DNA from: Streptomyces sp. NBC_00239
GTDB taxonomy: Bacteria > Actinomycetota > Actinomycetes > Streptomycetales > Streptomycetaceae
Reading direction: 5' to 3'
Assembly (NCBI RefSeq): GCF_036194065.1
Contig: NZ_CP108095.1
Span: 7,688,001 to 7,752,000, forward strand
DNA length: 64,000 bases
Made by a program: the position numbers and the translations under genes. This document shows positions 1-64,000 of the stretch, in pieces. The first letter of the stretch is position 1. The number at the start of each line of letters is the position of its first letter. The notes below the pieces were generated by a model that did not search any database, was not told where the DNA came from, and saw only the letters and a list, made by a program, of their open reading frames with translations.

Positions 1-85
1 AGGGCTTGTCCTCAGTTGCTCGCGTCCACTGTGTTAGTTCTGAAGTAACGAACCGTGTCCATGTCCGGTTGGTCAACTTCATAGT
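1..85 (+). other. 23S-5S rRNA intergenic spacer
   Basis: These bases precede the 5S gene and carry no reading frame of note. By position they are the transcribed spacer between a 23S gene lying outside the window and the 5S gene. The 23S gene itself is not visible, so this rests on context. Confidence 0.75.
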
Positions 86-205
86 GTTTCGGTGGTCATA
101 GCGTTAGGGAAACGCCCGGTTACATTCCGAACCCGGAAGCTAAGCCTTTCAGCGCCGATGGTACTGCAGGGGGGACCCTGTGGGAGAGTAGGACGCCGCC
201 GAACA
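86..205 (+). rRNA. rrf: 5S ribosomal RNA
   Basis: About 120 nt with the typical actinobacterial 5S layout: GTTTCGGTGGTCATAGCG at the 5' end, the conserved loop around CCGAACCCGGAAG (127-139), GATGGTACTGCA in the middle, and GAGAGTAGGACGCCGCCG near the 3' end pairing with the 5' strand. A strong hairpin follows directly. It marks the 3' end of an rRNA operon, transcribed rightwards. The ends are set by homology of pattern and may be off by a base or two. Confidence 0.97.
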
Positions 206-216
206 ATCATTGTGGG

Positions 217-246
217 AAAGCCCCGCACCTTATGGTGCGGGGCTTT
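217..246 (+). terminator. Intrinsic terminator of the rRNA operon
   Basis: Perfect 13-bp stem, AAAGCCCCGCACC (217-229) pairing with GGTGCGGGGCTTT (234-246), with a 4-nt loop TTAT and a short T run at the end of the right arm. It starts 12 nt after 5S and is a classical factor-independent terminator. It also lies just past the minus-strand gene ending at 299, so it could stop transcription from that side too. Confidence 0.93.
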
Positions 247-298
247 TCTGCGTTTACGGCCAGTTATTCGGGCCAGTTATTCGGGCCGGTGGGGTGGG

Positions 299-679
299 TC
301 AGCACTGCCGCAGGCCCGGGGCGGGGTCGACCGACGTGTGGACGTCCACCGCCGGCACGTTGCCCCACTGGCCGTTGTCCAGCTGAGTCCAGTACCAGAC
401 GTTGTTGCCGCCCGGGTGGTTGTCGCCGCGGCCCCAGCACTGGAACCAGCTGAAGCTCGTGTTCAGCGGACCCCGCACCGCGGAGCCGTAGGAGCGGTGC
501 TCGTAGCCCTTGGCGCCGGCGCGGTTGCCGCACCAGAGCCTGCCGTCGGAGCGGACCCCGCATTCGGCCGCGGGGGCCTTGCCGGCGACCGGTACCGCGG
601 CGGCCGGTCCCGAGGCGATCGCCAGACCGGCGGTCAGAGCGGCGGCGAGGCCGAGAGCGGTCTTCCGGAGCATGGACAT
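299..679 (-). CDS. Small secreted protein with SH3-like cysteine module
   Basis: 126 aa, unrecognised by name. Residues 1-28 form a Sec signal peptide (MSMLRK, alanine/leucine core, cleavage near GPAAA). The mature part has four cysteines and the pattern WFQCWGRGD ... NNVWYWTQ ... GNVPAVDV ... CDP-less tail ending in LRQC. The same pattern closes the NlpC/P60 protein encoded 64 nt upstream, so I infer a stand-alone SH3-like wall- or ligand-binding module. AGGAGG lies 4 nt before the chosen ATG and 10 nt before a second ATG two codons on (673); either could be used. Probably extracellular and co-transcribed with the upstream hydrolase. Confidence 0.8.
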   Translation of the reverse strand: MSMLRKTALGLAAALTAGLAIASGPAAAVPVAGKAPAAECGVRSDGRLWCGNRAGAKGYEHRSYGSAVRGPLNTSFSWFQCWGRGDNHPGGNNVWYWTQLDNGQWGNVPAVDVHTSVDPAPGLRQC

Positions 680-743
680 GGTTCCTCCTGATTGAACTGT
701 GATCGGTGGTTGGTGACCTGTGGTCTGTGAGGGGTCGGCCGGG

Positions 744-1685
744 TCAGGGGCAGGTCGGGACGCCGTCGAGCCAGGCCGGGCCCTGGATGTAGATGTTGGT
801 GAGCCACGCGCCGTACTCGGGGAGGTAGGACCAGGCGTCGTTGGTGTAGCCCTCGGCCGTCACCGTCTCGGCGTGCTTCTGGCACTGGATGCGCACCGTG
901 GTGGGGCCGGCGAACTTGTGCACCCGGGCGCTCCCGGTGGACGGCTCCGTGTGCGTCCAGACGTCCGTGCCCCAGGTGCGGTGGGTGCCCTGGGCGGGCG
1001 CGTCGACGCGGACCGCGCCGGCGTAGTCGCCTCCCAGGCGGACGTCGCTCACCATGATGCGGGTGCCGGACTGCCGGGCCTCCACCATCTTGCCCGCGCC
1101 GAGGTAGACGGCGATGTGGTGGATGGAGCCGCCCGAACCCCAGGCCAGCAGATCGCCCGGCAGCAGGGGAGCCGTGCCCTGGGAGGCGCTGAATCGGGCC
1201 GCCGCGTGCGGCGTGTTGAACTGGTGGGAGGAGTTGCCGGGCAGCAGGTCGCGTCCGACGGCACGGCTGTACGCGTACCGGACAAGCCCCGAGCAGTCGA
1301 AGCCGAGCCGTTCGGGGTCGTGCTCGCTGGCCGGGTCGCTCGGGTCGACCTGACCGTACGTCGGCCCGGGCTGCGGGCCGTGGCCGCCGCCCCACGTGTA
1401 CCAGACCCCGACCTGCTCGCAGGCGGCCCGTACGGCGCTTTCCGCCGTGGCGGACGCGCCGGGTGCGAGCACGCCGCAGCTCGGGGCGGCGGACCGGGAT
1501 GCCGCCGGCTCGGCGGCCGTCGCGGTGAGGGTCGCTCCGCCCAGGACCAGGACCGCGGCCCCCGCCGCGGCGGTCGCGCGCCCCCACCGCCTCGCCGCTG
1601 CCGTAAGCCGCGCCCCTTTCGTGGCCGTCGCCCCCGGGCTCCCCGCCCGGTCCGCTCGCAGCGGCCTCCCCGACACTCCGTGCAT
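744..1685 (-). CDS. Secreted NlpC/P60 endopeptidase with C-terminal SH3-like module
   Basis: 313 aa. Signal peptide or anchor at about 38-58 (AAAGAAVLVLGGATLTATAA). The NlpC/P60 cysteine peptidase domain spans about 85-215, with nucleophile Cys131 in FDCSGLVRYAYS and His190 in GSIHHIAVYLG. This family cuts peptide stems of peptidoglycan. About 235-313 is a separate module with the same cysteine/tryptophan pattern as the small secreted protein downstream. The ORF stays open to 1937, but the extra N-terminus would be Arg/Pro-rich and lie before the signal peptide, so ATG 1685 is preferred. Upstream DNA has an inverted repeat GGAACCGC (1724-1731)/GCGGTTCC (1761-1768) that could structure the leader. 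Confidence 0.87.
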   Translation of the reverse strand: MHGVSGRPLRADRAGSPGATATKGARLTAAARRWGRATAAAGAAVLVLGGATLTATAAEPAASRSAAPSCGVLAPGASATAESAVRAACEQVGVWYTWGGGHGPQPGPTYGQVDPSDPASEHDPERLGFDCSGLVRYAYSRAVGRDLLPGNSSHQFNTPHAAARFSASQGTAPLLPGDLLAWGSGGSIHHIAVYLGAGKMVEARQSGTRIMVSDVRLGGDYAGAVRVDAPAQGTHRTWGTDVWTHTEPSTGSARVHKFAGPTTVRIQCQKHAETVTAEGYTNDAWSYLPEYGAWLTNIYIQGPAWLDGVPTCP

Positions 1686-1854
1686 CCCCGTGCCCCGCTT
1701 CCCCGTCGGTCTGTATCGAGATCGGAACCGCGGTGCGCTCTTCGCTTTCGCATCCGTGGTGCGGTTCCACCGGCTGAGCGGCCGGCTCTTCGACCTTGCG
1801 GCGTGACGACGTCCCCTGTCGAGGAGCCACGCGTCGCCCACCACGGCAGGAAAC

Positions 1855-1885
1855 GGGAAACCCGGGGGAAACCCCGAGGTTTCCC
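1855..1885 (-). terminator. Candidate terminator hairpin after the WD40 gene
   Basis: GGGAAACC (1855-1862) pairs with GGTTTCCC (1878-1885). Inside it sits a smaller GGGG-GAAA-CCCC hairpin. It lies about 80 nt past the stop of the WD40 gene on the same strand and has no T tract, as is common in Streptomyces. It could instead belong to the leader of the NlpC/P60 gene. Confidence 0.4.
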
Positions 1886-1964
1886 GGACGCGCCGAGCCC
1901 GCAAGGGAGGTGAAGCCCCGTCACCGGGTGCCGCCACCCCTTGCGGGCGTGAAGGAAGAGGGCG

Positions 1965-4900
1965 TCAGCAGTGGTGCCCGTGCGCGAGCTCGGGCAGCAG
2001 GGTCCGCCGGCGTGCGAGACCCGTCGTGCCGATCAGGGCGCAGACCTCGTCGATGCGGTCGGCCGGGGCGAGGGACCACAGGCGTACGGTCCCGTCGGTC
2101 CCGCTGCTGGCCGGGCGGCCGTCCGACGGGTCGAACACCACGCCCCACACGGCGCCGTCGTGCCCGGTCAGCCGGGCGGTCAAGCGCAATCGGTCGGGGT
2201 CCCAGAGCCGGACGGTGCCGTCGACGCCGCCGGAAGCCAGGCTCCGCCCGTCCGGGCCGAACGCCACCGCGCGGACCGCGCCGACATGCCCGGCCAGGAC
2301 GTCCGGGGGTCGTCCCGTTCCCGGGTGCCAGACGCGTACCGTGCCGTCGTTGCCGCTGGTCGCCAGGAGCAGGCCCGCATCGTCCCCCTCGCCGCCGTCA
2401 GGGCCGGTGTGGGGGCTGAAGGCCAGGCTGCGTACCGCGCCGGAGTGGCCGCGCAGGACCTCGTGCTCCGAGCGGGTGGAGAGGTCCCACAGGCGGACGG
2501 TCAGGTCGTCGCTGCCGGAGGCCAGCAGCCGGCCGTCCGGGCTGAACGCCACCGTGTTGACGAAGTCCTGGTGTCCGCTGAGGGTGGAGAGCTGCCGGTG
2601 GCCGGCGGTGTCCCACAGCTTCACCGTACGGTCCGCGCTCGCCGATGCGAGGGTGCGTCCGTCGGGGGAGAAGGCCACGGCGAAGACCGCGCCGCCATGG
2701 CCGGTGAGCGTGGCCAGGAGGGTCCGCCGGGCGGTGTCCCACAGCCTGACCGTGCGGTCCGCGCCCGCCGACGCGAGCGTCCGGCCGTCCGGGGCGAAGG
2801 CCACCGTGAACACCGTGCCGTGGTGGCCGGCGAGCTTCACGGCCGGTCCCCGTCGCCCCGGGCGCCACAGCCGTACCGTGCCGTCGGCGCCGGCGGAGGC
2901 GAGGAGCCTGCCGTCGGGTGCGAACGCCGACTGCCAGAGTTCGGCGAACGGGCGGGCGATCAGCGCGTTTCGTTCCGGGTCCCACACCACGGCGGACCGG
3001 TCGAAGCTGCCGGTGGCCAGGACGTTCCCCGGCCCGACCGCCACGGCCAACACGTAGTCGGTGTGTCCGCCGTACGTCTGGGTGACACGGCGGGTCGCCG
3101 CGTCCCACACCTTCGCCGTGCCGTCGCCGCTGCCGCTGACGACGCCCGTGCCGTCACGGGTGTAAGCGACGGCGTTGACGTCGTCGCTGTGGCCGCGCAG
3201 CACCGCCGCCGCCGTCCGCGTCGGCCGGCCGGCGCCGCCCGTGCTCGTCGTTCGGGGGGCCGCACGGATTCCCGCGGTGCTCCAGATGCGTACGGTCCGG
3301 TCCGCGCTGCCGGAGGCGACTCCGCGGCCGTCCGGGGCGAAGGCCACGCCCAGGACCACGTCGGTGTGGCCGTCGAGGACCGTCACGCGGTACCCGCCCG
3401 GCCGTTCCGCCGCTGCCGCGCCGGCGTCCTCCGCCGTGTCGTGCGGGTCGGCCGGCTCCCACAGCCGGACGGTGCGGTCCGCGGAGCCCGAGACGACCGT
3501 ACGGCCGTCGGGGGAGAACGCGACGGCGTGAACGGTGTCCCCGTGGGCGCGCAAGGTCGCGGACAAGTGCCGGGAGCGAACGTCCCACAGGCGTACCGTC
3601 CCGTCGATGCCGCCGGTCACGATGCTCCGGCCGTCGGGGGAGAAGGCCACCGAGCGGACGCCGCCGCTGTGGCCGTAGAGGACGCCCGCGGGCTGGCGTT
3701 CGGGCAGGCGCCACAGCCGTACGGTGCCGTCGGAGCTCGCCGATGCCAGCAGTTTGCCGTCCGCGCCGAACGCCACGCCCAGCACCGGCCCGCCGTGGCC
3801 GGTGAGCACGGCCACCACCGAGCGGTGTCCGGCGCCTGCCTTGCCCGTCCGGCCCACGTCCCACAGGCGTACGGTTCCGTCGGTGCTGGCCGTGGCCAGG
3901 AGGCGGCCGTCCGGGGCGAAGGACACGCCGTTCACGGGGCCGGTGTGCCCGGTCAGCCGGCCGGCGAAGGCCTGGGACTGGGTGCTGAGGAGCGCGCCTC
4001 GGGCCTCGGTGGTCGGAGCGGTTCGGAACGCCTGGGCCGCGAGCAGCATGGATGCCTCCGGCCTGCCGGCGGCCATCGCCCCGGACCGGACGGCCATCGC
4101 CTGCGACTGCGCCACGCGCCGCTCCGCCACTGCCCGCGACCGCTGGTGGAAGGCCAGCGCGCCCGCGCCGACGGCCAGGACCAACAGGGCCGCGAGCGTG
4201 GCCAGCAGCCTCCGGTGGGTCCTCGCCTGCCGGAGCGTGCGCTGCCGTCGCCGGGCCTCCTCCGCCCGGCTGGCCGTGAGGAACTCCGACTCCGCCGGCC
4301 CCGGAGGGTCGCGGCCGTCCCGCTGCTCCGCCCACTCGTCCGCGGCGGCGAGGCGGTTGCCCCGGTACAGGAGCTCCGGGTCCCGGCCCTCGCGGATCCA
4401 GGCGGCCGCGGCGTCGGCGAGCTGCTGGTGCAGCAGCAAGCCCGCGCGGTCGGCGTGGATCCAGTCCCGCAGCCGCGGCCAGACCTGGAGGAGGGCCTCG
4501 TGGCTGATCTGCACGGCGGACTCGCCGGCCGTCACCAGCCTCGCCCGTACGAGGGAGTCGAGCGCGGCCGAAGCCGCCCGGGGATCCCGTACGCCCTCCG
4601 TGAGCCGGTCCGGTGCGGTGCGGCGGCGGGTGGCCGCGACGCCGTCGCCGACGTGCACCAGCTGGAGGAGTACGCGGCGGGCGGCCTCCTGGCCGTCGCC
4701 GTCGAGCGCGGAGAACACCTCCTCCGCGGTACGGGCGACAGCGCCGCGCAGCCCGCCGGTCGCCTCGTAACCGGCGACCGTGAGCGTACGGCCCGTCCGT
4801 GCGCCCCAGGTGACGAGGAGCGCGTGCGACAGGAGGGGCAACGCCCAGGCCGCGCCCGGCGGGTCGCCGTCCCCGGCGCCGGCGTCGCGCAGGAGGACCT

Positions 4901-6050
4901 CGACCAGGCCCGGTTCGAGGACGAGCCCGGCGCGTTCCGCCGGACGGGTGACGGCCGCGCGCAATTCGTCCGGGGCCATGGGGGAGAGCACGAAGAGGCC
5001 GTGCGTGAACACCTCGGCCAGTTCGGGGTAGGCGAGGCAGCGGCCGCTGAAGTCCGCCCGCAGGCCCAGGACCACGAGCGCTGCCGCGTTCGCGCCGCCG
5101 CGGGCGAGGGCGGCCAGGGCGGCGAGGCAAGCGCGGCGCTCCGCTTCGTCCCGGCACAGGGTGAAGATCTCCTCGAACTGGTCGACGACGAGGACGAGTC
5201 GGGTGGGGCCCGGGGTGGTGGCGGCCCGCAGGGCGGGTGCCAGGAGGGCGGGGTGGCGGGCGAGTTCGGCGGCGGTCGGGAGCGTGTCGGGGTCCACCGC
5301 CTCGGCCAGCGTGGCGAGGAGTTCGGCGAGCGGGTCGGCCGTCGGGGTGCAGATCAGGACGTGTCGGCGGGTCCGGTGATCGTGTGGGTGGGGCGGACCC
5401 GGTGGGGTTTGCTGCTCCTGCTCCTGCTCCTGCTCCTGCTGCTCCTGCTGTTCATGTGGCTTCTGTGGCTTGTGTGACTTCCGTGGCGCCGGTGGTCCCA
5501 GGGGTCCTGGATCGACGCGTGCCAGGGCGGGGGCCAAACCCGCCCGGAGCAGCGACGACTTGCCGGCGCCGGAGGGAGCGACCACTGCGAGGGGGCCGGT
5601 GCCGGCGCGTTCGGAGAGGCGGGCCATCAGCGCGGCGGCGGCGCGTTCGCGTCCGAAGTACCAGTCGGCGTCCTCGGTGCCGAACGGGGCGAGGCCCCGG
5701 TACGGGCAGTCGCGCGCGGGTTCCGGCGGCCTGGGGTGCGGCACTTCGGGTACCAGGCCGGCGAGGGCGCCCGCGGCCCGGAGTGCGGCGTCGCAGGAGC
5801 GGGCCAGGTCGGCGGTCGGTGGTTTGGCGCCGTTCTCGATCTTGCTGAGGTAGCCCTTGCTGTAGTGGACGAGGCGCGCGAGGGCGGACAGGGACAGGCC
5901 GCGCTCGGTTCTCAGTCGGCGCAGTGCGGGCCCGAAGTCCGCGGCCCGGCCCGCTTGCCGAGGTGGGTGAGCGTGGTGGGGTCCCTGAGATTCCTGGGGC
6001 GTGTGGGGCCTGTGGGTCTCGTCCGGTGACCGGTCGGCTGTCCCGTCCAT
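1965..6050 (-). CDS. XRE-HTH / STAND ATPase / 14-blade WD40 protein
   Basis: 1361 aa, predicted signal-transduction ATPase. Order: XRE-type HTH (about 40-92, LRRLRTERGLSLSALARLV); nSTAND-type ATPase starting at CPYRGLAPFGTEDADWYFGRE-like entry motif (about 115), Walker A APSGAGKS (158-165), Walker B LVLVVDQFEE (285-294); Gln/Glu-rich insert (about 200-213) encoded by a CTCCTG repeat; one membrane helix (LATLAALLVLAVGAGALAF); then 14 WD40 units, enough for two seven-bladed propellers. One unit (near 2890-2960) lacks its GH. ATG 6050 has GGAGG at 5-nt spacing; a GTG at 6080 lacks this. Known relatives act as sensors or scaffolds in regulation and defence. The ligand is not evident. Confidence 0.9.
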   Translation of the reverse strand: MDGTADRSPDETHRPHTPQESQGPHHAHPPRQAGRAADFGPALRRLRTERGLSLSALARLVHYSKGYLSKIENGAKPPTADLARSCDAALRAAGALAGLVPEVPHPRPPEPARDCPYRGLAPFGTEDADWYFGRERAAAALMARLSERAGTGPLAVVAPSGAGKSSLLRAGLAPALARVDPGPLGPPAPRKSHKPQKPHEQQEQQEQEQEQEQQTPPGPPHPHDHRTRRHVLICTPTADPLAELLATLAEAVDPDTLPTAAELARHPALLAPALRAATTPGPTRLVLVVDQFEEIFTLCRDEAERRACLAALAALARGGANAAALVVLGLRADFSGRCLAYPELAEVFTHGLFVLSPMAPDELRAAVTRPAERAGLVLEPGLVEVLLRDAGAGDGDPPGAAWALPLLSHALLVTWGARTGRTLTVAGYEATGGLRGAVARTAEEVFSALDGDGQEAARRVLLQLVHVGDGVAATRRRTAPDRLTEGVRDPRAASAALDSLVRARLVTAGESAVQISHEALLQVWPRLRDWIHADRAGLLLHQQLADAAAAWIREGRDPELLYRGNRLAAADEWAEQRDGRDPPGPAESEFLTASRAEEARRRQRTLRQARTHRRLLATLAALLVLAVGAGALAFHQRSRAVAERRVAQSQAMAVRSGAMAAGRPEASMLLAAQAFRTAPTTEARGALLSTQSQAFAGRLTGHTGPVNGVSFAPDGRLLATASTDGTVRLWDVGRTGKAGAGHRSVVAVLTGHGGPVLGVAFGADGKLLASASSDGTVRLWRLPERQPAGVLYGHSGGVRSVAFSPDGRSIVTGGIDGTVRLWDVRSRHLSATLRAHGDTVHAVAFSPDGRTVVSGSADRTVRLWEPADPHDTAEDAGAAAAERPGGYRVTVLDGHTDVVLGVAFAPDGRGVASGSADRTVRIWSTAGIRAAPRTTSTGGAGRPTRTAAAVLRGHSDDVNAVAYTRDGTGVVSGSGDGTAKVWDAATRRVTQTYGGHTDYVLAVAVGPGNVLATGSFDRSAVVWDPERNALIARPFAELWQSAFAPDGRLLASAGADGTVRLWRPGRRGPAVKLAGHHGTVFTVAFAPDGRTLASAGADRTVRLWDTARRTLLATLTGHGGAVFAVAFSPDGRTLASASADRTVKLWDTAGHRQLSTLSGHQDFVNTVAFSPDGRLLASGSDDLTVRLWDLSTRSEHEVLRGHSGAVRSLAFSPHTGPDGGEGDDAGLLLATSGNDGTVRVWHPGTGRPPDVLAGHVGAVRAVAFGPDGRSLASGGVDGTVRLWDPDRLRLTARLTGHDGAVWGVVFDPSDGRPASSGTDGTVRLWSLAPADRIDEVCALIGTTGLARRRTLLPELAHGHHC
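5411..5451. repeat. CTCCTG-type microsatellite inside the STAND gene
   Basis: Four perfect CTCCTG units plus imperfect flanking CTG/CTC units. On the coding strand they give an alternating Gln/Glu stretch between Walker A and Walker B. The units are hexanucleotides, so slippage would change length without breaking the frame. Confidence 0.85.
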
Positions 6051-6260
6051 ACGTGCCTCCGCGCAGATGCGGTTGCTCACGCTAGCGAGGGCGGGCCCGT
6101 CGCTGCACGGACGGCGACTCGTTCGGCTGATTCACGGCCGGGGAGGGTGGCGGGGCGGTTCCGGGCTGACGGCGCCACCTCGTGACGGCGCCGCCCCCGG
6201 GGCCGCGCCGCGCGGGGCGGACGGCCGCGGGGGCGGCACGTTCAGTCGGCTCGGCTCAGG

Positions 6261-7271
6261 TCAGCAGGCCTGGTCGGAGCTCGCGCGTTCCCGTACCGGC
6301 GGTCGCAGGACGACCACGGCGAGGGCGACGGCGACCGCGGCGCACAGCATCGCGACGGCGTTCGCCCAGGGCACCGCCGCGCCGAGCGCGTGGGCGAGCG
6401 GGTCGAAGCCGGCGACCTGACCCACCAGGGCGAGGCCGACCACCGACACGGCCGACAGGGCGGCGGCCCACCACGCGGCCGGCGTGTTCCGGACGGCCAC
6501 TGCCACGCCGCTGCTCAGGCAGAGGACGGCGGCGACGGCCGGAGCCGCCTGGCCCGCAGTGCCGGACAGCAGGGCCGCCGGGTCCGCGGGTCCGTACAGC
6601 GCGGCGACGATCAGCAGCGCGAGTCCCACGGGCCAACGCAGCGTCCGGCGCAGGGGCGCCGTCGTCGGCCGGGGCCGGACGTCGGGCGTGCGCGGCGGCC
6701 CGGAGCGGTCCACGAGGCCGTAGCCGGTGGACGGGTCGAGCTCGTCGTACGGGTCGTCAGGGGGCGGTGCTCCGGCGGGTGCGCCGCGGCGGGCCGCCGG
6801 GCCCGGCAGGCCCTGGTCGGCGGGCTCCAGGGGCGGGGCGCCCGACGGCGTCGGTCCTTCGGGCGGGGTGGTCGCGAGGATGCCCACCAGGGTCGCGACG
6901 TCCTCGATGGGCCGCTCGGACGCGGCCGCGCGCAGCGTGATCTCGGCCTCGGTCTTCTCCTGCGGGGACTGGCACAGCTGGTCGATCAGTCGGCCCACTT
7001 CGTGCACCGGGCGGGCGACGGCGGCCGTGCACAGCGCGTCACGGACCAGGTCGGGGTGCCGGCCGCCCTGCTTGAGCAGGGAGACGAGTTCGGTGACCTG
7101 GTCGAGCGGGCGGCAGGTCGCCACCGTGTCCACCAGGGTGCGCAGCGGGTCCGCGTTCACCGTGCTCGCCGCGTCCGCCGGGTGAGTCGGCTGCGGCGTC
7201 GTGACGGGGTGGGCCTCGGGTTGCTCGCGACCGTCTGCCGACGTGGCCGCGGAGGGGATGGATTGGTTCAT
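6261..7271 (-). CDS. Helical-repeat, multi-span membrane protein
   Basis: 336 aa, no recognised function. The N-terminal cytoplasmic half contains three spaced copies of an RPhxxVxxLhxxL pattern (CRPLDQVTELVSLL, ARPVHEVGRLIDQL, ERPIEDVATLVGIL), about 37 residues apart, which should form alpha-helical hairpins. A proline-rich linker follows, then four or five membrane segments from about residue 215 to 325. The chosen ATG has GGAG upstream; an ATG 12 codons earlier (7307) has no ribosome site. The upstream spacer has a 19-bp palindrome (7324-7342). Monocistronic by layout. Confidence 0.72.
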   Translation of the reverse strand: MNQSIPSAATSADGREQPEAHPVTTPQPTHPADAASTVNADPLRTLVDTVATCRPLDQVTELVSLLKQGGRHPDLVRDALCTAAVARPVHEVGRLIDQLCQSPQEKTEAEITLRAAASERPIEDVATLVGILATTPPEGPTPSGAPPLEPADQGLPGPAARRGAPAGAPPPDDPYDELDPSTGYGLVDRSGPPRTPDVRPRPTTAPLRRTLRWPVGLALLIVAALYGPADPAALLSGTAGQAAPAVAAVLCLSSGVAVAVRNTPAAWWAAALSAVSVVGLALVGQVAGFDPLAHALGAAVPWANAVAMLCAAVAVALAVVVLRPPVRERASSDQAC

Positions 7272-7323
7272 CGAAAGCTCCGTTCGCCGACGCACGGGTC
7301 TACTCATGCGTGCGTCGGTCGCT

Positions 7324-7342
7324 GTGCACCTAGGAGGTGCAC
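7324..7342. promoter_or_regulatory. Palindrome upstream of the helical-repeat membrane gene
   Basis: GTGCACCT (7324-7331) and AGGTGCAC (7335-7342) are perfect inverted 8-mers with a 3-nt spacer, 53 nt upstream of the start of the membrane protein. The size and symmetry fit an operator for a dimeric regulator. No promoter is obvious and the regulator is unknown. Confidence 0.45.
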
Positions 7343-7450
7343 GCCCTGTCATTAGGCATCGACACAGCGTCATACGCCATTCGGGGCAGGCAAACGGGTC
7401 GTCCGGCGTGGCGTGGCGCGGAGCGGGGCCCGGCGCCCCGGCTGCCGGGG

Positions 7451-7990
7451 CTACTCGTACGACTTCGGCGGCTGCGCCGTCGGCGGCCGGTCGCGGTGGC
7501 GGGACAGGACGCCGGTGGTGGTGCCGTCTGCTTCCTCGATGTCCCGCACGTGGGTGAAGCCGATGCGGTGCAGGAGGGCCAGGGAGGCCTTGTTCTCCGC
7601 GGCCACCGTGGCGTGGACCGTGGGGAGTTCCAGGGTGCCGAAGCCGAACGCGACGATCGCCTCGGCCAGCTCCGTGCCGAGGCCGGAGCCCCACGCCGTC
7701 GGGGCCAGGGCGTAGATGAGCTCGTGGCCCCCGACAGTGTCGGTCCACTTGATCTCGGCGTGGCCGATCAGGAGCCCGTCGCGGCGAACGGCCCATACGG
7801 CGAACAGGTCCTGGGCGTAGACGTTGGTGAAGATCCTGCCGAACAGGGCCCGGTCGTCCGCTTCGGTGGCGGGCCCCTCACCCATCCACCGCGACACCCT
7901 GGTGTCCTGGAACAGGGAGACGAAGGCGTCTTCGTCCTCGGGGACGTACGGGTCGAGGAGCAGCCGTTCGGTGCGCAGCGTCGGGGTCAC
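7451..7990 (-). CDS. GNAT-family N-acetyltransferase
   Basis: 179 aa. Starts TPTLRTERLLLDPYVPED, the usual opening of RimJ/RimL-like GNAT enzymes, and ends soon after LLHRIGFTHV. The acetyl-CoA pyrophosphate loop region is APTAWGSGLGTELAEA (Q/RxxGxG/A type). Transfers acetyl from acetyl-CoA to an amine; substrate unknown, possibly an N-terminal amino group. The ORF extends to 8113, but the extra N-terminus is not GNAT-like, so GTG 7990 is chosen despite a weak ribosome site. Divergent from the DUF1203 gene. Confidence 0.85.
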   Translation of the reverse strand: MTPTLRTERLLLDPYVPEDEDAFVSLFQDTRVSRWMGEGPATEADDRALFGRIFTNVYAQDLFAVWAVRRDGLLIGHAEIKWTDTVGGHELIYALAPTAWGSGLGTELAEAIVAFGFGTLELPTVHATVAAENKASLALLHRIGFTHVRDIEEADGTTTGVLSRHRDRPPTAQPPKSYE

Positions 7991-8105
7991 GGGCGGCGAC
8001 GCTACCCACGCGCCGCCGGTGCCCGCAATCCACTTTTCGAGCCCGTCGAACTCCGCGTCGGAATTCCGCCAGCCAGGGCGTGGGGCCGCCGCCGACACTG
8101 GTCCC

Positions 8106-8642
8106 ATGACCACCTACACACCTCTTCCGATCCCTTCCGCCACGCTCCGGGCCCTCCGGGAGACCGACGACAGCGGGCGGCCGATGCGGCCGTGCACCGC
8201 GCGCGAGGACGGCGAAGCCCCCGCGGCCGACGGGTCCCTCGCGTGTGTGGGCAGCCTGCTGCGGTGTTGCCTGCGGGACATCGAGCCCGGGGAGCGGATC
8301 GCTCTCGTCTCCTACGCGCCGCTGCGCCGCTGGGCGGCGGAGGCCGGGGCCGAGCCCGGGGCCTACGACGAGGCGGGCCCGGTGTTCATCCACGCCGACG
8401 AGTGCGGAGGGCCGCGGGGAGACGGGGGCCATCCGTTGGCGCGACCGGGGGCGCTGCGCACCGTCCGGCGCTACAACGCCGACGGGCACATCGTCGGGGG
8501 TCGGTTCTTCGAGGTCCCGGACGACGCCGAGGCGGGTTTCACGAAGGTCTTCGGGGAGGCGTTCGCCGAGCCGGACGTGGCACTCGTGCACGTACGGGCC
8601 CTGGAGTACGGCTGCTTCCAGTTCGAGGTCAGGCGCCCGTAG
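8106..8642 (+). CDS. DUF1203 family protein
   Basis: 178 aa. Pattern matches DUF1203: LRCCLRDIEPGERIALVSY, AYDEAGPVFIHADEC, LRTVRRYNADGHIVGGR and a C-terminal VALVHVRALEYGCFQFEVRR. No signal peptide or membrane segment, so cytoplasmic. Biochemical role of the family is unknown to me. Starts ATG 8106 at a spacing of 115 nt from the divergent acetyltransferase. Confidence 0.85.
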   Translation: MTTYTPLPIPSATLRALRETDDSGRPMRPCTAREDGEAPAADGSLACVGSLLRCCLRDIEPGERIALVSYAPLRRWAAEAGAEPGAYDEAGPVFIHADECGGPRGDGGHPLARPGALRTVRRYNADGHIVGGRFFEVPDDAEAGFTKVFGEAFAEPDVALVHVRALEYGCFQFEVRRP

Positions 8643-8762
8643 CCGGTCCAGGGGGTGCGGGACGGCGAGCGGACCGGGGTGACTAGAGTCGTTCCCACAC
8701 GGCTATGAGTCATATGTGAGGTGTCCGGCCGGAGTCGAGGCCGGACGGGAGAGGAAGCCACG

Positions 8763-9116
8763 ATGGACGTACGGCACTTCGAGCGGATCACCGCGTTCAT
8801 CGAGGCACGGCTGACGCCGTTGTTCGACCCGGAGTCGGGGAGCGACCACGGCTGGGGCATGGACGACAAGTCCCGAGCGCTGCGGTCCCTGCGGAACACG
8901 GTGCTGGGCGCGTCGGCGGTCAAGGGCATCGTCGAGCGCCGGGCGGAGGCCGATGCGGCGATGCGGCGCGTCATCGACCAAGCCCTGGAGCACAACTGGG
9001 ACGTGCTGCGCGGCATCGCCCGGCAGTGGGAGGACCACCCGGACTTCGTACGGGAGTTCAAGCGGCACGCCTGGGAACTGGAGGAGGCTCCGGCCACGGC
9101 GGCCGCGGAGGCCTGA
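8763..9116 (+). CDS. DUF6221-like small protein
   Basis: 117 aa. Opens with an FIEARL stretch, has an LRSLRNTVLGASAVKGIVERR helix and ends IARQWEDHPDFVREFKRH, similar to DUF6221 proteins whose C-terminus reads YADHPDYxxEW. The usual DUF6221 cysteines are absent, so assignment is tentative. ATG 8763 is preceded by GAGAGGAAG; an upstream in-frame ATG at 8721 has no ribosome site. Function unknown. A hairpin starts 2 nt after the stop. Confidence 0.75.
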   Translation: MDVRHFERITAFIEARLTPLFDPESGSDHGWGMDDKSRALRSLRNTVLGASAVKGIVERRAEADAAMRRVIDQALEHNWDVLRGIARQWEDHPDFVREFKRHAWELEEAPATAAAEA

Positions 9117-9117
9117 G

Positions 9118-9149
9118 CCCGCGCCCCCCGACGGCGGTAGGGGCGCGGG
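9118..9149. terminator. Bidirectional terminator between convergent genes
   Basis: CCCGCGCCCC (9118-9127) and GGGGCGCGGG (9140-9149) form a perfect 10-bp stem with a 12-nt loop, between the DUF6221-like stop (9116) and the ABC transporter stop (9227). Confidence 0.7.
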
Positions 9150-9226
9150 GCGGCACGGGCCGGCGGCGGGTGCGGCCGGGGGCGACCGCGACGTAGCGGT
9201 CGCGTTGGCCGGCCGGGGACGGTTCG

Positions 9227-11356
9227 TCACGGCTCCTCGGTCGACGCGGACGTCGTGCACGTCGGGCACGTCGGGTACGTCGGGCCTGAGCGGGACGATC
9301 CGCGCGCGGGCAGGTCGTCGTGGGTGCCGGCTGCCTGGGGCGGGACCGTGGCTGCGAAGGCGGCTGCCTGGACGAGGTAGGCGTCGCGGAACTCGCCGGT
9401 GCCCGTCCGCTCGTCCATCAGCTCCTCGAACGTCCCCGACTCCGCGACCCGGCCGTCCTTGAGTACGTGGATCAGGTCGGCGTGGCGTACGGAGTGCAGG
9501 CGGTGGGTGATGAGCACGATCGTCTGGCCGGTGTCCGCAGCCAGGGCCCGGATCTGGTCGAAGACGCGCTGCTCCGCGACCGCGTCCAGCGCGCTCGTCG
9601 GCTCGTCCACGATCAGGATCTCGGCCCGCCGGTACTTCGCCCGCGCGATGCCCACGCGCTGCCACTGGCCGCCCGAGATCTGGTGCCCGCCCCGGTAGCC
9701 GCGCGCCAGCAGGGTCCCCAGCCCGCGCGGCAGGCCGGCCAGGACCTCGTCGGCTCCGGAGTAGGCGGAAGCCTCCTCCACCGCCCGGTCGTCGATCGGC
9801 CGGACGGGCCGGCCGATGCCGACGTTGACGCGGAACGTGAACGGCCAGTGGAAGAAGTTCTGCGACATCAGCGCGACCCGCGCGAACACCTGGCTGCGGT
9901 CGGCCGCGCGGGCGTCCACGTCGTCCCACCAGATCGTCCCGCCGCCGCCCTCGATCCGGCCGCCCTCGCCCGCGCCGCCCCCGGTGCCGCCCTCGCCCCC
10001 GTCGCCGTCCGGCAGGTAGAGCCCGGCCAGGAGCTTGACCAGGGTGGACTTTCCCGAGCCGTTCTCGCCCACCAGTGCGATGATCTTCCCCATCGGGAAG
10101 GAGAGGCTGACCTCCCGCAGGGTCGGTTCCGGCCGTTCGCCGCTGCTCCCGGGGTAGGTGAAGGTGACCTTCTCGAAGCGGACCTCCCGCAACCGTTCGG
10201 GCAGCGGTTCCCCGCCCGCCGGGATGGCGCGGGCCTCGGCCTCCCGGCACAGCCGTTCGTAGTCGGCGACGAACAGTGACTCCTGGTGCATGTCGGTCAC
10301 CTGGAGGACCAGGGAGTCCAGGCTGCCGCCGCCCGTGCGGATCGCCAGTACGGCGGTGCCCGCGACCGCGAGTTCCATGGCGCCGCCCCACAGCAGCAGC
10401 CCGAGCGCGCCGTACGTGAGCAGGGTGGCGAGTCCGCCGGCCGCGTCCGCGATCAGCCCGACCCGCGCGGCCCGCTGCGCCAGCCGGGTCTGCTCGCGTT
10501 CGCTGGTCTCGGCCATGTTCCGGAAGTGCCCCAGGAGGAACGGGCCGACGTCGTGGACGCGGACCTCGGCCGCGGCCTCCTGCTGGGTGAGCATCTGCCC
10601 CAGCAGGTGCCCGGCGCGGGCGTGCTGGACGAAGGTGTGGAAGGACAGGTAACGCTGCTTGGAGATGGTCAGCGAGCTCCACGCGCTCGGCAGGGTCATC
10701 AGGACCAGCAGCGGCAGCAACACGGGGTGCAGGACGGTGAGTACGCCGGCGGCGGCGATCAACGAGATGGCGGAGTTCAGGGTGTTGGTGCAGTAGCGGA
10801 TCATGCGGCGGGCGGAATCGGCGCCGTAGCGGGCGGCGTCCAGCAGCCGGTGGAACTCGTCGTCCTCGACCGCGGCGAGCTCGACCCGGTGTACCAGGCC
10901 CAGGTAGCGCTCGGTCGCGACCCGCTGCACCTTCGGCTCCAGCGTGCCGGTCGCCGCCGTGGACGCGGACCGCAGCAGTGATCCCAGCAGCGCCGTCACC
11001 GCCACCACGACGAGCGCGGGCACCGCCCGCGCGAGCCGGTCGTTGGTGGCGCCTTCGGTGAGGAGGTGCCCGAGCACGCTGTTGACCGCGACCAGCCCGA
11101 CGGCCTGGGCGATCCCGCGGCCGAGCTCGGCACCCAGCACCACCCGCAGCGCCCGGGCGTCCGCGAGGTGCGCGAGGCGGACTCCCGTGCCGGCCAGCCG
11201 GGGCAGGCCCCGCGCCATCGCCCACAGACCCAGCTTCAACCAGGCGCCCTCGTGCCGCTCCCACCCGATGTCGTACGCGAGCTCGCCGCCGAACAGGAGC
11301 CGCTCCGACTCCGACACCCCCGCGGTACCGGGGCCGGGGCCCGCCTTCTCGCTCAT
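9227..11356 (-). CDS. ABC exporter, fused membrane and ATPase domains
   Basis: 709 aa half-transporter. Membrane domain about 75-360 with several hydrophobic segments; ATPase domain about 400-680 with Walker A GENGSGKST, signature ISGGQWQRVGIARA, Walker B AEILIVDEPTSALD and the H-loop LITHRLHSVRHAD. A Gly-rich insert (DGDGGEGGTGGGAGEGG) lies after Walker A. It has no N-terminal C39 peptidase. The C-terminus is a Thr/Ser/Pro-rich tail with two Cys encoded by ACGTCGGGC-like repeats. The substrate is unknown. Its ATG overlaps the stop of a 74-codon ORF by ATGA, suggesting translational coupling. Confidence 0.9.
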   Translation of the reverse strand: MSEKAGPGPGTAGVSESERLLFGGELAYDIGWERHEGAWLKLGLWAMARGLPRLAGTGVRLAHLADARALRVVLGAELGRGIAQAVGLVAVNSVLGHLLTEGATNDRLARAVPALVVVAVTALLGSLLRSASTAATGTLEPKVQRVATERYLGLVHRVELAAVEDDEFHRLLDAARYGADSARRMIRYCTNTLNSAISLIAAAGVLTVLHPVLLPLLVLMTLPSAWSSLTISKQRYLSFHTFVQHARAGHLLGQMLTQQEAAAEVRVHDVGPFLLGHFRNMAETSEREQTRLAQRAARVGLIADAAGGLATLLTYGALGLLLWGGAMELAVAGTAVLAIRTGGGSLDSLVLQVTDMHQESLFVADYERLCREAEARAIPAGGEPLPERLREVRFEKVTFTYPGSSGERPEPTLREVSLSFPMGKIIALVGENGSGKSTLVKLLAGLYLPDGDGGEGGTGGGAGEGGRIEGGGGTIWWDDVDARAADRSQVFARVALMSQNFFHWPFTFRVNVGIGRPVRPIDDRAVEEASAYSGADEVLAGLPRGLGTLLARGYRGGHQISGGQWQRVGIARAKYRRAEILIVDEPTSALDAVAEQRVFDQIRALAADTGQTIVLITHRLHSVRHADLIHVLKDGRVAESGTFEELMDERTGTGEFRDAYLVQAAAFAATVPPQAAGTHDDLPARGSSRSGPTYPTCPTCTTSASTEEP

Positions 11357-11577
11357 GCCCGCCGCCCCGTCCCCGGCCGTGCGGCGCGTCGGCCGCCGAC
11401 CGGAGCGTCAACTCGGCGCCCGGCCCGCGGCCGAGGACGGCCGGCGGGGCGGTGGTGTTCGAATGGGGAAGGGGCGGCTCGGCGAGCGGACAAGGCATCC
11501 ACGGCATCCTCCGGATGGGCGCATGTCTGGTACAGGTGCTCTAAGAACGGCGCCGCCGCGGGGGTCGTCACGGTCAT
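11353..11577 (-). CDS. Possible small ORF coupled to the ABC exporter
   Basis: 74 codons from ATG 11577, reading MTVTTPAAAPFLEHLYQTC and ending in a very Arg/Pro/Gly-rich tail. The stop overlaps the ABC start as ATGA. No clear Shine-Dalgarno site precedes the start, and the tail looks like random high-GC translation, so it may not be a gene. If expressed it could be a leader peptide or a cargo peptide. An SOS-like box lies 16 nt upstream. Confidence 0.35.
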   Translation of the reverse strand: MTVTTPAAAPFLEHLYQTCAHPEDAVDALSARRAAPSPFEHHRPAGRPRPRAGRRVDAPVGGRRAARPGTGRRA

Positions 11578-11592
11578 CCGGGAAGCAATGTG

Positions 11593-11606
11593 CGAACGGA
11601 TGTTCC
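11593..11606. promoter_or_regulatory. SOS/LexA-box-like site
   Basis: CGAACGGATGTTCC fits the CGAACRNRYGTTYC form of the LexA/DinR box at every position. It sits 16 nt upstream of the small ORF that overlaps the ABC exporter gene. No experimental support; single short matches can arise by chance. Confidence 0.4.
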
Positions 11607-11718
11607 TGGGTGCGCCGGTGGACTTGCCGGTTCGGGGGACGTCGCGTTGAAACTCCCTCGAACAGGGGCGGGTCACCCCTGCGGGGTATTGCCTCTGGCC
11701 CCGCTCCTGCCTCCGGAA

Positions 11719-12051
11719 TTACGTGCCGCAGTCCTCGACCCGCTTGAGGGCCATGCGGGCGTCGACGAGCTGCTCGCCTTCGAGGGTCTGCCAGTAGGGG
11801 TCGGTCAGGACGAGGCGGGACAGGCGCAGGAGCCGCCGGTAGAGGTGAGCCAGGGCCTCGGCCTGTTCGGGGGTGTAGCCGGGGGAGTCGGGGACGTCGC
11901 CGCGGTGGCTGTAGCGGTACTCGTCGGCCTTCCAGCCGGCTACGGGCTCGGCCGACCACGGCAGCTCCGCGCACAGCGCGAGGTACCGGGAGCGGACGCG
12001 GTTGAGCTGGAGCTGGAGGGCGCGTAGGCGGGGAGGGAAGTCGTACTGCAT
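11719..12051 (-). CDS. Conserved Streptomyces hypothetical protein
   Basis: 110 aa, all helical in appearance, starting MQYDFPPRLRALQLQLNRVRSRY and with an LAHLYRRLLRLSRLVLTDPYWQTL core. No membrane segment, no catalytic motif that I recognise. Isolated gene facing the ABC exporter operon direction. The start at 12051 is the only upstream ATG. An SOS-like site lies 8 nt upstream of the ATG, so DNA-damage control is possible. Function unknown. Confidence 0.72.
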   Translation of the reverse strand: MQYDFPPRLRALQLQLNRVRSRYLALCAELPWSAEPVAGWKADEYRYSHRGDVPDSPGYTPEQAEALAHLYRRLLRLSRLVLTDPYWQTLEGEQLVDARMALKRVEDCGT

Positions 12052-12058
12052 CTTCGTA

Positions 12059-12074
12059 TCGTACGACTGTTCGA
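12059..12074. promoter_or_regulatory. SOS/LexA-box-like site, one mismatch
   Basis: TCGTACGACTGTTCGA differs at one base from the actinobacterial LexA form TCGAAC-N4-GTTCGA. It lies just upstream of the 110-aa gene start on the minus strand, where a repressor would block transcription or initiation. Confidence 0.45.
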
Positions 12075-12154
12075 ATTAACTGGTCCAATCGAGCCATGTC
12101 CGAGAAAGTGCGGTGCCGAGCCGAAGGCCCTGCTCTGGCGAACCGGGCCGCCCC

Positions 12155-13327
12155 CTAGGGGTGGGAGGCGCGGTCCGCGAGCGGTCTGGTGGGCTCCGGT
12201 GCGGGCTCCGGTGCGTGGTGGGCGAGGCCGGCGTGCGGGTCGCCGTCGGCGGGCGGGTGGTCGGTGTGCACGGTGGCGGCGGTCAGGCGGGGCAGGGCGT
12301 GGATGAGGGCGTGTTCGGCCGCGACGGCCAGGGCGTGGGCCCGGACGACGGTCAGGTGGGGATCGACGACGATGTCGGCTTCGGCGCGCAGGGCGTGGCC
12401 GATCCAGCGCATGCGTACCTGCCCGACCCCGCGGACCCCTTCGACGTCGAGGAGGGCCTGCTCGGCGGTGTCGACCAGCCCGGGGTCGACGGAGTCCATC
12501 AGCCGTCGGAAGACCTCGCGGGCGGCGTCGCGCAGGACCATCAGGATGGCGGCGGTGATCAGCAGGCCGACGACCGGGTCGGCCGCCCGCCAGCCGAGCG
12601 CCGTACCGGCTGCGCCCAGGAGCACGGCCAGCGAGGTGAAGCCGTCGGTGCGGGCGTGCAGGCCGTCGGCGACGAGGGCGGCCGAGCCGATGCGGCGGCC
12701 GGTGCGGATGCGGTAGCGGGCGACCCATTCGTTGCCGGCGAAGCCGACCACGGCGGCGAAGGCGACGGCCCACAGGTGGCTGACGTCGCGGGGGTGGAGC
12801 AGCCGGGCGACGGCCTCGTACGCGGCCAGCGCGGAGGACGCGGCGATGGTCAGGACGATGGCGATGCCGGCCAGGTCCTCGGCGCGGCCGTAGCCGTAGG
12901 TGTAGCGGCGGTTGGCCGCCCGGCGGCCGAGGACGAAGGCGACCCCGAGGGGCACCGCGGTCAGCGCGTCGGCGGCGTTGTGGATCGTGTCGCCCAGCAG
13001 CGCCACCGACCCGGACAGGGCGACGATCACCGCCTGGACCGCGGTGGTGGCGCCCAGCACGGCGAGGGAGAGCCAGACGGTGCGCATGCCCTCGCGCGAG
13101 GCCTTCGCCGCCGTGTCCACCTTGTCCATGGCTTCGTGGCTGTGCGGGGTCATCAGGTGTGCGAGCCGGTGGCGTAGCCGCTGCCACCGGCTGTCGTCGT
13201 GAGCGTGAGCGTGAGTGTGGGCGCGGGCGTGTCGGTGCCCGTGATCGCGACCGTGGTCGGGATGGCGGGGGTCGGGGTGGTCATGGCCGTGCGGGTGGGT
13301 GTGGTTGCCTGCCATGGGGCTCACCAT
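12155..13327 (-). CDS. Cation diffusion facilitator metal exporter
   Basis: 390 aa. A His/Asp-rich N-terminus (HTHPHGHDHPDP ... HTHAHAHDD), six membrane segments from about 78 to 275, and a C-terminal cytoplasmic domain (EGVRGVGQVRMRWIGHALRAEADI) typical of CDF proteins. The two HxxxD metal sites are seen in GDTIHNAADAL and DGLHARTDGFTS. Exports Zn2+ or a related divalent ion against protons. A second ATG four codons later (13315) with GGTGAG before it may be the true start. The His-rich N-terminus probably binds metal. No metal-responsive regulator is adjacent. Confidence 0.92.
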   Translation of the reverse strand: MVSPMAGNHTHPHGHDHPDPRHPDHGRDHGHRHARAHTHAHAHDDSRWQRLRHRLAHLMTPHSHEAMDKVDTAAKASREGMRTVWLSLAVLGATTAVQAVIVALSGSVALLGDTIHNAADALTAVPLGVAFVLGRRAANRRYTYGYGRAEDLAGIAIVLTIAASSALAAYEAVARLLHPRDVSHLWAVAFAAVVGFAGNEWVARYRIRTGRRIGSAALVADGLHARTDGFTSLAVLLGAAGTALGWRAADPVVGLLITAAILMVLRDAAREVFRRLMDSVDPGLVDTAEQALLDVEGVRGVGQVRMRWIGHALRAEADIVVDPHLTVVRAHALAVAAEHALIHALPRLTAATVHTDHPPADGDPHAGLAHHAPEPAPEPTRPLADRASHP

Positions 13328-13417
13328 GGCAGGCGGATCCGATTGCGGCTATCACCGTCATACCGCCCGTGACCAGGTGCGATGCACTCGCAGGTGCGAC
13401 CGGTCGGGTGCTGGCTC

Positions 13418-14065
13418 CTACCGGGGCGCGAGGGTCGCGAACACGGCCCGTGCGGACGTTCCGTCCGGCCAGGTCCAGCCGGCGACCAGGTGTACGGACG
13501 AACCCTGCGGTGCCTCCGACGGCCGCAGGACCCGGTGGATCCGAACCTCGTCCCTGTCCCGCCCATCGGGCTCGTCGTGCCCGTGTCCCCCGCGTCCCCC
13601 GTGGCCGCCGTGGCCGGCGTCGTCGGGGTCGCTGCCGTGGACGGTCACGGTCGGGTCGGGGGTGTCGCTCGCGTTAGGGTGCTGCGCCACGGCCTCGCCG
13701 CGCAGGAGCGCGCGCAACTGCGCCGTCACCACCGGGTCGTGGGCGCCGTCGTAGATCCACCGGGTGCCGAGCACACCGTGCTCGGACGTGCCGATCAACG
13801 CCTCGGCCGGGACGTCCTCCAGGGCTGCGCCGCGGTAGCCCATCGGCACCAGGTACGCCACCGGATCCGGCGCGCCGGCGTCCACCACGACCATGACCTC
13901 GATGCCGACCTCGCCCTGCGGATCGTCGAGGCGGAACCCGCCGACGTTGACCAGTTCCGGTTCCGGACCGCCCGCGTCACCCTCGTACCAACTCTGCTTC
14001 GGCAGCCAGTGGTTGAGCAGTTCCCCCTTGGTGGGCTTCATGGTGGTGCGGTGGATGACGGCCAT
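13418..14065 (-). CDS. Maltokinase N-terminal-cap-like protein
   Basis: 215 aa. Opens MAVIHRTTMKPTKGELLNHWLP and continues GGFRLDDPQGEVGIEVMVV and YLVPMGYRGAALEDV, the pattern of stand-alone proteins related to the N-terminal cap of maltokinase. No kinase domain follows. Residues about 150-170 are a His/Gly insert (GHGGHGGRGGHGHDEPDGRD). GAGGAG lies at proper distance from ATG 14065. Cytoplasmic; a carbohydrate-related or regulatory role is inferred from the family only. Confidence 0.8.
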   Translation of the reverse strand: MAVIHRTTMKPTKGELLNHWLPKQSWYEGDAGGPEPELVNVGGFRLDDPQGEVGIEVMVVVDAGAPDPVAYLVPMGYRGAALEDVPAEALIGTSEHGVLGTRWIYDGAHDPVVTAQLRALLRGEAVAQHPNASDTPDPTVTVHGSDPDDAGHGGHGGRGGHGHDEPDGRDRDEVRIHRVLRPSEAPQGSSVHLVAGWTWPDGTSARAVFATLAPR

Positions 14066-14156
14066 GCGAGCTCCTCACGCGTAGGTCCGGGCCCGTGCTT
14101 CACGGGATGTGATCTCGAACCTATAGGAAGCGGCGCGGGCGGTTTCTGTCGGCCCG

Positions 14157-15302
14157 TCAACGGTTCCGGCGGGTGTTGAGGCGGGCGGCCTGGCGTGTCA
14201 GGTGGTCTCGTTCGGCGAGGTTGGGTGCCTTTCGGGCGGCCTCGGCGTAGAGCCGCGCCGCCGTCGTCAGGTCGCCGTCGCGCTCGTGGAGGTAGGCCGC
14301 CACCGCGGTGTGGCGGGGCAGTGAGGCGTCCAGGGCGGCGAGTGCCGCCAGGCCGGCGCGCGGGCCGTCGGCCTCGCCGACGGCCACCGCGCGGTTGAGC
14401 CGGACGACCGGGCTGTCGGTCAGGCGCGCGAGTTCGTCGTACCACTCGACGATCTGCACCCAGTCGGTCTCCTCGGCGCTGGGCGCGTCGGCGTGGAGGG
14501 CCGCAACGGCGGCCTGGGCCTGGAACTCGCCCAGCCGGTCGCGGGCCAGTGCCGCCTGGAGGATCTGCACGCCTTCGGCGATGGCCGCGGTGTCCCAGTG
14601 GCCGCGGTCCTGCTCGGCGAGCGGCACCAGGCTGCCGTCGGGCGCGGTCCTGGCGGCGCGCCGGGCGTGGTGCAGCAGCATCAGGGCGAGCAGACCCGAC
14701 ACCTCGGGGTGGTCGATCGCGGCGGCGAGCTGCCGGGTCAGCCGGATGGCCTCCGCGGCGAGGTCCACGTCTCCGGAGTAGCCCTCGTTGAAGACCAGGT
14801 AGAGGACGCGCAGCACGGTCGCGACGTCGCCGGGCCGGTCGAAAGGTACGCCGGAGACGGTGCGTTTGGCCCGGCTGATCCGCTGCGCCATGGTCGCCTC
14901 GGGTACGAGGTACGCCTGGGCGATCTGGCGGGTGGTCAGCCCGCCGACGGCGCGCAACGTGAGCGCGACCGCGGACGACGGGGTCAGCGACGGGTGGGCG
15001 CACAGGAAGTACAGCTGGAGCGTGTCGTCCACGGCGGGCGCGGGGCCGGGCGCCGGCTCCTCGTCGACGAGGTCTTCGCGTCGGCGGCGGGCACCGTCCG
15101 CCCGGGCCGCGTCGAGGAACCGGCGCCATGCCACGGTGACCAGCCAGCCCTTGGGGTCACGGGGCGGGTCGGCCGGCCACGTGCGGACCGCCTCGACCAG
15201 TGCGTCCTGCACGGCGTCCTCGGCCGCCGCGAAGTCGGCTCCGCGGCGGACGAGGATCCCGAGAACGGCCGGCGTGAGGCTCCGGAGCAGTGCTTCGTTC
15301 AC
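14157..15302 (-). CDS. ECF42-group sigma factor
   Basis: 381 aa, longer than ordinary ECF sigmas. Region 2 (about 15-75, FAAAEDAVQDALVEAVRTWP), region 4 (about 105-165, LTTRQIAQAYLVPEATMAQRISRAK), then a C-terminal helical/TPR-like extension of about 200 residues (VLYLVFNEGYSG ... RLNRAVAVGEADGP ... AAYLHERDGDLTTAARLYAEA), the hallmark of ECF42. This group is known to sit beside DGPF/YCII proteins and to lack a classical anti-sigma factor, as here: the DGPF gene ends 68 nt upstream. The extension is thought to be required for activity. Directs RNA polymerase to the DGPF promoter, probably its only or main target. Confidence 0.92.
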   Translation of the reverse strand: MNEALLRSLTPAVLGILVRRGADFAAAEDAVQDALVEAVRTWPADPPRDPKGWLVTVAWRRFLDAARADGARRRREDLVDEEPAPGPAPAVDDTLQLYFLCAHPSLTPSSAVALTLRAVGGLTTRQIAQAYLVPEATMAQRISRAKRTVSGVPFDRPGDVATVLRVLYLVFNEGYSGDVDLAAEAIRLTRQLAAAIDHPEVSGLLALMLLHHARRAARTAPDGSLVPLAEQDRGHWDTAAIAEGVQILQAALARDRLGEFQAQAAVAALHADAPSAEETDWVQIVEWYDELARLTDSPVVRLNRAVAVGEADGPRAGLAALAALDASLPRHTAVAAYLHERDGDLTTAARLYAEAARKAPNLAERDHLTRQAARLNTRRNR

Positions 15303-15319
15303 CGGGTCGGCCCGTCGGA

Positions 15320-15367
15320 GGTCACGGGGGAGATCACGTGGGAGGTCACGTGGGAGGTCACGTGGGA
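15320..15367. repeat. Four 12-bp tandem repeats between DGPF and ECF42 genes
   Basis: Unit GGTCACGTGGGA: copies at 15320-15331 (two mismatches), 15332-15343 (one mismatch), 15344-15355 and 15356-15367 (perfect). They fill most of the 67-nt gap between the two genes. Each complete unit has a CACGTG palindrome. Could be a binding array, an RNA element, or simple slippage. Confidence 0.8.
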
Positions 15368-15369
15368 GG

Positions 15370-15777
15370 TCATTCCGTGATGGTGGGCGGCGCGGCCAGG
15401 AACGGGCGCAGCTCGAGCCACTCGTGGATCGGCTTCCCGCCGGCGCCGGGCGCGGCCGACAGCTCCCCGGCCAGCTCGACGGCGCGCTCGTAACCGTCGA
15501 CGTCGATCACCATCCAGCCGGCGATGAGGTCCTTGGTCTCGGCGAACGGCCCGTCGGTGACCGGCGGGCGGCCCTCGCCGTCGTACCGGACGAACGTCCC
15601 CTCCGGGGCGAGTGCCTGACCGTCGACGAACTCGCCGGTCTTCTCGAGGCGGGCCGCGAAATCGTTCATGTACCGGATGTGGGCCGAGACCTCCTCCGGA
15701 GTCCACTGGTCCATCGGGACGTCGTTCACCGCAGCCGGGGCGCCGCGGTAGTGCTTGAGCAGCAGGTACTTCGCCAT
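15370..15777 (-). CDS. DGPF (YCII-domain) protein, ECF42 partner
   Basis: 135 aa YCII-related ferredoxin-like fold. The group-defining DGPF motif is in VTDGPFAETKDLIAGW (about 73-88), followed by GYERAVELAGEL. GAGGAGA precedes ATG 15777. It is first in a two-gene unit with the ECF42 sigma factor. In the known group the DGPF gene is the main target of the sigma factor; its enzymatic role is unknown. A matching ECF42-type promoter lies upstream. Confidence 0.92.
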   Translation of the reverse strand: MAKYLLLKHYRGAPAAVNDVPMDQWTPEEVSAHIRYMNDFAARLEKTGEFVDGQALAPEGTFVRYDGEGRPPVTDGPFAETKDLIAGWMVIDVDGYERAVELAGELSAAPGAGGKPIHEWLELRPFLAAPPTITE

Positions 15778-15829
15778 GGTGCTTCTCCTCGGTACGAGTG
15801 AGACCCAGTGTGGTCTCGTTCACGGCTGG

Positions 15830-15856
15830 GACGGAGCCGGGCACGCGTTCTCGACA
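15830..15856 (-). promoter_or_regulatory. ECF42-type promoter of the DGPF gene
   Basis: On the minus strand TGTCGA (15856-15851) is followed after 17 nt by CGTC (15833-15830). As I recall, the ECF42 group recognises TGTCGA at -35 and CG(A/T)C at -10, so both boxes and spacing fit. It ends 52 nt before the DGPF start. The leader between them has an inverted repeat GAGACC (15800-15805)/GGTCTC (15812-15817). Confidence 0.72.
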
Positions 15857-16100
15857 CGGTCGGAGAAGTTTTTTTCGGTTTTTTCGATGAGCGCCCGCGA
15901 GGGGTGGGCGCGGGCCCGGCCGATCACGAGGTCCCGGCCGCCGATCACCGGGTCCCGCGGCGGTGCGCCGTTTCGCGCCGTGTCCCAAGTCCCGTACGTG
16001 CAGAGTGCATTGGAGTCGCGTGAAGTTCTGGGCAAGGGTGCGCGGGTTCCCGTAGCGTCGGCGGCGCGCAATTCCATCACCACGACCGCGGGGGCGGACC
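15857..16100. other. Intergenic region before the M1 peptidase gene
   Basis: With the ECF42 promoter and leader this makes a 323-nt divergent gap. The rest includes a T-rich run near 15870-15890 and a short direct repeat GATCAC-x-GGTCCCG around 15924-15960. I see no ORF and no convincing promoter for the peptidase gene. Confidence 0.6.
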
Positions 16101-17564
16101 ATGAGGCGGACCGGGCATTCGATCGCGGCGATGGCGCTCGCGGCGCTGATGGGGGTGGCCGGGCTCGGCGCCCCGGCCTCCGCGGACGCCGGGAGCGGCA
16201 CCGAGCGTGTGGCCGAGGGCCCCGCCGGGCGCGCTCCCGCAGGCACGGCCGAGGGCACGGCTGCGGGCACGGCTGTCGGCGCGGCCCCCTCCGCGCCGGC
16301 GTACCGCGTCGCCCTGCGCGCGGACGACACCGGCACCCGTTGGACCGGCCGCGAGACGGTCACGTTCGGCAACCGGTCCGCCACGCCGCTGCGCGAGGTC
16401 TACGTCCGGCTGTGGGGCAACGGCACCGACGGCTGCGGTACGGCGCAGGCGCCCTCCCCGGTCCGGATCGGCCGCGTCACCGGCGGTACCCGGGGCGCGC
16501 TGTCGGTCGGCTGTACCGCGGTGCGCATCGCGCTGCCCGCGCCGCTGCCGCCCGGCGGCCGGGCCACGGTCGGCTTCGACGTCTCGATCACCGTCCCCGA
16601 CCGGATGCACCGCTTCGGCCGCGACGGCGCCCACCGCTACCTCGGCAACGCCCTGCCGGTGCTCGCCGTACGGGACGGCCGCGGCTGGCACCTGGACCCC
16701 CACGTCGACAGCGGCGAGAGCTACTACACGCTGGCCTCCGACTTCCGGGTCACCCTCGACCACCCGGCCGCGCTGAAGGTCCCCGCGACCGGGGTCACGA
16801 CCACCCGGCCGGGCGCCCCCGGGCATACCGTCACCACCAGCGTGGCCCGCCGGGTGCGGGACTTCGCGTGGGCGGCGGGCCCGTTCCGCAGCGGTGTGGC
16901 GACCTCGCCGGGCGGCGTCACGGTGCGTTCCTACTGGACGGCCGGCACCCCCGACGCCTGGGTGGCGGCTTCCCGCGCCGAGGCGGTCCGCGCCATCGAC
17001 GGCCTCGGCAAGCGCTTCGGCCGCTACCCCTACGGCGAGGTCGACGCGGTCATCAGCGACCGGTTCGCGCCCATCGGCAGCATGGAGTACCCGGGCCTGG
17101 TCCTGGTGTGGGCGGACGAGACCGGCAGCGGTACGGCCCACGAGCTGGCCCACCAGTGGTGGTACGGGATCGTCGGCAACGACGAATACGCGTCGCCGTG
17201 GCTGGACGAGGCGTTCGCCACCTACTCCGCCGACCTGCTCAACGGCGACGACGGCGCCTATTGCGCGGACATCGTCAGCTGGGAGGACGACACCCAGGCG
17301 GTCACCAACCCGATGGGCTACTGGGCCGCCTACGGCCGGGGCTGGCACCGCTTCGTCTACTTCAACGGCGGGTGCGCGCTGCACGACCTGGAGAAGGTGT
17401 TGGGCGCCCCGGCGATGGCAGCCATGCTGAAGCGCTACGCGCGCGACCACTGGTACGGGGTCTCCACCACCACCGCCTTCCAGCGGGCGGCCCAGGCGGC
17501 GACACCCACCGACCTCACGTCGTTCTGGCGTGAACACCGCATCCGCACGGAAAAGACTTCATGA
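16101..17564 (+). CDS. Secreted M1-family zinc metallopeptidase
   Basis: 487 aa. Signal peptide 1-28 (MRRTGHSIAAMALAALMGVAGLG, cleavage near ASA), Ala/Gly linker, M1 N-terminal beta domain about 68-250, catalytic domain about 260-480. Zinc site HELAH (His347, His351) with Glu370 in WLDEAFATYSADLL, 19 residues on, as expected. GSMEYPG matches the GAMEN substrate loop with Ser for Ala and Tyr for N. The length is shorter than classical PepN (about 850 aa), so this is a compact secreted form. An extracellular aminopeptidase-like role is likely. Confidence 0.9.
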   Translation: MRRTGHSIAAMALAALMGVAGLGAPASADAGSGTERVAEGPAGRAPAGTAEGTAAGTAVGAAPSAPAYRVALRADDTGTRWTGRETVTFGNRSATPLREVYVRLWGNGTDGCGTAQAPSPVRIGRVTGGTRGALSVGCTAVRIALPAPLPPGGRATVGFDVSITVPDRMHRFGRDGAHRYLGNALPVLAVRDGRGWHLDPHVDSGESYYTLASDFRVTLDHPAALKVPATGVTTTRPGAPGHTVTTSVARRVRDFAWAAGPFRSGVATSPGGVTVRSYWTAGTPDAWVAASRAEAVRAIDGLGKRFGRYPYGEVDAVISDRFAPIGSMEYPGLVLVWADETGSGTAHELAHQWWYGIVGNDEYASPWLDEAFATYSADLLNGDDGAYCADIVSWEDDTQAVTNPMGYWAAYGRGWHRFVYFNGGCALHDLEKVLGAPAMAAMLKRYARDHWYGVSTTTAFQRAAQAATPTDLTSFWREHRIRTEKTS

Positions 17565-17600
17565 CGGCCGGGGGGACGCGGGCAGGCGAGGGGGAACGCG

Positions 17601-19262
17601 GTGTCGCAACCGTCCTGGGGGGCGTTGTGGAAGTGCAGGCAGGCGTGGCTCGAAGGGGTTTCGCAGCTGAACCGTGGGAACACGGCCGTGGCAGCCGAGA
17701 TGTTCGGCGTGGCCGTCTCGCACAACCCTGAGGCGGCCGACGCCTGGCTCGGGCTCCACGCCTCGGGGGTGCGGCGGGACGAGGCGCTGGAGGCGATGGA
17801 CCGGCACGCGCACTCTTTCGGCGCTCTCCGCTGGAAACTCGGGAAGCCGCTGGCCTCACGGTTCGCGATCAGCCGGTACGTGACCTCCCGCCTGGACGGG
17901 CCCCGCGACCTCTGGCTCGCCGTCGTGGCGAAACAGCTGGACGAAGGCTGGTGGGACCTGGCGCGGCAGCGGCTGTCCTCGGCCGTGCTCGACTGCGACG
18001 AAACGCGGTTCCTGTGTGCGCGGTACGCCCACCTGACGCGGGACTGGGCCCGCCTCGCGGCCATCGCCGAGCCGATTCGCGACCCCCTGCTGCGAGACCA
18101 GTCGCAGCTCTACGTCGCCTTCGGCCTGGTGGAGCAGGGTTTCCTCCGCCAGGCGCTCAGGGTGCTCGACCCACTGCCGCAGGCGCTCGGCACGCAGATG
18201 GAGTTCCTTCGCGAAGTCGCCGACCTGCGCGGTCGCATCGAGGGAGGGTCCGCCGCCGGTCCGGTGTCCGGCGGGGTGTACGTGGAGTCGATCACCGGCT
18301 CGGCGCCGTTCCGTACCCCGGGGACCGGAGGTGACCGGGCGGGCTCGCCGGCCCGGGAGAGCGGATCGGCGCCCAGCGCCGAACAACGTACGGCGATGCT
18401 CGACGAGGCCATGGCCGAACTCGACGCGATGGTGGGGCTGGAGCCGGTGAAGCGGCAGGTGCGCGAGTTGTGCGCGCGGCTGAGGATGGCCGCGATCCGC
18501 CGCGACCAAGGCGTCGGCGCGCCACCGGAACCGGAGCACCTGGTGTTCGCGGGGCCGCCCGGCACGGGCAAGACGAGCGTGGCGAGAATCGTCGGCAAGG
18601 TCTTCGCGGGGCTCGGCCTGCTGGAGCGCGGCCATCTCGTCGAGGCCTCGCGGGTCGACCTCGTGGGACAGCACCTCGGGTCGACGGCCCTGAAGACCAC
18701 CGGCGTCATCGACTCGGCCGTGGACGGTGTCCTCTTCATCGACGAGGCCTACGCGCTGGTCAACTCGGGGTACTCGGGCGGCGACGCCTTCGGCACGGAG
18801 GCCGTTCAGGTGTTGCTCAAGCGTGCCGAGGACGACCGGCACCGGCTGGTGATCGTGCTCGCCGGGTACCCGGACGAGATGGACCGGCTGCTGTCCGCCA
18901 ACCCCGGGCTGGCCTCCCGCTTCTCCACCCAGGTGGTCTTCCCGGCGTACTCGGCCGACGAGCTCGTGACCATCGTGGAGTCGTTCCTCGGGAGTCAGGG
19001 CGATGCGCTCACCGAGGACGGCGAGGTCGCCCTGCGGGCATGCTGTGAAGTCGTGGTCGCCGACGGGCTGATCAACCAGCTCGGCAACGGCCGGTTCGCC
19101 CGGGAACTCGCCCGCAAGGCCGCCGCCGTGCGGGACCTGCGCGTACACGACCTGCACGGCAGCTCCGGGACCCCCTCGCTGGAGGAGGTGACCACGCTCC
19201 TTGCGGGCGACGTCATGGACGCGTACCAGGAACTCAAGGGGGGCCTTCCGCCGACCGCCTGA
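17601..19262 (+). CDS. EccA/CbxX-like AAA ATPase with TPR N-terminus
   Basis: 553 aa. N-terminal helical TPR-like half (1-215), a disordered linker (216-262), and an AAA domain (265-530): Walker A GPPGTGKT (318-325), Walker B VLFIDEAYAL with Asp381/Glu382, sensor 1 in VIVLAGYPDEMDRLL, and Arg finger region NPGLASRFSTQ. This is the layout of EccA of type VII secretion and of CbxX/CfxQ. No EccB-E, EsxA/B or mycosin gene is in the window, so it is an orphan. GTG 17601 follows GAGGGGGAA. It starts 36 nt after the peptidase stop and may be co-transcribed with it. Confidence 0.88.
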   Translation: MSQPSWGALWKCRQAWLEGVSQLNRGNTAVAAEMFGVAVSHNPEAADAWLGLHASGVRRDEALEAMDRHAHSFGALRWKLGKPLASRFAISRYVTSRLDGPRDLWLAVVAKQLDEGWWDLARQRLSSAVLDCDETRFLCARYAHLTRDWARLAAIAEPIRDPLLRDQSQLYVAFGLVEQGFLRQALRVLDPLPQALGTQMEFLREVADLRGRIEGGSAAGPVSGGVYVESITGSAPFRTPGTGGDRAGSPARESGSAPSAEQRTAMLDEAMAELDAMVGLEPVKRQVRELCARLRMAAIRRDQGVGAPPEPEHLVFAGPPGTGKTSVARIVGKVFAGLGLLERGHLVEASRVDLVGQHLGSTALKTTGVIDSAVDGVLFIDEAYALVNSGYSGGDAFGTEAVQVLLKRAEDDRHRLVIVLAGYPDEMDRLLSANPGLASRFSTQVVFPAYSADELVTIVESFLGSQGDALTEDGEVALRACCEVVVADGLINQLGNGRFARELARKAAAVRDLRVHDLHGSSGTPSLEEVTTLLAGDVMDAYQELKGGLPPTA

Positions 19263-19278
19263 CCACACGTGCGCCCGG

Positions 19279-20121
19279 TCACGTCACGTTCAGGTCGGTG
19301 TCGAGCAGGTGGTGGTCCGAGTACGGGCTGGGACCCACGCGGTGCCCGAGCGGGGCGATGCCCCGCAGGAAGACGTAGTCGAACTTGAGCTGCCAGTCGG
19401 TGGTCGGCTCGCAGTCGCCGGCGGACGAGGGACGGCAGCGGGGGTCCGTGTCCGCGGCCAGTGCCCACATCCCGGCGAGTTCGGAGGCGCCCGGCACGGC
19501 GTTGAAGTCGCCGAGCACGATCGCGCGGTCGTGCCGGGCGACGTCCGCGGCGAGTACGGCGGTCTGCTCCGCACGGACCGCCTCCTGACGCCGTTGGGCA
19601 AGGTGCGTGTTGAAGACCCGGACCGGCCGGCCGCCCACCGTGGTGGTCACCGCCATGTACCCGCGGTCCTCGGATCCGCCGTGGGGGTATTCCACGGTGA
19701 CGAGGTCTGCCATCGGCGCCGCCGAGAGCAGCGCCTGGCCGAAGGCCCCCGCGCTCCACGGCAGGCCCCCGCAGCGGCTCCAATTGCCGAGAACCGACCC
19801 GTACTCGACGTGGTACACCAGCCCGTACGTGTTCTCCAGGTGGTCCCGGATCATCTCGACGTCCCGCACGCACGCTTCCTGCATGCCGATGACCTGGGGC
19901 GCGCGGGCGGCGATCTCCGCGGCCCGGTCGATGTTGCTCGCCGAGCACGGGTTGCAGATGTTCCACGTCATGACCCGGTTCGGCACGACGTTCCTGACGT
20001 CCTTGTCGGGCAGCGACCTGGCGACGCGGGCGTCACCCGGCGCACTGGGGCCGACGAGCACCATGCCGGCCCCGGCCACGATCACGGCGCCCGCGAACAG
20101 GCGCATGCCCTTGCCGAACAC
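19279..20121 (-). CDS. Secreted endonuclease/exonuclease/phosphatase family protein
   Basis: 280 aa. Signal peptide 1-32. EEP fold motifs: MTWNICN (metal Asn), IGMQEA (metal Glu), AVVLGDFNAV-type IVLGDFNAVPG, and C-terminal YSDHHLLDTDL with the catalytic SDHH. These are the residues of secreted DNase I-like and sphingomyelinase-like phosphodiesterases. Substrate cannot be told. GAGGAG stands before GTG 20121. Convergent with the AAA ATPase gene, 16 nt apart. Confidence 0.88.
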   Translation of the reverse strand: MFGKGMRLFAGAVIVAGAGMVLVGPSAPGDARVARSLPDKDVRNVVPNRVMTWNICNPCSASNIDRAAEIAARAPQVIGMQEACVRDVEMIRDHLENTYGLVYHVEYGSVLGNWSRCGGLPWSAGAFGQALLSAAPMADLVTVEYPHGGSEDRGYMAVTTTVGGRPVRVFNTHLAQRRQEAVRAEQTAVLAADVARHDRAIVLGDFNAVPGASELAGMWALAADTDPRCRPSSAGDCEPTTDWQLKFDYVFLRGIAPLGHRVGPSPYSDHHLLDTDLNVT

Positions 20122-20330
20122 CCTCGCTCCTCACCGTGGACAGCCACCGCATCCGACGTCTCCGTTCCCGAGGTTAGGGGACGGAGTCCGCGGCGACGCA
20201 CGCGGTGTGCCGACGGCCCGGTCCACGGGGGTCCGAGGGGCGCAGGCCGTGCTCGCCGTGCTCGCCCGGTGGCGCCCGCCCGTGCCCGCCCGGTCGTGCT
20301 CGCGCGTTTTCGAACAGTAGGGTGACCAGG

Positions 20331-21509
20331 GTGAACACCTCCTCGCTCCCGCGTTCCTTCCGGCTGCTCGTGACAGGCGGAGGGACCGGCGGTCATACGT
20401 ATCCGGCACTGACGGCGATCCGTGCCCTGCAGGGACGCCTCGCGGCCGCGGGCAGCACGCTGGACGTGCTGTGGATCGGTACCGCGGACGGCCTTGAGGC
20501 GCGCGTCGCCCCGGCGGAGGGGATCGCGTTCAAGACGGTGGCCACGGGCAAGATCCGCCGGTCGTCGAACCCGCTCAAGATGCTGTCCGCCGCGAACATG
20601 AAGGACATGGCCAAGGTGCCGCTCGGCGTGGCGCAGGCCCGGTCGATCGTGTCCGAGTTCCGGCCGGACGTCGTCCTCGCGACGGGCGGGTACGTGGCCG
20701 TCCCGGCGGGGCTGGCCGCGCGGATGTGCCGGCGACCGCTGGTCCTGCACGAGCAGACGGTCCGGCTGGGCCTGGCCAACCGCAAGCTCGCGAGTTCGGC
20801 CACGCGCATCGCGGTGTCCTCGGAGTCCTCGCTGCCGCTGCTCCCCGCCGACGTGCGGGGGCGGGCGGTCGTCACGGGCAACCCGGTACGGCCCGAGGTG
20901 CTGACCGGCCACCCCGACAAGGCCGTCCAGGCGCTGGCGCTGCACGGGTTCGACCGGCGGCTGCCGACGGTGTACGTCACCGGCGGCGCCCAGGGCGCCC
21001 AGCAGATCAACGGCGTCGTCCGCGACGCGCTCCCGTGGCTGCTGAGCCACGCGAACGTCATCCACCAGTGCGGTCCGGCGAACGTCGACGAACTCCGGGG
21101 CGCCGCCGCGAGCCTCCACCCGGTCCTGGCCGGGCGGTACCACCTGACGGGGTTCGTCGGGCCCGAGCTGCCGGACGTACTCGCGCTGGCCGACGTCGTG
21201 GTGTCCCGCAGCGGGGCCGGAACGCTGGCGGAGCTGACGGCGCTGGGCAAGCCGGCCGTGTTCGTGCCGCTCGCCACGTCGGCGGGCAACGAGCAGGCCC
21301 ACAACGCCCGGCACCTGGCCGACGCGGGCGCGGCCGTCGCGCTCCTGGGCGAGGTCACGGTGCAGACCCTGCAGGAAGCGGTGGGCCCGCTCCTCACCGA
21401 CCCCACGCGCCGGGCGGCCATGGCCCAGCAGGCCCGTGCGTACGGGCGGCCGGACGCCGCGGACCGTCTGGTGGACGTCCTCCTCGCCGCGGCGGCGGCC
21501 AACGGCTGA
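20331..21509 (+). CDS. MurG-like GT28 glycosyltransferase, orphan paralogue
   Basis: 392 aa GT-B fold. N-terminal VTGGGTGGHTYPAL (the MurG glycine loop), DVVLATGGYVAVP, LVLHEQTVRLGLANRKLA; C-terminal donor site VSRSGAGTLAELTALGKPAVFVPL and NEQAHNARHL. True MurG adds GlcNAc from UDP-GlcNAc to lipid I. Here the acceptor-site HEQN has Thr for Asn, and no dcw-cluster genes are near, so a paralogue acting on another lipid or antibiotic acceptor is possible. GTG 20331 has AGGGTG upstream; GTG 20322 is an alternative. There is no signal peptide: a membrane-associated cytoplasmic enzyme is expected. Confidence 0.87.
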   Translation: MNTSSLPRSFRLLVTGGGTGGHTYPALTAIRALQGRLAAAGSTLDVLWIGTADGLEARVAPAEGIAFKTVATGKIRRSSNPLKMLSAANMKDMAKVPLGVAQARSIVSEFRPDVVLATGGYVAVPAGLAARMCRRPLVLHEQTVRLGLANRKLASSATRIAVSSESSLPLLPADVRGRAVVTGNPVRPEVLTGHPDKAVQALALHGFDRRLPTVYVTGGAQGAQQINGVVRDALPWLLSHANVIHQCGPANVDELRGAAASLHPVLAGRYHLTGFVGPELPDVLALADVVVSRSGAGTLAELTALGKPAVFVPLATSAGNEQAHNARHLADAGAAVALLGEVTVQTLQEAVGPLLTDPTRRAAMAQQARAYGRPDAADRLVDVLLAAAAANG

Positions 21510-21657
21510 CCGGCCGCCCCCTCCCCGCGCGGCCGCCCCGGAGGTACGGCGGCCGCCCGGGGCCTTCGGCGGGTGGGGCGGGGGTAGGGTGCGGGGCACG
21601 GGCGGGGGTGGTGGATCGATCGGGCACGCCCCCGCGAGACTCTCGCAGGGGGAGATC

Positions 21658-23457
21658 TTGTTCTCTACACGTCTCATGGGTTCGGGCCGGGTCGCGACCG
21701 GTACGGCCCTCGCGCTCTGCGCCGGGCTGCTGTTAGCGGGGCCCAGCGCGGCCGCCGGCGGCGGGACGGCCGGGCCTCCGGCCGGTCCGAGCGCGACGCA
21801 GGATCAGAATCAGACGCAGGCGCCGAACCGGGCACGGGCGCAGCGGAACCGACCGGCGGGCACCCTCGCGGAGGACGCCTTCGGGCCGGCCGCGGCCGGC
21901 GGGGTCCGGGCCGCTGCCAGGGCCAAGCCGCTGCACGACATCGACCTCGACGGCGTCAGCGACCTCATATCGCAGGAGAACGACGGCTCGACCTACGCCT
22001 GGCCCACCAGGACCGGCTCCGAGCCCAAGCCGTTCCTCGTCAAGTCCACTGATCCGAACGAACAGTTCGTCGACTTCATCCCCGTGGGCAACCTGGGCGC
22101 GGAACTCTATCCGGAGCTGCTCACCCTGTCGGCCGACGGCCGGCTCTCCCTCTCCTCGGCGATCCCGGACCGTACGACGACCCCGTACTGGGTGGGGCGC
22201 GGCTGGCAGGTCTACAACCGGATCATCGCGCCCGGCGACGTGACCCGCGACGGCAAGCCCGACGTGCTGGCCCGCACGCCGTCCGGGGACCTCTACCTCT
22301 ACAAGGGCACCGGCCGGCTGAAGCCGGACCCGTTCAGCCCGCGCGTCAAGGTCGGCAACGGCTGGGGCATCTACGACCAGGTCATCGGCGCCAACGACGT
22401 CGACGGCGACGGCACCGGAGACGTCCTGGCCCGTTCGCTGGACGGCACGCTGTGGTTCTACAAGGGGTCGGGATCCGCGACCGCGCCGCTGCGCGCCCGC
22501 GTGAAGATCGGCACGGGCTGGAACGCGTACAACCAGATCATCGCCGCCGACGACCAGAACGGCGACGGGCGGGCGGACCTGTACGCGCGCAAGCGGGACG
22601 GCTACGTGTACACGTACTCCGCCACGGGCGGCGGCAAGTTCGGGGCGCCCCGGCGGGGCGGCAACGGGTGGGACGGCACCTGCTTCCTCATCGGGGCGGG
22701 CACCACCCAGGTCTACGGCAAGAGCCAGAGCATCGGCATCAAGTCGGCGGACCAGAGCTGGTGGAAGTTCGAGAACACCGCGAACGGGAAGTACGCCGAG
22801 CCCTTCGAGATCGCGTGGGATCCGGGCACCAAGCCCGCCGCCGGCGGCCGCTTCTCCTACGCCACCGCGCTGCACAACCGCAATCACGCCAGCTTCCTCA
22901 CCCAGTACGGGAGCAAGCTCAGCATCGCCGGCCGGGTCGCCAGCACGAGCTGGACATACGGCACCACGGTCGGCCCCGGCGACCTGACCGGGGACGGCAA
23001 GGGCGACCTGCTGGGCATGGGCGAGGACGGGATCCTGTGGCTGCACCCCGGCGACGGGGCCTACCAGACTCGGCTCGGCGCCCGCATCAAGGTCGGCGCG
23101 GGCTGGAGCCCGTTCCGCGGCAACCTCTTCGGCGCCGGTGACTACAGCGGTGACGGCCGGGCCGACCTGCTGGCCCTCGGCACCAACGGGCTCTTCCTCT
23201 ACAAGGGCACCGGGACCGCCGCGCGCCCGTTCGAGCGCCCGGTCAAGGTCGCCGAACTCCGTGACAACTGGAGCGGATACAACCTGGTGGTCGCACCGGG
23301 CGACCTCGACGGGGACGGCAAGAGCGACCTCGTCGCCAGGGACTCCGCGGGCGACATGTGGCGCTACAGCTCCACGGGCCGCAGCGGCACGGCCACCTTC
23401 GCCGCCCGTACGAAGATCTCCAGCACGTACATGAACGTGTACAGCCCCTTCTTCTAG
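21658..23457 (+). CDS. Secreted FG-GAP/VCBS repeat protein, TTA-containing
   Basis: 599 aa. TTG start at 21658 with AGGGGGA four bases upstream; ATG 21676 lacks a ribosome site. Signal peptide about 7-37. After a low-complexity stretch come repeated calcium-loop units such as GDVTRDGKPDVLART, NDVDGDGTGDVLARS, DDQNGDGRADLYARK, GDLTGDGKGDLLGMG, GDYSGDGRADLLALG and GDLDGDGKSDLVARD, each followed by LxLYKGTG-type strands. These build a beta-propeller with Dx(D/N)xDG metal loops. The protein is extracellular and non-catalytic as seen. An in-frame TTA (21733-21735) lies in the signal peptide, implying bldA dependence. A paralogue is at 46134-48362. Confidence 0.9.
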   Translation: MFSTRLMGSGRVATGTALALCAGLLLAGPSAAAGGGTAGPPAGPSATQDQNQTQAPNRARAQRNRPAGTLAEDAFGPAAAGGVRAAARAKPLHDIDLDGVSDLISQENDGSTYAWPTRTGSEPKPFLVKSTDPNEQFVDFIPVGNLGAELYPELLTLSADGRLSLSSAIPDRTTTPYWVGRGWQVYNRIIAPGDVTRDGKPDVLARTPSGDLYLYKGTGRLKPDPFSPRVKVGNGWGIYDQVIGANDVDGDGTGDVLARSLDGTLWFYKGSGSATAPLRARVKIGTGWNAYNQIIAADDQNGDGRADLYARKRDGYVYTYSATGGGKFGAPRRGGNGWDGTCFLIGAGTTQVYGKSQSIGIKSADQSWWKFENTANGKYAEPFEIAWDPGTKPAAGGRFSYATALHNRNHASFLTQYGSKLSIAGRVASTSWTYGTTVGPGDLTGDGKGDLLGMGEDGILWLHPGDGAYQTRLGARIKVGAGWSPFRGNLFGAGDYSGDGRADLLALGTNGLFLYKGTGTAARPFERPVKVAELRDNWSGYNLVVAPGDLDGDGKSDLVARDSAGDMWRYSSTGRSGTATFAARTKISSTYMNVYSPFF

Positions 23458-23582
23458 GAGCGCCGCCGCGTACGGGGAGGCCCAGCGCGCCGCGTGCCCG
23501 CCGGGCTGCGTCGGAACGTACCGCTGGGACTCCGGGGGGACCCGGGGTCCCGCCGGTCGCAGCACCGGACACCCCCACAGCA

Positions 23583-24254
23583 CTAGATGCTGCGGGCGGT
23601 GATGTCGCCGTACGAGGTTGTCGCGCGGATGTTCAGGTCGGCGGCGGTGCCGTCGGTGTTGTTCAGCGCGTTCTGGATGCGGCCGTAGGAGGTGCTCGCG
23701 TAGAGGGTGGCGGAGGCTCCGCGGGCGGCGCCGATCGAGATCGCGCCGGACTCGGTGTGCAGGGTGACCGTGCCGCGCACGGCTTCGGCGATGGTGATGT
23801 CGCCCTGCTGGACGCTGATCTCCGCGGCGCCGTCCACGCGGCCGACCGCGATGCCGCCGGCCTGGACGGAGAGGCGGGCGCCGGCCGTCTCGTCGAGGTG
23901 GACCTGGGCCTGCGCGCCCTCGAAGACGACGTCGCCGAGGCGTCCGACGCCCCGGAACTCGCCGCTGGCGGTCTTCGCCTCGACGCCGGAGCCGGCGGGC
24001 AGCCGGACGGTCACCTCGACGGATCCGCAGTCGCCGAGGATCCGGTTCTTCGCCGGTGCGGCCCCGATCCGCAGGACGCCGTCGGCGTACGCGACCGTGA
24101 TCTGCTCGGCGGCCTGCGCGTCGCGGCTCTTCGAGGCGTTCGCGGGCAGGACCTCGACGGTGGTGGTGTCCCGGTCGGCGGCGACGAACCGGATCCGTCC
24201 GGCGGGGATGTCGAGGACGGCGGAGACGGGTGCGGAGGTCTCGAACTTGTACAT
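23583..24254 (-). CDS. DUF4097 beta-strand repeat protein
   Basis: 223 aa rich in short beta strands (VEVTVRLPAGSGVEAKTASGEF, ISVQQGDITIAEAVRG, LHTESGAISIGAARG, TSYGDITARSI), the DUF4097 adhesin-like solenoid. No signal peptide or membrane anchor. Function of the family is unknown. ATG 24254 has AAGGAGAG upstream; the ORF runs on to 24329 without another good start. Upstream lies a spacer packed with GTTGCA motifs, suggesting strong control by a regulator not encoded next door. Confidence 0.86.
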   Translation of the reverse strand: MYKFETSAPVSAVLDIPAGRIRFVAADRDTTTVEVLPANASKSRDAQAAEQITVAYADGVLRIGAAPAKNRILGDCGSVEVTVRLPAGSGVEAKTASGEFRGVGRLGDVVFEGAQAQVHLDETAGARLSVQAGGIAVGRVDGAAEISVQQGDITIAEAVRGTVTLHTESGAISIGAARGASATLYASTSYGRIQNALNNTDGTAADLNIRATTSYGDITARSI

Positions 24255-24322
24255 GGTGCTCTCCTTCTTCGGTGTTCGCGGCCACTGCCGGCCCGCCCGG
24301 TTTCTGATGATGGAAACGCTAC

Positions 24323-24509
24323 GTTGCATTCAAAGATCAGGCAACATGCTCGTTGCGTCGAATTGCTGATATCGCAGGTCAGGCAGGAGAAATCGTTGCA
24401 ATGGTCTCGCGTCTAATGCAACACGGTCGATCTCTATCGTTGCAATCAATTGGATGCGAACGCTTCGAGGGCGAATAATCGGTTGCCTGGGGCGAGGGCG
24501 GTGGTTGCA
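24323..24509. promoter_or_regulatory. Cluster of GTTGCA motifs in a divergent spacer
   Basis: GTTGCA occurs at 24323, 24395, 24439 and 24504, and its complement TGCAAC at 24418; near copies at 24340 (GGCAAC), 24352 (GTTGCG) and 24482 (GTTGCC). The copies at 24395 and 24418 form an inverted pair 17 nt apart. This AT-richer, motif-dense DNA separates DUF4097 from the binding-protein gene and looks like an operator array. Confidence 0.6.
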
Positions 24510-24548
24510 ATGGCCGGCAGTCGCATCGCCCCGGGGAGACGTCCACGC

Positions 24549-25715
24549 ATGAGCACGAACACGCCGCCGTCGCCGGGCGGTGCGGAGCGAACCGCCGCAT
24601 CGTTCGACGGATCGCGCGAAGGAACACCCGCCGGGTCACGCGCCGGCTCGACCCTCCGGATCGGCGCTCTCGCCCCGCTGACCCGACCCGGCTGGGCCGA
24701 AGCCGGCCGGCACCTCCTCGCCGGACTCGAACTGGCCGTCCGCGAAGTCAATGACGCCGGCGGGATCCTCGGTCGACCGCTCGAACTGGTGGTCCGGGAC
24801 ACCGCGGCCGATCCGCAGCGGGCCGCGGCGGCCGTCGACGAACTGGCCCGCCTGGGCGTGGCCGCCGTGGCGGGGGAGTACCACAGCGTCGTCGCCCGCG
24901 CCGCTGCCGCCCGGGCCGACGCCCTCGGCCTGCCGTTCCTCTGCTCGTCGGCGGTACTCGACGGGCTCACCGAGACGCCGACCGGACGGGTCGCGCGCCT
25001 CGCCCCGGCGCAGTCCCACGGCTGGCGGATCTACGCGGACTTCCTCCTCGCCGCCGGCCACCGGCGCATCGCCGTGGCGGCGCAGCCGAGCGCCTACTGG
25101 GCCTCGGGGACCCGCATCCTGCGGGACCGCCTCACGCCGCACGGCGGCACCGTCATCGAACTCGACGCGAGCGCGCTCGCCCCCACGGCCCTGTGCGACG
25201 AACTCGCCGCCCGGCGCGCGACGGCCCTGCTCCTCCTGGTCGGTCACCCGGACCCGGCGGTGCCGGTCGTCCGGGCGGTGCGCCGCGACGAGCGGCTCGC
25301 CGAGGTCCTGATCGGTGCTCCGGCCGGGCAGCCGGAGTTCGCCGAATGGGAGGCCCTGCTGGGCGCCGACGGCCGCGGGATCCCGTTCCTGCGCTACCTG
25401 CCCGAGCGCCTCGGTCCCCTGGGCGCGCGCGTCCGGGCGGCCCTGTGCGAGCGGCTGGCAGAAGCGCCCTCGTTCGTCGCCTTCGAGGGGTACGACACGG
25501 TCGCCGTCCTCGCCGGGCTGCTGCGTTCGCACGGCGCGGACCGGGCGCGCATCGCCGAGTCCTGGCCGCGTGTCGCGGTCGAAGGCACCCGCGGGCAGAT
25601 CGCGTTCACCCGTACACCGGGCATCAGCGTGTGGCAGTGGGCGTGGGCGCCGGTCCAAGTCGCCGACCGGGACCCGGCGGTACCCGGCCGCTTCCGGGTC
25701 CGCCACGCCGGCTGA
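24549..25715 (+). CDS. Periplasmic-binding-protein-fold protein lacking a signal peptide
   Basis: 388 aa, type 1 periplasmic binding fold of the branched-chain amino acid/amide group: LRIGALAPLTRPGWAEAGRHL, LAVREVNDAGGILGRPLELVVRD, DPQRAAAAVDELA, VAGEYHSVVARAAA, VAFEGYDTVAVLAGLL. Related proteins are lipoprotein receptors of ABC importers or sensors such as AmiC. Here residues 1-35 are polar with no signal peptide or lipobox and no transporter genes are adjacent, so a cytoplasmic sensor is more likely. ATG 24549 has GGGGAGA nine bases before. Confidence 0.82.
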   Translation: MSTNTPPSPGGAERTAASFDGSREGTPAGSRAGSTLRIGALAPLTRPGWAEAGRHLLAGLELAVREVNDAGGILGRPLELVVRDTAADPQRAAAAVDELARLGVAAVAGEYHSVVARAAAARADALGLPFLCSSAVLDGLTETPTGRVARLAPAQSHGWRIYADFLLAAGHRRIAVAAQPSAYWASGTRILRDRLTPHGGTVIELDASALAPTALCDELAARRATALLLLVGHPDPAVPVVRAVRRDERLAEVLIGAPAGQPEFAEWEALLGADGRGIPFLRYLPERLGPLGARVRAALCERLAEAPSFVAFEGYDTVAVLAGLLRSHGADRARIAESWPRVAVEGTRGQIAFTRTPGISVWQWAWAPVQVADRDPAVPGRFRVRHAG

Positions 25716-25878
25716 GCGAGCCCGCAGGTCCGGCAACCGGTCGTCCGGCACCGGAGCCCGGATGTACGGCAATGGCGGCGAGCTCCGCCACACCACGTCC
25801 GGTGTGTACTCCGAGGACCGCGGCGGCTCCCGGAACACCCTCACAAGATCGACGCCTGTTGACGTCACGCACGGTGCG

Positions 25879-25907
25879 GCCGCCCCGACGTCAGGCGTCG
25901 GGGCGGC
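25879..25907. terminator. Bidirectional terminator
   Basis: GCCGCCCCGACG (25879-25890) pairs perfectly with CGTCGGGGCGGC (25896-25907), loop TCAGG, in the gap between two convergent genes. The remaining 25716-25974 gap shows no ORF. Confidence 0.8.
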
Positions 25908-25974
25908 TCCGCGCTGCCACGGGCGGTCGGCGTCGTGCCGTCGGCGCGCGGCGGCTCACCTTCGGCGCGGAGCC

Positions 25975-27285
25975 TCACATACGGCGCGCCGGCCGGTCGG
26001 CACCGCCGGGGTCGGCGCCGTGATCCTTCTCGGTGGCAACGGCGCCGGCGGAGGCGAGCGTCGCGGCCGCGAGGCTGCCCCACAGGGCGGCCGGGCCGTG
26101 GGGTGCGAGAGCCGTGATGACCGCGGGGGAGACGGCGAGGCCGAAGCCCGTGGAGAGTTCGAAGCGGGCGAGGGTGCGGCCCAGGACGCGGGCGGGGGCG
26201 AGGGCGGTCACGAGAGCGGTGGCGGTGCCGGCGTAGACGATCTCGCCGAGGGTGCAGACCACGGACACCGCGGCGACGGCCGGTGCGCCCCAGCCGTGCC
26301 CGAGCGAAGTGGCCGCGAGGAAGCCCGTGTAGGACGCGGCGAGCACCACGCCGGCGGCGGCCAGTACGGTCCGCCGCCGGAAGCGGGACAACAGGAGGGT
26401 GACGGGCACCTGAAGGGTGACCACCAGGACCGTGTTGGCCACGAAGACGGCCGCCGACCAGACCGGGGACGCGTGCAGCTGCGTCACCAGGACCAGGGGG
26501 AGCGCGATCTCGGGGACGTTGAGGCAGAAGACGTAGACCACGTTGGCGGCCAGCAGCGCGCGCATCCGGGGCACGGGCGTGTCGGCCCCCGGCGAGCCTC
26601 CGCCCCCGGCTGCGTCTCCGTTCCCGGCCGGGCCCGCGGCCGGATGCGCGTGCAGGCGGACCGACCAGGCCAGCGCCGCCGCGGTGAGGTACGCGAGCCC
26701 GGTGACGGCCGCCAGTGCCTGCAACGCGGTGGTGCCGCCCGCCAGGCACGCGGTGGCGACGAGCGCGCCCACGCCCAGGCCGGCGTTGCGCAGGGCGCGG
26801 CCCGCCGCGAGCGCGGTGTCCCGCTCCCGGCCCTGGGCGACAGTGGCCACGACCGCCGCGTGGGCGGCCGGCCAGGCCTGGTTGCCGAGGCCCAGGAAGA
26901 GCGCCGCCGCCGCGAACAGCCCGACGTGCCCCGCCGGGGTGGCCAGCAGCAGTGCCACGCCCACCACCCGTACCAGCATCGACGCCGCCACGACCGTGCT
27001 GCGGGCGCCCCGGTCCAGCCAGCGGCCCACCACGGGCATGCACACCAGACCCACGACCACGCCGACCGTCATGGCCACGCCCGTGGCCGGCGCGGACAGC
27101 GCCAGCACCGCCACCCCGTACAGCAGCAGGAAGGGCCGCAGCAGGCCGGTGCCGAGCGCGTCCACGGTCAGGGCGACGGCGTAGCGCGGGCCTCCGGAGG
27201 CGCGGACGAGTGCCGAGGCGCGGGCGCGGAAGCGGGCGTGGACGCCGACGCGGGCGCCGGGCGGGAGCTCGGTGGTGAGGGCCAT
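25975..27285 (-). CDS. MFS transporter
   Basis: 436 aa with about 12 hydrophobic segments. The loop 2-3 motif appears as GRWLDRGARS and the protein is split by a Gly/Pro-rich central loop (GPAGNGDAAGGGGSPGADTP). Proton-driven efflux of a small molecule is the usual role. ATG 27285 opens MALTTELPPGARVG. The gene faces an ArsR/DUF5937 regulator across a 99-nt spacer with a perfect palindrome, so substrate-induced derepression is likely. Confidence 0.88.
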   Translation of the reverse strand: MALTTELPPGARVGVHARFRARASALVRASGGPRYAVALTVDALGTGLLRPFLLLYGVAVLALSAPATGVAMTVGVVVGLVCMPVVGRWLDRGARSTVVAASMLVRVVGVALLLATPAGHVGLFAAAALFLGLGNQAWPAAHAAVVATVAQGRERDTALAAGRALRNAGLGVGALVATACLAGGTTALQALAAVTGLAYLTAAALAWSVRLHAHPAAGPAGNGDAAGGGGSPGADTPVPRMRALLAANVVYVFCLNVPEIALPLVLVTQLHASPVWSAAVFVANTVLVVTLQVPVTLLLSRFRRRTVLAAAGVVLAASYTGFLAATSLGHGWGAPAVAAVSVVCTLGEIVYAGTATALVTALAPARVLGRTLARFELSTGFGLAVSPAVITALAPHGPAALWGSLAAATLASAGAVATEKDHGADPGGADRPARRM

Positions 27286-27321
27286 GGCGGCAACGGTGCG
27301 GTGCGGCCGCCGGGCGGGGTG

Positions 27322-27350
27322 CGCCGGTTGACGGTGTCCGTCAACCGGCG
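27322..27350. promoter_or_regulatory. Operator between MFS and ArsR-DUF5937 genes
   Basis: CGCCGGTTGACG (27322-27333) and CGTCAACCGGCG (27339-27350) are perfect inverted 12-mers with spacer GTGTC. It sits 36 nt before the transporter start and 34 nt before the regulator start, placed to repress both. Confidence 0.75.
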
Positions 27351-27384
27351 ACGCCGTCCGCCGTGCGGTGGGTGATGATGAAGG

Positions 27385-28470
27385 GTGACGTTGAAGATCG
27401 ACATCAGTGGCCCGCCGTCCGAGCGACTGCGCTTCGCCGCCTCTCCGCTGGCCGAACTGACGGCGATGCTCCACGTGCTGGCCGAGCCGGGACATCATCC
27501 GCGGCACGCCGGCTGGGCCGCGGACGTCCGGGCCGGGCTGCGGCCGGAACTGGCCGAGCGGTTGCGGGAGGCGGAGTTCCTCTGGCGTTCCTCCCAGGCC
27601 GACTTCCTGATCCCCGCCCGGCCCCGGCCGACCCTCGCCGAGGAGCTGGACGACGTGGACCGGCTCGACGACGACACGTACGTCACCGCGGCGCTCGTCA
27701 CCACGTGCGGCAGCAGCCGGGTCTCCTTCGGCGCGTCGTCGCCGCTCACCGCCGCGACCGCGCGCGAGCGGGCCCTGGACCTGGCGCAGGCCCGCGGGCC
27801 GTTGCAGGAGGTCTTCGCGGAACGGCTGCTCGCGGATCCGGCCGCGGTGCGGGCGCGGGTGCGCCACACCCTCGAACAGTGCGCGGAGGCCTTCTTCGAC
27901 GCCGCCTGGGCGGGCGTGGCCGTGGAGCTCGCCACCGACCTGCGGCTCAAGAACGACCTGCTGAAGCACGAGGGGATCGAGGCCGCACTCGCGTCGGTCT
28001 CCGGCGCGGTCACCCTGGCGCCCGACGGCGACTGGATCGTCCTCGACAAGCTGTTGGACAAGGCGACCACCGCCCGCGGCGCCGCGGTCACCTTCATCCC
28101 CAGCGTCTTCGGCCGCCCCCACCTGGCGGCGGTCCACGCGCGGGGGTGGCAGCCGGTGGTGCAGTACCCGGTGGCCGAGCCGGGTCCGGCGGAGCCGGTA
28201 CCGCTGGAGACGGTCACCCTCCGGCTGGAGGCACTGGCGCATCCGGTACGGCTGCGGCTGCTGCGCACCCTGGCCCGGGGCCCGCACACGACCCGTGAAC
28301 TGGCCCACGCCTGGGAACTCTCGCCCCCGGAAGTCTCCCGCCACCTCGCCGTCCTGCGCCGCGCGGGCCTGCTCACGGCCCGGCGCCGCGGCCGGTACGT
28401 CCGTTACACCCTCAACCTGCCCGACCTGGCGGGGCTCGGCACCGACCTGCTGGCGGCCGTACTGCGCTGA
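27385..28470 (+). CDS. ArsR-type regulator with DUF5937 N-terminus
   Basis: 361 aa. Residues 1-260 match the DUF5937 type (MTLKIDISGPPSERLRFAASPLAELTAMLHVL, WAADVRAGLRPELAERL). Residues 275-350 are a winged HTH: LRLEALAHPVRLRLLRTLARGPHTTRELAHAWELSPPEVSRHLAVLRRAGLL. The ArsR metal cysteines are absent, so the ligand is probably organic. GTG 27385 opens it. Divergent from the MFS transporter with a shared palindrome; presumed repressor of both genes. Confidence 0.9.
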   Translation: MTLKIDISGPPSERLRFAASPLAELTAMLHVLAEPGHHPRHAGWAADVRAGLRPELAERLREAEFLWRSSQADFLIPARPRPTLAEELDDVDRLDDDTYVTAALVTTCGSSRVSFGASSPLTAATARERALDLAQARGPLQEVFAERLLADPAAVRARVRHTLEQCAEAFFDAAWAGVAVELATDLRLKNDLLKHEGIEAALASVSGAVTLAPDGDWIVLDKLLDKATTARGAAVTFIPSVFGRPHLAAVHARGWQPVVQYPVAEPGPAEPVPLETVTLRLEALAHPVRLRLLRTLARGPHTTRELAHAWELSPPEVSRHLAVLRRAGLLTARRRGRYVRYTLNLPDLAGLGTDLLAAVLR

Positions 28471-28575
28471 GCGGTCGCGGCCCGGTACGTCTGCCCGGTA
28501 CGTCTGCCCGGCACGCGCAACCCGGAACGCGGACACGGAGTAGGGAACCGGGCGCCATCGTGCAGCAGGTGACGC

Positions 28576-29802
28576 TCAGCAGGTGACGTGCAGCGTGTGC
28601 GGCGAGCGGTGGATCAGGGTGGGGCGCATGGCCGCGGCGGTGTCGTCCGGGGCGAGGCGCAGGTCGGGCAGCCGGTGGGTGAACAGGTCCAGTGTGAGCC
28701 GCAGTTGCTGCCGGGCCAGCTGCGAGCCCGGGCAGCCGTGCGGCCCCTGGCCGAAGGCGAGGTGGCGGCGGTCCAGCGGGCGGTCGATGTCGAACCGGTC
28801 GGCGTGCTCGTACCGGTCGGCGTCCCGGTTGGCCGATCCGAAGGCGACCAGGAGGGCGGCCCCGGCCGGCAGGGCCGTGCCGGCCAGTGTCAGCGGCCGG
28901 GTGGTGATCCGGCGGAAGGCCTGTACGGCCGTGTCGTAACGCGCGGCCTCCTCCACCGCGGCGGGTATCAGCGCCGGATCGGCGCAGAGCCTCTCCCACG
29001 GGGCCCGGTCGTCGCGCAGCAGGTGCAGCAGGGTGCTGCCGATGAGCGCGGCGGTGGTCAGGAATCCGGCGATGAGCAGGTTCTGCAGGCTCGCCACGAG
29101 TTCCTGCCGCTGGGCGAGCGTCAGCTCGCAGTCGCCGGGTGCGAGGGCCGCCACCATGGTGGAGCACAGGTCGTCGCGGGGCGAGGCCCGGCGGTCGCGG
29201 ACGTACCGGTCCAGCAGGTGCTGGAGGGCGACGACGTCCGAGGCTGCGGCCACCTGTTCCTGCGGCGGCAGGGGCCGGAACAGCAACTCCTCGGCCCGGT
29301 ACCCGCCGTGGACCGCGGCGGGCACGTCCGCGGGGTCCAGGCCGATCAGCCGGCCGATGACGAGGCCGGGCAGCCGGCGGGCGTAGGCGCCCATCAACTC
29401 GGCGGCGCCGTCCGCCGCGATCCCGTCGGCCAACTCCCGCGCGCACTGCCGGGCGTACGGGACCAGGGCCGCCACGCGCCGCGCGGACAGCGCGCGGTTC
29501 AGTACGGCCCGGTGCCGGGCGTGCTCCGCGCCGTCCGAGGTCACCACGGTCGGGCAGGGCCCGAACCCCTTCGCGAGCACGGCGAGCGCGGCCGGCGCGG
29601 GCACGACGTCCGGCGTCAGGGCGTTGGCGGAGGAGAAGTCCTCGGGGCGCAACAGCACTTCCCGTACGTCCCGGTCGCGGGCCACCAGCCACGCATCGCA
29701 TTCGGGTACGTACGTCAGCCCCCCGGCCCGGCGGGCGCGGGCGTACAGCGGGTACGGGTCGAGGTACAGCTCGTCACGCCTGGCCTGCTCGTGCGACGGC
29801 AC
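28576..29802 (-). CDS. Cytochrome P450
   Basis: 408 aa, normal for a bacterial P450. Heme loop FGQGPHGCPGSQLAR with Cys about 357; I-helix LLIAGFLTTAALIGS (oxygen-activating AGxxTT-like); K-helix EEAARYDTAVQAFRR. GGAGG stands 5 nt before GTG 29802, which fixes the start. Needs a ferredoxin and reductase from elsewhere, as none is adjacent. Substrate unknown. No biosynthetic neighbour explains it, so a xenobiotic or stand-alone tailoring role is open. Confidence 0.93.
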   Translation of the reverse strand: MPSHEQARRDELYLDPYPLYARARRAGGLTYVPECDAWLVARDRDVREVLLRPEDFSSANALTPDVVPAPAALAVLAKGFGPCPTVVTSDGAEHARHRAVLNRALSARRVAALVPYARQCARELADGIAADGAAELMGAYARRLPGLVIGRLIGLDPADVPAAVHGGYRAEELLFRPLPPQEQVAAASDVVALQHLLDRYVRDRRASPRDDLCSTMVAALAPGDCELTLAQRQELVASLQNLLIAGFLTTAALIGSTLLHLLRDDRAPWERLCADPALIPAAVEEAARYDTAVQAFRRITTRPLTLAGTALPAGAALLVAFGSANRDADRYEHADRFDIDRPLDRRHLAFGQGPHGCPGSQLARQQLRLTLDLFTHRLPDLRLAPDDTAAAMRPTLIHRSPHTLHVTC

Positions 29803-29850
29803 ACGGACCTCCGCGTCGGGGTCGGTGGCGGGGACCGGACGGCCCCGCTC

Positions 29851-29969
29851 GGGTGAACTCGGCCGGATTCGCGGGGACTTCGTCGAGCGAGGGTGAACTC
29901 GGGTCGGCGGCCCGGGCGGACTTCGCCGAGACCGGACGACTCCGCGGAGCCCGGACGACGCCGTTGAGC
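29851..29969. repeat. Degenerate tandem repeats upstream of the P450 gene
   Basis: A unit of about 40 bp starting GGGTGAACTCGG occurs at 29851 and 29891, each ending GGACTTCG-x-CGAG. A second unit starting CCGGACGAC recurs at 29932 and 29951 (period 19). The 260-nt gap 29803-30062 holds no credible ORF. Confidence 0.6.
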
Positions 29970-30062
29970 CCGGGGAAACCCCCGTGATCCCGGGGGAACT
30001 CCGGCGTCGGCCATCATGCCCGGCCACCGCCGTACCGGGAAGGCCGCATCCCCCGACGCGGT

Positions 30063-30707
30063 TCAGCCGGCGTTCGACTGGGTGCGGCGGGCGTAGGCGC
30101 GGGCGGCGCGGGCCCGGTCGCCGCAGCGGGTGGAGCACCAGTGGCGGCGACCGTGGCGCAGCAGGTAGCGGGTGCAGGGGGTGGAACCGCAGCTGGTGAG
30201 GCGGTCGGCGTCGGGACCGGTGAGGAGGTCCGCCGCGTTGGCCGCGAGGGTCGCCAGTGCGCGGGCGAGGATCTCGTCGGTGGGGCACAGCGCCGCGCGG
30301 TAGGGCCCCCTCTCCTCGTTCCAGTACAGCAGGGCGGCCGCGGGGGCGCCGGTCAGCGCGTCGTTGACGGCGGACAGCGCCACGGGCGGGGCGGGCGTGC
30401 CGCGGACGTGGGCGTCGAACAGCGCTCTGACGTGTTCGCGCAGCGTGCGCAGCCGCGCCGCGCACACCTCCTGCACTCCGGCGTCGGCCGGTGCGAGGCC
30501 GTGCGCGGTGAGCCACCGGTTCGTGCGCCCGGGGGTGTCGAGGAGGTCGACGGAGTGCCGTCCGGGCAGTACGAGGGCGCTGTTGACGAAGTCGAGGGCG
30601 AGGTGGTCCTCCGCGCCCGGCGCGGGCGGCGGCAGGGACTCGGCGGTTTCGACGGGTGCCACGGATCCGGCGGGCTCGACGGGGTCGGCGGTGTGGGTCG
30701 CGCTCAT
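30063..30707 (-). CDS. CGNR-type zinc finger regulator
   Basis: 214 aa. N-terminal stress-induced/ABATE-like domain (HLALDFVNSALVLPGRHSVDLLDTPGRTNRWL) and a C-terminal zinc ribbon CGSTPCTRYLLRHGRRHWCSTRCGDR in pieces: CGSTPC and CSTRCGDRARAARAYARR. The family signature CGNR is CGDR here. Family members are predicted DNA-binding regulators. It is divergent from an MBL-fold hydrolase with a long inverted repeat between them, so it likely controls that gene. ATG 30707 starts after a disordered acidic stretch. Confidence 0.87.
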   Translation of the reverse strand: MSATHTADPVEPAGSVAPVETAESLPPPAPGAEDHLALDFVNSALVLPGRHSVDLLDTPGRTNRWLTAHGLAPADAGVQEVCAARLRTLREHVRALFDAHVRGTPAPPVALSAVNDALTGAPAAALLYWNEERGPYRAALCPTDEILARALATLAANAADLLTGPDADRLTSCGSTPCTRYLLRHGRRHWCSTRCGDRARAARAYARRTQSNAG

Positions 30708-30728
30708 GGTTCTCATGGTACGGCTTGC

Positions 30729-30769
30729 GTTTATCCATGAGTATCCGGCTATGATCATCACGGATAAAC
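30729..30769. promoter_or_regulatory. Operator between CGNR regulator and MBL hydrolase
   Basis: GTTTATCCATGA (30729-30740) and TCACGGATAAAC (30758-30769) are inverted 12-mers with a single mismatch and a 17-nt spacer. Unusually AT-rich for this genome and centred in the 85-nt divergent spacer. Confidence 0.75.
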
Positions 30770-30792
30770 CACCTGCCATCCGTGAGGTTCTG

Positions 30793-31581
30793 ATGACTGA
30801 CACCAGCGCGCCCGCTCAGCAGATCCCCGTCCGCGTATTCGGCGGCCCGACCGCCCTCTTCGAGTACGGCGGTCTGCGCTTCCTCACCGACCCCACCTTC
30901 GACGCGCCCCGCGACTACCAGGTGCCGGGCGCCGTGCTGACCAAGACGGCGCCCGCCTCCGCCGAACCGGCCGACCTCGGCCGCATCGACGTCGTCCTGC
31001 TCTCCCACGACGAACACCCCGACAACCTCGACGAATCCGGCCGGGCGCTGCTCGCCGACGTTCCCCTGACCCTGACCACGCCCGGAGGCGGACAGCGCCT
31101 GGGCGCGGGAGCCAAGGGGCTGGCCGACTGGGAGTCCATAGACCTGGACCGCCCCGGCGGCGGCACCCTCACCGTCACGGGCGTGCCCGCCCTCCACGGG
31201 CCCGGCGCCCGCGAGGAGGTCGAACCGTTCACCGGACAGGTCGTCGGCTTCGTCCTCACCGGGCAGGACCTGCCCACGGTCTACGTCAGCGGCGACAACG
31301 CCTCGCTGGGCCTGGTCGAGGAGATCGCCGAGCGGTTCGGCCCGGTGGACACCGCCTTCCTCTTCGCGGGCGCCCCGCGCTTCCCCGATCTCTTCGACAA
31401 CGCCGTGATCGTCCTCGACAGCGCGCAGGCCGCCGACGCCGCCAGGATCCTCGGCGCCCGCCGGGTGGTTCCCGTCCACTACGACAGCTGGGCGCACTTC
31501 ACCGAGGGCCGCGACGCGCTGGTCGCCGCCTTCACCGACGCCGGCCTCCTGGACCGGCTGGACCTCGGCGACCGCCACTGA
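30793..31581 (+). CDS. Metallo-beta-lactamase-fold hydrolase
   Basis: 262 aa. Metal loop is LLSHDEHPDNLDESG (HxEHxDN rather than HxHxDH), then GVPALHGP, YVSGDNA and a final VPVHYDSWAHF, the residues of UlaG-type MBL hydrolases. Cytoplasmic. Substrate unknown; lactone or ester cleavage would be usual. GTGAGG before ATG 30793. Paired with the divergent CGNR regulator. Confidence 0.88.
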   Translation: MTDTSAPAQQIPVRVFGGPTALFEYGGLRFLTDPTFDAPRDYQVPGAVLTKTAPASAEPADLGRIDVVLLSHDEHPDNLDESGRALLADVPLTLTTPGGGQRLGAGAKGLADWESIDLDRPGGGTLTVTGVPALHGPGAREEVEPFTGQVVGFVLTGQDLPTVYVSGDNASLGLVEEIAERFGPVDTAFLFAGAPRFPDLFDNAVIVLDSAQAADAARILGARRVVPVHYDSWAHFTEGRDALVAAFTDAGLLDRLDLGDRH

Positions 31582-31595
31582 CCGACCGAGCGGCC

Positions 31596-31659
31596 GGGCG
31601 CACCGAAGACCGAACGCACCGCACCGCACCAGGGGCGGCGGAACGGCTTCGGTGCGCCC
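31596..31659 (+). terminator. Long-loop terminator after the MBL gene
   Basis: GGGCGCACCGAAG (31596-31608) pairs perfectly with CTTCGGTGCGCCC (31647-31659) across a 38-nt loop, 14 nt past the stop codon. The large loop makes the call less certain. Confidence 0.55.
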
Positions 31660-31733
31660 CCCGTTCGTGGGAGGCTGCTGCGGACCCCCTCCGGTCACCC
31701 ACCCGCATCGCCGTACAGGCGCTTGGAGGGACC

Positions 31734-32765
31734 GTGCGAAGTCTGACTTTCATCGTCGGTACGGGGCGCAGTGGTTCGACCGCGCTGTCCCGGATCGTGA
31801 ACATGCACCCCGACGTACTGAGCCTCAACGAGCTGCTCGCCTCGGTCGGTCCGGGCGGCCTGCCCGACGGGGTCCTCTCCGGTGCGGAGTTCTGGCGACT
31901 GCTGGCCGACCCGAACCCCGTCTTCGAAACCATGATCCGCAGCGGCCTGCCGCTTCCGGAGTTCCTCTACACCCGCCGGCCGGGCAGGTGCGCGACCGGA
32001 ACCACCGGCATTCCCGCGCTGCTCCTGATGGTCCTGCCCCACCTCAGCGACGATCCGGACGCCCTGCTCGACGCGCTCGCCCCGCAGATCGCGGACCGGC
32101 CCGTGCGGCCGGCGGCCGACCACTACCGGGCCCTGTTCGGGACGCTGTGCGAGCGGTTCGGCCGCACCGCCGTCATCGAACGCTCGGGGTACTCCGGCGA
32201 GTGGGTACCACGCCTGCACGCCGCTTTCCCCGAGGCCCGGTTCGTCCACCTGTTCAGGAACGGACCCGACTGCGCCCTGTCCATGAGCCGCCACCCCGGC
32301 TACCGGACCATCGTGCTGCTCCGGGAGATCCTCGAGCGCACCGGCGTGGCCCGGCCCGCGGACCTCACCCCCGCACACGTCCGAACGCTGCCGCCCGACC
32401 TGAGCCCCCTGCTCGGCGAACGCTTCGACCCCGCCCTCGTACGCGACCGCGCGATGCCCGTCGGCAGGTTCGGCGAACTGTGGTCGCACCTGGTCATCGA
32501 GGCCGTCACCCACCTGGAACGGGTGCCCGGCTCCCGCCGCGCCACCCTGTCCTACGAAGACCTCCTCGACGATCCGGAAACGGAACTCGCCCGCCTCGCC
32601 GAGTTCGCCGGCGTCGAACCCCTCCCGCGCTGGCTCGACGCCGGCCGCGCCTTCCTCGACGCCGGCCGCCGGGGAGCCGCCCAGCGCCTCCCGGCCACCG
32701 CCCGCACCGAACTCGCCGAACGCTGCGCCCCCGGCACGAGGGCCCTGGGTGGGCCGTTGCGGTGA
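31734..32765 (+). CDS. Sulfotransferase
   Basis: 343 aa. N-terminal PAPS phosphosulfate loop FIVGTGRSGSTALSRIV (residues 6-22), the 3'-phosphate site region RFVHLFRNGPDCALSM (RDGRD-like, with Asn/Gly changes) and LSYEDLLDDPETELARLAEFAGV near the C-terminus. Transfers sulfate from PAPS to a hydroxyl or amine; acceptor unknown. GGAGGG precedes GTG 31734. It stands alone between a terminator and a secreted-protein gene. Confidence 0.9.
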   Translation: MRSLTFIVGTGRSGSTALSRIVNMHPDVLSLNELLASVGPGGLPDGVLSGAEFWRLLADPNPVFETMIRSGLPLPEFLYTRRPGRCATGTTGIPALLLMVLPHLSDDPDALLDALAPQIADRPVRPAADHYRALFGTLCERFGRTAVIERSGYSGEWVPRLHAAFPEARFVHLFRNGPDCALSMSRHPGYRTIVLLREILERTGVARPADLTPAHVRTLPPDLSPLLGERFDPALVRDRAMPVGRFGELWSHLVIEAVTHLERVPGSRRATLSYEDLLDDPETELARLAEFAGVEPLPRWLDAGRAFLDAGRRGAAQRLPATARTELAERCAPGTRALGGPLR

Positions 32766-32936
32766 GTCCGTTACTGCAATGAGCCCCTCCCGGTGGTGTG
32801 CGGGGCCGTGTCGTCGCGGCGCTGCCCATGATGGGCGGCGGGTCTGCCGGGCCCGCGCGAGCGGAATCGAACCGACGCGGTCGTGCGCCCGTCCCGGCCG
32901 GATCCGCCTGCCCGTCCGCTCGCTTGAAGGAGCATC

Positions 32937-34040
32937 ATGCGGTCTGCACGCATTGTGGGTTTGCTGTTCGGGGCGGTCGTACCGCTCGTCGCGGTCGGCG
33001 CTCTCGCGCCGGCGTCCGCCGTGACGAAGCCGCGCGACCTGGTCGTTCCGACGGCGGCCTACCCGACCATTCAGTCCGCGGTCGACGCCGCGCGCCCCGG
33101 GGACCACATCGCCGTACGACCCGGCGTCTACCGCGAGCAGGTCGTGATCGGCAAGAACCTCACGCTCACGGGTGCGGGGGCCCAGAAGACCACGATCCGC
33201 GCCCCCGAACAGCTCGTGACGGGCTCGGACGGTCGCAACTCGCTCGTCACCCTCGACAACGCGGCCTCCGTGCACATGTCCCGGCTCGCGGTGAGCGGGC
33301 CGGGTTCCGGCACGTGTGACGAGGGCGCGCTCGGCGCGGGCATCCGGGTCCTGGGCGGCGCACACCTGGACCTGAGCCACGCGCGGGTGACGCACATCCA
33401 GGACACACCCATGGCCCCGTGCTTCCGCAGCGCCAGCTCGGTCCTCATCGGTGACCTGCCAGTCGGCACCGGCTCGGCGAACATCCGCGACTCCCGCATC
33501 ACCGACTATCAGGGCTCGGGCATCGTCGTGCTCAACGAGGGGTCCCGCGCCACGCTGGTGCGCAACGTCGTGACGGGGCAGAAGAGGCTGTCGACCGACG
33601 GGATCGAGTTCGTCGGCGCGATCGGCAGGATCGAACAGAACGTCGTCAGCGACAACGCGTGCCGCGAGCCCGATCCGGAATGCGGGCCCGACTTCTTCAA
33701 CGAGTTCCAGCACGCCGGCATCCTGGCGGGCGGCACGGGGACGGTCATCACCAAGAACCGCCTCACCGGCAACCAGCTGGGCATCTACGCGTTCGACACG
33801 GCCGAGATCAGCCACAACCACCTCGTCGACAACACGTACTTCGGGATGGCGCTCCAAGACGGCTCTTTCACCGCCACCAAGGACACGATCCGGGGCGGTA
33901 CGGGCGGGGTCGCGGTCGTCGCCTCGGCGGTGAACACCACGGCGCGGCTGAACCGCGTGAGGATCGGGAAGACCTCGGGCGCGGCGATCCAGAAGTTCGA
34001 GTGCTGCGGCTTCACCGCCACGGTGACGTCCAAGCCGTAG
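32937..34040 (+). CDS. Secreted right-handed beta-helix protein
   Basis: 367 aa. Signal peptide 1-28 (MRSARIVGLLFGAVVPLVAVGALAPASA in part). YPTIQSAVDAARPGDHIAVRPGVYREQVVI is the usual cap of NosD/pectate-lyase-like parallel beta-helices, then rungs such as GIRVLGGAHLDLSHARVT, GSGIVVLNEGS, NVVTGQKRL, NRLTGNQLGIYAF, NHLVDNTYFGMAL. No clear lyase catalytic set, so function (polysaccharide binding or lyase) is undecided. AAGGAG precedes ATG 32937. Confidence 0.88.
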   Translation: MRSARIVGLLFGAVVPLVAVGALAPASAVTKPRDLVVPTAAYPTIQSAVDAARPGDHIAVRPGVYREQVVIGKNLTLTGAGAQKTTIRAPEQLVTGSDGRNSLVTLDNAASVHMSRLAVSGPGSGTCDEGALGAGIRVLGGAHLDLSHARVTHIQDTPMAPCFRSASSVLIGDLPVGTGSANIRDSRITDYQGSGIVVLNEGSRATLVRNVVTGQKRLSTDGIEFVGAIGRIEQNVVSDNACREPDPECGPDFFNEFQHAGILAGGTGTVITKNRLTGNQLGIYAFDTAEISHNHLVDNTYFGMALQDGSFTATKDTIRGGTGGVAVVASAVNTTARLNRVRIGKTSGAAIQKFECCGFTATVTSKP

Positions 34041-34083
34041 CGGAACTACGGTTCCCCGGAGCCGACGGCGTCTCCCGTCGGCG

Positions 34084-34203
34084 GGGTCTGGACTCCTCCG
34101 CCGCCCAGGCCGGGTAAGCGGGGGAGCCGCCCGTGACCGGCACGGTGATCCACTGCGGGAGGTCGTAGGGATGGTTCGCGGTCACGATCTCGGTCTCAGG
34201 CAT
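34084..34203 (-). pseudogene. cutA: C-terminal remnant of a cutA-like gene
   Basis: About 40 codons read PETEIVTANHPYDLPQWITV then PVTGGSPAYPAWAAEES, matching the CutA1 C-terminal third (HPYxxPE-xxxxPVxxGxxxYLxWL). The first two thirds of CutA, with its trimer core and metal residues, are missing: DNA beyond 34203 reads into an 18-bp palindrome and the divergent monooxygenase. The frame then runs into the beta-helix gene before a stop at 34012. A decayed gene is the best reading; a short expressed peptide cannot be excluded. Confidence 0.65.
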
Positions 34204-34210
34204 GACCGTG

Positions 34211-34228
34211 ACTCTACAGATGTAGAGT
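34211..34228. promoter_or_regulatory. Perfect 18-bp palindrome, BlaI/MecI-like
   Basis: ACTCTACAGATGTAGAGT is a perfect palindrome containing TACA-N2-TGTA, the core bound by BlaI/MecI/CopY repressors. It is 51 nt upstream of the FAD monooxygenase start. No BlaI-type regulator gene is in the window. Confidence 0.65.
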
Positions 34229-34278
34229 GGCGGTCCTGGGGCCTAACCGGGACCCCGAGTCGGGTGGAGGGGTGTTCC

Positions 34279-35484
34279 GTGGCGAAGCGGCATGCGGTCG
34301 TGGTGGGAGCAGGGATCGGCGGGCTGACGGCCGCCGTCGCACTGGACCGGCGCGGCTGGCGCGTCACCGTGTGCGAACGGGCTCCCGAACCACCCGTCAC
34401 CGGCGCCGGAATAGGGCTCGCGCCCAACGCCCTGCGGGCACTCGAAGCCATCGGCGTCGACGCGGCGCACGCCGCCGGGAGCGCGGTGGCCGCCACGATG
34501 GGCGTACGGCGGCCCGACGGCCGGTGGCTCACGCGGGTCGGCACCGACGCGATGGCGGCCCGGTACGGGATGGCCCCGATCGCGGTTCCCCGCCCTGCAC
34601 TCACCGCCGCGCTGGCCGCCGGGCTGCCACCGGAAGCCCTGCGCCACGGCACGGCCGTGACCGGCGTCGACGAGGCCGAGGACGCGGACGGCGTGACCGT
34701 GCGGACGGCGGCCGGTCCGGACCTCGCCGCCGACCTGGTCGTCGCCGCCGACGGCATCCACAGCCCGCTGCGCAGGGCACACTTCCCCGCGCACCCCGGC
34801 CTCCACTACACCGGCGAGACCGCGTGGCGGGCCCTGGTCCACGCCCCGGAGCTGCGGATCTCCGCCATGAGCGAGACGTGGGGGAGGGGCGAGCGGTTCG
34901 GTGTCACGCCGCTGTCGGACGGCCGGCTGTACCTGTACGCCACCGCCGTCGTGCCGGCCGGCACCCGGTCCGCCGATCCCCGCGCCGAACTCCGACGGCG
35001 CTTCGGCGCGTGGCACGACCCGATTCCGGCCCTGCTGGACCGAGTCGGCCGGCTGGACGCCGACGACGTGCTCCAGAACGACCTGTACGACCTGGCCGCC
35101 CCGCTCCCGCGCCTGCACCACGGCCGGACCGCCTGGCTCGGGGACGCCGCCCACGCCATGGCCCCCAACCTCGGCCAGGGCGGCTGCCAGGCCATCGAGG
35201 ACGCGGTGATCCTCGCCCACCTGCTGCCCGCCGGAGACGGGGACGACGGCCCGCACGCCGTTCCCGCCGCCCTCGCCGCGTACACCGCCGCACGCCGGGA
35301 CCGTACCGACGCCGTACGCCTCCGCGCCCGCCGGGTCGGCCGGCTCGGCGCGCTCCGCAACCCGCTCGCGGCGGCGGCCCGCGACCTCGCCGTCCGAGCC
35401 ACCCCCGACCGCCTGTCCCTGCGCGGCATGGACGACCTCTTCAACGGCTTCCGCCTGCCGGGACAGCGGCCGGCGAGACCCTAG
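34279..35484 (+). CDS. FAD-dependent monooxygenase
   Basis: 401 aa, single-domain group A flavin hydroxylase. FAD fingerprint GAGIGGLTAAVALDRRGWRVTVCER (dinucleotide fold), the DG motif LVVAADGIHSPLRR, and GDAAHAMAPNLGQGGCQAIEDA for flavin ribityl binding. Similar to salicylate hydroxylase/zeaxanthin epoxidase-like enzymes. Uses NAD(P)H and O2; aromatic substrate likely. GGAGGGG precedes GTG 34279. The 18-bp palindrome upstream suggests BlaI-type repression. Confidence 0.9.
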   Translation: MAKRHAVVVGAGIGGLTAAVALDRRGWRVTVCERAPEPPVTGAGIGLAPNALRALEAIGVDAAHAAGSAVAATMGVRRPDGRWLTRVGTDAMAARYGMAPIAVPRPALTAALAAGLPPEALRHGTAVTGVDEAEDADGVTVRTAAGPDLAADLVVAADGIHSPLRRAHFPAHPGLHYTGETAWRALVHAPELRISAMSETWGRGERFGVTPLSDGRLYLYATAVVPAGTRSADPRAELRRRFGAWHDPIPALLDRVGRLDADDVLQNDLYDLAAPLPRLHHGRTAWLGDAAHAMAPNLGQGGCQAIEDAVILAHLLPAGDGDDGPHAVPAALAAYTAARRDRTDAVRLRARRVGRLGALRNPLAAAARDLAVRATPDRLSLRGMDDLFNGFRLPGQRPARP

Positions 35485-35705
35485 CCGCCGTGTCGGACCG
35501 CGCCGAACCATTCCTGCCACAGCCCCGGCGGGCGCGGCCGAACGCCCTGGCGGGGGCGGCGACCGCCGCCCGGCCCACCGTCTCTGACACCCGCTGGTGC
35601 AGGCCGCGTTCCCCCGTCGAGCCGTGGTGGGGGGAGGGTCACCGCAGAGGGGTGGGAATGTGGGAATCCGGGGCGGTCGGGGGTGGGCGTGGGCAGGATG
35701 GGGGG
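35485..35705. other. Intergenic region, no feature seen
   Basis: 221 nt between two plus-strand genes. GC-rich with no credible ORF, hairpin or promoter on either strand. Confidence 0.6.
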
Positions 35706-36803
35706 ATGGATCGTCGGGATGTAGAGCCGGGCCGGTCACGGCCGATGGTGGTGCGGCTGCCGGTGGAACCGGTGGAATCCGCAGTGGAAGCCGATGCGGT
35801 CGACGCGGTGCGGCGTGCGGGCGACGTGATCGTCCGCGGACCGCTGTTCGGGGTGGCGGCGCAGGGCCCCGATGACGGGCAGCGGTGGCGGGTGGTGGTC
35901 GCGGTGACCTCCGGCTGCCCGCAGCAGGCGCGCGACGGACTGAACTCCAAGCTGTGGTTCCAGGCCAAGGACCACGCGCACGACAAGGCGGAGCGGCGCG
36001 CACTGCTCGCGGCGGTGTCCCGGCTGGAGACCGAACGGGTCGACGACCTCGACGTGGCGGGCACCCGCTACCGGGTCGTACGCGCCGAGGAGTACGCCGG
36101 CTCCGGAGCGGACGGCATCGAAGCGCCGCGGCCCACCGATCCCGAGCCGCCCGTGCCCGACTGGGACCGGAGCGCCAAGGCGCCCGAGACCGATGACGAC
36201 CTCGTCCTGGACCCGGACGCGCCGCTCACCCCGACCCAGGCCCTCGAACAGCTCGCACTGCGCGAACTCTGCTACACCGGTGAGCGGTTCCCCGAGCACG
36301 TGCGCGCCGATTCGCGGCGGGCGCTGGACACGTACCCGGACGTGCTGGTGCTGCCGGCGACGTTCGCCGTGGTCGAGCAGGCCGCGCGGTCGTGGACCCC
36401 GGTCAGCGGCCCGCACGCGAGCGCGCACGCCGCCCGCCTGTCCCTGGACTTCGCGCTGACGTGGATGTGGCCGCGGATGCACGGCCACATCCCCGAAGGC
36501 GCGGACATGCACACCGACGCCCACAACTGGACGGCCGACGCCGCGGTCCCCGCCGGGGGCTCGCGGGCCGCGGATCTGGCCGGGTTCGCCGAGGCGTCGC
36601 GGACGCTGCGCGCCGGGCCGCGCGTCAACCGGCTGGAGTTCCAGGGCACCGTGTACCGGATCGCGCGGACCCGCCGACTGCTGCGCTGGGGCCCGGACGG
36701 GCCCGAGGGGCCCCGCCCGTCCGACCTCAACAGCCAGGAACCGACGCGCATGCACCTCACGCTCGACGAAGACGGCCGCATCGTGCCCGAAGGGGAGGAG
36801 TGA
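35706..36803 (+). CDS. DUF5954 family protein
   Basis: 365 aa. Matches the DUF5954 pattern: VRLPVEPVESAVEADAVDAVRRAGDVIVRGPLFGVA, RWRVVVAVTSGCPQQARDGLNSKLWFQAKD, and a C-terminal RVNRLEFQGTVYRIARTRRLLRWGPDGPEGPRPSD. Soluble, no catalytic motif known to me. The family is confined to actinomycetes and often near conjugative or accessory genes. ATG 35706 with a G-rich leader. Confidence 0.85.
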   Translation: MDRRDVEPGRSRPMVVRLPVEPVESAVEADAVDAVRRAGDVIVRGPLFGVAAQGPDDGQRWRVVVAVTSGCPQQARDGLNSKLWFQAKDHAHDKAERRALLAAVSRLETERVDDLDVAGTRYRVVRAEEYAGSGADGIEAPRPTDPEPPVPDWDRSAKAPETDDDLVLDPDAPLTPTQALEQLALRELCYTGERFPEHVRADSRRALDTYPDVLVLPATFAVVEQAARSWTPVSGPHASAHAARLSLDFALTWMWPRMHGHIPEGADMHTDAHNWTADAAVPAGGSRAADLAGFAEASRTLRAGPRVNRLEFQGTVYRIARTRRLLRWGPDGPEGPRPSDLNSQEPTRMHLTLDEDGRIVPEGEE

Positions 36804-36878
36804 GGCGCGGCCCCCGCCGCTCCCGCTCCCGCTGCCCCGCCGCGGTCGCCGGTCCGGCCTCCGCCCGGAACCGGCAGA

Positions 36879-36926
36879 CCGTCCGGTGGTCCGGCCGTCC
36901 GGTGGTCCCGCCGTCCGGTGGTCCGG
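36879..36926. repeat. Three 16-bp tandem repeats
   Basis: Unit CCGTCCGGTGGTCCGG at 36879, 36895 and 36911, the middle one with one changed base, in the gap between convergent genes. Not able to form a strong single hairpin. Probably slippage-generated. Confidence 0.75.
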
Positions 36927-36946
36927 CAGAACGGCAGAACTCGTCG

Positions 36947-37762
36947 TCAGTCCGGCGTGGCCACGGCCGTGGTCGTGGCGAGGAAGTCGCGGAGCAGGTG
37001 GAGGGCGTCGGGGCGTTCCAGGTGGACGTCGTGTCCGGTGCCCGGGACGCTCGCGGACGTGGCGCCGGGGCGGCGCGCGAGCATGCCGTCCACGTCGTGC
37101 GCCCGGAGGAAGCTGGACTCGGCCAGGACGACCAGGGTCGGGCAGGTGATCCGCTCCCACTCGGCCCGGAAGGAGTGCCGGGTGAGCTCCTCCAGCGAGG
37201 CGACCATGACGTCCCGCTCGAAGCGGGGCCACCACCGCCCGTCGCGTTCCTCCAGCCCGTCGGCCCAGCCCTCACCGGCCGGGCCGCCGCCGAGGAAGCG
37301 GACCGCGGCTTCCCGGGAGGGGAAGGGCACCGGCCAGGAGTCGAGCCAGCCGCCTATCTCCTCGGGGGTCTCCGGGTTCGGATCGCCGGGACCGGCCTCC
37401 ACGAGGACGAGCGCGCGGACGAGTTCGGGGTGCGCCGCCGCGGCGAGCATGGCCGTGTGCCCGCCCAGCGACTGGCCGACCAGGACGGCCGGACCGAGCC
37501 CGAGCCCGTCCAGTACGGCGACGACGTCGGCGACGTAGGCGGCGCGCGAGACGTCCCGCGGGGTGCGGTCGCTGGCGCCGTGGCCGCGCTGGTCGACGGC
37601 CACCACCCGGTGGCGGTCGCGCAGGTCCCGGGCGGTCGCGTCCCATTCGCCGGCGTGGCCGGCGAGCCCGTGCAGCAGGACCACCGGCGTGCCCTCGCCA
37701 CCCCAGTCACGGCAGGCGAGCCGTACTCCGTCGCGCACCACCGTGCGTCCCGTCCATGTCAT
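36947..37762 (-). CDS. Alpha/beta hydrolase
   Basis: 271 aa. LLHGLAGHAGEWD (oxyanion HG), VDQRGHGASDR, nucleophile elbow LVGQSLGGHTAML, acid in the CPTLVVLAESSFL region and catalytic His in VPGTGHDVHLERPD. Cytoplasmic esterase, lactonase or haloperoxidase-like. Start ATG 37762 with AAAGG upstream. It lies downstream of the MerR gene on the same strand with a 122-nt gap. Confidence 0.88.
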   Translation of the reverse strand: MTWTGRTVVRDGVRLACRDWGGEGTPVVLLHGLAGHAGEWDATARDLRDRHRVVAVDQRGHGASDRTPRDVSRAAYVADVVAVLDGLGLGPAVLVGQSLGGHTAMLAAAAHPELVRALVLVEAGPGDPNPETPEEIGGWLDSWPVPFPSREAAVRFLGGGPAGEGWADGLEERDGRWWPRFERDVMVASLEELTRHSFRAEWERITCPTLVVLAESSFLRAHDVDGMLARRPGATSASVPGTGHDVHLERPDALHLLRDFLATTTAVATPD

Positions 37763-37884
37763 GAGGCGGCCTTTCGAGCGGATCGGCGAACGGGTGTACG
37801 GTACCCGCCGGCCTGGACCGCTGCTCGAACCGGTCGGCCGGAGGCGGGGGTTGGGCCCGTGGCCGCGCACCGGGGGCCCGCGGG

Positions 37885-38541
37885 TCAGGCGGTGGCGTCG
37901 CGGGCGCTGCGGCGGCGGACCTGGTCCTCCTGGGCGAGGCGGCGCAGCAGCTCGAAGACCGGCGCGCAGATCGCGAAGACGATCACCGCCCGCTCGGCGA
38001 GCGCCACCGGATCGTCGAGGGTGGCGGCGCGCTCCAGGTCCAGGCGGGCGACGGACCGGGCCAGGTCCGCGTACGCGGCGAGCTCCCCGGGGGCGTAGCC
38101 GGCCTCCAGCCGGTGCAGTTCCTTGAGCGCGGCCGCGAGTCCCTGGACGTGCGGGGAGGTGTCGGGCGTCTGCCAGTCCATGGCGGCGATCAGGTCCGCG
38201 ACCTCGGCCCGCGCGGCGGCATCGGCCCGCTCCTCCTCGTCGGTGTCGGCCGACGGCTGGGACACCACGGGCACCGGCAGGGCGTAGCTGATCGCCCCGA
38301 GGGCGCCGTCCGTGCTGTCGGCCTGGTCGATCGCGCCCAGCACGTCGCGCGTGGCCGCGATGGTCAGCCCGCCGAGCGTGGTCAGCGCCTTGATCAGGCG
38401 CAGCCGCTCGGCGTGCTCCTCCCCGTACTCCGCCAGCGTCGCGGCCGTCGCCCGGCCTGCGGGCAGCAGGCCCTCCCGGCGGAAGTACTTGATGCTCGCG
38501 ACCGGCACGCCCGTGCGCCGGCTCAGTTCCGAGATCTTCAT
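37885..38541 (-). CDS. MerR-family regulator
   Basis: 218 aa. N-terminal MerR HTH: MKISELSRRTGVPVASIKYFRREGLLPAGR (1-30), then ERLRLIKALTTLGGLTIAATRDVLGAID. The C-terminal effector domain is helical and lacks metal cysteines. AGGGAGG precedes ATG 38541. It is divergent from a YhgE/Pip-like membrane protein; the spacer has repeated TTGGA/TCCAA half-sites. Probably controls that transporter-like gene. Confidence 0.92.
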   Translation of the reverse strand: MKISELSRRTGVPVASIKYFRREGLLPAGRATAATLAEYGEEHAERLRLIKALTTLGGLTIAATRDVLGAIDQADSTDGALGAISYALPVPVVSQPSADTDEEERADAAARAEVADLIAAMDWQTPDTSPHVQGLAAALKELHRLEAGYAPGELAAYADLARSVARLDLERAATLDDPVALAERAVIVFAICAPVFELLRRLAQEDQVRRRSARDATA

Positions 38542-38598
38542 GCGGCCTCCCTGCGGTGTGCGCGGCCCGGCACCCGGCTCCCGCATCCGTCCGTGAAT

Positions 38599-38659
38599 TG
38601 GACTCTCCAACAAGATACTGCCACTATCCAACTACTGGATATTCCAAGTATCCAACTAC
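38599..38659. promoter_or_regulatory. MerR-type divergent control region
   Basis: AT-rich DNA with TTGGA-CTC-TCCAA (38598-38610), TGGA-TAT-TCCA (38636-38646) and a direct repeat TATCCAACTAC at 38625-38635 and 38649-38659. The density of TCCAA/TTGGA half-sites between the MerR and membrane-protein genes marks the likely operator-promoter. Confidence 0.55.
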
Positions 38660-38696
38660 CTGACGTGACCGCCGATGTAACCGCACCGGAGAAACG

Positions 38697-40208
38697 ATGC
38701 CTCAGCCCACACCCCCTTCCGTGCTCCGCAGCCCACGGCTGTGGATCGGAACCGGCCTCATCGCCGCAGTGGTGTCGATCCTTTTCGCCCTGCTGTACGT
38801 GGGCGGCAACGTGAACCCGAGAGGCAACCTGCACGACCTCCCGGTCGCCGTGGTCAACGGGGACACCGGCGCCAAGGTCAACGGCCGCCAGATGAACGCG
38901 GGCGACCAGGTGGTCGCCGGCATCGAGAAGGCGGCCCGGGGCAAGGACAGCATCGACTGGCAGGTGCTCACCCGCGCCGAGGCCGACGAGCGGCTGGGCC
39001 AGGGCAAGCTCTACGGCGCCCTCGTCATCCCCAAGGACTTCACGGCGACCGTGACCGGCCTGCTCGCTCCGCCGCAGCCGCCGGCCGGGGCCAAGGCCGG
39101 GGCGGGAGCCGGGGCCGGGGCCGGGCAGCAGGCCGGGGCGCCGCAGGCCGGGCAGCTCGCGCCGCCGACGCTGACCGTTCTCACCAACCAGGCGGCCGGC
39201 AGCATCGGCTCCTCCATGGCTTCCCAGGCCACGCAGAAGGCGGCCCACGCCGCCTCCGCCCAGCTCGGCAAGGAACTCCTCCAGCAGGCCGGCGGCAGCA
39301 AGGCGCAGCTCCCGCCCGCCGCCCGGCTGATGCTCACCGACCCGGTCACCGTGACGGTCGCCGACGGCCACCCGCTGGGCGCCCGCAGTGCCATGGGGCT
39401 GAGCGCCTTCTACTACGCGCTGGTGCTGGTCGTCTGCGGCATGCTCGGCGCCAACCTCGTGAACTCGCAGGTCGACTCCGCCCTCGGCTACCTGCACGCC
39501 GACTTCGGCCCGTTCCGCCAGCGGATGCCGCTCCGGCACACGAACCGGGTCCGCACGCTGGCGATCGGCTCGGTCCTCATGCTCGGCCTGTCCGTGCTCA
39601 TGGGCACGCTGGTCGAGGTCGCCACGGTCGGCATCCTGGACATGGACGCCTCGCACCTGGGGCTGCTGTGGCTCTACTCGGTCGCCACGGTCTTCGTCGT
39701 CGGCGTGGGCGGTCTCGCGCTGTTCGCCGCCTTCGGCACCCCCGGCATGCTCCTCGCCACCATCGTCTTCATCGCGGCGGCCGTTCCCTCGTCCGGCGCC
39801 ACCGTGCCGGTCCAGGCGCTGCCCGGGTTCTTCCGTACGCTCGCCGAGTTCGAGCCGCTGCGGCAGATCACCGACGGTCTGCGCTCGATCCTCTACTTCG
39901 ACGCCCAGGCCGGCGCGGGCCTCACCCGCGGCTGGACCGCCATGGCCATCGCCTTGGTCGCCGCGCTGCTCTTCGGCTTCGCCGTCACCCGCTTCTACGA
40001 CCGCCGGGGCCTGCACCGCATCCCCCGTCCGGCCGAGGCCGCCGGCGCCGGCGCCATTCCGGCACCGACAGAGACCACGGAGGCCGCGGAGGCCGGTGCG
40101 GCCGGGTCCGAGGGTGAGGCCGAGGCCGGATCCGAGGGCGAGGCCGGGTCCGAGTCCGCGGGTGAGTCCGAGGTCGCGGGGGACGCCGCGGCACCCGCGA
40201 AGGGCTGA
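38697..40208 (+). CDS. YhgE/Pip-like (DUF3533-type) membrane protein
   Basis: 503 aa. One N-terminal membrane helix (about 14-36), a large external domain (LPVAVVNGDTGAKVNGRQMNAGDQVV ... LYGALVIPKDFTATVTGLL), then five helices from about 230 to 440 and an acidic Glu/Ala/Gly tail encoded by repeated GAGGCC-type codons. This is the arrangement of YhgE/Pip and SNG1-like proteins, ABC-2-permease relatives involved in export or drug tolerance. GGAGAAA precedes ATG 38697. No ATPase gene is adjacent. Confidence 0.87.
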   Translation: MPQPTPPSVLRSPRLWIGTGLIAAVVSILFALLYVGGNVNPRGNLHDLPVAVVNGDTGAKVNGRQMNAGDQVVAGIEKAARGKDSIDWQVLTRAEADERLGQGKLYGALVIPKDFTATVTGLLAPPQPPAGAKAGAGAGAGAGQQAGAPQAGQLAPPTLTVLTNQAAGSIGSSMASQATQKAAHAASAQLGKELLQQAGGSKAQLPPAARLMLTDPVTVTVADGHPLGARSAMGLSAFYYALVLVVCGMLGANLVNSQVDSALGYLHADFGPFRQRMPLRHTNRVRTLAIGSVLMLGLSVLMGTLVEVATVGILDMDASHLGLLWLYSVATVFVVGVGGLALFAAFGTPGMLLATIVFIAAAVPSSGATVPVQALPGFFRTLAEFEPLRQITDGLRSILYFDAQAGAGLTRGWTAMAIALVAALLFGFAVTRFYDRRGLHRIPRPAEAAGAGAIPAPTETTEAAEAGAAGSEGEAEAGSEGEAGSESAGESEVAGDAAAPAKG

Positions 40209-40248
40209 CCGAACCGAAGTCGCCCCGAACCGGGCGCGTCACCGTGCC

Positions 40249-40282
40249 GACGGGCCCGTCCTGATCACAGGACGGGCCCGTC
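40249..40282. terminator. Strong bidirectional terminator
   Basis: Perfect 15-bp stem GACGGGCCCGTCCTG (40249-40263)/CAGGACGGGCCCGTC (40268-40282), loop ATCA, between the convergent membrane-protein and ArsR genes. Confidence 0.88.
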
Positions 40283-40352
40283 CGCATGCCTGCCCCCCCC
40301 GCTGCGTCGGCGCAGGAAGGAAACGGGTCCGGGCTGCGTCCGTGTCCGTCCG

Positions 40353-40712
40353 CTACCGCTCGGTCCGGCCCCCGGAAGCCGCCGGGGCGGCCTCTCTGAG
40401 TTCCGCGAGGAGTTCGGTGCGGCCGGCGAGCATCTCGGTGAGGATGCGGCGGGCCGCACGGAGCAGGTCGGCCACGTCGCCGCCCGCAAGGGCGTAACTG
40501 ACCGTCGAGCCCTCGCGGATGGAGATGACGATGCCGGAGCGGCGCAGGACGGCGAGCTGCTGGGAGAGGCTGGACGCCTCGATCTCGATCTCCGTGAGCA
40601 GATCGCGGACGGGCATCGGCCCGTCCTGCAGCAGCTCCAGCACCCGGATCCGGACCGGGTGCCCGAGCATGCGGAAGAACTCCGCCTTCGCCTGGTACAG
40701 CGGTACCTGCAT
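40353..40712 (-). CDS. ArsR-family regulator
   Basis: 119 aa winged HTH: AEFFRMLGHPVRIRVLELLQDGPMPVRDLLTEIEIEASSLSQQLAVLRRSGIV, then wing ISIREGSTVSYAL. No CVC metal motif. A start upstream at 40877 is unlikely because the extra residues are Arg/Thr-rich; ATG 40712 is taken. A 22-bp palindrome lies 147 nt upstream, in line with autoregulation from a promoter there. Target gene not evident. Confidence 0.9.
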   Translation of the reverse strand: MQVPLYQAKAEFFRMLGHPVRIRVLELLQDGPMPVRDLLTEIEIEASSLSQQLAVLRRSGIVISIREGSTVSYALAGGDVADLLRAARRILTEMLAGRTELLAELREAAPAASGGRTER

Positions 40713-40858
40713 TCCCACGGGTGCTCCAGCTGTCGCGTGATGTCGCGCGGACCGCGGCCGCCGTGTGCACGTCCGGTGCGCCGGCTCGGCGGTCCTCGTG
40801 TCATGGTCGCGTCCCGGCGACCCGCCCAGACCCGCATTTGACCGGATTTGGATCTGTC

Positions 40859-40880
40859 GAATTGAAGAAGTCTTCAATTC
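40859..40880. promoter_or_regulatory. 22-bp palindrome, ArsR-type operator candidate
   Basis: GAATTGAAGA (40859-40868), two bases, then TCTTCAATTC (40871-40880): perfect 10-bp arms. TTGAA-Nx-TTCAA symmetry fits ArsR/SmtB-type operators. It lies between the ArsR gene and the roadblock gene, both minus strand. Confidence 0.7.
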
Positions 40881-40911
40881 GTGGGCATGCGTGGGCCGCC
40901 GGAAACGCGGG

Positions 40912-41286
40912 TCAGAACTCCAGCGTGGCCTCGATCCGCTTGAGCTGGTGGCGGGCCATCGCCAGATTGGCGCGGTTCTTGTCGAGCACCAGGTACAGGA
41001 AGAGGCCGCTGCCGTTGCGGCCCTGGAGCAGTCGGAGGAGGTGGTACTGGCCCCCCAGCGTGATGAGCAGGTCCTCGATGTCGTCCTGCAGGCCCAGCAT
41101 CTCCATCGTGCGGACCTTCGCCCTGATCACGTCGGTGTTGCCGGCCGCGGCCACCGTCAGATCGAGGTCCTTCCCGCCGCCGAGGGTCCCCAGCGCCATA
41201 CCGCTGGTGTAGTCCACGAGGGCTACACCGAGGGCGCCGTCGATCGAGGTCATCGCCTCTTTCATGGAGACTTCCACGTTCGCCAT
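40912..41286 (-). CDS. Roadblock/LC7-domain protein
   Basis: 124 aa. MANVEVSMKEAMTSIDGALGVALVDYTSGMALGTLGG and a following helix-strand pattern match the roadblock/LC7 fold found in MglB and the Streptomyces conservon (CvnB) proteins. The C-terminus NRANLAMARHQLKRIEATLEF is helical. No conservon kinase or GTPase is adjacent, so it is a stray copy. Its partner is unknown. GGGAGTGGAC precedes ATG 41286. Confidence 0.8.
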   Translation of the reverse strand: MANVEVSMKEAMTSIDGALGVALVDYTSGMALGTLGGGKDLDLTVAAAGNTDVIRAKVRTMEMLGLQDDIEDLLITLGGQYHLLRLLQGRNGSGLFLYLVLDKNRANLAMARHQLKRIEATLEF

Positions 41287-41518
41287 ACTTGTCCACTCCC
41301 TTGCCGTGCTGCGTCACGCCCGGCACAGCGGGCTCCCGCCCCTGCCGGACTCCTGCCCGGCTCAAGCTAGTGATCCGGCGTCGCGCCGTGGCGAGAATGG
41401 GAGAATCGGCGAAAACCCGCCCCTCGGGTACGCCGGTCCTGTCGGGTACCGCGGTCACCCCGGTCACCTGGGTACCTCGGGTACGGCCAGCCGCCTGCGG
41501 ACGGCTCGGGCGTGGGAG
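41287..41518. other. Intergenic region with GGGTAC repeats
   Basis: 232 nt upstream of the roadblock gene and downstream of the MBL gene. It contains several GGGTAC/GGTACC-like words (41425-41500). I see no ORF or firm promoter. Confidence 0.55.
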
Positions 41519-42364
41519 CTACCCGGGGTACACCACGATGAAGTCACCGCACGGGCCGACGTGCTCGTCCAGGGCCTTGCGCAGTCGGTGCAGGTGCGCG
41601 GTCGTCAGCTGGAGCGGCGGTTCGTCGGGCTGGTACGTCGTACCCCGCGGGTAGTCCTCGTCCGGGGTGCGGGTCATCTCGATGTGGCAGCCGAGGACGT
41701 GCGTGATCGGCGTGGTGGCGCAGAAGGCGATCAGCCGGTCGACGGTCGCGGAGTACGCGTCGACGTCGCTGACGTAGAGACGGCCGGGGTAGAGGGAGTC
41801 CCCGGTGAGCAGCAGGCCCGTGTGCCGGTCGTGGAAGACGACGGCGTCCTCCCGGTGGCCGGGCCCGGGGATCAGGTCGAGGACGCGCCCGCCGAGGTCG
41901 AGCTCGGCCGGGCGGTGCGGCCAGGACTCGAAGCCGAACCAGTCGATCACCTCGGGCAGGGAGGCGCCCACCACCTGGGTGTCCGGGCGGTCCGCGAACT
42001 GGGCGTCGCCGGCGATGTGGTCGCCGTGCCCGTGGGTGTGGGCGACCACGAGGCCGTAGCGGGGGCGCGGGTTGCGGGCCAGCCAGGCGTCGATCAGGGC
42101 GTCGACGGTGGCCCGCAGCGGGAGGTGCGCCGGGTCCGGGCTCGCGCCGGTGTCGATGAGGATCGCCCGCTCGTTCCCGAAGAGCAGGAAGAGGAAGGGG
42201 GCTTCGTAGTGCGCCGACTTGTTCTGGCGCAGCACCAGCGTGTGTTCGGAGTAGGCGTGTACCTGGATCTCCGGAGCCGGGTCGTGCATCGGTGAGGGCC
42301 AGCCGGCGTGCCAGACGACGTCGAGACTGCCGGGGACGGGTGCGTCTGCGTGGAAGTCGATCAC
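41519..42364 (-). CDS. Metallo-beta-lactamase-fold hydrolase
   Basis: 281 aa. Metal motif VVAHTHGHGDHIAGD (HxHxDH complete), then LIPGPGHREDAVVFHD, LLLTGDSLYPGRLY and ITHVLGCHIEMTR supplying the remaining ligands. Related to glyoxalase II/MBL hydrolases. GTG 42364 starts it. Cytoplasmic. Substrate unknown. It follows the monooxygenase gene (stop at 42450) on the same strand after 85 nt. Confidence 0.9.
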   Translation of the reverse strand: MIDFHADAPVPGSLDVVWHAGWPSPMHDPAPEIQVHAYSEHTLVLRQNKSAHYEAPFLFLLFGNERAILIDTGASPDPAHLPLRATVDALIDAWLARNPRPRYGLVVAHTHGHGDHIAGDAQFADRPDTQVVGASLPEVIDWFGFESWPHRPAELDLGGRVLDLIPGPGHREDAVVFHDRHTGLLLTGDSLYPGRLYVSDVDAYSATVDRLIAFCATTPITHVLGCHIEMTRTPDEDYPRGTTYQPDEPPLQLTTAHLHRLRKALDEHVGPCGDFIVVYPG

Positions 42365-42449
42365 CCCCGCACCCTACGACGCCCGTCCCCCGGCCCGTCC
42401 CCGCCCGCCCGCTCGGTAGCCAGCCGTAGCCGTAGCCCCGGCCCCGGCC

Positions 42450-44066
42450 TCAGGCGAGGGGCGCGGTGTCCCCGATGCCGATGCCGATGCCCGAGCCGTT
42501 GCCGTTGCCGTTGCCGTTGCCGATGCCCAAGCCGAACCGGGCCGCGTACCGGGCGGCTCCGTCCGCGGTGTCGCCCGCCCACCCGATGTGGCCGTCCGGG
42601 CGGATCAGGAAGACGCCGTCCCCGTAGGCCCCGTACGACGGGATGCGTACGGTGCGCACCGACGGCAGGCCGCCCTCGCCGCGCGCCGTGGTGCCGGCGG
42701 CCGGGTCCGACTCCGCGGAGCCGACGGTCAGCAGGGTCCAGTGCGGGCCCTGGAACGCGTCGAAGAGCCGGACGCCGGCGCGGATGCCGTCCGGGGCGCG
42801 GTCGCCCGCGCGCAGGGCGTCCTCGGGGAGGCCCGTACGGGTTTCCACCGACAGGGACGCGTCGCGGTAGCCGAGGCCGAGCTGCTGGGTGGCCTCGCCG
42901 CGCCGGATCTCGCCGCGGTGCACGGCCGTGGACAGGCCGAGGATGTCCGCTGCGACCGGCATCCGCTCCTCCTCGTACGAGTCGAGGAGGGACGCGGGGG
43001 CGTGGCCCGCCAGCACCGCGGCCAGCTTCCAGCCGAGGTTGTACGCGTCCTGCACACCGGTGTTGAGGCCCTGGCCGCCCGCGGGGGAGTGGACGTGCGC
43101 CGCGTCGCCGGCGAGGAGGATCCGGCCGTCGCGGAAACGGTCCGCCATCGCGGCCCGGGGCCGGAAGTCCGACGCCCAGTGCACCTCGGTGACGGCGTCG
43201 GGCGCCAGGTGCGAGCGGGCGGCGACGGCCTTTCGGATGCCGTCGAGGGAGATGTCCGGGGCGGTCGCCCCGACGCCTTCGGCCGCGTTCAGGAACTGGG
43301 CGGTGACCTGGAAGCGGTCCGTCCCCGCCAGCGGGCAGATGGCGAGGAAGCCCTCGCCGCCCGCCGGCGGGAAGACGTGCCAGTGGTCCCGGTCGAGGCC
43401 GGTGATGCGGACGTCGGCCACCAGGATCGGGTTCGGGTCCACGGTCTCACCGGTCATGCCGATGCCGAGGGTGCGCCGCACCGTGGACCGGCCGCCGTCG
43501 GCGGCCACCGCGTACCGCGCGCGGACCGTCTCGCCGGACGCGAACACCGCCGTGACCCCGGCCGCGGTTCCGGCGCCGGCCGCGTCACCCGTCCCGGCCG
43601 CCGTGGCAGCCCCGGCCGCGTCACCCGTCCCGGCCGTGGCGTCGCCGTCGGCCCCGTCCTGCGTGATGCCGACCAGTTCGCGGCCGAAGGCGACCGTGCC
43701 GCCGAGTTCGGTGAGCCTGGCGTGGAGGAGTTCCTGGGTACGCCACTGCGGCACCATCCACGGCTGGTGGTACGGGGCGCCCTCGCTCGGCTCGGTCTCG
43801 TCGAACATCCGGTGCTCGCCCTGCCGGACGCCGTCCTTCCAGATCATTCCGACCGGGTACGGGCCGCCCGCCGCCAGGATCGCCCGGTGCAGGCCGAGGT
43901 CCTCCAGCACCTCCAGGGTGCGGGGCTGGAGGCCCTTGCCGCGCGAGCCCGGGAACAGGCCCTCGGCCCGCTCCACGACGAGGGCGCGGATCCCGCGCCG
44001 GGCGAGGTCGACGGCGAGCGCGAGCCCGGTCGGGCCGGCTCCCACGATGAGGACGTCAGTGTCCAT
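42450..44066 (-). CDS. FAD-dependent aromatic monooxygenase (PheA/TfdB, Rox-like)
   Basis: 538 aa. FAD fold VLIVGAGPTGLALAVDLARRGIRALVVER, GKGLQPRTLEVLEDLGL, DG motif AVAADGGRSTVRRTLGIGM, and GDAAHVHSPAGGQGLNTGVQDAYNLGWKLAAVL. C-terminal thioredoxin-like end (VFLIRPDGHIGWAG). Such enzymes hydroxylate phenols, polyketides or rifampicin. Two low-complexity segments: an Ala/Gly/Thr insert near 145-175 and a Gly-Asn/Gly-Ile tail (NGNGNGNGSGIGIGIG) from a hexamer repeat. AAGGAGAT precedes ATG 44066 and overlaps one operator of the divergent TetR gene. Confidence 0.92.
   Translation of the reverse strand: MDTDVLIVGAGPTGLALAVDLARRGIRALVVERAEGLFPGSRGKGLQPRTLEVLEDLGLHRAILAAGGPYPVGMIWKDGVRQGEHRMFDETEPSEGAPYHQPWMVPQWRTQELLHARLTELGGTVAFGRELVGITQDGADGDATAGTGDAAGAATAAGTGDAAGAGTAAGVTAVFASGETVRARYAVAADGGRSTVRRTLGIGMTGETVDPNPILVADVRITGLDRDHWHVFPPAGGEGFLAICPLAGTDRFQVTAQFLNAAEGVGATAPDISLDGIRKAVAARSHLAPDAVTEVHWASDFRPRAAMADRFRDGRILLAGDAAHVHSPAGGQGLNTGVQDAYNLGWKLAAVLAGHAPASLLDSYEEERMPVAADILGLSTAVHRGEIRRGEATQQLGLGYRDASLSVETRTGLPEDALRAGDRAPDGIRAGVRLFDAFQGPHWTLLTVGSAESDPAAGTTARGEGGLPSVRTVRIPSYGAYGDGVFLIRPDGHIGWAGDTADGAARYAARFGLGIGNGNGNGNGSGIGIGIGDTAPLA
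42473..42526. repeat. Hexanucleotide repeat in the monooxygenase 3' end
   Basis: Runs of GATGCC and GTTGCC units (about four of each) code for the Gly-Ile/Gly-Asn tail on the complementary strand. Length variation would stay in frame. Confidence 0.8.
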
Positions 44067-44075
44067 GGCGATCTC

Positions 44076-44127
44076 CTTAACGCTGTTAAGTTCCGATGCC
44101 CGAGAGCGTGCACTTAACGCTGTTAAG
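44076..44127. promoter_or_regulatory. Twin TetR operators
   Basis: Two identical palindromes CTTAACGCTGTTAAG at 44076-44090 and 44113-44127, centres 37 bp apart, in the 70-nt spacer between the TetR and monooxygenase genes. One covers the ribosome site of the monooxygenase; the other ends 9 nt before the TetR start. Confidence 0.88.
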
Positions 44128-44136
44128 CTGTCAAGT

Positions 44137-44787
44137 GTGGCTAACCGTAGAACCCCGAAACTGGACCGGGCGCAGGCCGTCGACACCGCGCTCAGGCTGC
44201 TGAACGACGTCGGCCTCGAAGGGCTCACCCTGCGCGCGATCGCCAGGGAGCTGGACGTCCAGGCCCCCGCCCTGTACTGGCACTTCAAGAACAAGCAGGA
44301 ACTGCTCGACGAGATGGCCACGGAGATGTTCCGCCGGATGGTCGCCGCAGGGCCGCCCGCCGCGGACGCCGGCTGGCAGGAGCTGCTGCTGGCCGGCAAC
44401 CGCGGCCTGCGTGCGGCCCTGCTGGGCTACCGCGACGGCGCGAAGGTCTTCAGCGGTTCCCGGTTCACCGGCACCGAGCACGCGGCGCAGCTGGAGGACA
44501 CCCTCCGCGCCCTGGTGGAGGCCGGTTTCGAGCTCCGCCAGGCCGTCCGGGCCACTTCCACGGCCTACTTCTTCACGCTCGGGTTCGTCACGGAGGAGCA
44601 GGGCGTCGAACCGGCCCCCGGCGAACGCCGCGAGGGGTACGACGTGGCCGAACGCGCCGCGCGGATGGCCGACTTCCCGCTCGCCGCTGCCTCGGGCGCC
44701 GACCTCTTCCAGGACTACGACACCGGCTTCGAGGAAGGCCTGCAGCTCCTGATCGCGGGCATCGGGGCCCGCTACGGCATCGCCTGA
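44137..44787 (+). CDS. TetR-family repressor (TetR_C type)
   Basis: 216 aa. HTH at about 12-60: AVDTALRLLNDVGLEGLTLRAIARELDVQAPALYWHFKNKQELLDEMA. C-terminal ligand domain LGYRDGAKVFSGSRFTGTEHAAQLEDTLRALVEAGF matches the TetR_C class that senses tetracycline-like molecules. GTG 44137 has no Shine-Dalgarno site, so leaderless translation is possible. With the divergent flavin hydroxylase and twin operators it makes a drug-inducible inactivation unit by analogy to TetX-type pairs. Confidence 0.93.
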   Translation: MANRRTPKLDRAQAVDTALRLLNDVGLEGLTLRAIARELDVQAPALYWHFKNKQELLDEMATEMFRRMVAAGPPAADAGWQELLLAGNRGLRAALLGYRDGAKVFSGSRFTGTEHAAQLEDTLRALVEAGFELRQAVRATSTAYFFTLGFVTEEQGVEPAPGERREGYDVAERAARMADFPLAAASGADLFQDYDTGFEEGLQLLIAGIGARYGIA

Positions 44788-44814
44788 GCGGGACGCGCGG
44801 GCCGCCGCGGCGTC

Positions 44815-44905
44815 CGGCAGCTCCGGCAGCTCCGGCAGCTCCGGCAGGCACGCCGAGCCGGGGCCGGAGCCGGGGCCGGAGCCAAGGCGAGGGCGAGGCC
44901 GGAGC
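44815..44905. repeat. Low-complexity intergenic DNA
   Basis: Three GGCAGCTCC units followed by repeated CCGGAGCCGGGG words, in the 209-nt gap before the BtrH-like gene. No ORF or hairpin with clear function. Confidence 0.65.
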
Positions 44906-44996
44906 GAAGGTGGGGGCGAGGTCGACAGGGAAGCCGGCGGGGAGGCCGGCCCGGTGGCTGGCCGGTCGGGGCGGATTCCGCGGTTAGGCTGACCGC

Positions 44997-46001
44997 ATGA
45001 CTGTGCTCGCGTACGAAGACTTCGGCACCGGACGCCACCGCGAGGCCTCCCTGATCCGCCACGCCCTGGGCAGCGCCCACGACGAGGCGCTGGTCGCGGG
45101 CCTGGCCGGAGGCGTCGGCTTCATGTACTTCGTGTTCGAGTACACGGGCCGGCTGCCCATCGCCACGATCGTCGCCCAGGCGCACCCCGAGCCCTGGGTG
45201 CAGGTCGCCCTCGGCCGCCTGGGCGTCCCGTACGAGGCCACGCGCGCGATGAACCCCCGCTGGGGCAGGGTCCGGGCCGCGCTCGACGCCGGTCAGCCCG
45301 CCTTCTGCGTCGTCGACCGCTCCTCCCTGCCCTGGCACGAGGCCGACCCGGACGCCGAGATGACCGGCGCCGACCCGTACACCGTCGTCATCGCCGGGTA
45401 CGACGGCGACGACCTGCTGATCGAGGACGGCGCCCCGACCCCGTACCGGATCGACCGCGAGGAGTTCGGGGCCGCCTGGACCGCGCACCGCAAGGGCCGC
45501 CACCAGCTGGTCGTGCCGGTCGGGCCGGCCGAGGGGGAGCCCGACGTGGACGGGGCCGTCGCCTCCACCGTCACGCACCTCACCGGGGCGGTCCTCGGCA
45601 ACCAGTTCGACGTGAACTTCGGTTTCACCGGCATGGAGAAGTTCGCCGCGCAACTGCGCGACAGCACCAGCGAGACGGGCTGGGAGCGCCGGTTCGGCAG
45701 CTCGCCGGAGGCGTTCCGCGCCGGCACCGGGCGGCTGCACACCTGCCTGGAAGAGGAGTGGACGGCGCCGGGCGCGACCCGGCCGCTGTACGCGGACTTC
45801 CTCGACCTCGTCGGCCGCACCGAGGCCGCCGGACTGTTCCGGGAATCGGCCGCGCACTGGTCCGCGCTGGCCGCGCTGGGCCGGGACGCCGACCCGGACA
45901 CGGACGCCGCCGGGCGCCGCGCGCTGTTCGACGCGTGCGCGGAACACGTGGACCGGTCCCTGGACCTGGAGCAGCGGGCGGTCCGCGCCCTCCGGAAGTA
46001 G
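44997..46001 (+). CDS. BtrH N-terminal / DUF4872-type protein
   Basis: 334 aa. N-terminal cysteine-protease-like BtrH fold: HREASLIRHALG, EALVAGLAGGVGFMYFVFEYTGRLPI, RAALDAGQPAFCVVDRSSLPW, DPYTVVIAGYDGDDLLIEDG. BtrH itself is an acyl-ACP:aminoglycoside acyltransferase in butirosin biosynthesis. The usual catalytic Cys at the N-terminal CHG motif is not seen here, where HREAS stands, so activity is doubtful or different. C-terminal helical DUF4872 part. ATG 44997 is 210 nt from the TetR stop. Confidence 0.78.
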   Translation: MTVLAYEDFGTGRHREASLIRHALGSAHDEALVAGLAGGVGFMYFVFEYTGRLPIATIVAQAHPEPWVQVALGRLGVPYEATRAMNPRWGRVRAALDAGQPAFCVVDRSSLPWHEADPDAEMTGADPYTVVIAGYDGDDLLIEDGAPTPYRIDREEFGAAWTAHRKGRHQLVVPVGPAEGEPDVDGAVASTVTHLTGAVLGNQFDVNFGFTGMEKFAAQLRDSTSETGWERRFGSSPEAFRAGTGRLHTCLEEEWTAPGATRPLYADFLDLVGRTEAAGLFRESAAHWSALAALGRDADPDTDAAGRRALFDACAEHVDRSLDLEQRAVRALRK

Positions 46002-46052
46002 GCCACTGCTCGGGACGCTCACCTTTCTCCCGAAGAGCAAGCGAAATCCGTA

Positions 46053-46080
46053 CAACCACTTCCTTCCGTCGTGAGTCTGA
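46053..46080 (+). promoter_or_regulatory. Possible ECF-type promoter
   Basis: ACAACC (46052-46057) followed 17 nt later by GTCTGA (46075-46080) resembles ECF sigma promoters with an AAC-type -35. It is the only candidate before the secreted FG-GAP gene. Weak evidence. Confidence 0.3.
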
Positions 46081-46082
46081 TC

Positions 46083-46112
46083 GAGCGGTGCGCACTGGTG
46101 TGCGCACCGCTC
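46083..46112 (+). promoter_or_regulatory. Perfect 13-bp leader hairpin
   Basis: GAGCGGTGCGCAC (46083-46095) and GTGCGCACCGCTC (46100-46112), loop TGGT. It ends 8 nt before the AGGAGGG ribosome site of the FG-GAP gene. It could terminate the BtrH-like transcript or control the downstream leader; lacking a T tract, a leader role is at least as likely. Confidence 0.6.
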
Positions 46113-46133
46113 AGCGCATCAGGAGGGACTCCC

Positions 46134-48362
46134 TTGGCTTCCGCACGTACCACCCGACACCGTCTCGGCGGGTGTGTCGCCACCGTTCTCGCCGTGACAG
46201 TCGGTACCGGCGTCCTGGCCTCACCCGGGGCCGTGGCCGTTTCCGCTCCCGCCTCCGTGGCCGGGGCAATGTCCGCCGCCACCGCCGAAGCGCACCTGCC
46301 ACTCGATGCCGAGATCGTCAGCACCGGCGACACCGGCTACCTCACGTCCAGGAAGGACGACGCCGGCACGGCGGTCCTGGAGTGGCACACGTACGCCGAC
46401 GGCTCGGTGGTGCCGGTCGGTACCGGAGCCGTCGGCCACGACAGCAACTCCGACGTCGTCGTGACCAGCGACGGTGCCGGCGCGGTCTCCCTGCGGGACA
46501 TGACGCCCGGAGCGGACTGGTCCGCGTCCTTCGACCTCGTGTCCGAGTTGGGGGCTGGGGCCAAGCTCGTCGGCGTGGTCGGCCGGAACCTCTTCGTGAC
46601 CGTGCCGACCACCGCGGACTACCACGAGCTGTGGCAGCTCACCCGGGTCGACGGGGCAACCGCGAAGACCCGGCGCGCGAGCGGCCCGTACAGCCAGAAC
46701 TTCAAGGTCGTCGCCTCCACGGCCAGCCACGCGCTCATCCTGACCAGCAACCGGGTCTTCCCTTCTTCTTCGACCTTCCGGACCGAGTTCTGGAGCGAGC
46801 TCCTCGGCCTGTCCGGGCCCAACGGCAGCAGGGAGGTCACCGGTGCGTGGGGGCCGGCCTCCACGGGCGCCTACACCGCCGACTACAGGGCGTGGAGCGA
46901 GTACGCGGGCGGGGTCACCAGGCTCGTCGTGAGCGGGCAGAGCATGATGCGGCGTTACGACATGGACAGCTCCATGAGCGGCGCCGTCATCGCCGGCATC
47001 GCGGGGAACACCCTGCTCTACGGCGTCCCGGGGAAGGCCGCCGACGAGAAGCCGAGCCCGCTGTACGCGCGGAGCGTCACCACCCCCGACGCGGCGCCGT
47101 ACAAGCTCTTGGAGCACTTCTCCAGCGTGGCCCACGCGCCGGACGGCGGCCTGCTGGTACGCGGCGCCACGGCCGACACCGACGGGCTGTTCCGGATCTT
47201 CGACGAGACTGACGGCATTCCCCGCGTCACGCCCGTCGCGGAGACCGGCCGGGTCCTGGCCGTGAAGCTGACCGAGTCCGAGGTCCCGGCCACGGTGAGC
47301 CTGGAGAAGCCGGGCACCACCGTCCCGATGGAGTGGGCGCTCTCCCGCGCGAACGTCACCGCGGACCTCACGCTCACGCACACCGCCACCGGCAAGAAGC
47401 TCGCCAAGCGACTGTCCGCACCGGCCTCCGGCAGCCGTTTCGCCTTCGCCTGGGACGGCGTCCTGGACGGCATCAGCGCCCCGAACGGCGCCTACACCTG
47501 GCAGTTCACCGCCACCCCGGACGACGGCGTCGGCGCCCCGGCGACCGCCTCGGGGAGCCTCACGGTCTCGCGCAGCGCCAACCCGCACGACTTCAACGAC
47601 AACGGCTCGACGGATGTCCTCGCCCGCGACGCGTCGGGCGGGCTGTGGCGGGACGACCTGTTCGACTGGCCGTCGGGCGGCCAGGCCACCTCCGCCAAGC
47701 GGACGAAGGTCGCGTCCGGCTGGCAGATCTACGACCAGGTCGAGGCCGCGGGCAACCTCGGAGGCCTCCCGGTCGGCGACCTCGTCGCCCGCGACACCTC
47801 GGGCGTCCTGTGGATGTACCTGGGCAAGGGCGACGGCACCTTCGCGTCCCGCGTCAAGGTCGGCGCCGGCTGGCAGATCTACAACAAGATCACCGGCGGC
47901 AGCGACCTCAACGGCGACGGCCGCCCCGACCTGCTCGCCACCGACACGGCAGGCGTCCTGTGGCTCTACAAGGGCACCGGCGCCAAGGCCGCCCCCTTCG
48001 CCACCCGTGCCAAGGTCGGCGCCGGCTGGCAGATCTACAACCAGATCACCGCCGTCGGCAACATAGCGGGCAGCGCCGCCGGAGACCTCGTCGCCCGTGA
48101 CACCGCCGGCGTGCTGTGGCTCTACCAGGGCAACGGGACGGGCGGGTTCGCGACCCGCGTCAGGATCGGCGCGGGCTGGAACGGCTTCGCCCACCTCGTC
48201 GGTGCCGGCGACGTCACCGCGGACGGCCGCCCCGACCTGATCGCCTACGGTCCGAACGGCACGTCCGTGTACCGCTCGACCGGCTCGACGACGGCCCCGT
48301 TCAGCAAGCAGACGACCGGCCTGTACGCGGGCGAGGGCGGCAAGTTCAACACCATCGCCTAG
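46134..48362 (+). CDS. Large secreted FG-GAP/VCBS repeat protein
   Basis: 742 aa. TTG start at 46134 with AGGAGGG 6 nt upstream; the in-frame GTG at 46071 overlaps the leader hairpin and is not used in my reading. Signal peptide about 1-45. Residues about 50-370 look like a beta-propeller (WD/Kelch-like), about 380-470 an Ig-like FlgD-type domain (FAFAWDGVLDGISAPNGAYTWQFTATPDDG), and 480-742 FG-GAP units (DFNDNGSTDVLARD, SDLNGDGRPDLLATD, GDVTADGRPDLIAYG) with GWQIYNxI linkers. Paralogue of the 599-aa protein at 21658. Extracellular; ligand unknown. Confidence 0.9.
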   Translation: MASARTTRHRLGGCVATVLAVTVGTGVLASPGAVAVSAPASVAGAMSAATAEAHLPLDAEIVSTGDTGYLTSRKDDAGTAVLEWHTYADGSVVPVGTGAVGHDSNSDVVVTSDGAGAVSLRDMTPGADWSASFDLVSELGAGAKLVGVVGRNLFVTVPTTADYHELWQLTRVDGATAKTRRASGPYSQNFKVVASTASHALILTSNRVFPSSSTFRTEFWSELLGLSGPNGSREVTGAWGPASTGAYTADYRAWSEYAGGVTRLVVSGQSMMRRYDMDSSMSGAVIAGIAGNTLLYGVPGKAADEKPSPLYARSVTTPDAAPYKLLEHFSSVAHAPDGGLLVRGATADTDGLFRIFDETDGIPRVTPVAETGRVLAVKLTESEVPATVSLEKPGTTVPMEWALSRANVTADLTLTHTATGKKLAKRLSAPASGSRFAFAWDGVLDGISAPNGAYTWQFTATPDDGVGAPATASGSLTVSRSANPHDFNDNGSTDVLARDASGGLWRDDLFDWPSGGQATSAKRTKVASGWQIYDQVEAAGNLGGLPVGDLVARDTSGVLWMYLGKGDGTFASRVKVGAGWQIYNKITGGSDLNGDGRPDLLATDTAGVLWLYKGTGAKAAPFATRAKVGAGWQIYNQITAVGNIAGSAAGDLVARDTAGVLWLYQGNGTGGFATRVRIGAGWNGFAHLVGAGDVTADGRPDLIAYGPNGTSVYRSTGSTTAPFSKQTTGLYAGEGGKFNTIA

Positions 48363-48394
48363 GACGGCCTGGTTGCCGTGACGGCGTCGGCGGG

Positions 48395-48419
48395 CCCCGG
48401 CCGGTACGGCCGGCCGGGG
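48395..48419. terminator. Bidirectional terminator
   Basis: CCCCGGCCGG (48395-48404)/CCGGCCGGGG (48410-48419), perfect, loop TACGG, between the convergent FG-GAP and secreted-protein genes. Confidence 0.8.
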
Positions 48420-48429
48420 GTCGGGCGGG

Positions 48430-50302
<1,873 letters not shown>

Positions 50303-50359
50303 GAGATCGTCCCTGTTTTCGGCCGTGCACCGTTGTTACCGACGAGTTGAATGTAAGAG

Positions 50360-50377
50360 TGCCAATGAGGGTTGGCA
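50360..50377. promoter_or_regulatory. Inverted repeat upstream of the DUF6230 operon
   Basis: TGCCAA (50360-50365) and TTGGCA (50372-50377), 6-nt spacer, 58 nt before the DUF6230 start. The MerR gene upstream is on the same strand and could act here. Confidence 0.45.
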
Positions 50378-50409
50378 AGGTTGCTCGGCCGCACCTTTTA
50401 GGCCGACTC

Positions 50410-51168
50410 CTACTGCTCCGTACGCAGCAGTTCGGCGACTTCCGCCTCCACCCGCCGGGCCATCGCCCGCGCGAACTCGGCGGTCACGACCTCGCCGGCC
50501 ACCGGGCGCAGGGCCGTGACCGCCTCGGTGATGTGCCGCAGCTGCGTGGCCGAAAGCCGCTCCAGGCCCTCCGGGCCGATCACGTGCCGCCGGAAGAGTC
50601 CGACGAACCGGTCGGCGAGGGCGGCCGCCTGCTGCTGGGCGAACGCGCCCGCGTCCAGGATCTCCGCGAGCGGGACCCCTTGCCGCACCAGCGTGAGCGT
50701 GGCGTCGAGCAGGCGTCGGCTGCGATGGGTGACGAGGTCTCCGTCGACCTGTACGTAGCCCAGCTCCGCCGCCCGCCGGGTGTCCTCGGCGGTGGCCGTC
50801 GGGCCGAACAGCTCGCGCAGCTCGGCCCGCGTCATCGTGACCGGCTCTTCCCGCTCCCCCCACTCGCGGGTCATCTCCCGTTCGAGGCCGAGAAGTTGAG
50901 AGATCCCGCCGCCCTGCTCCCAGGCGGCCAGGAGTTCCGCGATGCCGTTGACCGTGTAGCCGCGCCCCAGCAGGTCGTTGATCAGGCGCAGCCGGGTCAG
51001 GTGGTCGTCGGAGTACCAGGCGATCCGGCCCTCCCGGCGCGGCGGGGGCAGCAGCCCGCGCTCTTGGTAGTACCGCAGGTTCCGTTCCCGGACGCCGGCG
51101 GCCCGGGCCACGTCCTCCCGCCGGTAGCGCCCCGCGCCGCTTTCATCACCCTCTGCCTGGCTGTTCAC
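50410..51168 (-). CDS. MerR-family regulator
   Basis: 252 aa. N-terminal MerR HTH (YRREDVARAAGVRERNLRYYQERGLLPPPRREGRIAWYSDDHLTRLRLINDLLGRGYTVNGIAELL in pieces). The C-terminal half is helical, with TRAELRELFG and LDATLTLVRQGVPLAEIL, and no metal-binding cysteines. GTG 51168 start. It precedes the DUF6230 operon on the same strand by 107 nt and may regulate it. Confidence 0.9.
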   Translation of the reverse strand: MNSQAEGDESGAGRYRREDVARAAGVRERNLRYYQERGLLPPPRREGRIAWYSDDHLTRLRLINDLLGRGYTVNGIAELLAAWEQGGGISQLLGLEREMTREWGEREEPVTMTRAELRELFGPTATAEDTRRAAELGYVQVDGDLVTHRSRRLLDATLTLVRQGVPLAEILDAGAFAQQQAAALADRFVGLFRRHVIGPEGLERLSATQLRHITEAVTALRPVAGEVVTAEFARAMARRVEAEVAELLRTEQ

Positions 51169-51203
51169 GCGGCAGAGTGTAGGACGTACCGGCAGGTCAC
51201 ATA

Positions 51204-51252
51204 GGGCGGGCGCGGTCCCGCGGCCCGGCCGGCCGCGGGACCGCGCCCGCCC
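51204..51252 (-). terminator. Very strong terminator, 22-bp perfect stem
   Basis: Bases 51204-51225 pair perfectly with 51231-51252 around a 5-nt loop CGGCC. It lies 52 nt past the stop of the phosphoesterase gene on the same strand and before the MerR start, so it insulates the lipid-cluster side from the DUF6230 side. Confidence 0.9.
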
Positions 51253-51304
51253 GCTGAGGTGTAGCGGTGTCGTCGCTCCTTCCCGCCGTCGGATTCCGGT
51301 GGCG

Positions 51305-52615
51305 TCAGAACCAGTTGAGAGTGAGCGGGAAGGTGACGGCGGCCGACTTGCCCGCGGCGTCGGTGGCCGTGGCCGTGATCTGGACCGTCCCGGAACCCCA
51401 CGGCTTCCCGCTGATCCGGCCGGTCGCGGCGTCCATGGCCAGACCCCACGGCAGCCCGGTCGCGGTCCACCGCAGCGGAGCCGTACCGCCGGTGGCGGTC
51501 AGCTGGATCGTGCAGGACTGGTTGAACTTGCAGGTCTGCGCGCCCGGGTCGGCCACGACCGGCCCGCCGCCCGGCGGCGGTTCCTCCCCGCCGGTGCCGA
51601 ACACCTCGGTGATCGGCTGGGCGCTCGCCGCGTTGCCCGCGTGCCCCGTCCCGAACAGGTCCTCGAAGGTCCGCAGCAGGTTGAAGTGGTTGTACGCGCC
51701 GCTGTAGCGGCCCTGCTTGACGTGCGCGCCGGAGAAGACGGTGGCGATCTGGTTCGACCCCAGATAGTTGTCCTCGTCCCAAGTGAGCACCAGGAGACTG
51801 TTGTTGGCCTTGGCCCACTGCGCGTACGCGTCGAGGTTGTTCTTGACCCACGTGTCGCCGGTGCTCACCGGGCACGAGTGCATGTCGTTGCACTGGTTCG
51901 GGACGATGAACGACAGGTGCGGCAGCGCGGTGAAGTCGGTGCGCGGGAACTGCGTCCACGTCTTGCCGGTGTCGAGCGGCACGTTCTTGAAGGCGAACCA
52001 GGGATTGTGCTTCTGCGCGTACTGGCCGTTGGTGCAGGCCGTGGATCCCTGGCTCGGCAGGTCCTCGTTGTACGTGGCGAACGTCCGCCCCGCCGCGATG
52101 AGTTCCTGCCCGAGGTTGGGGGCCGTCATCGACTGCGGGGTGTAGCAGCCGTCGCCCGTGATGCCCTGGGTGCCGCCCGAGAAGAGGTTGAAGTAGTTGG
52201 GCTGGCTGGGGTGGGTCAGCGCCTTCATGCCGGTGAGGCTGGCGCCGGCGTTGGCCAGCTGGTTGACGTACGGGGCGTTGGCGCTGCCGATGATCTCGCC
52301 GTACTGCTTGTTCTCGAAGACGACCACCACGACGTGGTCGTAGGCGGGAAGGGCCGCGGCCGCGGCGGCGGACCGGTGCGCCGGGACGGCGTCGGCGGCC
52401 GCGGAACTGCCGGCCGGCACGGCCGCGACGGCCGCGACCAGGCCGAGCGCGCAGGCGATGCCGGTGACGGCGGACCGCCGCCTGCCGCCGTGCCGCGGGG
52501 TGTCGGGCGTGTCAGGGGTGCCAGGGGTGGCCGTGCTGTCCGGGGCGGGTGGTGTGTCGCGGGCGTCCGGTGGTGCGGCCGGGGCCGGGTGCCTGGTTCT
52601 GGTGGGCTTTCGCAT
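51305..52615 (-). CDS. Secreted phosphoesterase with Ig-like C-terminal domain
   Basis: 436 aa. Pro-rich cytoplasmic N-terminus, signal segment about 48-75 (TGIACALGLVAAVAAVPAGSSAAA), phosphoesterase (phospholipase C/acid phosphatase) domain about 90-335 with VVVVVFENKQYGEIIG and LLVLTWDEDN, then an He_PIG-type Ig domain (LTATGGTAPLRWTATGLPWGLAMD) about 360-436. Cleaves phosphomonoesters or phospholipid heads outside the cell. AGGAGG before ATG 52615. It starts 26 nt after the galactokinase-like gene and may be the last gene of the lipid operon. Confidence 0.88.
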   Translation of the reverse strand: MRKPTRTRHPAPAAPPDARDTPPAPDSTATPGTPDTPDTPRHGGRRRSAVTGIACALGLVAAVAAVPAGSSAAADAVPAHRSAAAAAALPAYDHVVVVVFENKQYGEIIGSANAPYVNQLANAGASLTGMKALTHPSQPNYFNLFSGGTQGITGDGCYTPQSMTAPNLGQELIAAGRTFATYNEDLPSQGSTACTNGQYAQKHNPWFAFKNVPLDTGKTWTQFPRTDFTALPHLSFIVPNQCNDMHSCPVSTGDTWVKNNLDAYAQWAKANNSLLVLTWDEDNYLGSNQIATVFSGAHVKQGRYSGAYNHFNLLRTFEDLFGTGHAGNAASAQPITEVFGTGGEEPPPGGGPVVADPGAQTCKFNQSCTIQLTATGGTAPLRWTATGLPWGLAMDAATGRISGKPWGSGTVQITATATDAAGKSAAVTFPLTLNWF

Positions 52616-52640
52616 GGGCTGTCGCCTCCTGTGTTCTCGG

Positions 52641-53678
52641 TCAGTCCTCCCGCCGGGCCGCTCCGGCCACGGCGATGTTCACGAAGCGCGGCACGGGCCG
52701 GCCCAGGCCGCGGAACTCGTCCGCGACGGCCGCCCGTACCGCCGCCGGCCGGTCACCGGGCAGCAGCACCAGTACGCTGCGGCCCGCCCGGCGGCCCGGC
52801 GGCCACGCCCGGAGCGCTCCCGCCCGCCGGGCGCACTCCACGGCCCGCGCCAGAGCGGCCGCCCGCTCCTCCTCGGGCCCCCGAACGACCATGAGCACCA
52901 GGTGCGTGCCGTCGGCGGGCGGGTCGAAGGGCACGTGCCGCGGAGCCCGGCCCGGGGCGAGGCGCAGAGCCGTGCCCGGCCGGGCGAACAACACGGCGCT
53001 GCGCAGCGCGTCGTCGTCACCGGGAGCCGCCTCCCGGATCAGCCCGGCGAGCAACTCCCGTGCGGGCAGTGGCTCGTCGGCTCCGGTGTGTACGTCGGCC
53101 ACGGCGAGCGCGACCGCGCAGTCGAGCGGCTCCGCGAGGTCCAGCCCGGCGGTCTCGGTGAGGGTGCCCTGGACGTGCAGGTCCGTCCCGGAACGGCCGT
53201 ACCCGGCCCGGGCGAGGGCCCGCAGCAGGGCGTACGGGCGGGCCGCCCAGGCGGGAGTGTCCGGGTACGGGCCGGTCAGCGGCAGGTCACAGCTCTGCGC
53301 GGGATGACCGAGGGAACTCAGCCGCGCCAGGCCGTCCGCGCGCGGGGCCGCGGCCGCCGCGACCGGCCACCCGGCGGCGGCCACCAGCCCCGGCGAACCG
53401 AGGCGGAAGGCGTGCGGGGCACTCCACACCGCGGCCGGCGGCCGCCCGTGCGCCACCTCCAGCGCATGTGCCACCAGCCGGAACAACGGGTCCGCGGTGG
53501 CCCGTCGGGCCAGCGAACCGGGACCGGCGGGGAGGTCCGCCGGCTGCGGGTCACCGGCCGCCGGGGCCGGCGCGGGGCGGGCGGTCCGGGGGTCCCGGGG
53601 CCGGGGCTGCGGGGCACGGGCGGCCGGCGGCCCGGGCTGCGGGCCGCCGGTGGCCGCCGCGGGCCGGGTGACGCTCAT
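52641..53678 (-). CDS. Degenerate galactokinase-like GHMP protein
   Basis: 345 aa. After a Pro/Arg-rich N-terminus (1-55) the order follows galactokinase: VWSAPHAFRLGSPGLVAAAGWPVAAA in place of APGRVNLIGEHTDYNxG, then WAARPYALLRALARAGYGRSGTDLHVQG, then TETAGLDLAEPLDCAVALAVADV in place of PxGaGLSSSAALxVAxA. The Glu/His/Asp of motif 1 and the Gly/Ser phosphate loop of motif 2 are lost, so it should not phosphorylate sugars. The call is a structural inference. Its start overlaps the methyltransferase stop as ATGA. Confidence 0.55.
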   Translation of the reverse strand: MSVTRPAAATGGPQPGPPAARAPQPRPRDPRTARPAPAPAAGDPQPADLPAGPGSLARRATADPLFRLVAHALEVAHGRPPAAVWSAPHAFRLGSPGLVAAAGWPVAAAAAPRADGLARLSSLGHPAQSCDLPLTGPYPDTPAWAARPYALLRALARAGYGRSGTDLHVQGTLTETAGLDLAEPLDCAVALAVADVHTGADEPLPARELLAGLIREAAPGDDDALRSAVLFARPGTALRLAPGRAPRHVPFDPPADGTHLVLMVVRGPEEERAAALARAVECARRAGALRAWPPGRRAGRSVLVLLPGDRPAAVRAAVADEFRGLGRPVPRFVNIAVAGAARRED

Positions 53679-55525
53679 TGCGATTCCTTGCGGGCCAGCA
53701 GGCGGTACGCGTTTCCGCCGTCCGTACGGCGGGCCACGGCGCTGCGTACGGTGTCCAGGGCGCCGGCCGCCAGGAAGCAGGGCACGGCCGCCACCCGGAC
53801 CGCCTGACGGACCGCACGGCGGACCGGGCGGGCCGCGGCCGGGTCGGCCCACGGGCTGTGCGGGTCGGGGGCCAGCCGGTTGAGGGTGAGGGCGACGGCG
53901 CCCACGAAGTCGTTGTGCTGGTGGGCGGGTCCGTGCTCCTCGGCCAGGACGGTGAAACCGCGCTCGACGAGCGCCGCGCGGAGGTTGGCCGCCGGGATCA
54001 GGTGCTGGTGCTGCGGCTGGAACCACGGCAGCCAGTGCGGACCCAGCAGCCGCGCCATGCGCGACTGCGGATCGGGCAGTTCGATGAGCAGGTGCCCGCC
54101 GGCCAGCAGGACCTGCGCGGCCGCGTCGAGCTCCGCGAACGGGTCGCGGGTGTGCTCCAGGTAGTGGTACATGCTGACCGTGTCGTACCGGCCGGCGAGC
54201 TTCTCGGCCAGCTCCGGGAACTGGCCCTGGTAGCCGGTGGAGACCCAGCCCCGCCGTTCGGCCTCGTGGATCCCGTCGCCCATGTCGAGCCCGTCGAACC
54301 GGGTGTCCGGCCACACCTCGCGCGCGACGTCGCAGAAGTGCCCGTGGCCGGTGCCGACGTCGAGCCAGGAGGCGGGCCGGGCGTACGGGGCGATCATCGC
54401 GGCCCGCGCCCGGTAGGACGCGCCGAGCCGGGCGAATACCGTGCCGGCGCCCTCCCCGCCCCGGCCGTCGTAGAAGTCGCGGTAGTAGAAGTCCAGCCCC
54501 TCCACGGTCAGGCGGGGATTCTGGAAGACGTGCCCGCACGCCTGGCACTCCTCCAGGGTGAAGCGGCCCGGCTTGCCCTGGAGCAGGTCCGGCATCCGCA
54601 CCCGCACCGCCAGCCGGGGCGCATCGCACCACGGGCAGGTGGCGCGCCGCGGTTCGAGGAACCGGTCGGCGCCGCCCGCGAGTTCGGCTGCGTACGCGGC
54701 CCTGCGGCCCGCCTCCGCGGCCTCCTGCACGGACCCGGCCGCCCGTGCCGACCTGGCTTCCACGGCCGTCCGCAGCGCCGTCCGCACGGACCGCAGCGGC
54801 CGGGCCGCGCACGCGCCGGCCAGGTCCGCCGGCCGCAGCGGGCCGCCCGCGCCCAGCACGAGGGCGGGCTGGAGCCAGTACAGCCCGGCCGCTCCGACAC
54901 CCCACAGGCCGCCCTGTACGACAGCCGTCGCCAGCAGCGCGAGCCCGGCGAGCCCGGCGGCCGACAGCAGGCCCGGCGGCAGGCCCTGCGCGCGCAACTC
55001 GGCTGCCCGGCCGCCGGGACCGGGGGAGACGGCGCGGGCGCTGAGCCCGGGGGCGACCGCCAGATCCGTGGCGGCGCTCGCGTACTCCTTCAGGCGGCGG
55101 GTGAGCGCCAGCAGGTCCACCCGGTCCCGGGCGCGGTCCGGATCCACTCCGGCCCGCTCCAGGACGTCCTCGCCGACGAGCACCGCGTAACCCGCACCGC
55201 GCCCGGCGGCCAGCCGGTCCTGCCGGTACCCGGCCGGGTCCACCAGCCGCAGCAGCCCGAGGGCCTCCTCCGCCGCCAGGTCCGCCGGCAGCAGTTCCAG
55301 GACGTCCAGGCCCTCGCGGTCGGCGTGGGCGCGGGCGGCGGCGAGGACCGACCCGTCCGCCACGACGCCCCGGGCGGTGAGCAGCCGTCGGCGCGGCCCG
55401 GGCCCCCCGCTCGCGGACGGCTCCGCGGCGGGGGACAGCACCGCCAGCGCGTGCAGCCGGCGGCGCGCGCGTACCGTGCCCGCGCCGAGCGCCACGGCGA
55501 TCACTGCGGAAACCCATGCGCTCAT
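53675..55525 (-). CDS. SAM methyltransferase with hydrophobic N-terminal half and zinc motif
   Basis: 616 aa. Residues 1-290 are of unknown type with hydrophobic stretches at 5-18 and 186-226 and a DxLxLLPADLAAEEALGLLRLVD segment. Then a zinc ribbon CPWC (297-300) ... CQAC (327-330), and a class I methyltransferase with WLDVGTGHGHFCDVA (387-401), FDGLDMG, MYHYLEHTRDPFAELDAA and GGHLLIELPDPQSRMARLLGPHWLPWF. The last resembles C-methyltransferases of sugar or lipid modification. A membrane-facing enzyme that methylates the sugar or chain is a fair guess. Start and stop overlap both neighbours by ATGA. Confidence 0.82.
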   Translation of the reverse strand: MSAWVSAVIAVALGAGTVRARRRLHALAVLSPAAEPSASGGPGPRRRLLTARGVVADGSVLAAARAHADREGLDVLELLPADLAAEEALGLLRLVDPAGYRQDRLAAGRGAGYAVLVGEDVLERAGVDPDRARDRVDLLALTRRLKEYASAATDLAVAPGLSARAVSPGPGGRAAELRAQGLPPGLLSAAGLAGLALLATAVVQGGLWGVGAAGLYWLQPALVLGAGGPLRPADLAGACAARPLRSVRTALRTAVEARSARAAGSVQEAAEAGRRAAYAAELAGGADRFLEPRRATCPWCDAPRLAVRVRMPDLLQGKPGRFTLEECQACGHVFQNPRLTVEGLDFYYRDFYDGRGGEGAGTVFARLGASYRARAAMIAPYARPASWLDVGTGHGHFCDVAREVWPDTRFDGLDMGDGIHEAERRGWVSTGYQGQFPELAEKLAGRYDTVSMYHYLEHTRDPFAELDAAAQVLLAGGHLLIELPDPQSRMARLLGPHWLPWFQPQHQHLIPAANLRAALVERGFTVLAEEHGPAHQHNDFVGAVALTLNRLAPDPHSPWADPAAARPVRRAVRQAVRVAAVPCFLAAGALDTVRSAVARRTDGGNAYRLLARKESQ

Positions 55526-56691
55526 GAGAGCTTCTCCAACCTGTCGGCTGCGGTGGCGGCGCCGCCCGCGGCGGCGAAGGACGCCTGGATGCGGCGGGCC
55601 GCACGGCGGTGCGGGCCGGAGTCGTCCAGCACGGCCGTGAGCGCGTCGTGCAGGTCGCCGGGGCGGGCCCGGCCGAACCGCACACGGACCCCGGCGCCGG
55701 CCTCGGCGACCTGCTGCGCGACGATCGGCTGGTCGTCGCGGATCGGTGCCACGACCAGCGGCAGGCCGTGGGCGAGCGCCTCGCACACCGTGTTGTGGCC
55801 GCCGTGGCTGACGACCGCGTCGAGGTGCGGCAGCAGCCGCAGCTGCGGCACCGTCTCCCGGACCAGGGCGTACGGCGGCACCGGGCCCACCAGGTGCCGG
55901 GGCGCGGCCACGATCAACTGGACCCGGTCCGCGAGCTGTTCGCCGGCGGCCAGGACCGCGGCGTAGAACCGGGAGCCCGCCTCCTGGTTGAGCGTGCCGA
56001 GCGAGACCAGCACCCGGCGGCGCCCGGGATCGAGCTGCCGCCACGGGAAGTCCGCACCCGGCGGACGGGATCCGAACGCGGGCCCCACAAAGGCGTGGTG
56101 AGCGGGGAACGGCCCGCCGCCGATGAGTTCCGGCGTGGAGAAGACCAGTACCAGCCGGTCGGAGAACCGGGGGTCCCAGCCGGGCGGCGCCCCGCATTCG
56201 GCGAGCAGCCCGGCCAGCTGCTCCGCCACCCACGCGCCGACCTTGGGAAACCCGGCGAACGGGCGGGTGAACTCGGCCGAGGTGCTCGCCGACGTCACCC
56301 AGGGGATGCCGAACCGGCGGGCGACGACGGCGCCGGCCAGGGCCTGCTGGTCCGCGACCACCACGTCCGGGGCGAAGGCCGCGACGGCCCGCTCCACGCC
56401 GGGCACCATCGCCCGGGCCAGCGGCACGAGCGCCTCCGCCCACAGGAACCGGAGGGCGGCGACACCGCGCAGGTCCCGCCACCGCCCGTGCAGCGCGGCG
56501 TACCCGCCGGCGTCCGGGCCCGCGTCGTCGCCGGCGGAGTACAGCCGGGCGTGCGCGGGCAGCAGCCCGGACAGGACGCCGGCGGGACCGGTCCACGCCG
56601 TGTCGTGTCCGCGGGCGGCCAGCTCGGCGGCGACGGCGACCGTCGGATTGACGTGCCCGGCCAGCGGGGGGACGACGAAGAGCACCCTCAT
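55522..56691 (-). CDS. UGT-type glycosyltransferase (GT1 family)
   Basis: 389 aa GT-B enzyme. N-terminal acceptor domain MRVLFVVPPLAGHVNPTVAVAAELAARGHDTAW; C-terminal donor site VSLGTLNQEAGSRF and VVSHGGHNTVCEALAHGLPLVVAPIRDDQPIVAQQV, as in macrolide and rhamnolipid glycosyltransferases. Uses a nucleotide sugar to glycosylate a lipid or polyketide aglycone. No sugar-biosynthesis genes are in view, so a common UDP-sugar is likely. Overlaps the hydrolase stop and the methyltransferase start by 4 nt each. Confidence 0.92.
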   Translation of the reverse strand: MRVLFVVPPLAGHVNPTVAVAAELAARGHDTAWTGPAGVLSGLLPAHARLYSAGDDAGPDAGGYAALHGRWRDLRGVAALRFLWAEALVPLARAMVPGVERAVAAFAPDVVVADQQALAGAVVARRFGIPWVTSASTSAEFTRPFAGFPKVGAWVAEQLAGLLAECGAPPGWDPRFSDRLVLVFSTPELIGGGPFPAHHAFVGPAFGSRPPGADFPWRQLDPGRRRVLVSLGTLNQEAGSRFYAAVLAAGEQLADRVQLIVAAPRHLVGPVPPYALVRETVPQLRLLPHLDAVVSHGGHNTVCEALAHGLPLVVAPIRDDQPIVAQQVAEAGAGVRVRFGRARPGDLHDALTAVLDDSGPHRRAARRIQASFAAAGGAATAADRLEKLS

Positions 56692-57545
56692 GCTGTCAGC
56701 GCTCCCGTCCGGGTCCGCGCGGCCCGGCGGACGGCCGCGGCGTGCGCCAGTACGGCCTCGCGCAGCACCCCGTCCGTCTCCTTGAGGACGTCGTGGCCGA
56801 GGCCGGGCAGGATCCGCAGCGTGCAGCGCGGCGCGTGCCCGGCCAACTCCAAGGCCCCCGGGACCAGTTCGGAGTGCTCCCCGCAGACGACGAGGACCGG
56901 GCAGTCGAGCCCGGCGTAGTCGGCGGGCGTGAACGTGCGGCCGGCCGCGATGTCGTCGATGAGGGTGGTGTGGTTGAGGAGCGCGTCGGCGATGACCGTC
57001 AGCTTCGCCGCCTTGCGAAGGCGCAGGGAGGACAGTTCGGCGGGCACCAGGCTGTCCTCCAGGCTGAGCGCGGCGACCGAGAGGGTGTCGACCATGTTCG
57101 CCACCCAGGGGCCGCTGAGCGGCGGTTCGAGCAGGGTCAGGCCCGCCACGAGATCGGGGCGGGCGAGCGCGGCGTGCAGGGCGAGGGTGCCGCCGTAGCT
57201 GTTGCCGACCAGATGCACGGGCCGGCCGTCCAGCCCGAGGGCGCGCAGCACGGCGACCAGGTCCCGGACGGCGCTCCCGCTGTCGTACCCGGCCGGCGGA
57301 CGCTCGCTGAGACCGTGACCGCGCAGGTCGTACAGGACCACCTCGTGTCCCGCCCGGGCCAGCGGCACGCCCAACGGGCAGTAGAAACTGGAGAGGTTGT
57401 CGACGACGAGGCCGTGCAGGAAGACGACGGGGGTGTCGCGGCCCTCCGGCGGGCCGTCGGGCAGGGCGACGCCCGTGGCGGGCGCATCGGCCGCGGGCAG
57501 TCGCTGTACGTGGAACCTGAGCGCGTTGGCGAGGATCTCGGCCAT
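56688..57545 (-). CDS. Alpha/beta hydrolase, possible product-release enzyme
   Basis: 285 aa. VVFLHGLVVDNLSSFYCPLG (oxyanion), YDLRGHGLSERPPAGYD, nucleophile elbow LVGNSYGGTLALHAAL, acid in CPVLVVCGEHSEL, and His in LPGLGHDVLKETDG. Seven nt after the ACP stop and overlapping the glycosyltransferase start (ATGA). The context suggests a stand-alone thioesterase or acyl-transfer enzyme that releases the chain from the ACP, because no thioesterase domain is seen in the synthase. Confidence 0.88.
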   Translation of the reverse strand: MAEILANALRFHVQRLPAADAPATGVALPDGPPEGRDTPVVFLHGLVVDNLSSFYCPLGVPLARAGHEVVLYDLRGHGLSERPPAGYDSGSAVRDLVAVLRALGLDGRPVHLVGNSYGGTLALHAALARPDLVAGLTLLEPPLSGPWVANMVDTLSVAALSLEDSLVPAELSSLRLRKAAKLTVIADALLNHTTLIDDIAAGRTFTPADYAGLDCPVLVVCGEHSELVPGALELAGHAPRCTLRILPGLGHDVLKETDGVLREAVLAHAAAVRRAARTRTGALTA

Positions 57546-57552
57546 GGCGGGC

Positions 57553-57867
57553 TCAGGCCGCCGGCGCCCGGCGCACGGGCCGGGCGGTGAGGGAGGCCCG
57601 GGTGATCCGCGCGATGTGGTCGACCAGTTCGCCGACCGACATGGCCAGGATCGCCTCCATGTCCTTCTCCGCGAGGAAGCCCATGAGATCGACCCGCGAT
57701 CCGTAGCGCTCGTGCAACTGCTCGGCGAGTGCCACGAATTCGATGCTCTCCAGCGCCAGGTCCTCGTTGAACGTGGTCTTCATGGTGACCTCGTCGGCGA
57801 GGAGGAAGTCGTCGCCGACGATCCGGACGAGCATGCCGGTGATCTCGGCGAGGATGTCAGATGCCAT
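57553..57867 (-). CDS. Discrete acyl carrier protein
   Basis: 104 aa. Four-helix ACP pattern, with the phosphopantetheine serine in EDLALESIEFVALAEQLHERYG (Ser about 41), where most ACPs have DSL. Helix 2 and the acidic loop are intact. The synthase stop overlaps its ATG by 11 nt. It is the only ACP visible and is presumably charged by the phosphopantetheinyl transferase domain fused to that synthase. Confidence 0.92.
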   Translation of the reverse strand: MASDILAEITGMLVRIVGDDFLLADEVTMKTTFNEDLALESIEFVALAEQLHERYGSRVDLMGFLAEKDMEAILAMSVGELVDHIARITRASLTARPVRRAPAA

Positions 57868-60800
57868 GGCTGTTCTCCGTCGGGGTCGGGAGGCCTGCGG
57901 GGACGGCCTGCGGGGGTGCGGGCGGGTCGGCGACCGCGGCCCGGGGCGGGTCGGTGACCGTGAGCGGTGTGACTGATATGAGCGGTGTGACTGATGTGAG
58001 AGGTGTGGTCCAGGCGATCAGGTGGTCCTCGTACGTCGTCGTGCGGACGTGGTGCGTGCGGCCGACGGGGGAGTGGACCCGCAGGCCGCCGGCCGGGTCC
58101 TCGGACACCTGCCAGCGCACGAGCCGGCCGCCCAGTCCCGTGCCCTCGGCCTTCGCGGCGGCCTCCTTGGCGCACCACAGGGTGGTGACGGCCGCGGCCA
58201 GGCCGGTTCCGTCGCGGGCCGCGAGCCGTTCGGCGAGGCGGTGCTCGTCCGGGGTGAGGGCGATGCGGATCAGGGCTCCGGGGTCCTCGGCCACCGGCTC
58301 GACGTCGATGCCCACGGGCCCGTCGCCGTGCGCGAAGGCGACCGCGATCCGCTCCTTGTGCGCCAGGGACAGGTGCAGTCCCGCGGCACGGCCGCCGGGC
58401 ACGGGGCGGCCCGCCCCGTCGTGCCCGACGGTGACCTCGGCCGGGAAGACCGGGCCGGCGCCCCGCTCCCACAGCAGCTGCCGCACGGCGTCCTTGGCGG
58501 CGATCCGGCCCAGCAGCCAGGGCGCGCGGGCGCGCGGCGCGAGCCGCTCGTACGCGTCGCGTTCGGCGGCGCCGAGGTAGCGGCGCATGACCAGTTCCTG
58601 CGAGGCGGGGTCGGCCCAGCGGCGGGTGGCCGCGCACCAGCCGCCGGGCTGAGGCTCGCCGATCCCGGAGACCTCCGGGGTGAACTTCATCGGCCACACC
58701 CGCTCGTCGGCGGCGAACCGGCGGTACGTCCAGTCCTCCAGGCGGGCCCACACCGCGCCGTCCGGCGTGCACAGCTCCACGTCGCCGCGTACCGAGGTGG
58801 CGCGCACCTCGCGGATACGGGCCGTCGCGGACAGGAGGGTGCCCGGCGCGGGCGGGGGACCGTACAGGCGGATCCGTTCGAGGACGGCCGGGAACACCAA
58901 CCGGTCGGAATCCAGGCGCAGTTGCATCCAGTGGCCGAGGAGCTGCCCGGCGGCGTCGAGGAGGGCGCCCGGGGCGGGCAGGGCCCGGAGCACGCCGTGT
59001 ATCCCGTCCTCGGCGACGGCGGTCACCTCGTGGACACCGGCGAAGCGGGGGCCGTGGAACATCCAGCGGTCCCGGTACAGGGCCTCCGCGGAGACCGGTG
59101 CGGGGCGTTCGGCGGTGAGCGGGGCCGTGTCGGGGGCGGGAGGCGCGTCGTGGCCGGCGCCGAGGCGCACCGTCACCTGCGCGCAATCGCCGATGTCGAC
59201 CCGTACGCGGCCGTCGGCGGCCGGGCGGGTGGTGAACTCCACGTCGACGGCGGGCGCGACGGGAAGCCAGCGCAGGGCGCGCATGCCGTCGAAACCGGTG
59301 ACGAGGTGCCCCGGCGGCCGGGTCGCGAGGGCGGCTTCGGCAGCCAGCTCCAGCATGGTGGTCATGGGGACGACGGGAAAGCGGTCGGAGTCCTCCGGCC
59401 AGTCGTCGGGCTGGAGGTAGACGCAGTGGTCACGGACGGAGGGAAGGACGTCGAGGGAGAGCCGGCGGGTGTACGAGCGGGGGCGGGCGGGCGGCGGGCC
59501 CGATGCGCCTGCCCAGTGCCCGAGGGCGGGGGTCGGGCCCGCGGCGGTGGCTGCGCCGGTCCGGGCCATGGGTGGGGTGGGCCGAGGGGCGGCTGTCAGG
59601 GCCGCCGCGACGGCGCGGGCGGCTTCGTGGGTCTCGTCGAGGACGGCGTCCAGCTCGGACAGGAGGACGGGGCGACCGGAGGCGGCCGGGATGCCGGAGG
59701 CGGCCGTGCCGGCCGGGGCGGCGAGCGGACCGTGCTCCGGGAGCGTGTCGCGGGCGGGTAAGGGGTCGAGGCGCGTGAAGGGGGAAAGGTCGGCGTGGGA
59801 GCTGCCGTTCGGCAGGGGCCACTGGTCCCGGAGGGCCTGCGCGGCGCCGTTCAGGTGGACGAGGGGGGAGCCGAGGTCGAGGCGGACCGGGTGTCCGGTG
59901 CGCTTCGGGGCGGGCCGGGCGGTGAGCCGGTCCCAGCGCGGCTGCAGGCCCTCCGTCCACAGGGCGGCCGCCAGGTGGCGCAGGGCGTCCATGCCCGACA
60001 GGCGGGGGGACGAGGCCGCGGCGGAAAGGTGTTCCGCACCGCGCAGCGTGTCGTCCACGAAGCCGGTCAGGCTGCCCGGCCCCGCAGAGACGAAGGCCCG
60101 TACGCCTTCCGCGTGCAGCCGCAGCGTCAGGGCGTGGAAGTCGACCGGCTCCAGCAGGTGCCGGACCACCAGCTCCCGTATCGCGTCCGGTTCGGACGGA
60201 TACGGGGCGGCCGTGGTGGCCGACCAGACGGGGAGCGCGGCCGGCCGCAGCGGCAGGCGCCGGAAGGCGGCCCGCACCTGACCCAGGTACGGCGCCCACA
60301 TCGGTGTGTGGAAGCCGGACCGGAAGGGCAGCTCCTGGCCGGGAACGCCCTCCGCGGCCAACCGGCCCAGCACCGAGGAGATCTGCCGCTGCGGGCCGCA
60401 AACGACCGACTGGTGCGGGCAGTTGTCATGACTGACGGCCACGCCCTCCAGTCCGTGCAGGGCTGCGCCCGCCTGCTCCGCGCCGCAGCCGAGTGCCGCG
60501 TACACGAGGTCCGGCACCTCCAGCGAACCGGGGCGCCGCAGCGAGTCGAGGAAGGTGTCGACGGCGTCCTGCGGGTACATTCCGGCGGCCACCATGGCGG
60601 CCCACTCGCCGAGACTGTGTCCCGCGAACAGGTCCGGTTCGACGCCGAGTTCGGTCAGGACCCGGGCGAAGAAGCGGCCGGTGGCGAGGGCGTCGAGGGC
60701 CCGCTCGACGAGCTCGCCGCCGCCGGTGAGCGCGGGGGCGGCAAGGCCGAGGCGGGCGGCCACCTCGGTCAGGGCGGGCGCGAACTCCGGTTCCAGGCCC

Positions 60801-62770
60801 GGGAAGAGGAGCGCGAGCTTCCCGCCGGGTTCGGCAGCGTACGGCCCGAGGAGCGGCCGGGGCGTGAACCACACCCCGCCCCGGCCCCGCCAGGGGCGGG
60901 CGCGGGCGAGGACCTTCGCGGCGAGCGCCCGTCGCTCCGCGGTCGGATCGGCGATCGCCAGCCGGCACGGACCACCGTGCTCGGCCGCGGTGGACGCGGA
61001 GGCGGACGTGGCGATAGAGGCGGCGGACGTGGCGGTGGAGGCGGCGACGGTGTCCTGCGCGGACCCGTGGTGTGGCGTGGGCGCGGGTCCGTGATCAGGG
61101 GTGGGACCGTGACCGGGGGTGGACCCGTGGCCGGACGTGTTCCCGAACACGGGCTCGGGGTCCGTTGCGGCCAGGAGCCGGGCCAGCGCCTCGGGGGTCT
61201 CGGCCGTGAGGAGGAGTACGGATGCGGAGGCCGGGGCGGCGTCGGCGGGCCGGCGCGGGCGGACCGTGGTGCGCGCGGTGCCGCGCGGAGCGGAGCCCGA
61301 GACCGGCAGGGGCAGGAACCGGCGGGCCGGAAGCGGCGTCGCCGCACGGGCGCCGGGAGCCTCCTCCAGGATGACGTGGGCGTTGATGCCCCCGAACCCG
61401 AAGGCGTTCACCGCGGCCCGGCGCGGTGCCCGGCCCGGCTCCCAGGGCTCGGCCGCGTGGACCGGGCGCATCCGGGTCCGGGCCAGGCCCTCGTGCGGAT
61501 CGTCGAGGTGGAGGGTCGGCGGCAGCACCCCCTCGTGGACGGCGAGCGCTGCCTTGATCAGTCCGGCCATGCCGGAGGCCTGCATGGTGTGCCCGAGCAT
61601 CGACTTGACCGAGCCCAGCGCGACGGCCCCGGCAGCGGCACCCCGTTGCCCGAACACCCGCTCCAGGGTGGCGAGTTCGGCCTCGTCACCGACCGGCGTC
61701 CCGGTTCCGTGTGCCTCCAGGAGGCCGATCGACCCGGCGGCCTGCGGGTCGAGGCCCGCCGCCGCCCAGGCCCGTTCCAGCGCCTGCACCTGACCGTCCA
61801 CCAACGGGCTCATCAGGCTCGCCGCGCGGCCGTCGCCCGCGACACCGACCCCGCGTATCACCGCGTACACCCGGTCGCCGTCCCGCTGCGCGTCCGCGAG
61901 CCGCTTGAGCAGCACCACACCCGTCCCCTCGGACAGGAGCGTGCCGTCGGCCCGCCGGTCGAAGGGGCGGATGTGCTCGCTGGGGCTCAGCGCGCCCAAC
62001 TGGGTGAACACGCTCCACAGCGTGGCGATGTGGCAGTGGTGGACGGCCCCCGCCACGACCAGGTCGCAGCGGTCGGCGGCCAGCAGGCCGACCGCCTGGT
62101 CCACGGCCAGCAGCGACGACGCGCACGCCGCGTCCAGGGTGTAGGCGGGGCCGCGGAAATCGAGCCGGTTGGCGGTCCGGGCCGCGGTGAAGCTCGGCAC
62201 CAGACCGATGGACGCCTCCGGCTGCTCCGGGCCCAGGGCGCCCTGGAAGGCCTCCCTGATCGCGGCGATCCGGGCATCACCCAGATCGGGTGCCAGCTCG
62301 CGCAAGGTCGCACTCAACTGATGTGCCGTGCGCACCCGTTGGTCGAGGCGCGCGGTCGCCACTCCCATGAATCCGCCCCGGCCCAGCACCACGCCGATCC
62401 GGGACCGGTCGGCGGGCAGCCGGTCCTCGCCGCCCGCGTCGGCGATGGCCTCGGCGGTCGCGTGCAGGGCCAGCAACTGGTCCGGCTCGGCGCCGGACAC
62501 GGCGGCGGGCATGATGCCGAAGCGGGTCGGGTCGAAGGCGGCGAGGTCGTCGACGAAGCCGCCGCGCCGGCAGTAGAAGCGGTCGCTGCCGGGCGGACCG
62601 TCGGGGGCGTAGTACACCTTCGGATCCCAACGCCCGGGCGGCACCTCGGTGATGGCGTCGACACCGGCGAACAGGTTGTGCCGGTACGCGGCGAGGTCAC
62701 CGGCGCCCGGGAACACGGCGCCCATGCCGACGATCGCGGCATCGGTGGGACGAGGACGGGGCTCAGCCAT
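57857..62770 (-). CDS. KS-AT-DH-phosphopantetheinyl transferase megasynthase
   Basis: 1637 aa. KS about 10-470 with Cys216 (TLDAACASS), His354 (EAHGTGTPVGD) and His394 (SMLGHTMQASG). A His/Ser/Ala/Thr-rich linker 490-600. AT about 650-950 with Ser719 (GHSLGEW) and His821 (FRSGFHTPMW). DH about 1098-1355 with His1115 (VRDHCVYLQ) and Asp1272 (LLDAAGQLLGHW). Sfp-type PPTase about 1400-1600 with VGIDVEPV (Asp1489, Glu1491) and WCAKEAAAK (Glu1536, Lys1540). No KR, ACP or TE inside. The KS opening (AIVGMGAVFPGAGDLAAYRHNL) is PUFA/hglE-like. A DH-PPTase C-terminus recalls enediyne synthases, but the order lacks ACP-KR. Codon 1004 is TTA (59759-59761). Confidence 0.93.
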   Translation of the reverse strand: MAEPRPRPTDAAIVGMGAVFPGAGDLAAYRHNLFAGVDAITEVPPGRWDPKVYYAPDGPPGSDRFYCRRGGFVDDLAAFDPTRFGIMPAAVSGAEPDQLLALHATAEAIADAGGEDRLPADRSRIGVVLGRGGFMGVATARLDQRVRTAHQLSATLRELAPDLGDARIAAIREAFQGALGPEQPEASIGLVPSFTAARTANRLDFRGPAYTLDAACASSLLAVDQAVGLLAADRCDLVVAGAVHHCHIATLWSVFTQLGALSPSEHIRPFDRRADGTLLSEGTGVVLLKRLADAQRDGDRVYAVIRGVGVAGDGRAASLMSPLVDGQVQALERAWAAAGLDPQAAGSIGLLEAHGTGTPVGDEAELATLERVFGQRGAAAGAVALGSVKSMLGHTMQASGMAGLIKAALAVHEGVLPPTLHLDDPHEGLARTRMRPVHAAEPWEPGRAPRRAAVNAFGFGGINAHVILEEAPGARAATPLPARRFLPLPVSGSAPRGTARTTVRPRRPADAAPASASVLLLTAETPEALARLLAATDPEPVFGNTSGHGSTPGHGPTPDHGPAPTPHHGSAQDTVAASTATSAASIATSASASTAAEHGGPCRLAIADPTAERRALAAKVLARARPWRGRGGVWFTPRPLLGPYAAEPGGKLALLFPGLEPEFAPALTEVAARLGLAAPALTGGGELVERALDALATGRFFARVLTELGVEPDLFAGHSLGEWAAMVAAGMYPQDAVDTFLDSLRRPGSLEVPDLVYAALGCGAEQAGAALHGLEGVAVSHDNCPHQSVVCGPQRQISSVLGRLAAEGVPGQELPFRSGFHTPMWAPYLGQVRAAFRRLPLRPAALPVWSATTAAPYPSEPDAIRELVVRHLLEPVDFHALTLRLHAEGVRAFVSAGPGSLTGFVDDTLRGAEHLSAAASSPRLSGMDALRHLAAALWTEGLQPRWDRLTARPAPKRTGHPVRLDLGSPLVHLNGAAQALRDQWPLPNGSSHADLSPFTRLDPLPARDTLPEHGPLAAPAGTAASGIPAASGRPVLLSELDAVLDETHEAARAVAAALTAAPRPTPPMARTGAATAAGPTPALGHWAGASGPPPARPRSYTRRLSLDVLPSVRDHCVYLQPDDWPEDSDRFPVVPMTTMLELAAEAALATRPPGHLVTGFDGMRALRWLPVAPAVDVEFTTRPAADGRVRVDIGDCAQVTVRLGAGHDAPPAPDTAPLTAERPAPVSAEALYRDRWMFHGPRFAGVHEVTAVAEDGIHGVLRALPAPGALLDAAGQLLGHWMQLRLDSDRLVFPAVLERIRLYGPPPAPGTLLSATARIREVRATSVRGDVELCTPDGAVWARLEDWTYRRFAADERVWPMKFTPEVSGIGEPQPGGWCAATRRWADPASQELVMRRYLGAAERDAYERLAPRARAPWLLGRIAAKDAVRQLLWERGAGPVFPAEVTVGHDGAGRPVPGGRAAGLHLSLAHKERIAVAFAHGDGPVGIDVEPVAEDPGALIRIALTPDEHRLAERLAARDGTGLAAAVTTLWCAKEAAAKAEGTGLGGRLVRWQVSEDPAGGLRVHSPVGRTHHVRTTTYEDHLIAWTTPLTSVTPLISVTPLTVTDPPRAAVADPPAPPQAVPAGLPTPTENSHGI

Positions 62771-64000
62771 GGTGGACCCCCTGCCCGCCGGCCCCGTCCG
62801 CGCCGTCCGCCATGAGGACGACCTGCGGATCCGTCCCGTGGAGGAGTTCCGTCAGGAAGGCCTCCGTGCCCGCGTCCGGCTCGATGAGCGCGATGCCGCG
62901 CCGCGCGTACGCGCGCTCCAGCTCCGGGGTGACCATGCCGCCGGCGTCCGAGGCCCACGGACCCCAGTCGACGGCGAGGACACGGCCCGGGGAGGCCGCG
63001 GACCAGGTGTGGGCGAGGGTGTCCAGAGCGTCGTTGGCGGCCGCGTAGTCGCTCTGGCCGCGGTTGCCGTACACGCCGGCGACGCTGCCGAAGAGGACCA
63101 GGAAGGCGGGGCCGGCCGGGCCGCCCCCGCCCGCCGTGCCCGTACCCGTACCCGCGCCCCCGCTCTCGTCGGCGGCCGCGACCGAGGCCGCGAGGTTGCG
63201 GGCGCCGGCCACCTTCGTGGCGAAGACCTCGGCGAAGGACTCCGGGTCCTTGTCGCGCAGGAGGGCGTCCCGGATCAGGCCCGCGCCGTGCACGATGCCG
63301 TCCAGCCGGCCGTGCCGGGCCCGGACGTCGGCCACGACGGCGCGCACGGCGGCCTCGTCGGTGACGTCGGCGCAGTGGTAGCGCACCGACGCCGCCGTGC
63401 CGGCGAGCGCGCCCAGGGTGTCCCGTACCTCCCGGGCGGCCAGGACCCGGGAGGCGGCCGCCTCGATCTCCGCGGGCGTGCGCAGCCCTCCGGAGATCAG
63501 CGCGGCGCGCAGGGCGACCCGGTCGTGTGCCGAGGCGAGGGCGGGGTCCTCGGCAGCCTCGGGCGGGGGCGTACGGCCGATCAGCTCGACGTGGCAGCCC
63601 GTGGCGCGGGCCAAGGCGAGGGCGGCGCGGGCGGTGATGCCGCGGGCCCCGCCGGTGATCACCACCACGCCGTCGCGGTCCAGGCGGAGCCGCGGGGGCC
63701 CGGCGTCCGTGAGGGGAGCGGGCACGGTGCGCAGGACGGTCCGGGTGCCGTCGGTGTAGCCGACCGCCACCGGCTCGTCCGGGGCGCACAGTTCGGCGAG
63801 CAGGTGGGCGGCGATGCGCTCCGGGCGGTCCTTGGGATCGACGTCCACGGCCCGTACGAGGGCCCCCGGGCATTCGAGCGCGGCACTACGGGCGAACCCG
63901 CGCAGCCCGAGCCCCGGAACCGGATCCGGCGCGCCCGGACCGTGCCCGAACGCCCCGCCCGCCGCCGTGCCGACCACCAGCCACCGCACCCCGCCGACCA
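62763..64000 (-). CDS. Partial polyketide/PUFA-like synthase, C-terminal ketoreductase
   Basis: The last 412 codons of a larger gene entering from the right edge. SDR-type KR: nucleotide loop VVVITGGARGITA, VRYHCADVTDEAAVRAVV, DGIVHGAGLIRDALLRDKDPESFAEVF, and catalytic FGSVAGVYGNRGQSDYAAANDAL (Ser, Tyr, Asn all present), with the structural subdomain (LGLRGFARSAALECPG) before it. This KR form is typical of PfaA-like synthases. Stop overlaps the KS-AT-DH-PPTase start by 8 nt. GTG 63989 is an internal codon, not a start. The upstream KS/AT/ACP part is unseen. Confidence 0.9.
   Translation of the reverse strand, partial: VGGVRWLVVGTAAGGAFGHGPGAPDPVPGLGLRGFARSAALECPGALVRAVDVDPKDRPERIAAHLLAELCAPDEPVAVGYTDGTRTVLRTVPAPLTDAGPPRLRLDRDGVVVITGGARGITARAALALARATGCHVELIGRTPPPEAAEDPALASAHDRVALRAALISGGLRTPAEIEAAASRVLAAREVRDTLGALAGTAASVRYHCADVTDEAAVRAVVADVRARHGRLDGIVHGAGLIRDALLRDKDPESFAEVFATKVAGARNLAASVAAADESGGAGTGTGTAGGGGPAGPAFLVLFGSVAGVYGNRGQSDYAAANDALDTLAHTWSAASPGRVLAVDWGPWASDAGGMVTPELERAYARRGIALIEPDAGTEAFLTELLHGTDPQVVLMADGADGAGGQGVHHG

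Follow-up and report, generated by a model that had tools for sequence, protein, structure and literature searches.

Among the described secondary lipid synthases (Pfa-like FAS/PKS), those of Types P and M are the closest to the system reported here. The Type P ars system of Azotobacter relies on ArsA for a C22-26 acyl chain (C23-25 in PMC4824345), includes ArsD, a protein named as a phosphopantetheinyl transferase (PPTase; PMC4824345, PMC3098273), and is activated by the LysR protein ArpR (PMC4824345); Beijerinckia is also listed as Type P in a table of PMC3098273. Type M synthases have been assigned to Renibacterium, Frankia, Actinosynnema and S. avermitilis (Shulse and Allen 2011), that of Renibacterium salmoninarum being described as a fused PfaDA plus a fused PfaBC with PPTase (PMC13291983). 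Other layouts include the heterocyst glycolipid synthase (Hgl, Type F), whose HglC is KS-CLF-AT with no DH, and the Type L cluster, KS-CLF-DH2-AT, listed for S. coelicolor (both in PMC3098273). With a probability of roughly 0.62, we read the operon presented here as encoding two proteins that make up one iterative type I secondary-lipid synthase, together with tailoring enzymes for a glycosylated, methylated long-chain lipid.

A seven-gene operon around two synthase proteins

The window, i.e. the whole stretch of 64,000 nucleotides that was analysed, comprises bases 7688001-7752000 of contig C1 in the 9.3 Mb genome of Streptomyces sp. NBC_00239. Gene calls place seven minus-strand genes, from synthase A to a protein designated G, at 52641-64000; they are given below with the domains of synthase B and the gene that follows G.

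62763-64000, minus strand: C-terminus of synthase A (end of the KR domain), with its stop at 62763 and running past the window edge
57857..62770, minus strand: synthase B, KS-AT-DH-PPTase, 1637 aa (domain search)
61334..62737, minus strand: KS domain of B (Cys216, His354, His394)
59891..60823, minus strand: AT domain of B (Ser719, His821; FPGLEPE-like loop)
58676..59491, minus strand: DH domain of B (His1115, Asp1272)
58001..58531, minus strand: PPTase domain of B (Asp1489, Lys1535, Glu1536)
57553..57867, minus strand: free acyl carrier protein, ACP (Ser41; Pfam score 19.8)
56688..57545, minus strand: alpha/beta hydrolase, ABH (Ser116, His251)
55522..56691, minus strand: GT1-type glycosyltransferase, GT, of the macrolide/YjiC/oleandomycin-GT kind (sequence matches)
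53675..55525, minus strand: SAM methyltransferase, MT, with a CxxC..CxxC element and an extra N-terminal domain of ~275 aa
52641..53678, minus strand: G, a galactokinase homologue without kinase motifs (profile match)
51305..52615, minus strand: neighbouring phosphoesterase with an Ig-like C-terminal domain, 25 nt downstream of G

From these coordinates, A and B overlap by 8 nt and B and the ACP gene by 11 nt, a gap of 7 nt separates ACP from ABH, and the ABH/GT, GT/MT and MT/G junctions are overlaps of 4 nt each, all as the first-pass annotation had them. Synthase A is the first gene of the operon. Extension of the sequence to the right, which that annotation had proposed, completed it as a protein of 2361 aa with the order ER(tandem NMO)-KS-AT-ACP-KR (domain search on the window and flanking genome), reaching window-equivalent position 69848 (L012:1763-8848), where a GTG start codon has AGGAG upstream. 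Domain search likewise bears out the order KS-AT-DH-PPTase within a single protein. The KR was correctly placed on a separate gene, being the C-terminal domain of A, and the proposal that the ACP has a gene of its own holds in part: the free ACP gene is present, but A also contains an ACP, in addition to its ER, KS and AT.

Active-site conservation was surveyed in 41 rows of A and 49 rows of B, after dropping A rows shorter than ~1700 aa, rows of other genes below 60% of the query length and four A rows whose best match was B or read-through, and after adding some short Type P and KS-less rows. In every row that has the domain concerned, the catalytic residues examined in both KS, both AT, the ACP, the KR and the DH are unchanged. 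In B, Cys216, His354 and His394 of the KS are found in all 46 rows with this domain, three further rows being without KS; Ser719 and His821 of the AT, as well as Glu660 of its FPGLEPE-like loop, in 47/47 rows having an AT; and His1115 and Asp1272 of the DH in 49/49. The PPTase residues are slightly less uniform (Asp1489 in 44/49 rows, Lys1535 and Glu1536 in 47/49). Ser41 of the free ACP occurs in 51/51 rows, the Pfam score of this protein (19.8) lying slightly below the 20.8 cut-off. In A, the second NMO barrel has GGH in all 37 rows covering it and the first has GGR in 26 of 29, and its AT shows FPGQGSQ, as against the FPGLEPE-like loop of AT-B. The domain search found no CLF in A or B, KS-B keeping its Cys-His-His residues. 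A frameshifted, dead synthase, the outcome that would have emptied the earlier proposal, is not what we find: A and B are open frames with the checked active-site residues in place.

A search for related loci gave 30 (28 from Streptomyces and 2 from Embleya), and two further orthologue loci found separately bring the set to 32. The full seven-gene order occurs in 24 of them; the remaining eight are loci at contig ends or L040, which has no ORF call for the ACP although tblastn finds it. The A/B overlap is 8 nt at 20 of 25 measurable loci, 11 nt at one, 4 nt at two and replaced by a gap at two, in a count that leaves out L024 and L060 and uses start codons picked by script at the nearest homologous position; the ABH/GT overlap is 4 nt at 28/28 loci. 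Since the overlaps recur across orthologue loci, the junction lengths go beyond chance. All seven genes have dN/dS values of 0.21-0.36 (Nei-Gojobori, four pairs per gene). The phosphoesterase gene, present at 20 of the 32 loci (some of the 32 being cut before it) and absent at both Embleya loci, is a neighbour outside the operon core.

Kinship of the synthase proteins

Synthase A is 45% identical, over 1647 aligned positions spanning the tandem NMO, KS and AT, to a type I PKS on the Beijerinckia indica plasmid pBIND02, which in the plasmid collection is surpassed as a match only by two plasmids of a sister clade. The DH-PPTase half of B is collinear with a separate 629-aa DH-PPTase protein of Beijerinckia (30% identity, 542 aligned positions, E 1e-48), and by analogy with this counterpart Azotobacter ArsD would also carry a DH. 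Two proteins encoded at the Beijerinckia locus and annotated as KAS-III C-terminal domain are read as the type III PKSs. For both A (859 bits) and B (428 bits) the best NCBIfam match is TIGR02813, PfaA, under its cut-off of 1010 bits, which the Beijerinckia PKS exceeds; in a protein search with B, the best match came from S. xanthophaeus (80% identity).

A tree of KS domains with 63 rows places the KS-A sequences in a single clade (100/99), inside a group (94/88) that also holds Type P and a long-branched row from an alphaproteobacterium, the row nearest to KS-A (86/39); a wider clade (96/98) joins KS-A to PfaA-like and Type P rows and includes a long-branched PKSE. In AU tests on groups named after the tree was seen, holding KS-A with Type P was not rejected (p 0.43) and uniting KS-A and enediyne KS as one clade was rejected marginally (p 0.044). 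KS-B stands in a separate clade (100/99), and its origin as a recent duplicate of KS-A was rejected (AU p 0.003). The KS phylogeny advised in the first-pass annotation, with an eye to a known family and product, returned a divided answer: KS-A does fall with Type P (94/88), a family of known acyl chain, yet forms there a clade of its own to which no known product belongs.

The operon combines KS, ACP and KR with a KS phylogeny of the PfaA type, as secondary lipid synthases do, and shares with Type P ars, on sequences compared in Beijerinckia, an ER-KS-AT-ACP-KR protein with a KS that groups with that of Beijerinckia and a collinear DH-PPTase; a LysR regulator is a further likeness to the Azotobacter system. 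It differs from ars in the KS-AT fused ahead of the DH-PPTase and in that the operon holds no type III PKS partners, the genes found here instead being those for the free ACP, ABH, GT, MT and dead galactokinase. The A/B layout is that of Type M, with a fused PfaDA and a fused PfaBC-PPTase, as worded for the Renibacterium cluster in the accessible text of PMC13291983, a description that does not include the tailoring cassette. No named Type M member appeared among the best 120 matches of our protein searches, including one aimed at Actinosynnema or Frankia. The heterocyst glycolipid synthase is likewise an iterative long-chain synthase, and its product is a glycolipid, but the operon described here has a DH and lacks a CLF. 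S. coelicolor SCO0126-0127, to which PMC5932044 gives the label eicosapentaenoic acid and which is probably identical with the Type L cluster of that species, was rejected as the same system on account of its different layout, KS-CLF-DH2-AT.

The first-pass annotation took the fusion of DH and PPTase as a pointer to enediyne synthases, a suggestion that does not survive the collinearity of this half with the Type P DH-PPTase. Enediyne PKSE is one protein ordered KS-AT-ACP-KR-DH-PPTase, and neither this one-protein layout nor DH-PPTase kinship is found in A and B. Against the one named enediyne PKS that was compared, that of Streptomyces sp. NBC_00209, B matches only in the KS (37% identity) and AT (31%), its DH-PPTase half giving no meaningful BLAST match (24 bits, E 0.16); A is 36% identical over KS-AT and matches again in the KR. 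The kinds of KS, AT, KR and DH are shared, whereas A has an ER and none was found in the NBC_00209 protein. On this one comparison, the KS tree and the AU tests, enediyne kinship is rejected except as distant KS/AT/KR homology.

Tailoring genes, distribution and regulation

Ser116 of the alpha/beta hydrolase is present in 50 of 52 rows (Cys in the other two) and His251 in all 52. The nearest solved relatives of the GT are glycosyl transferase 10zg (3e-25), YjiC (1.5e-23) and the oleandomycin GT (3.7e-22). The extra N-terminal domain of the MT, without a Pfam or NCBIfam match, was seen only in this clade and in L083. G matches galactokinases by profile (6tep, E 3.6e-18), which upholds its earlier description as a degenerate GHMP protein and narrows it to the galactokinase family. 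GHMP proteins are marked by the motifs GEHTDYN, GLSSSAA and GGGFGG, and the stretches of G aligned with them are not conserved, either in the alignment to 6tep or among orthologues. Pfam GHMP_kinases_N is matched weakly by single members (8/24, best 0.0012) and not by the G of the window. With a dN/dS of 0.33-0.36 (Nei-Gojobori, four pairs) and presence in all 26 loci with a complete methyltransferase, G is, as far as its sequence tells, a galactokinase relative without kinase motifs that is under purifying selection; a normal galactokinase signature is present elsewhere in the same genome. Yeast Gal3 is a galactokinase family member without kinase activity, and GAL3 chains appear at E 0.3 in the profile search with G. 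The two share family and loss of kinase motifs or activity, but G is bacterial and sits in a lipid operon, where it is perhaps, at a guess, a sugar-binding or adaptor subunit.

When 199 Streptomyces genomes were searched with the DH-PPTase stretch, 13 (own genome counted) yielded close relatives at 71-100% identity, 44 yielded more distant ones at 42-50% (47 matches), 2 only weak matches and 140 nothing; relatives above 220 bits occur in 57 of the 199. Nine of 396 genomes of the phylum match, four of them Streptomyces (own genome included) and five from four other families. A sister-clade sample of 16 loci, taken from 14 of the 47 distant Streptomyces matches and two named, near-identical plasmids, has ACP, ABH and GT after B in all 16, an MT homologue, in its C-terminal part only, in 11 and G in none. 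Where the MT is missing, the next gene encodes an ABC exporter in L057 and L062 (Pfam) and, judged by similar size and place, in L058, an FkbM methyltransferase following the GT in L054 and nothing recognisable in L053. The methyltransferase is a variable member of the cluster.

Five loci lie outside Streptomyces and the orthologue set (L080-L084). A, B, ACP and ABH are present in all five, GT in four, G-like proteins in two (L081, 45 bits; L083, 50 bits) and MT in one (L083). L080, whose B shares 98% identity with a protein of Micromonospora rifamycinica, has a sulfotransferase after the hydrolase, in the place of the GT, which suggests from sequence a second way of decorating a hydroxyl. In L081, A and B form a single ORF of 3217 aa with one KS and without the second; its NMO part is detected by tblastn and was not reported by Pfam, and since A aligns to residue 2386 of 2394, a frameshift in A does not account for the joint. 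L083 is the other relative without the KS of B, which is there a 1014-aa AT-DH-PPTase protein, a form suggesting that KS-B may be dispensable. WS/DGAT acyltransferases adjoin the cluster in L083 and L084. L060 also reads through from A into B but was rejected as an A+B fusion, because the final few dozen residues of its A are read in a shifted frame.

A LysR gene at window-equivalent 70401-71294 is divergent from A and probably controls the operon. Among 19 lysR-A intergenic regions, 17 contain GTTGACA (mean of 0.2 in mononucleotide shuffles), and the inverted repeat ATRCCG-N3-CGGCAT lies upstream of A in 12 under a strict and 16 under a loose definition (0 and 0.04 in shuffles); these counts are not independent because the 19 sequences are related. 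The strict LysR-type repeat is missing at 7 of the 19 loci, including both from Embleya. A promoter and terminator scan of the lysR-A gap by the sigma-70 rule returned nothing, and the GTTGACA element was apparent only through comparison across loci.

Candidate products and implications

A glycosylated, methylated acyl product was the natural guess of the first-pass annotation from the gene set, and as a prediction it is maintained. In the reading that we prefer, A (ER-KS-AT-ACP-KR) would condense and reduce, and B would supply the dehydratase, activate ACPs with its own PPTase and add a second KS and an odd AT, both yielding, by analogy with ars, a long acyl chain of about C20-26 that keeps at least one hydroxyl. 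The chain would be handed to the free ACP; the hydrolase, which could be a mere editing thioesterase, would release it or join two chains; the GT would attach a sugar, for which a housekeeping UDP-sugar is the probable donor, as none of the seven genes is for sugar biosynthesis; and the MT would methylate sugar or chain. That A and B act together is something we infer, as are chain length, hydroxyl, step order, sugar and release mode. Sugar attachment is at odds with full reduction, since an ER and a DH acting in every cycle would leave no hydroxyl for the GT, and selective reduction is therefore assumed. In the accessible parts of the literature, including PMC3098273, PMC13291983, PMC4824345, PMC12358690, PMC6274091, PMC6232825 and PMC5168871, no product is named for the cluster. 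The Frankia vesicle-envelope lipid was rejected as a product beyond a mere lead, the envelope being ascribed to hopanoids in the text available of PMC5745019.

All the activities needed for a macrocyclic dilactone glycolipid of the fattiviracin/cycloviracin/glucolipsin family, in which two long hydroxy acids would be glucosylated, closed to a macrodilactone by the ABH and O-methylated on their sugars, could come from this operon. Fattiviracins and cycloviracins contain long trihydroxy acids (C22-28, up to C33 in cycloviracins) and glucose, cycloviracin sugars are 2-methoxylated and the compounds come from Streptomyces and Kibdelosporangium (PMC4365757); among the papers naming fattiviracin, as far as their accessible text goes, none is about its gene cluster. 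The match is nonetheless one of inventory alone, many glycolipids would require these same genes, and this assignment is unlikely, if worth keeping in view. We regard as similarly tentative the fuller scheme of an ArsA/ArsD-like synthase leaving hydroxyls, an ABH cyclodimerising the chains, one iterative GT, an O-methyltransferase, G as a sugar-sensing or GT-adaptor subunit and a swap to sulfation across actinobacteria.

Kinship with Type P also raises the idea that the chain becomes the alkyl tail of a phenolic lipid, made as in Azotobacter by a type III PKS encoded elsewhere in the genome and then glycosylated on the phenol. Five chalcone-synthase-family matches above cut-off exist in the genome, at least one of which may be another thiolase-fold enzyme; their positions, however, are either on C4 or in the 0.45-1.41 Mb range of C1, a long way from 7.75 Mb, a nearer match (5.58 Mb) is under cut-off, and the ORFs listed between the core genes of sampled relatives leave no space for a type III PKS, all of which makes this route very improbable. 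Little better can be said for a Pfa-type synthase of polyunsaturated fatty acids, to which the best NCBIfam model and the PfaD-like ER would point: a single ACP domain stands against tandem ACPs and one dehydratase against two DH/isomerases (Pfa layout as given in PMC3098273), KS-B with Cys-His-His in 46/46 rows leaves no CLF, the PfaA cut-off is missed, and a GT and an MT follow, so that membership among PUFA synthases is rejected on domain content. Least credible is an enediyne/polyene-type iterative PKS split in two with a conjugated polyene as product, given the comparisons above and four flanking genes scanned (phosphoesterase, LysR, Ig-domain, NACHT) that are not enediyne genes.

The two-protein synthase layout is already in print, for the Renibacterium cluster with its uncharacterised product (PMC13291983); the tailoring cassette, the dead galactokinase, the sulfotransferase swap and the single-chain and KS-less forms were not found in the literature in so far as its text was accessible. 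With the split lipid synthase proposed here, actinobacterial PKS proteins of a very common orphan class become linked to a family of synthases whose chemistry is known from experiment, and the natural one-chain and KS-less versions would allow tests of how two-protein lipid synthases divide their work. It also offers a gene-to-product test for macrodilactone glycolipids, whose gene cluster was not found in the accessible literature; if true, the assignment would give a genetic handle on fattiviracin/cycloviracin-type macrodilactones or a sister class. The same core, glycosylated in some hosts and sulfated in others, would then stand for a family of differently headed long-chain lipids across actinobacteria.

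The acyltransferase domain of synthase B

The AT domain of the KS-AT-DH-PPTase synthase B (window 59891-60823) carries an FPGLEPE-like loop at the position occupied by FPGQGSQ in the AT domain of the companion synthase A, hinting at an unusual acyltransferase role; Glu660 of this loop is found in all aligned homologues having an AT domain (47/47). At the orthologue locus L060, a single open frame of 3719 aa (L060:32-11191) spans A and B because the end of A lies in a shifted frame, the result of either a sequencing slip or a recent change.

Methyltransferase and neighbouring genes

window 53675-55525, minus strand: methyltransferase, its N-terminal domain (residues 1-275) with hydrophobic stretches
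window 51305-52615: gene with Ig-like (He_PIG) C-terminal domain, one side of the operon
L012:10558-11634 (locus completing A): gene with Ig-like (He_PIG) C-terminal domain, other side
L012:11615-15055: NACHT-type NTPase, 1146 aa, upstream of the operon, past lysR (divergent from A) and one more gene
L083:2581-3981; L084:4165-7079: genes of the WS/DGAT (wax ester synthase/diacylglycerol acyltransferase) type

Methyltransferase residues 1-275 have no match in Pfam or NCBIfam, and this domain is missing from all 11 homologues in the sister clade. Queries from one He_PIG-ending flanking gene match the other with 60-84% identity at several orthologue loci. The wax ester synthase/diacylglycerol acyltransferase genes adjoin operon-related clusters of other actinobacterial families.

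A separate KS in the genome

Elsewhere in the source genome, the KS at G000:C3:281211-282068 (L076) clusters in the KS tree with that of an enediyne PKS (branch support 100/100), and the strain may therefore carry a separate enediyne-type PKS, apart from the operon.
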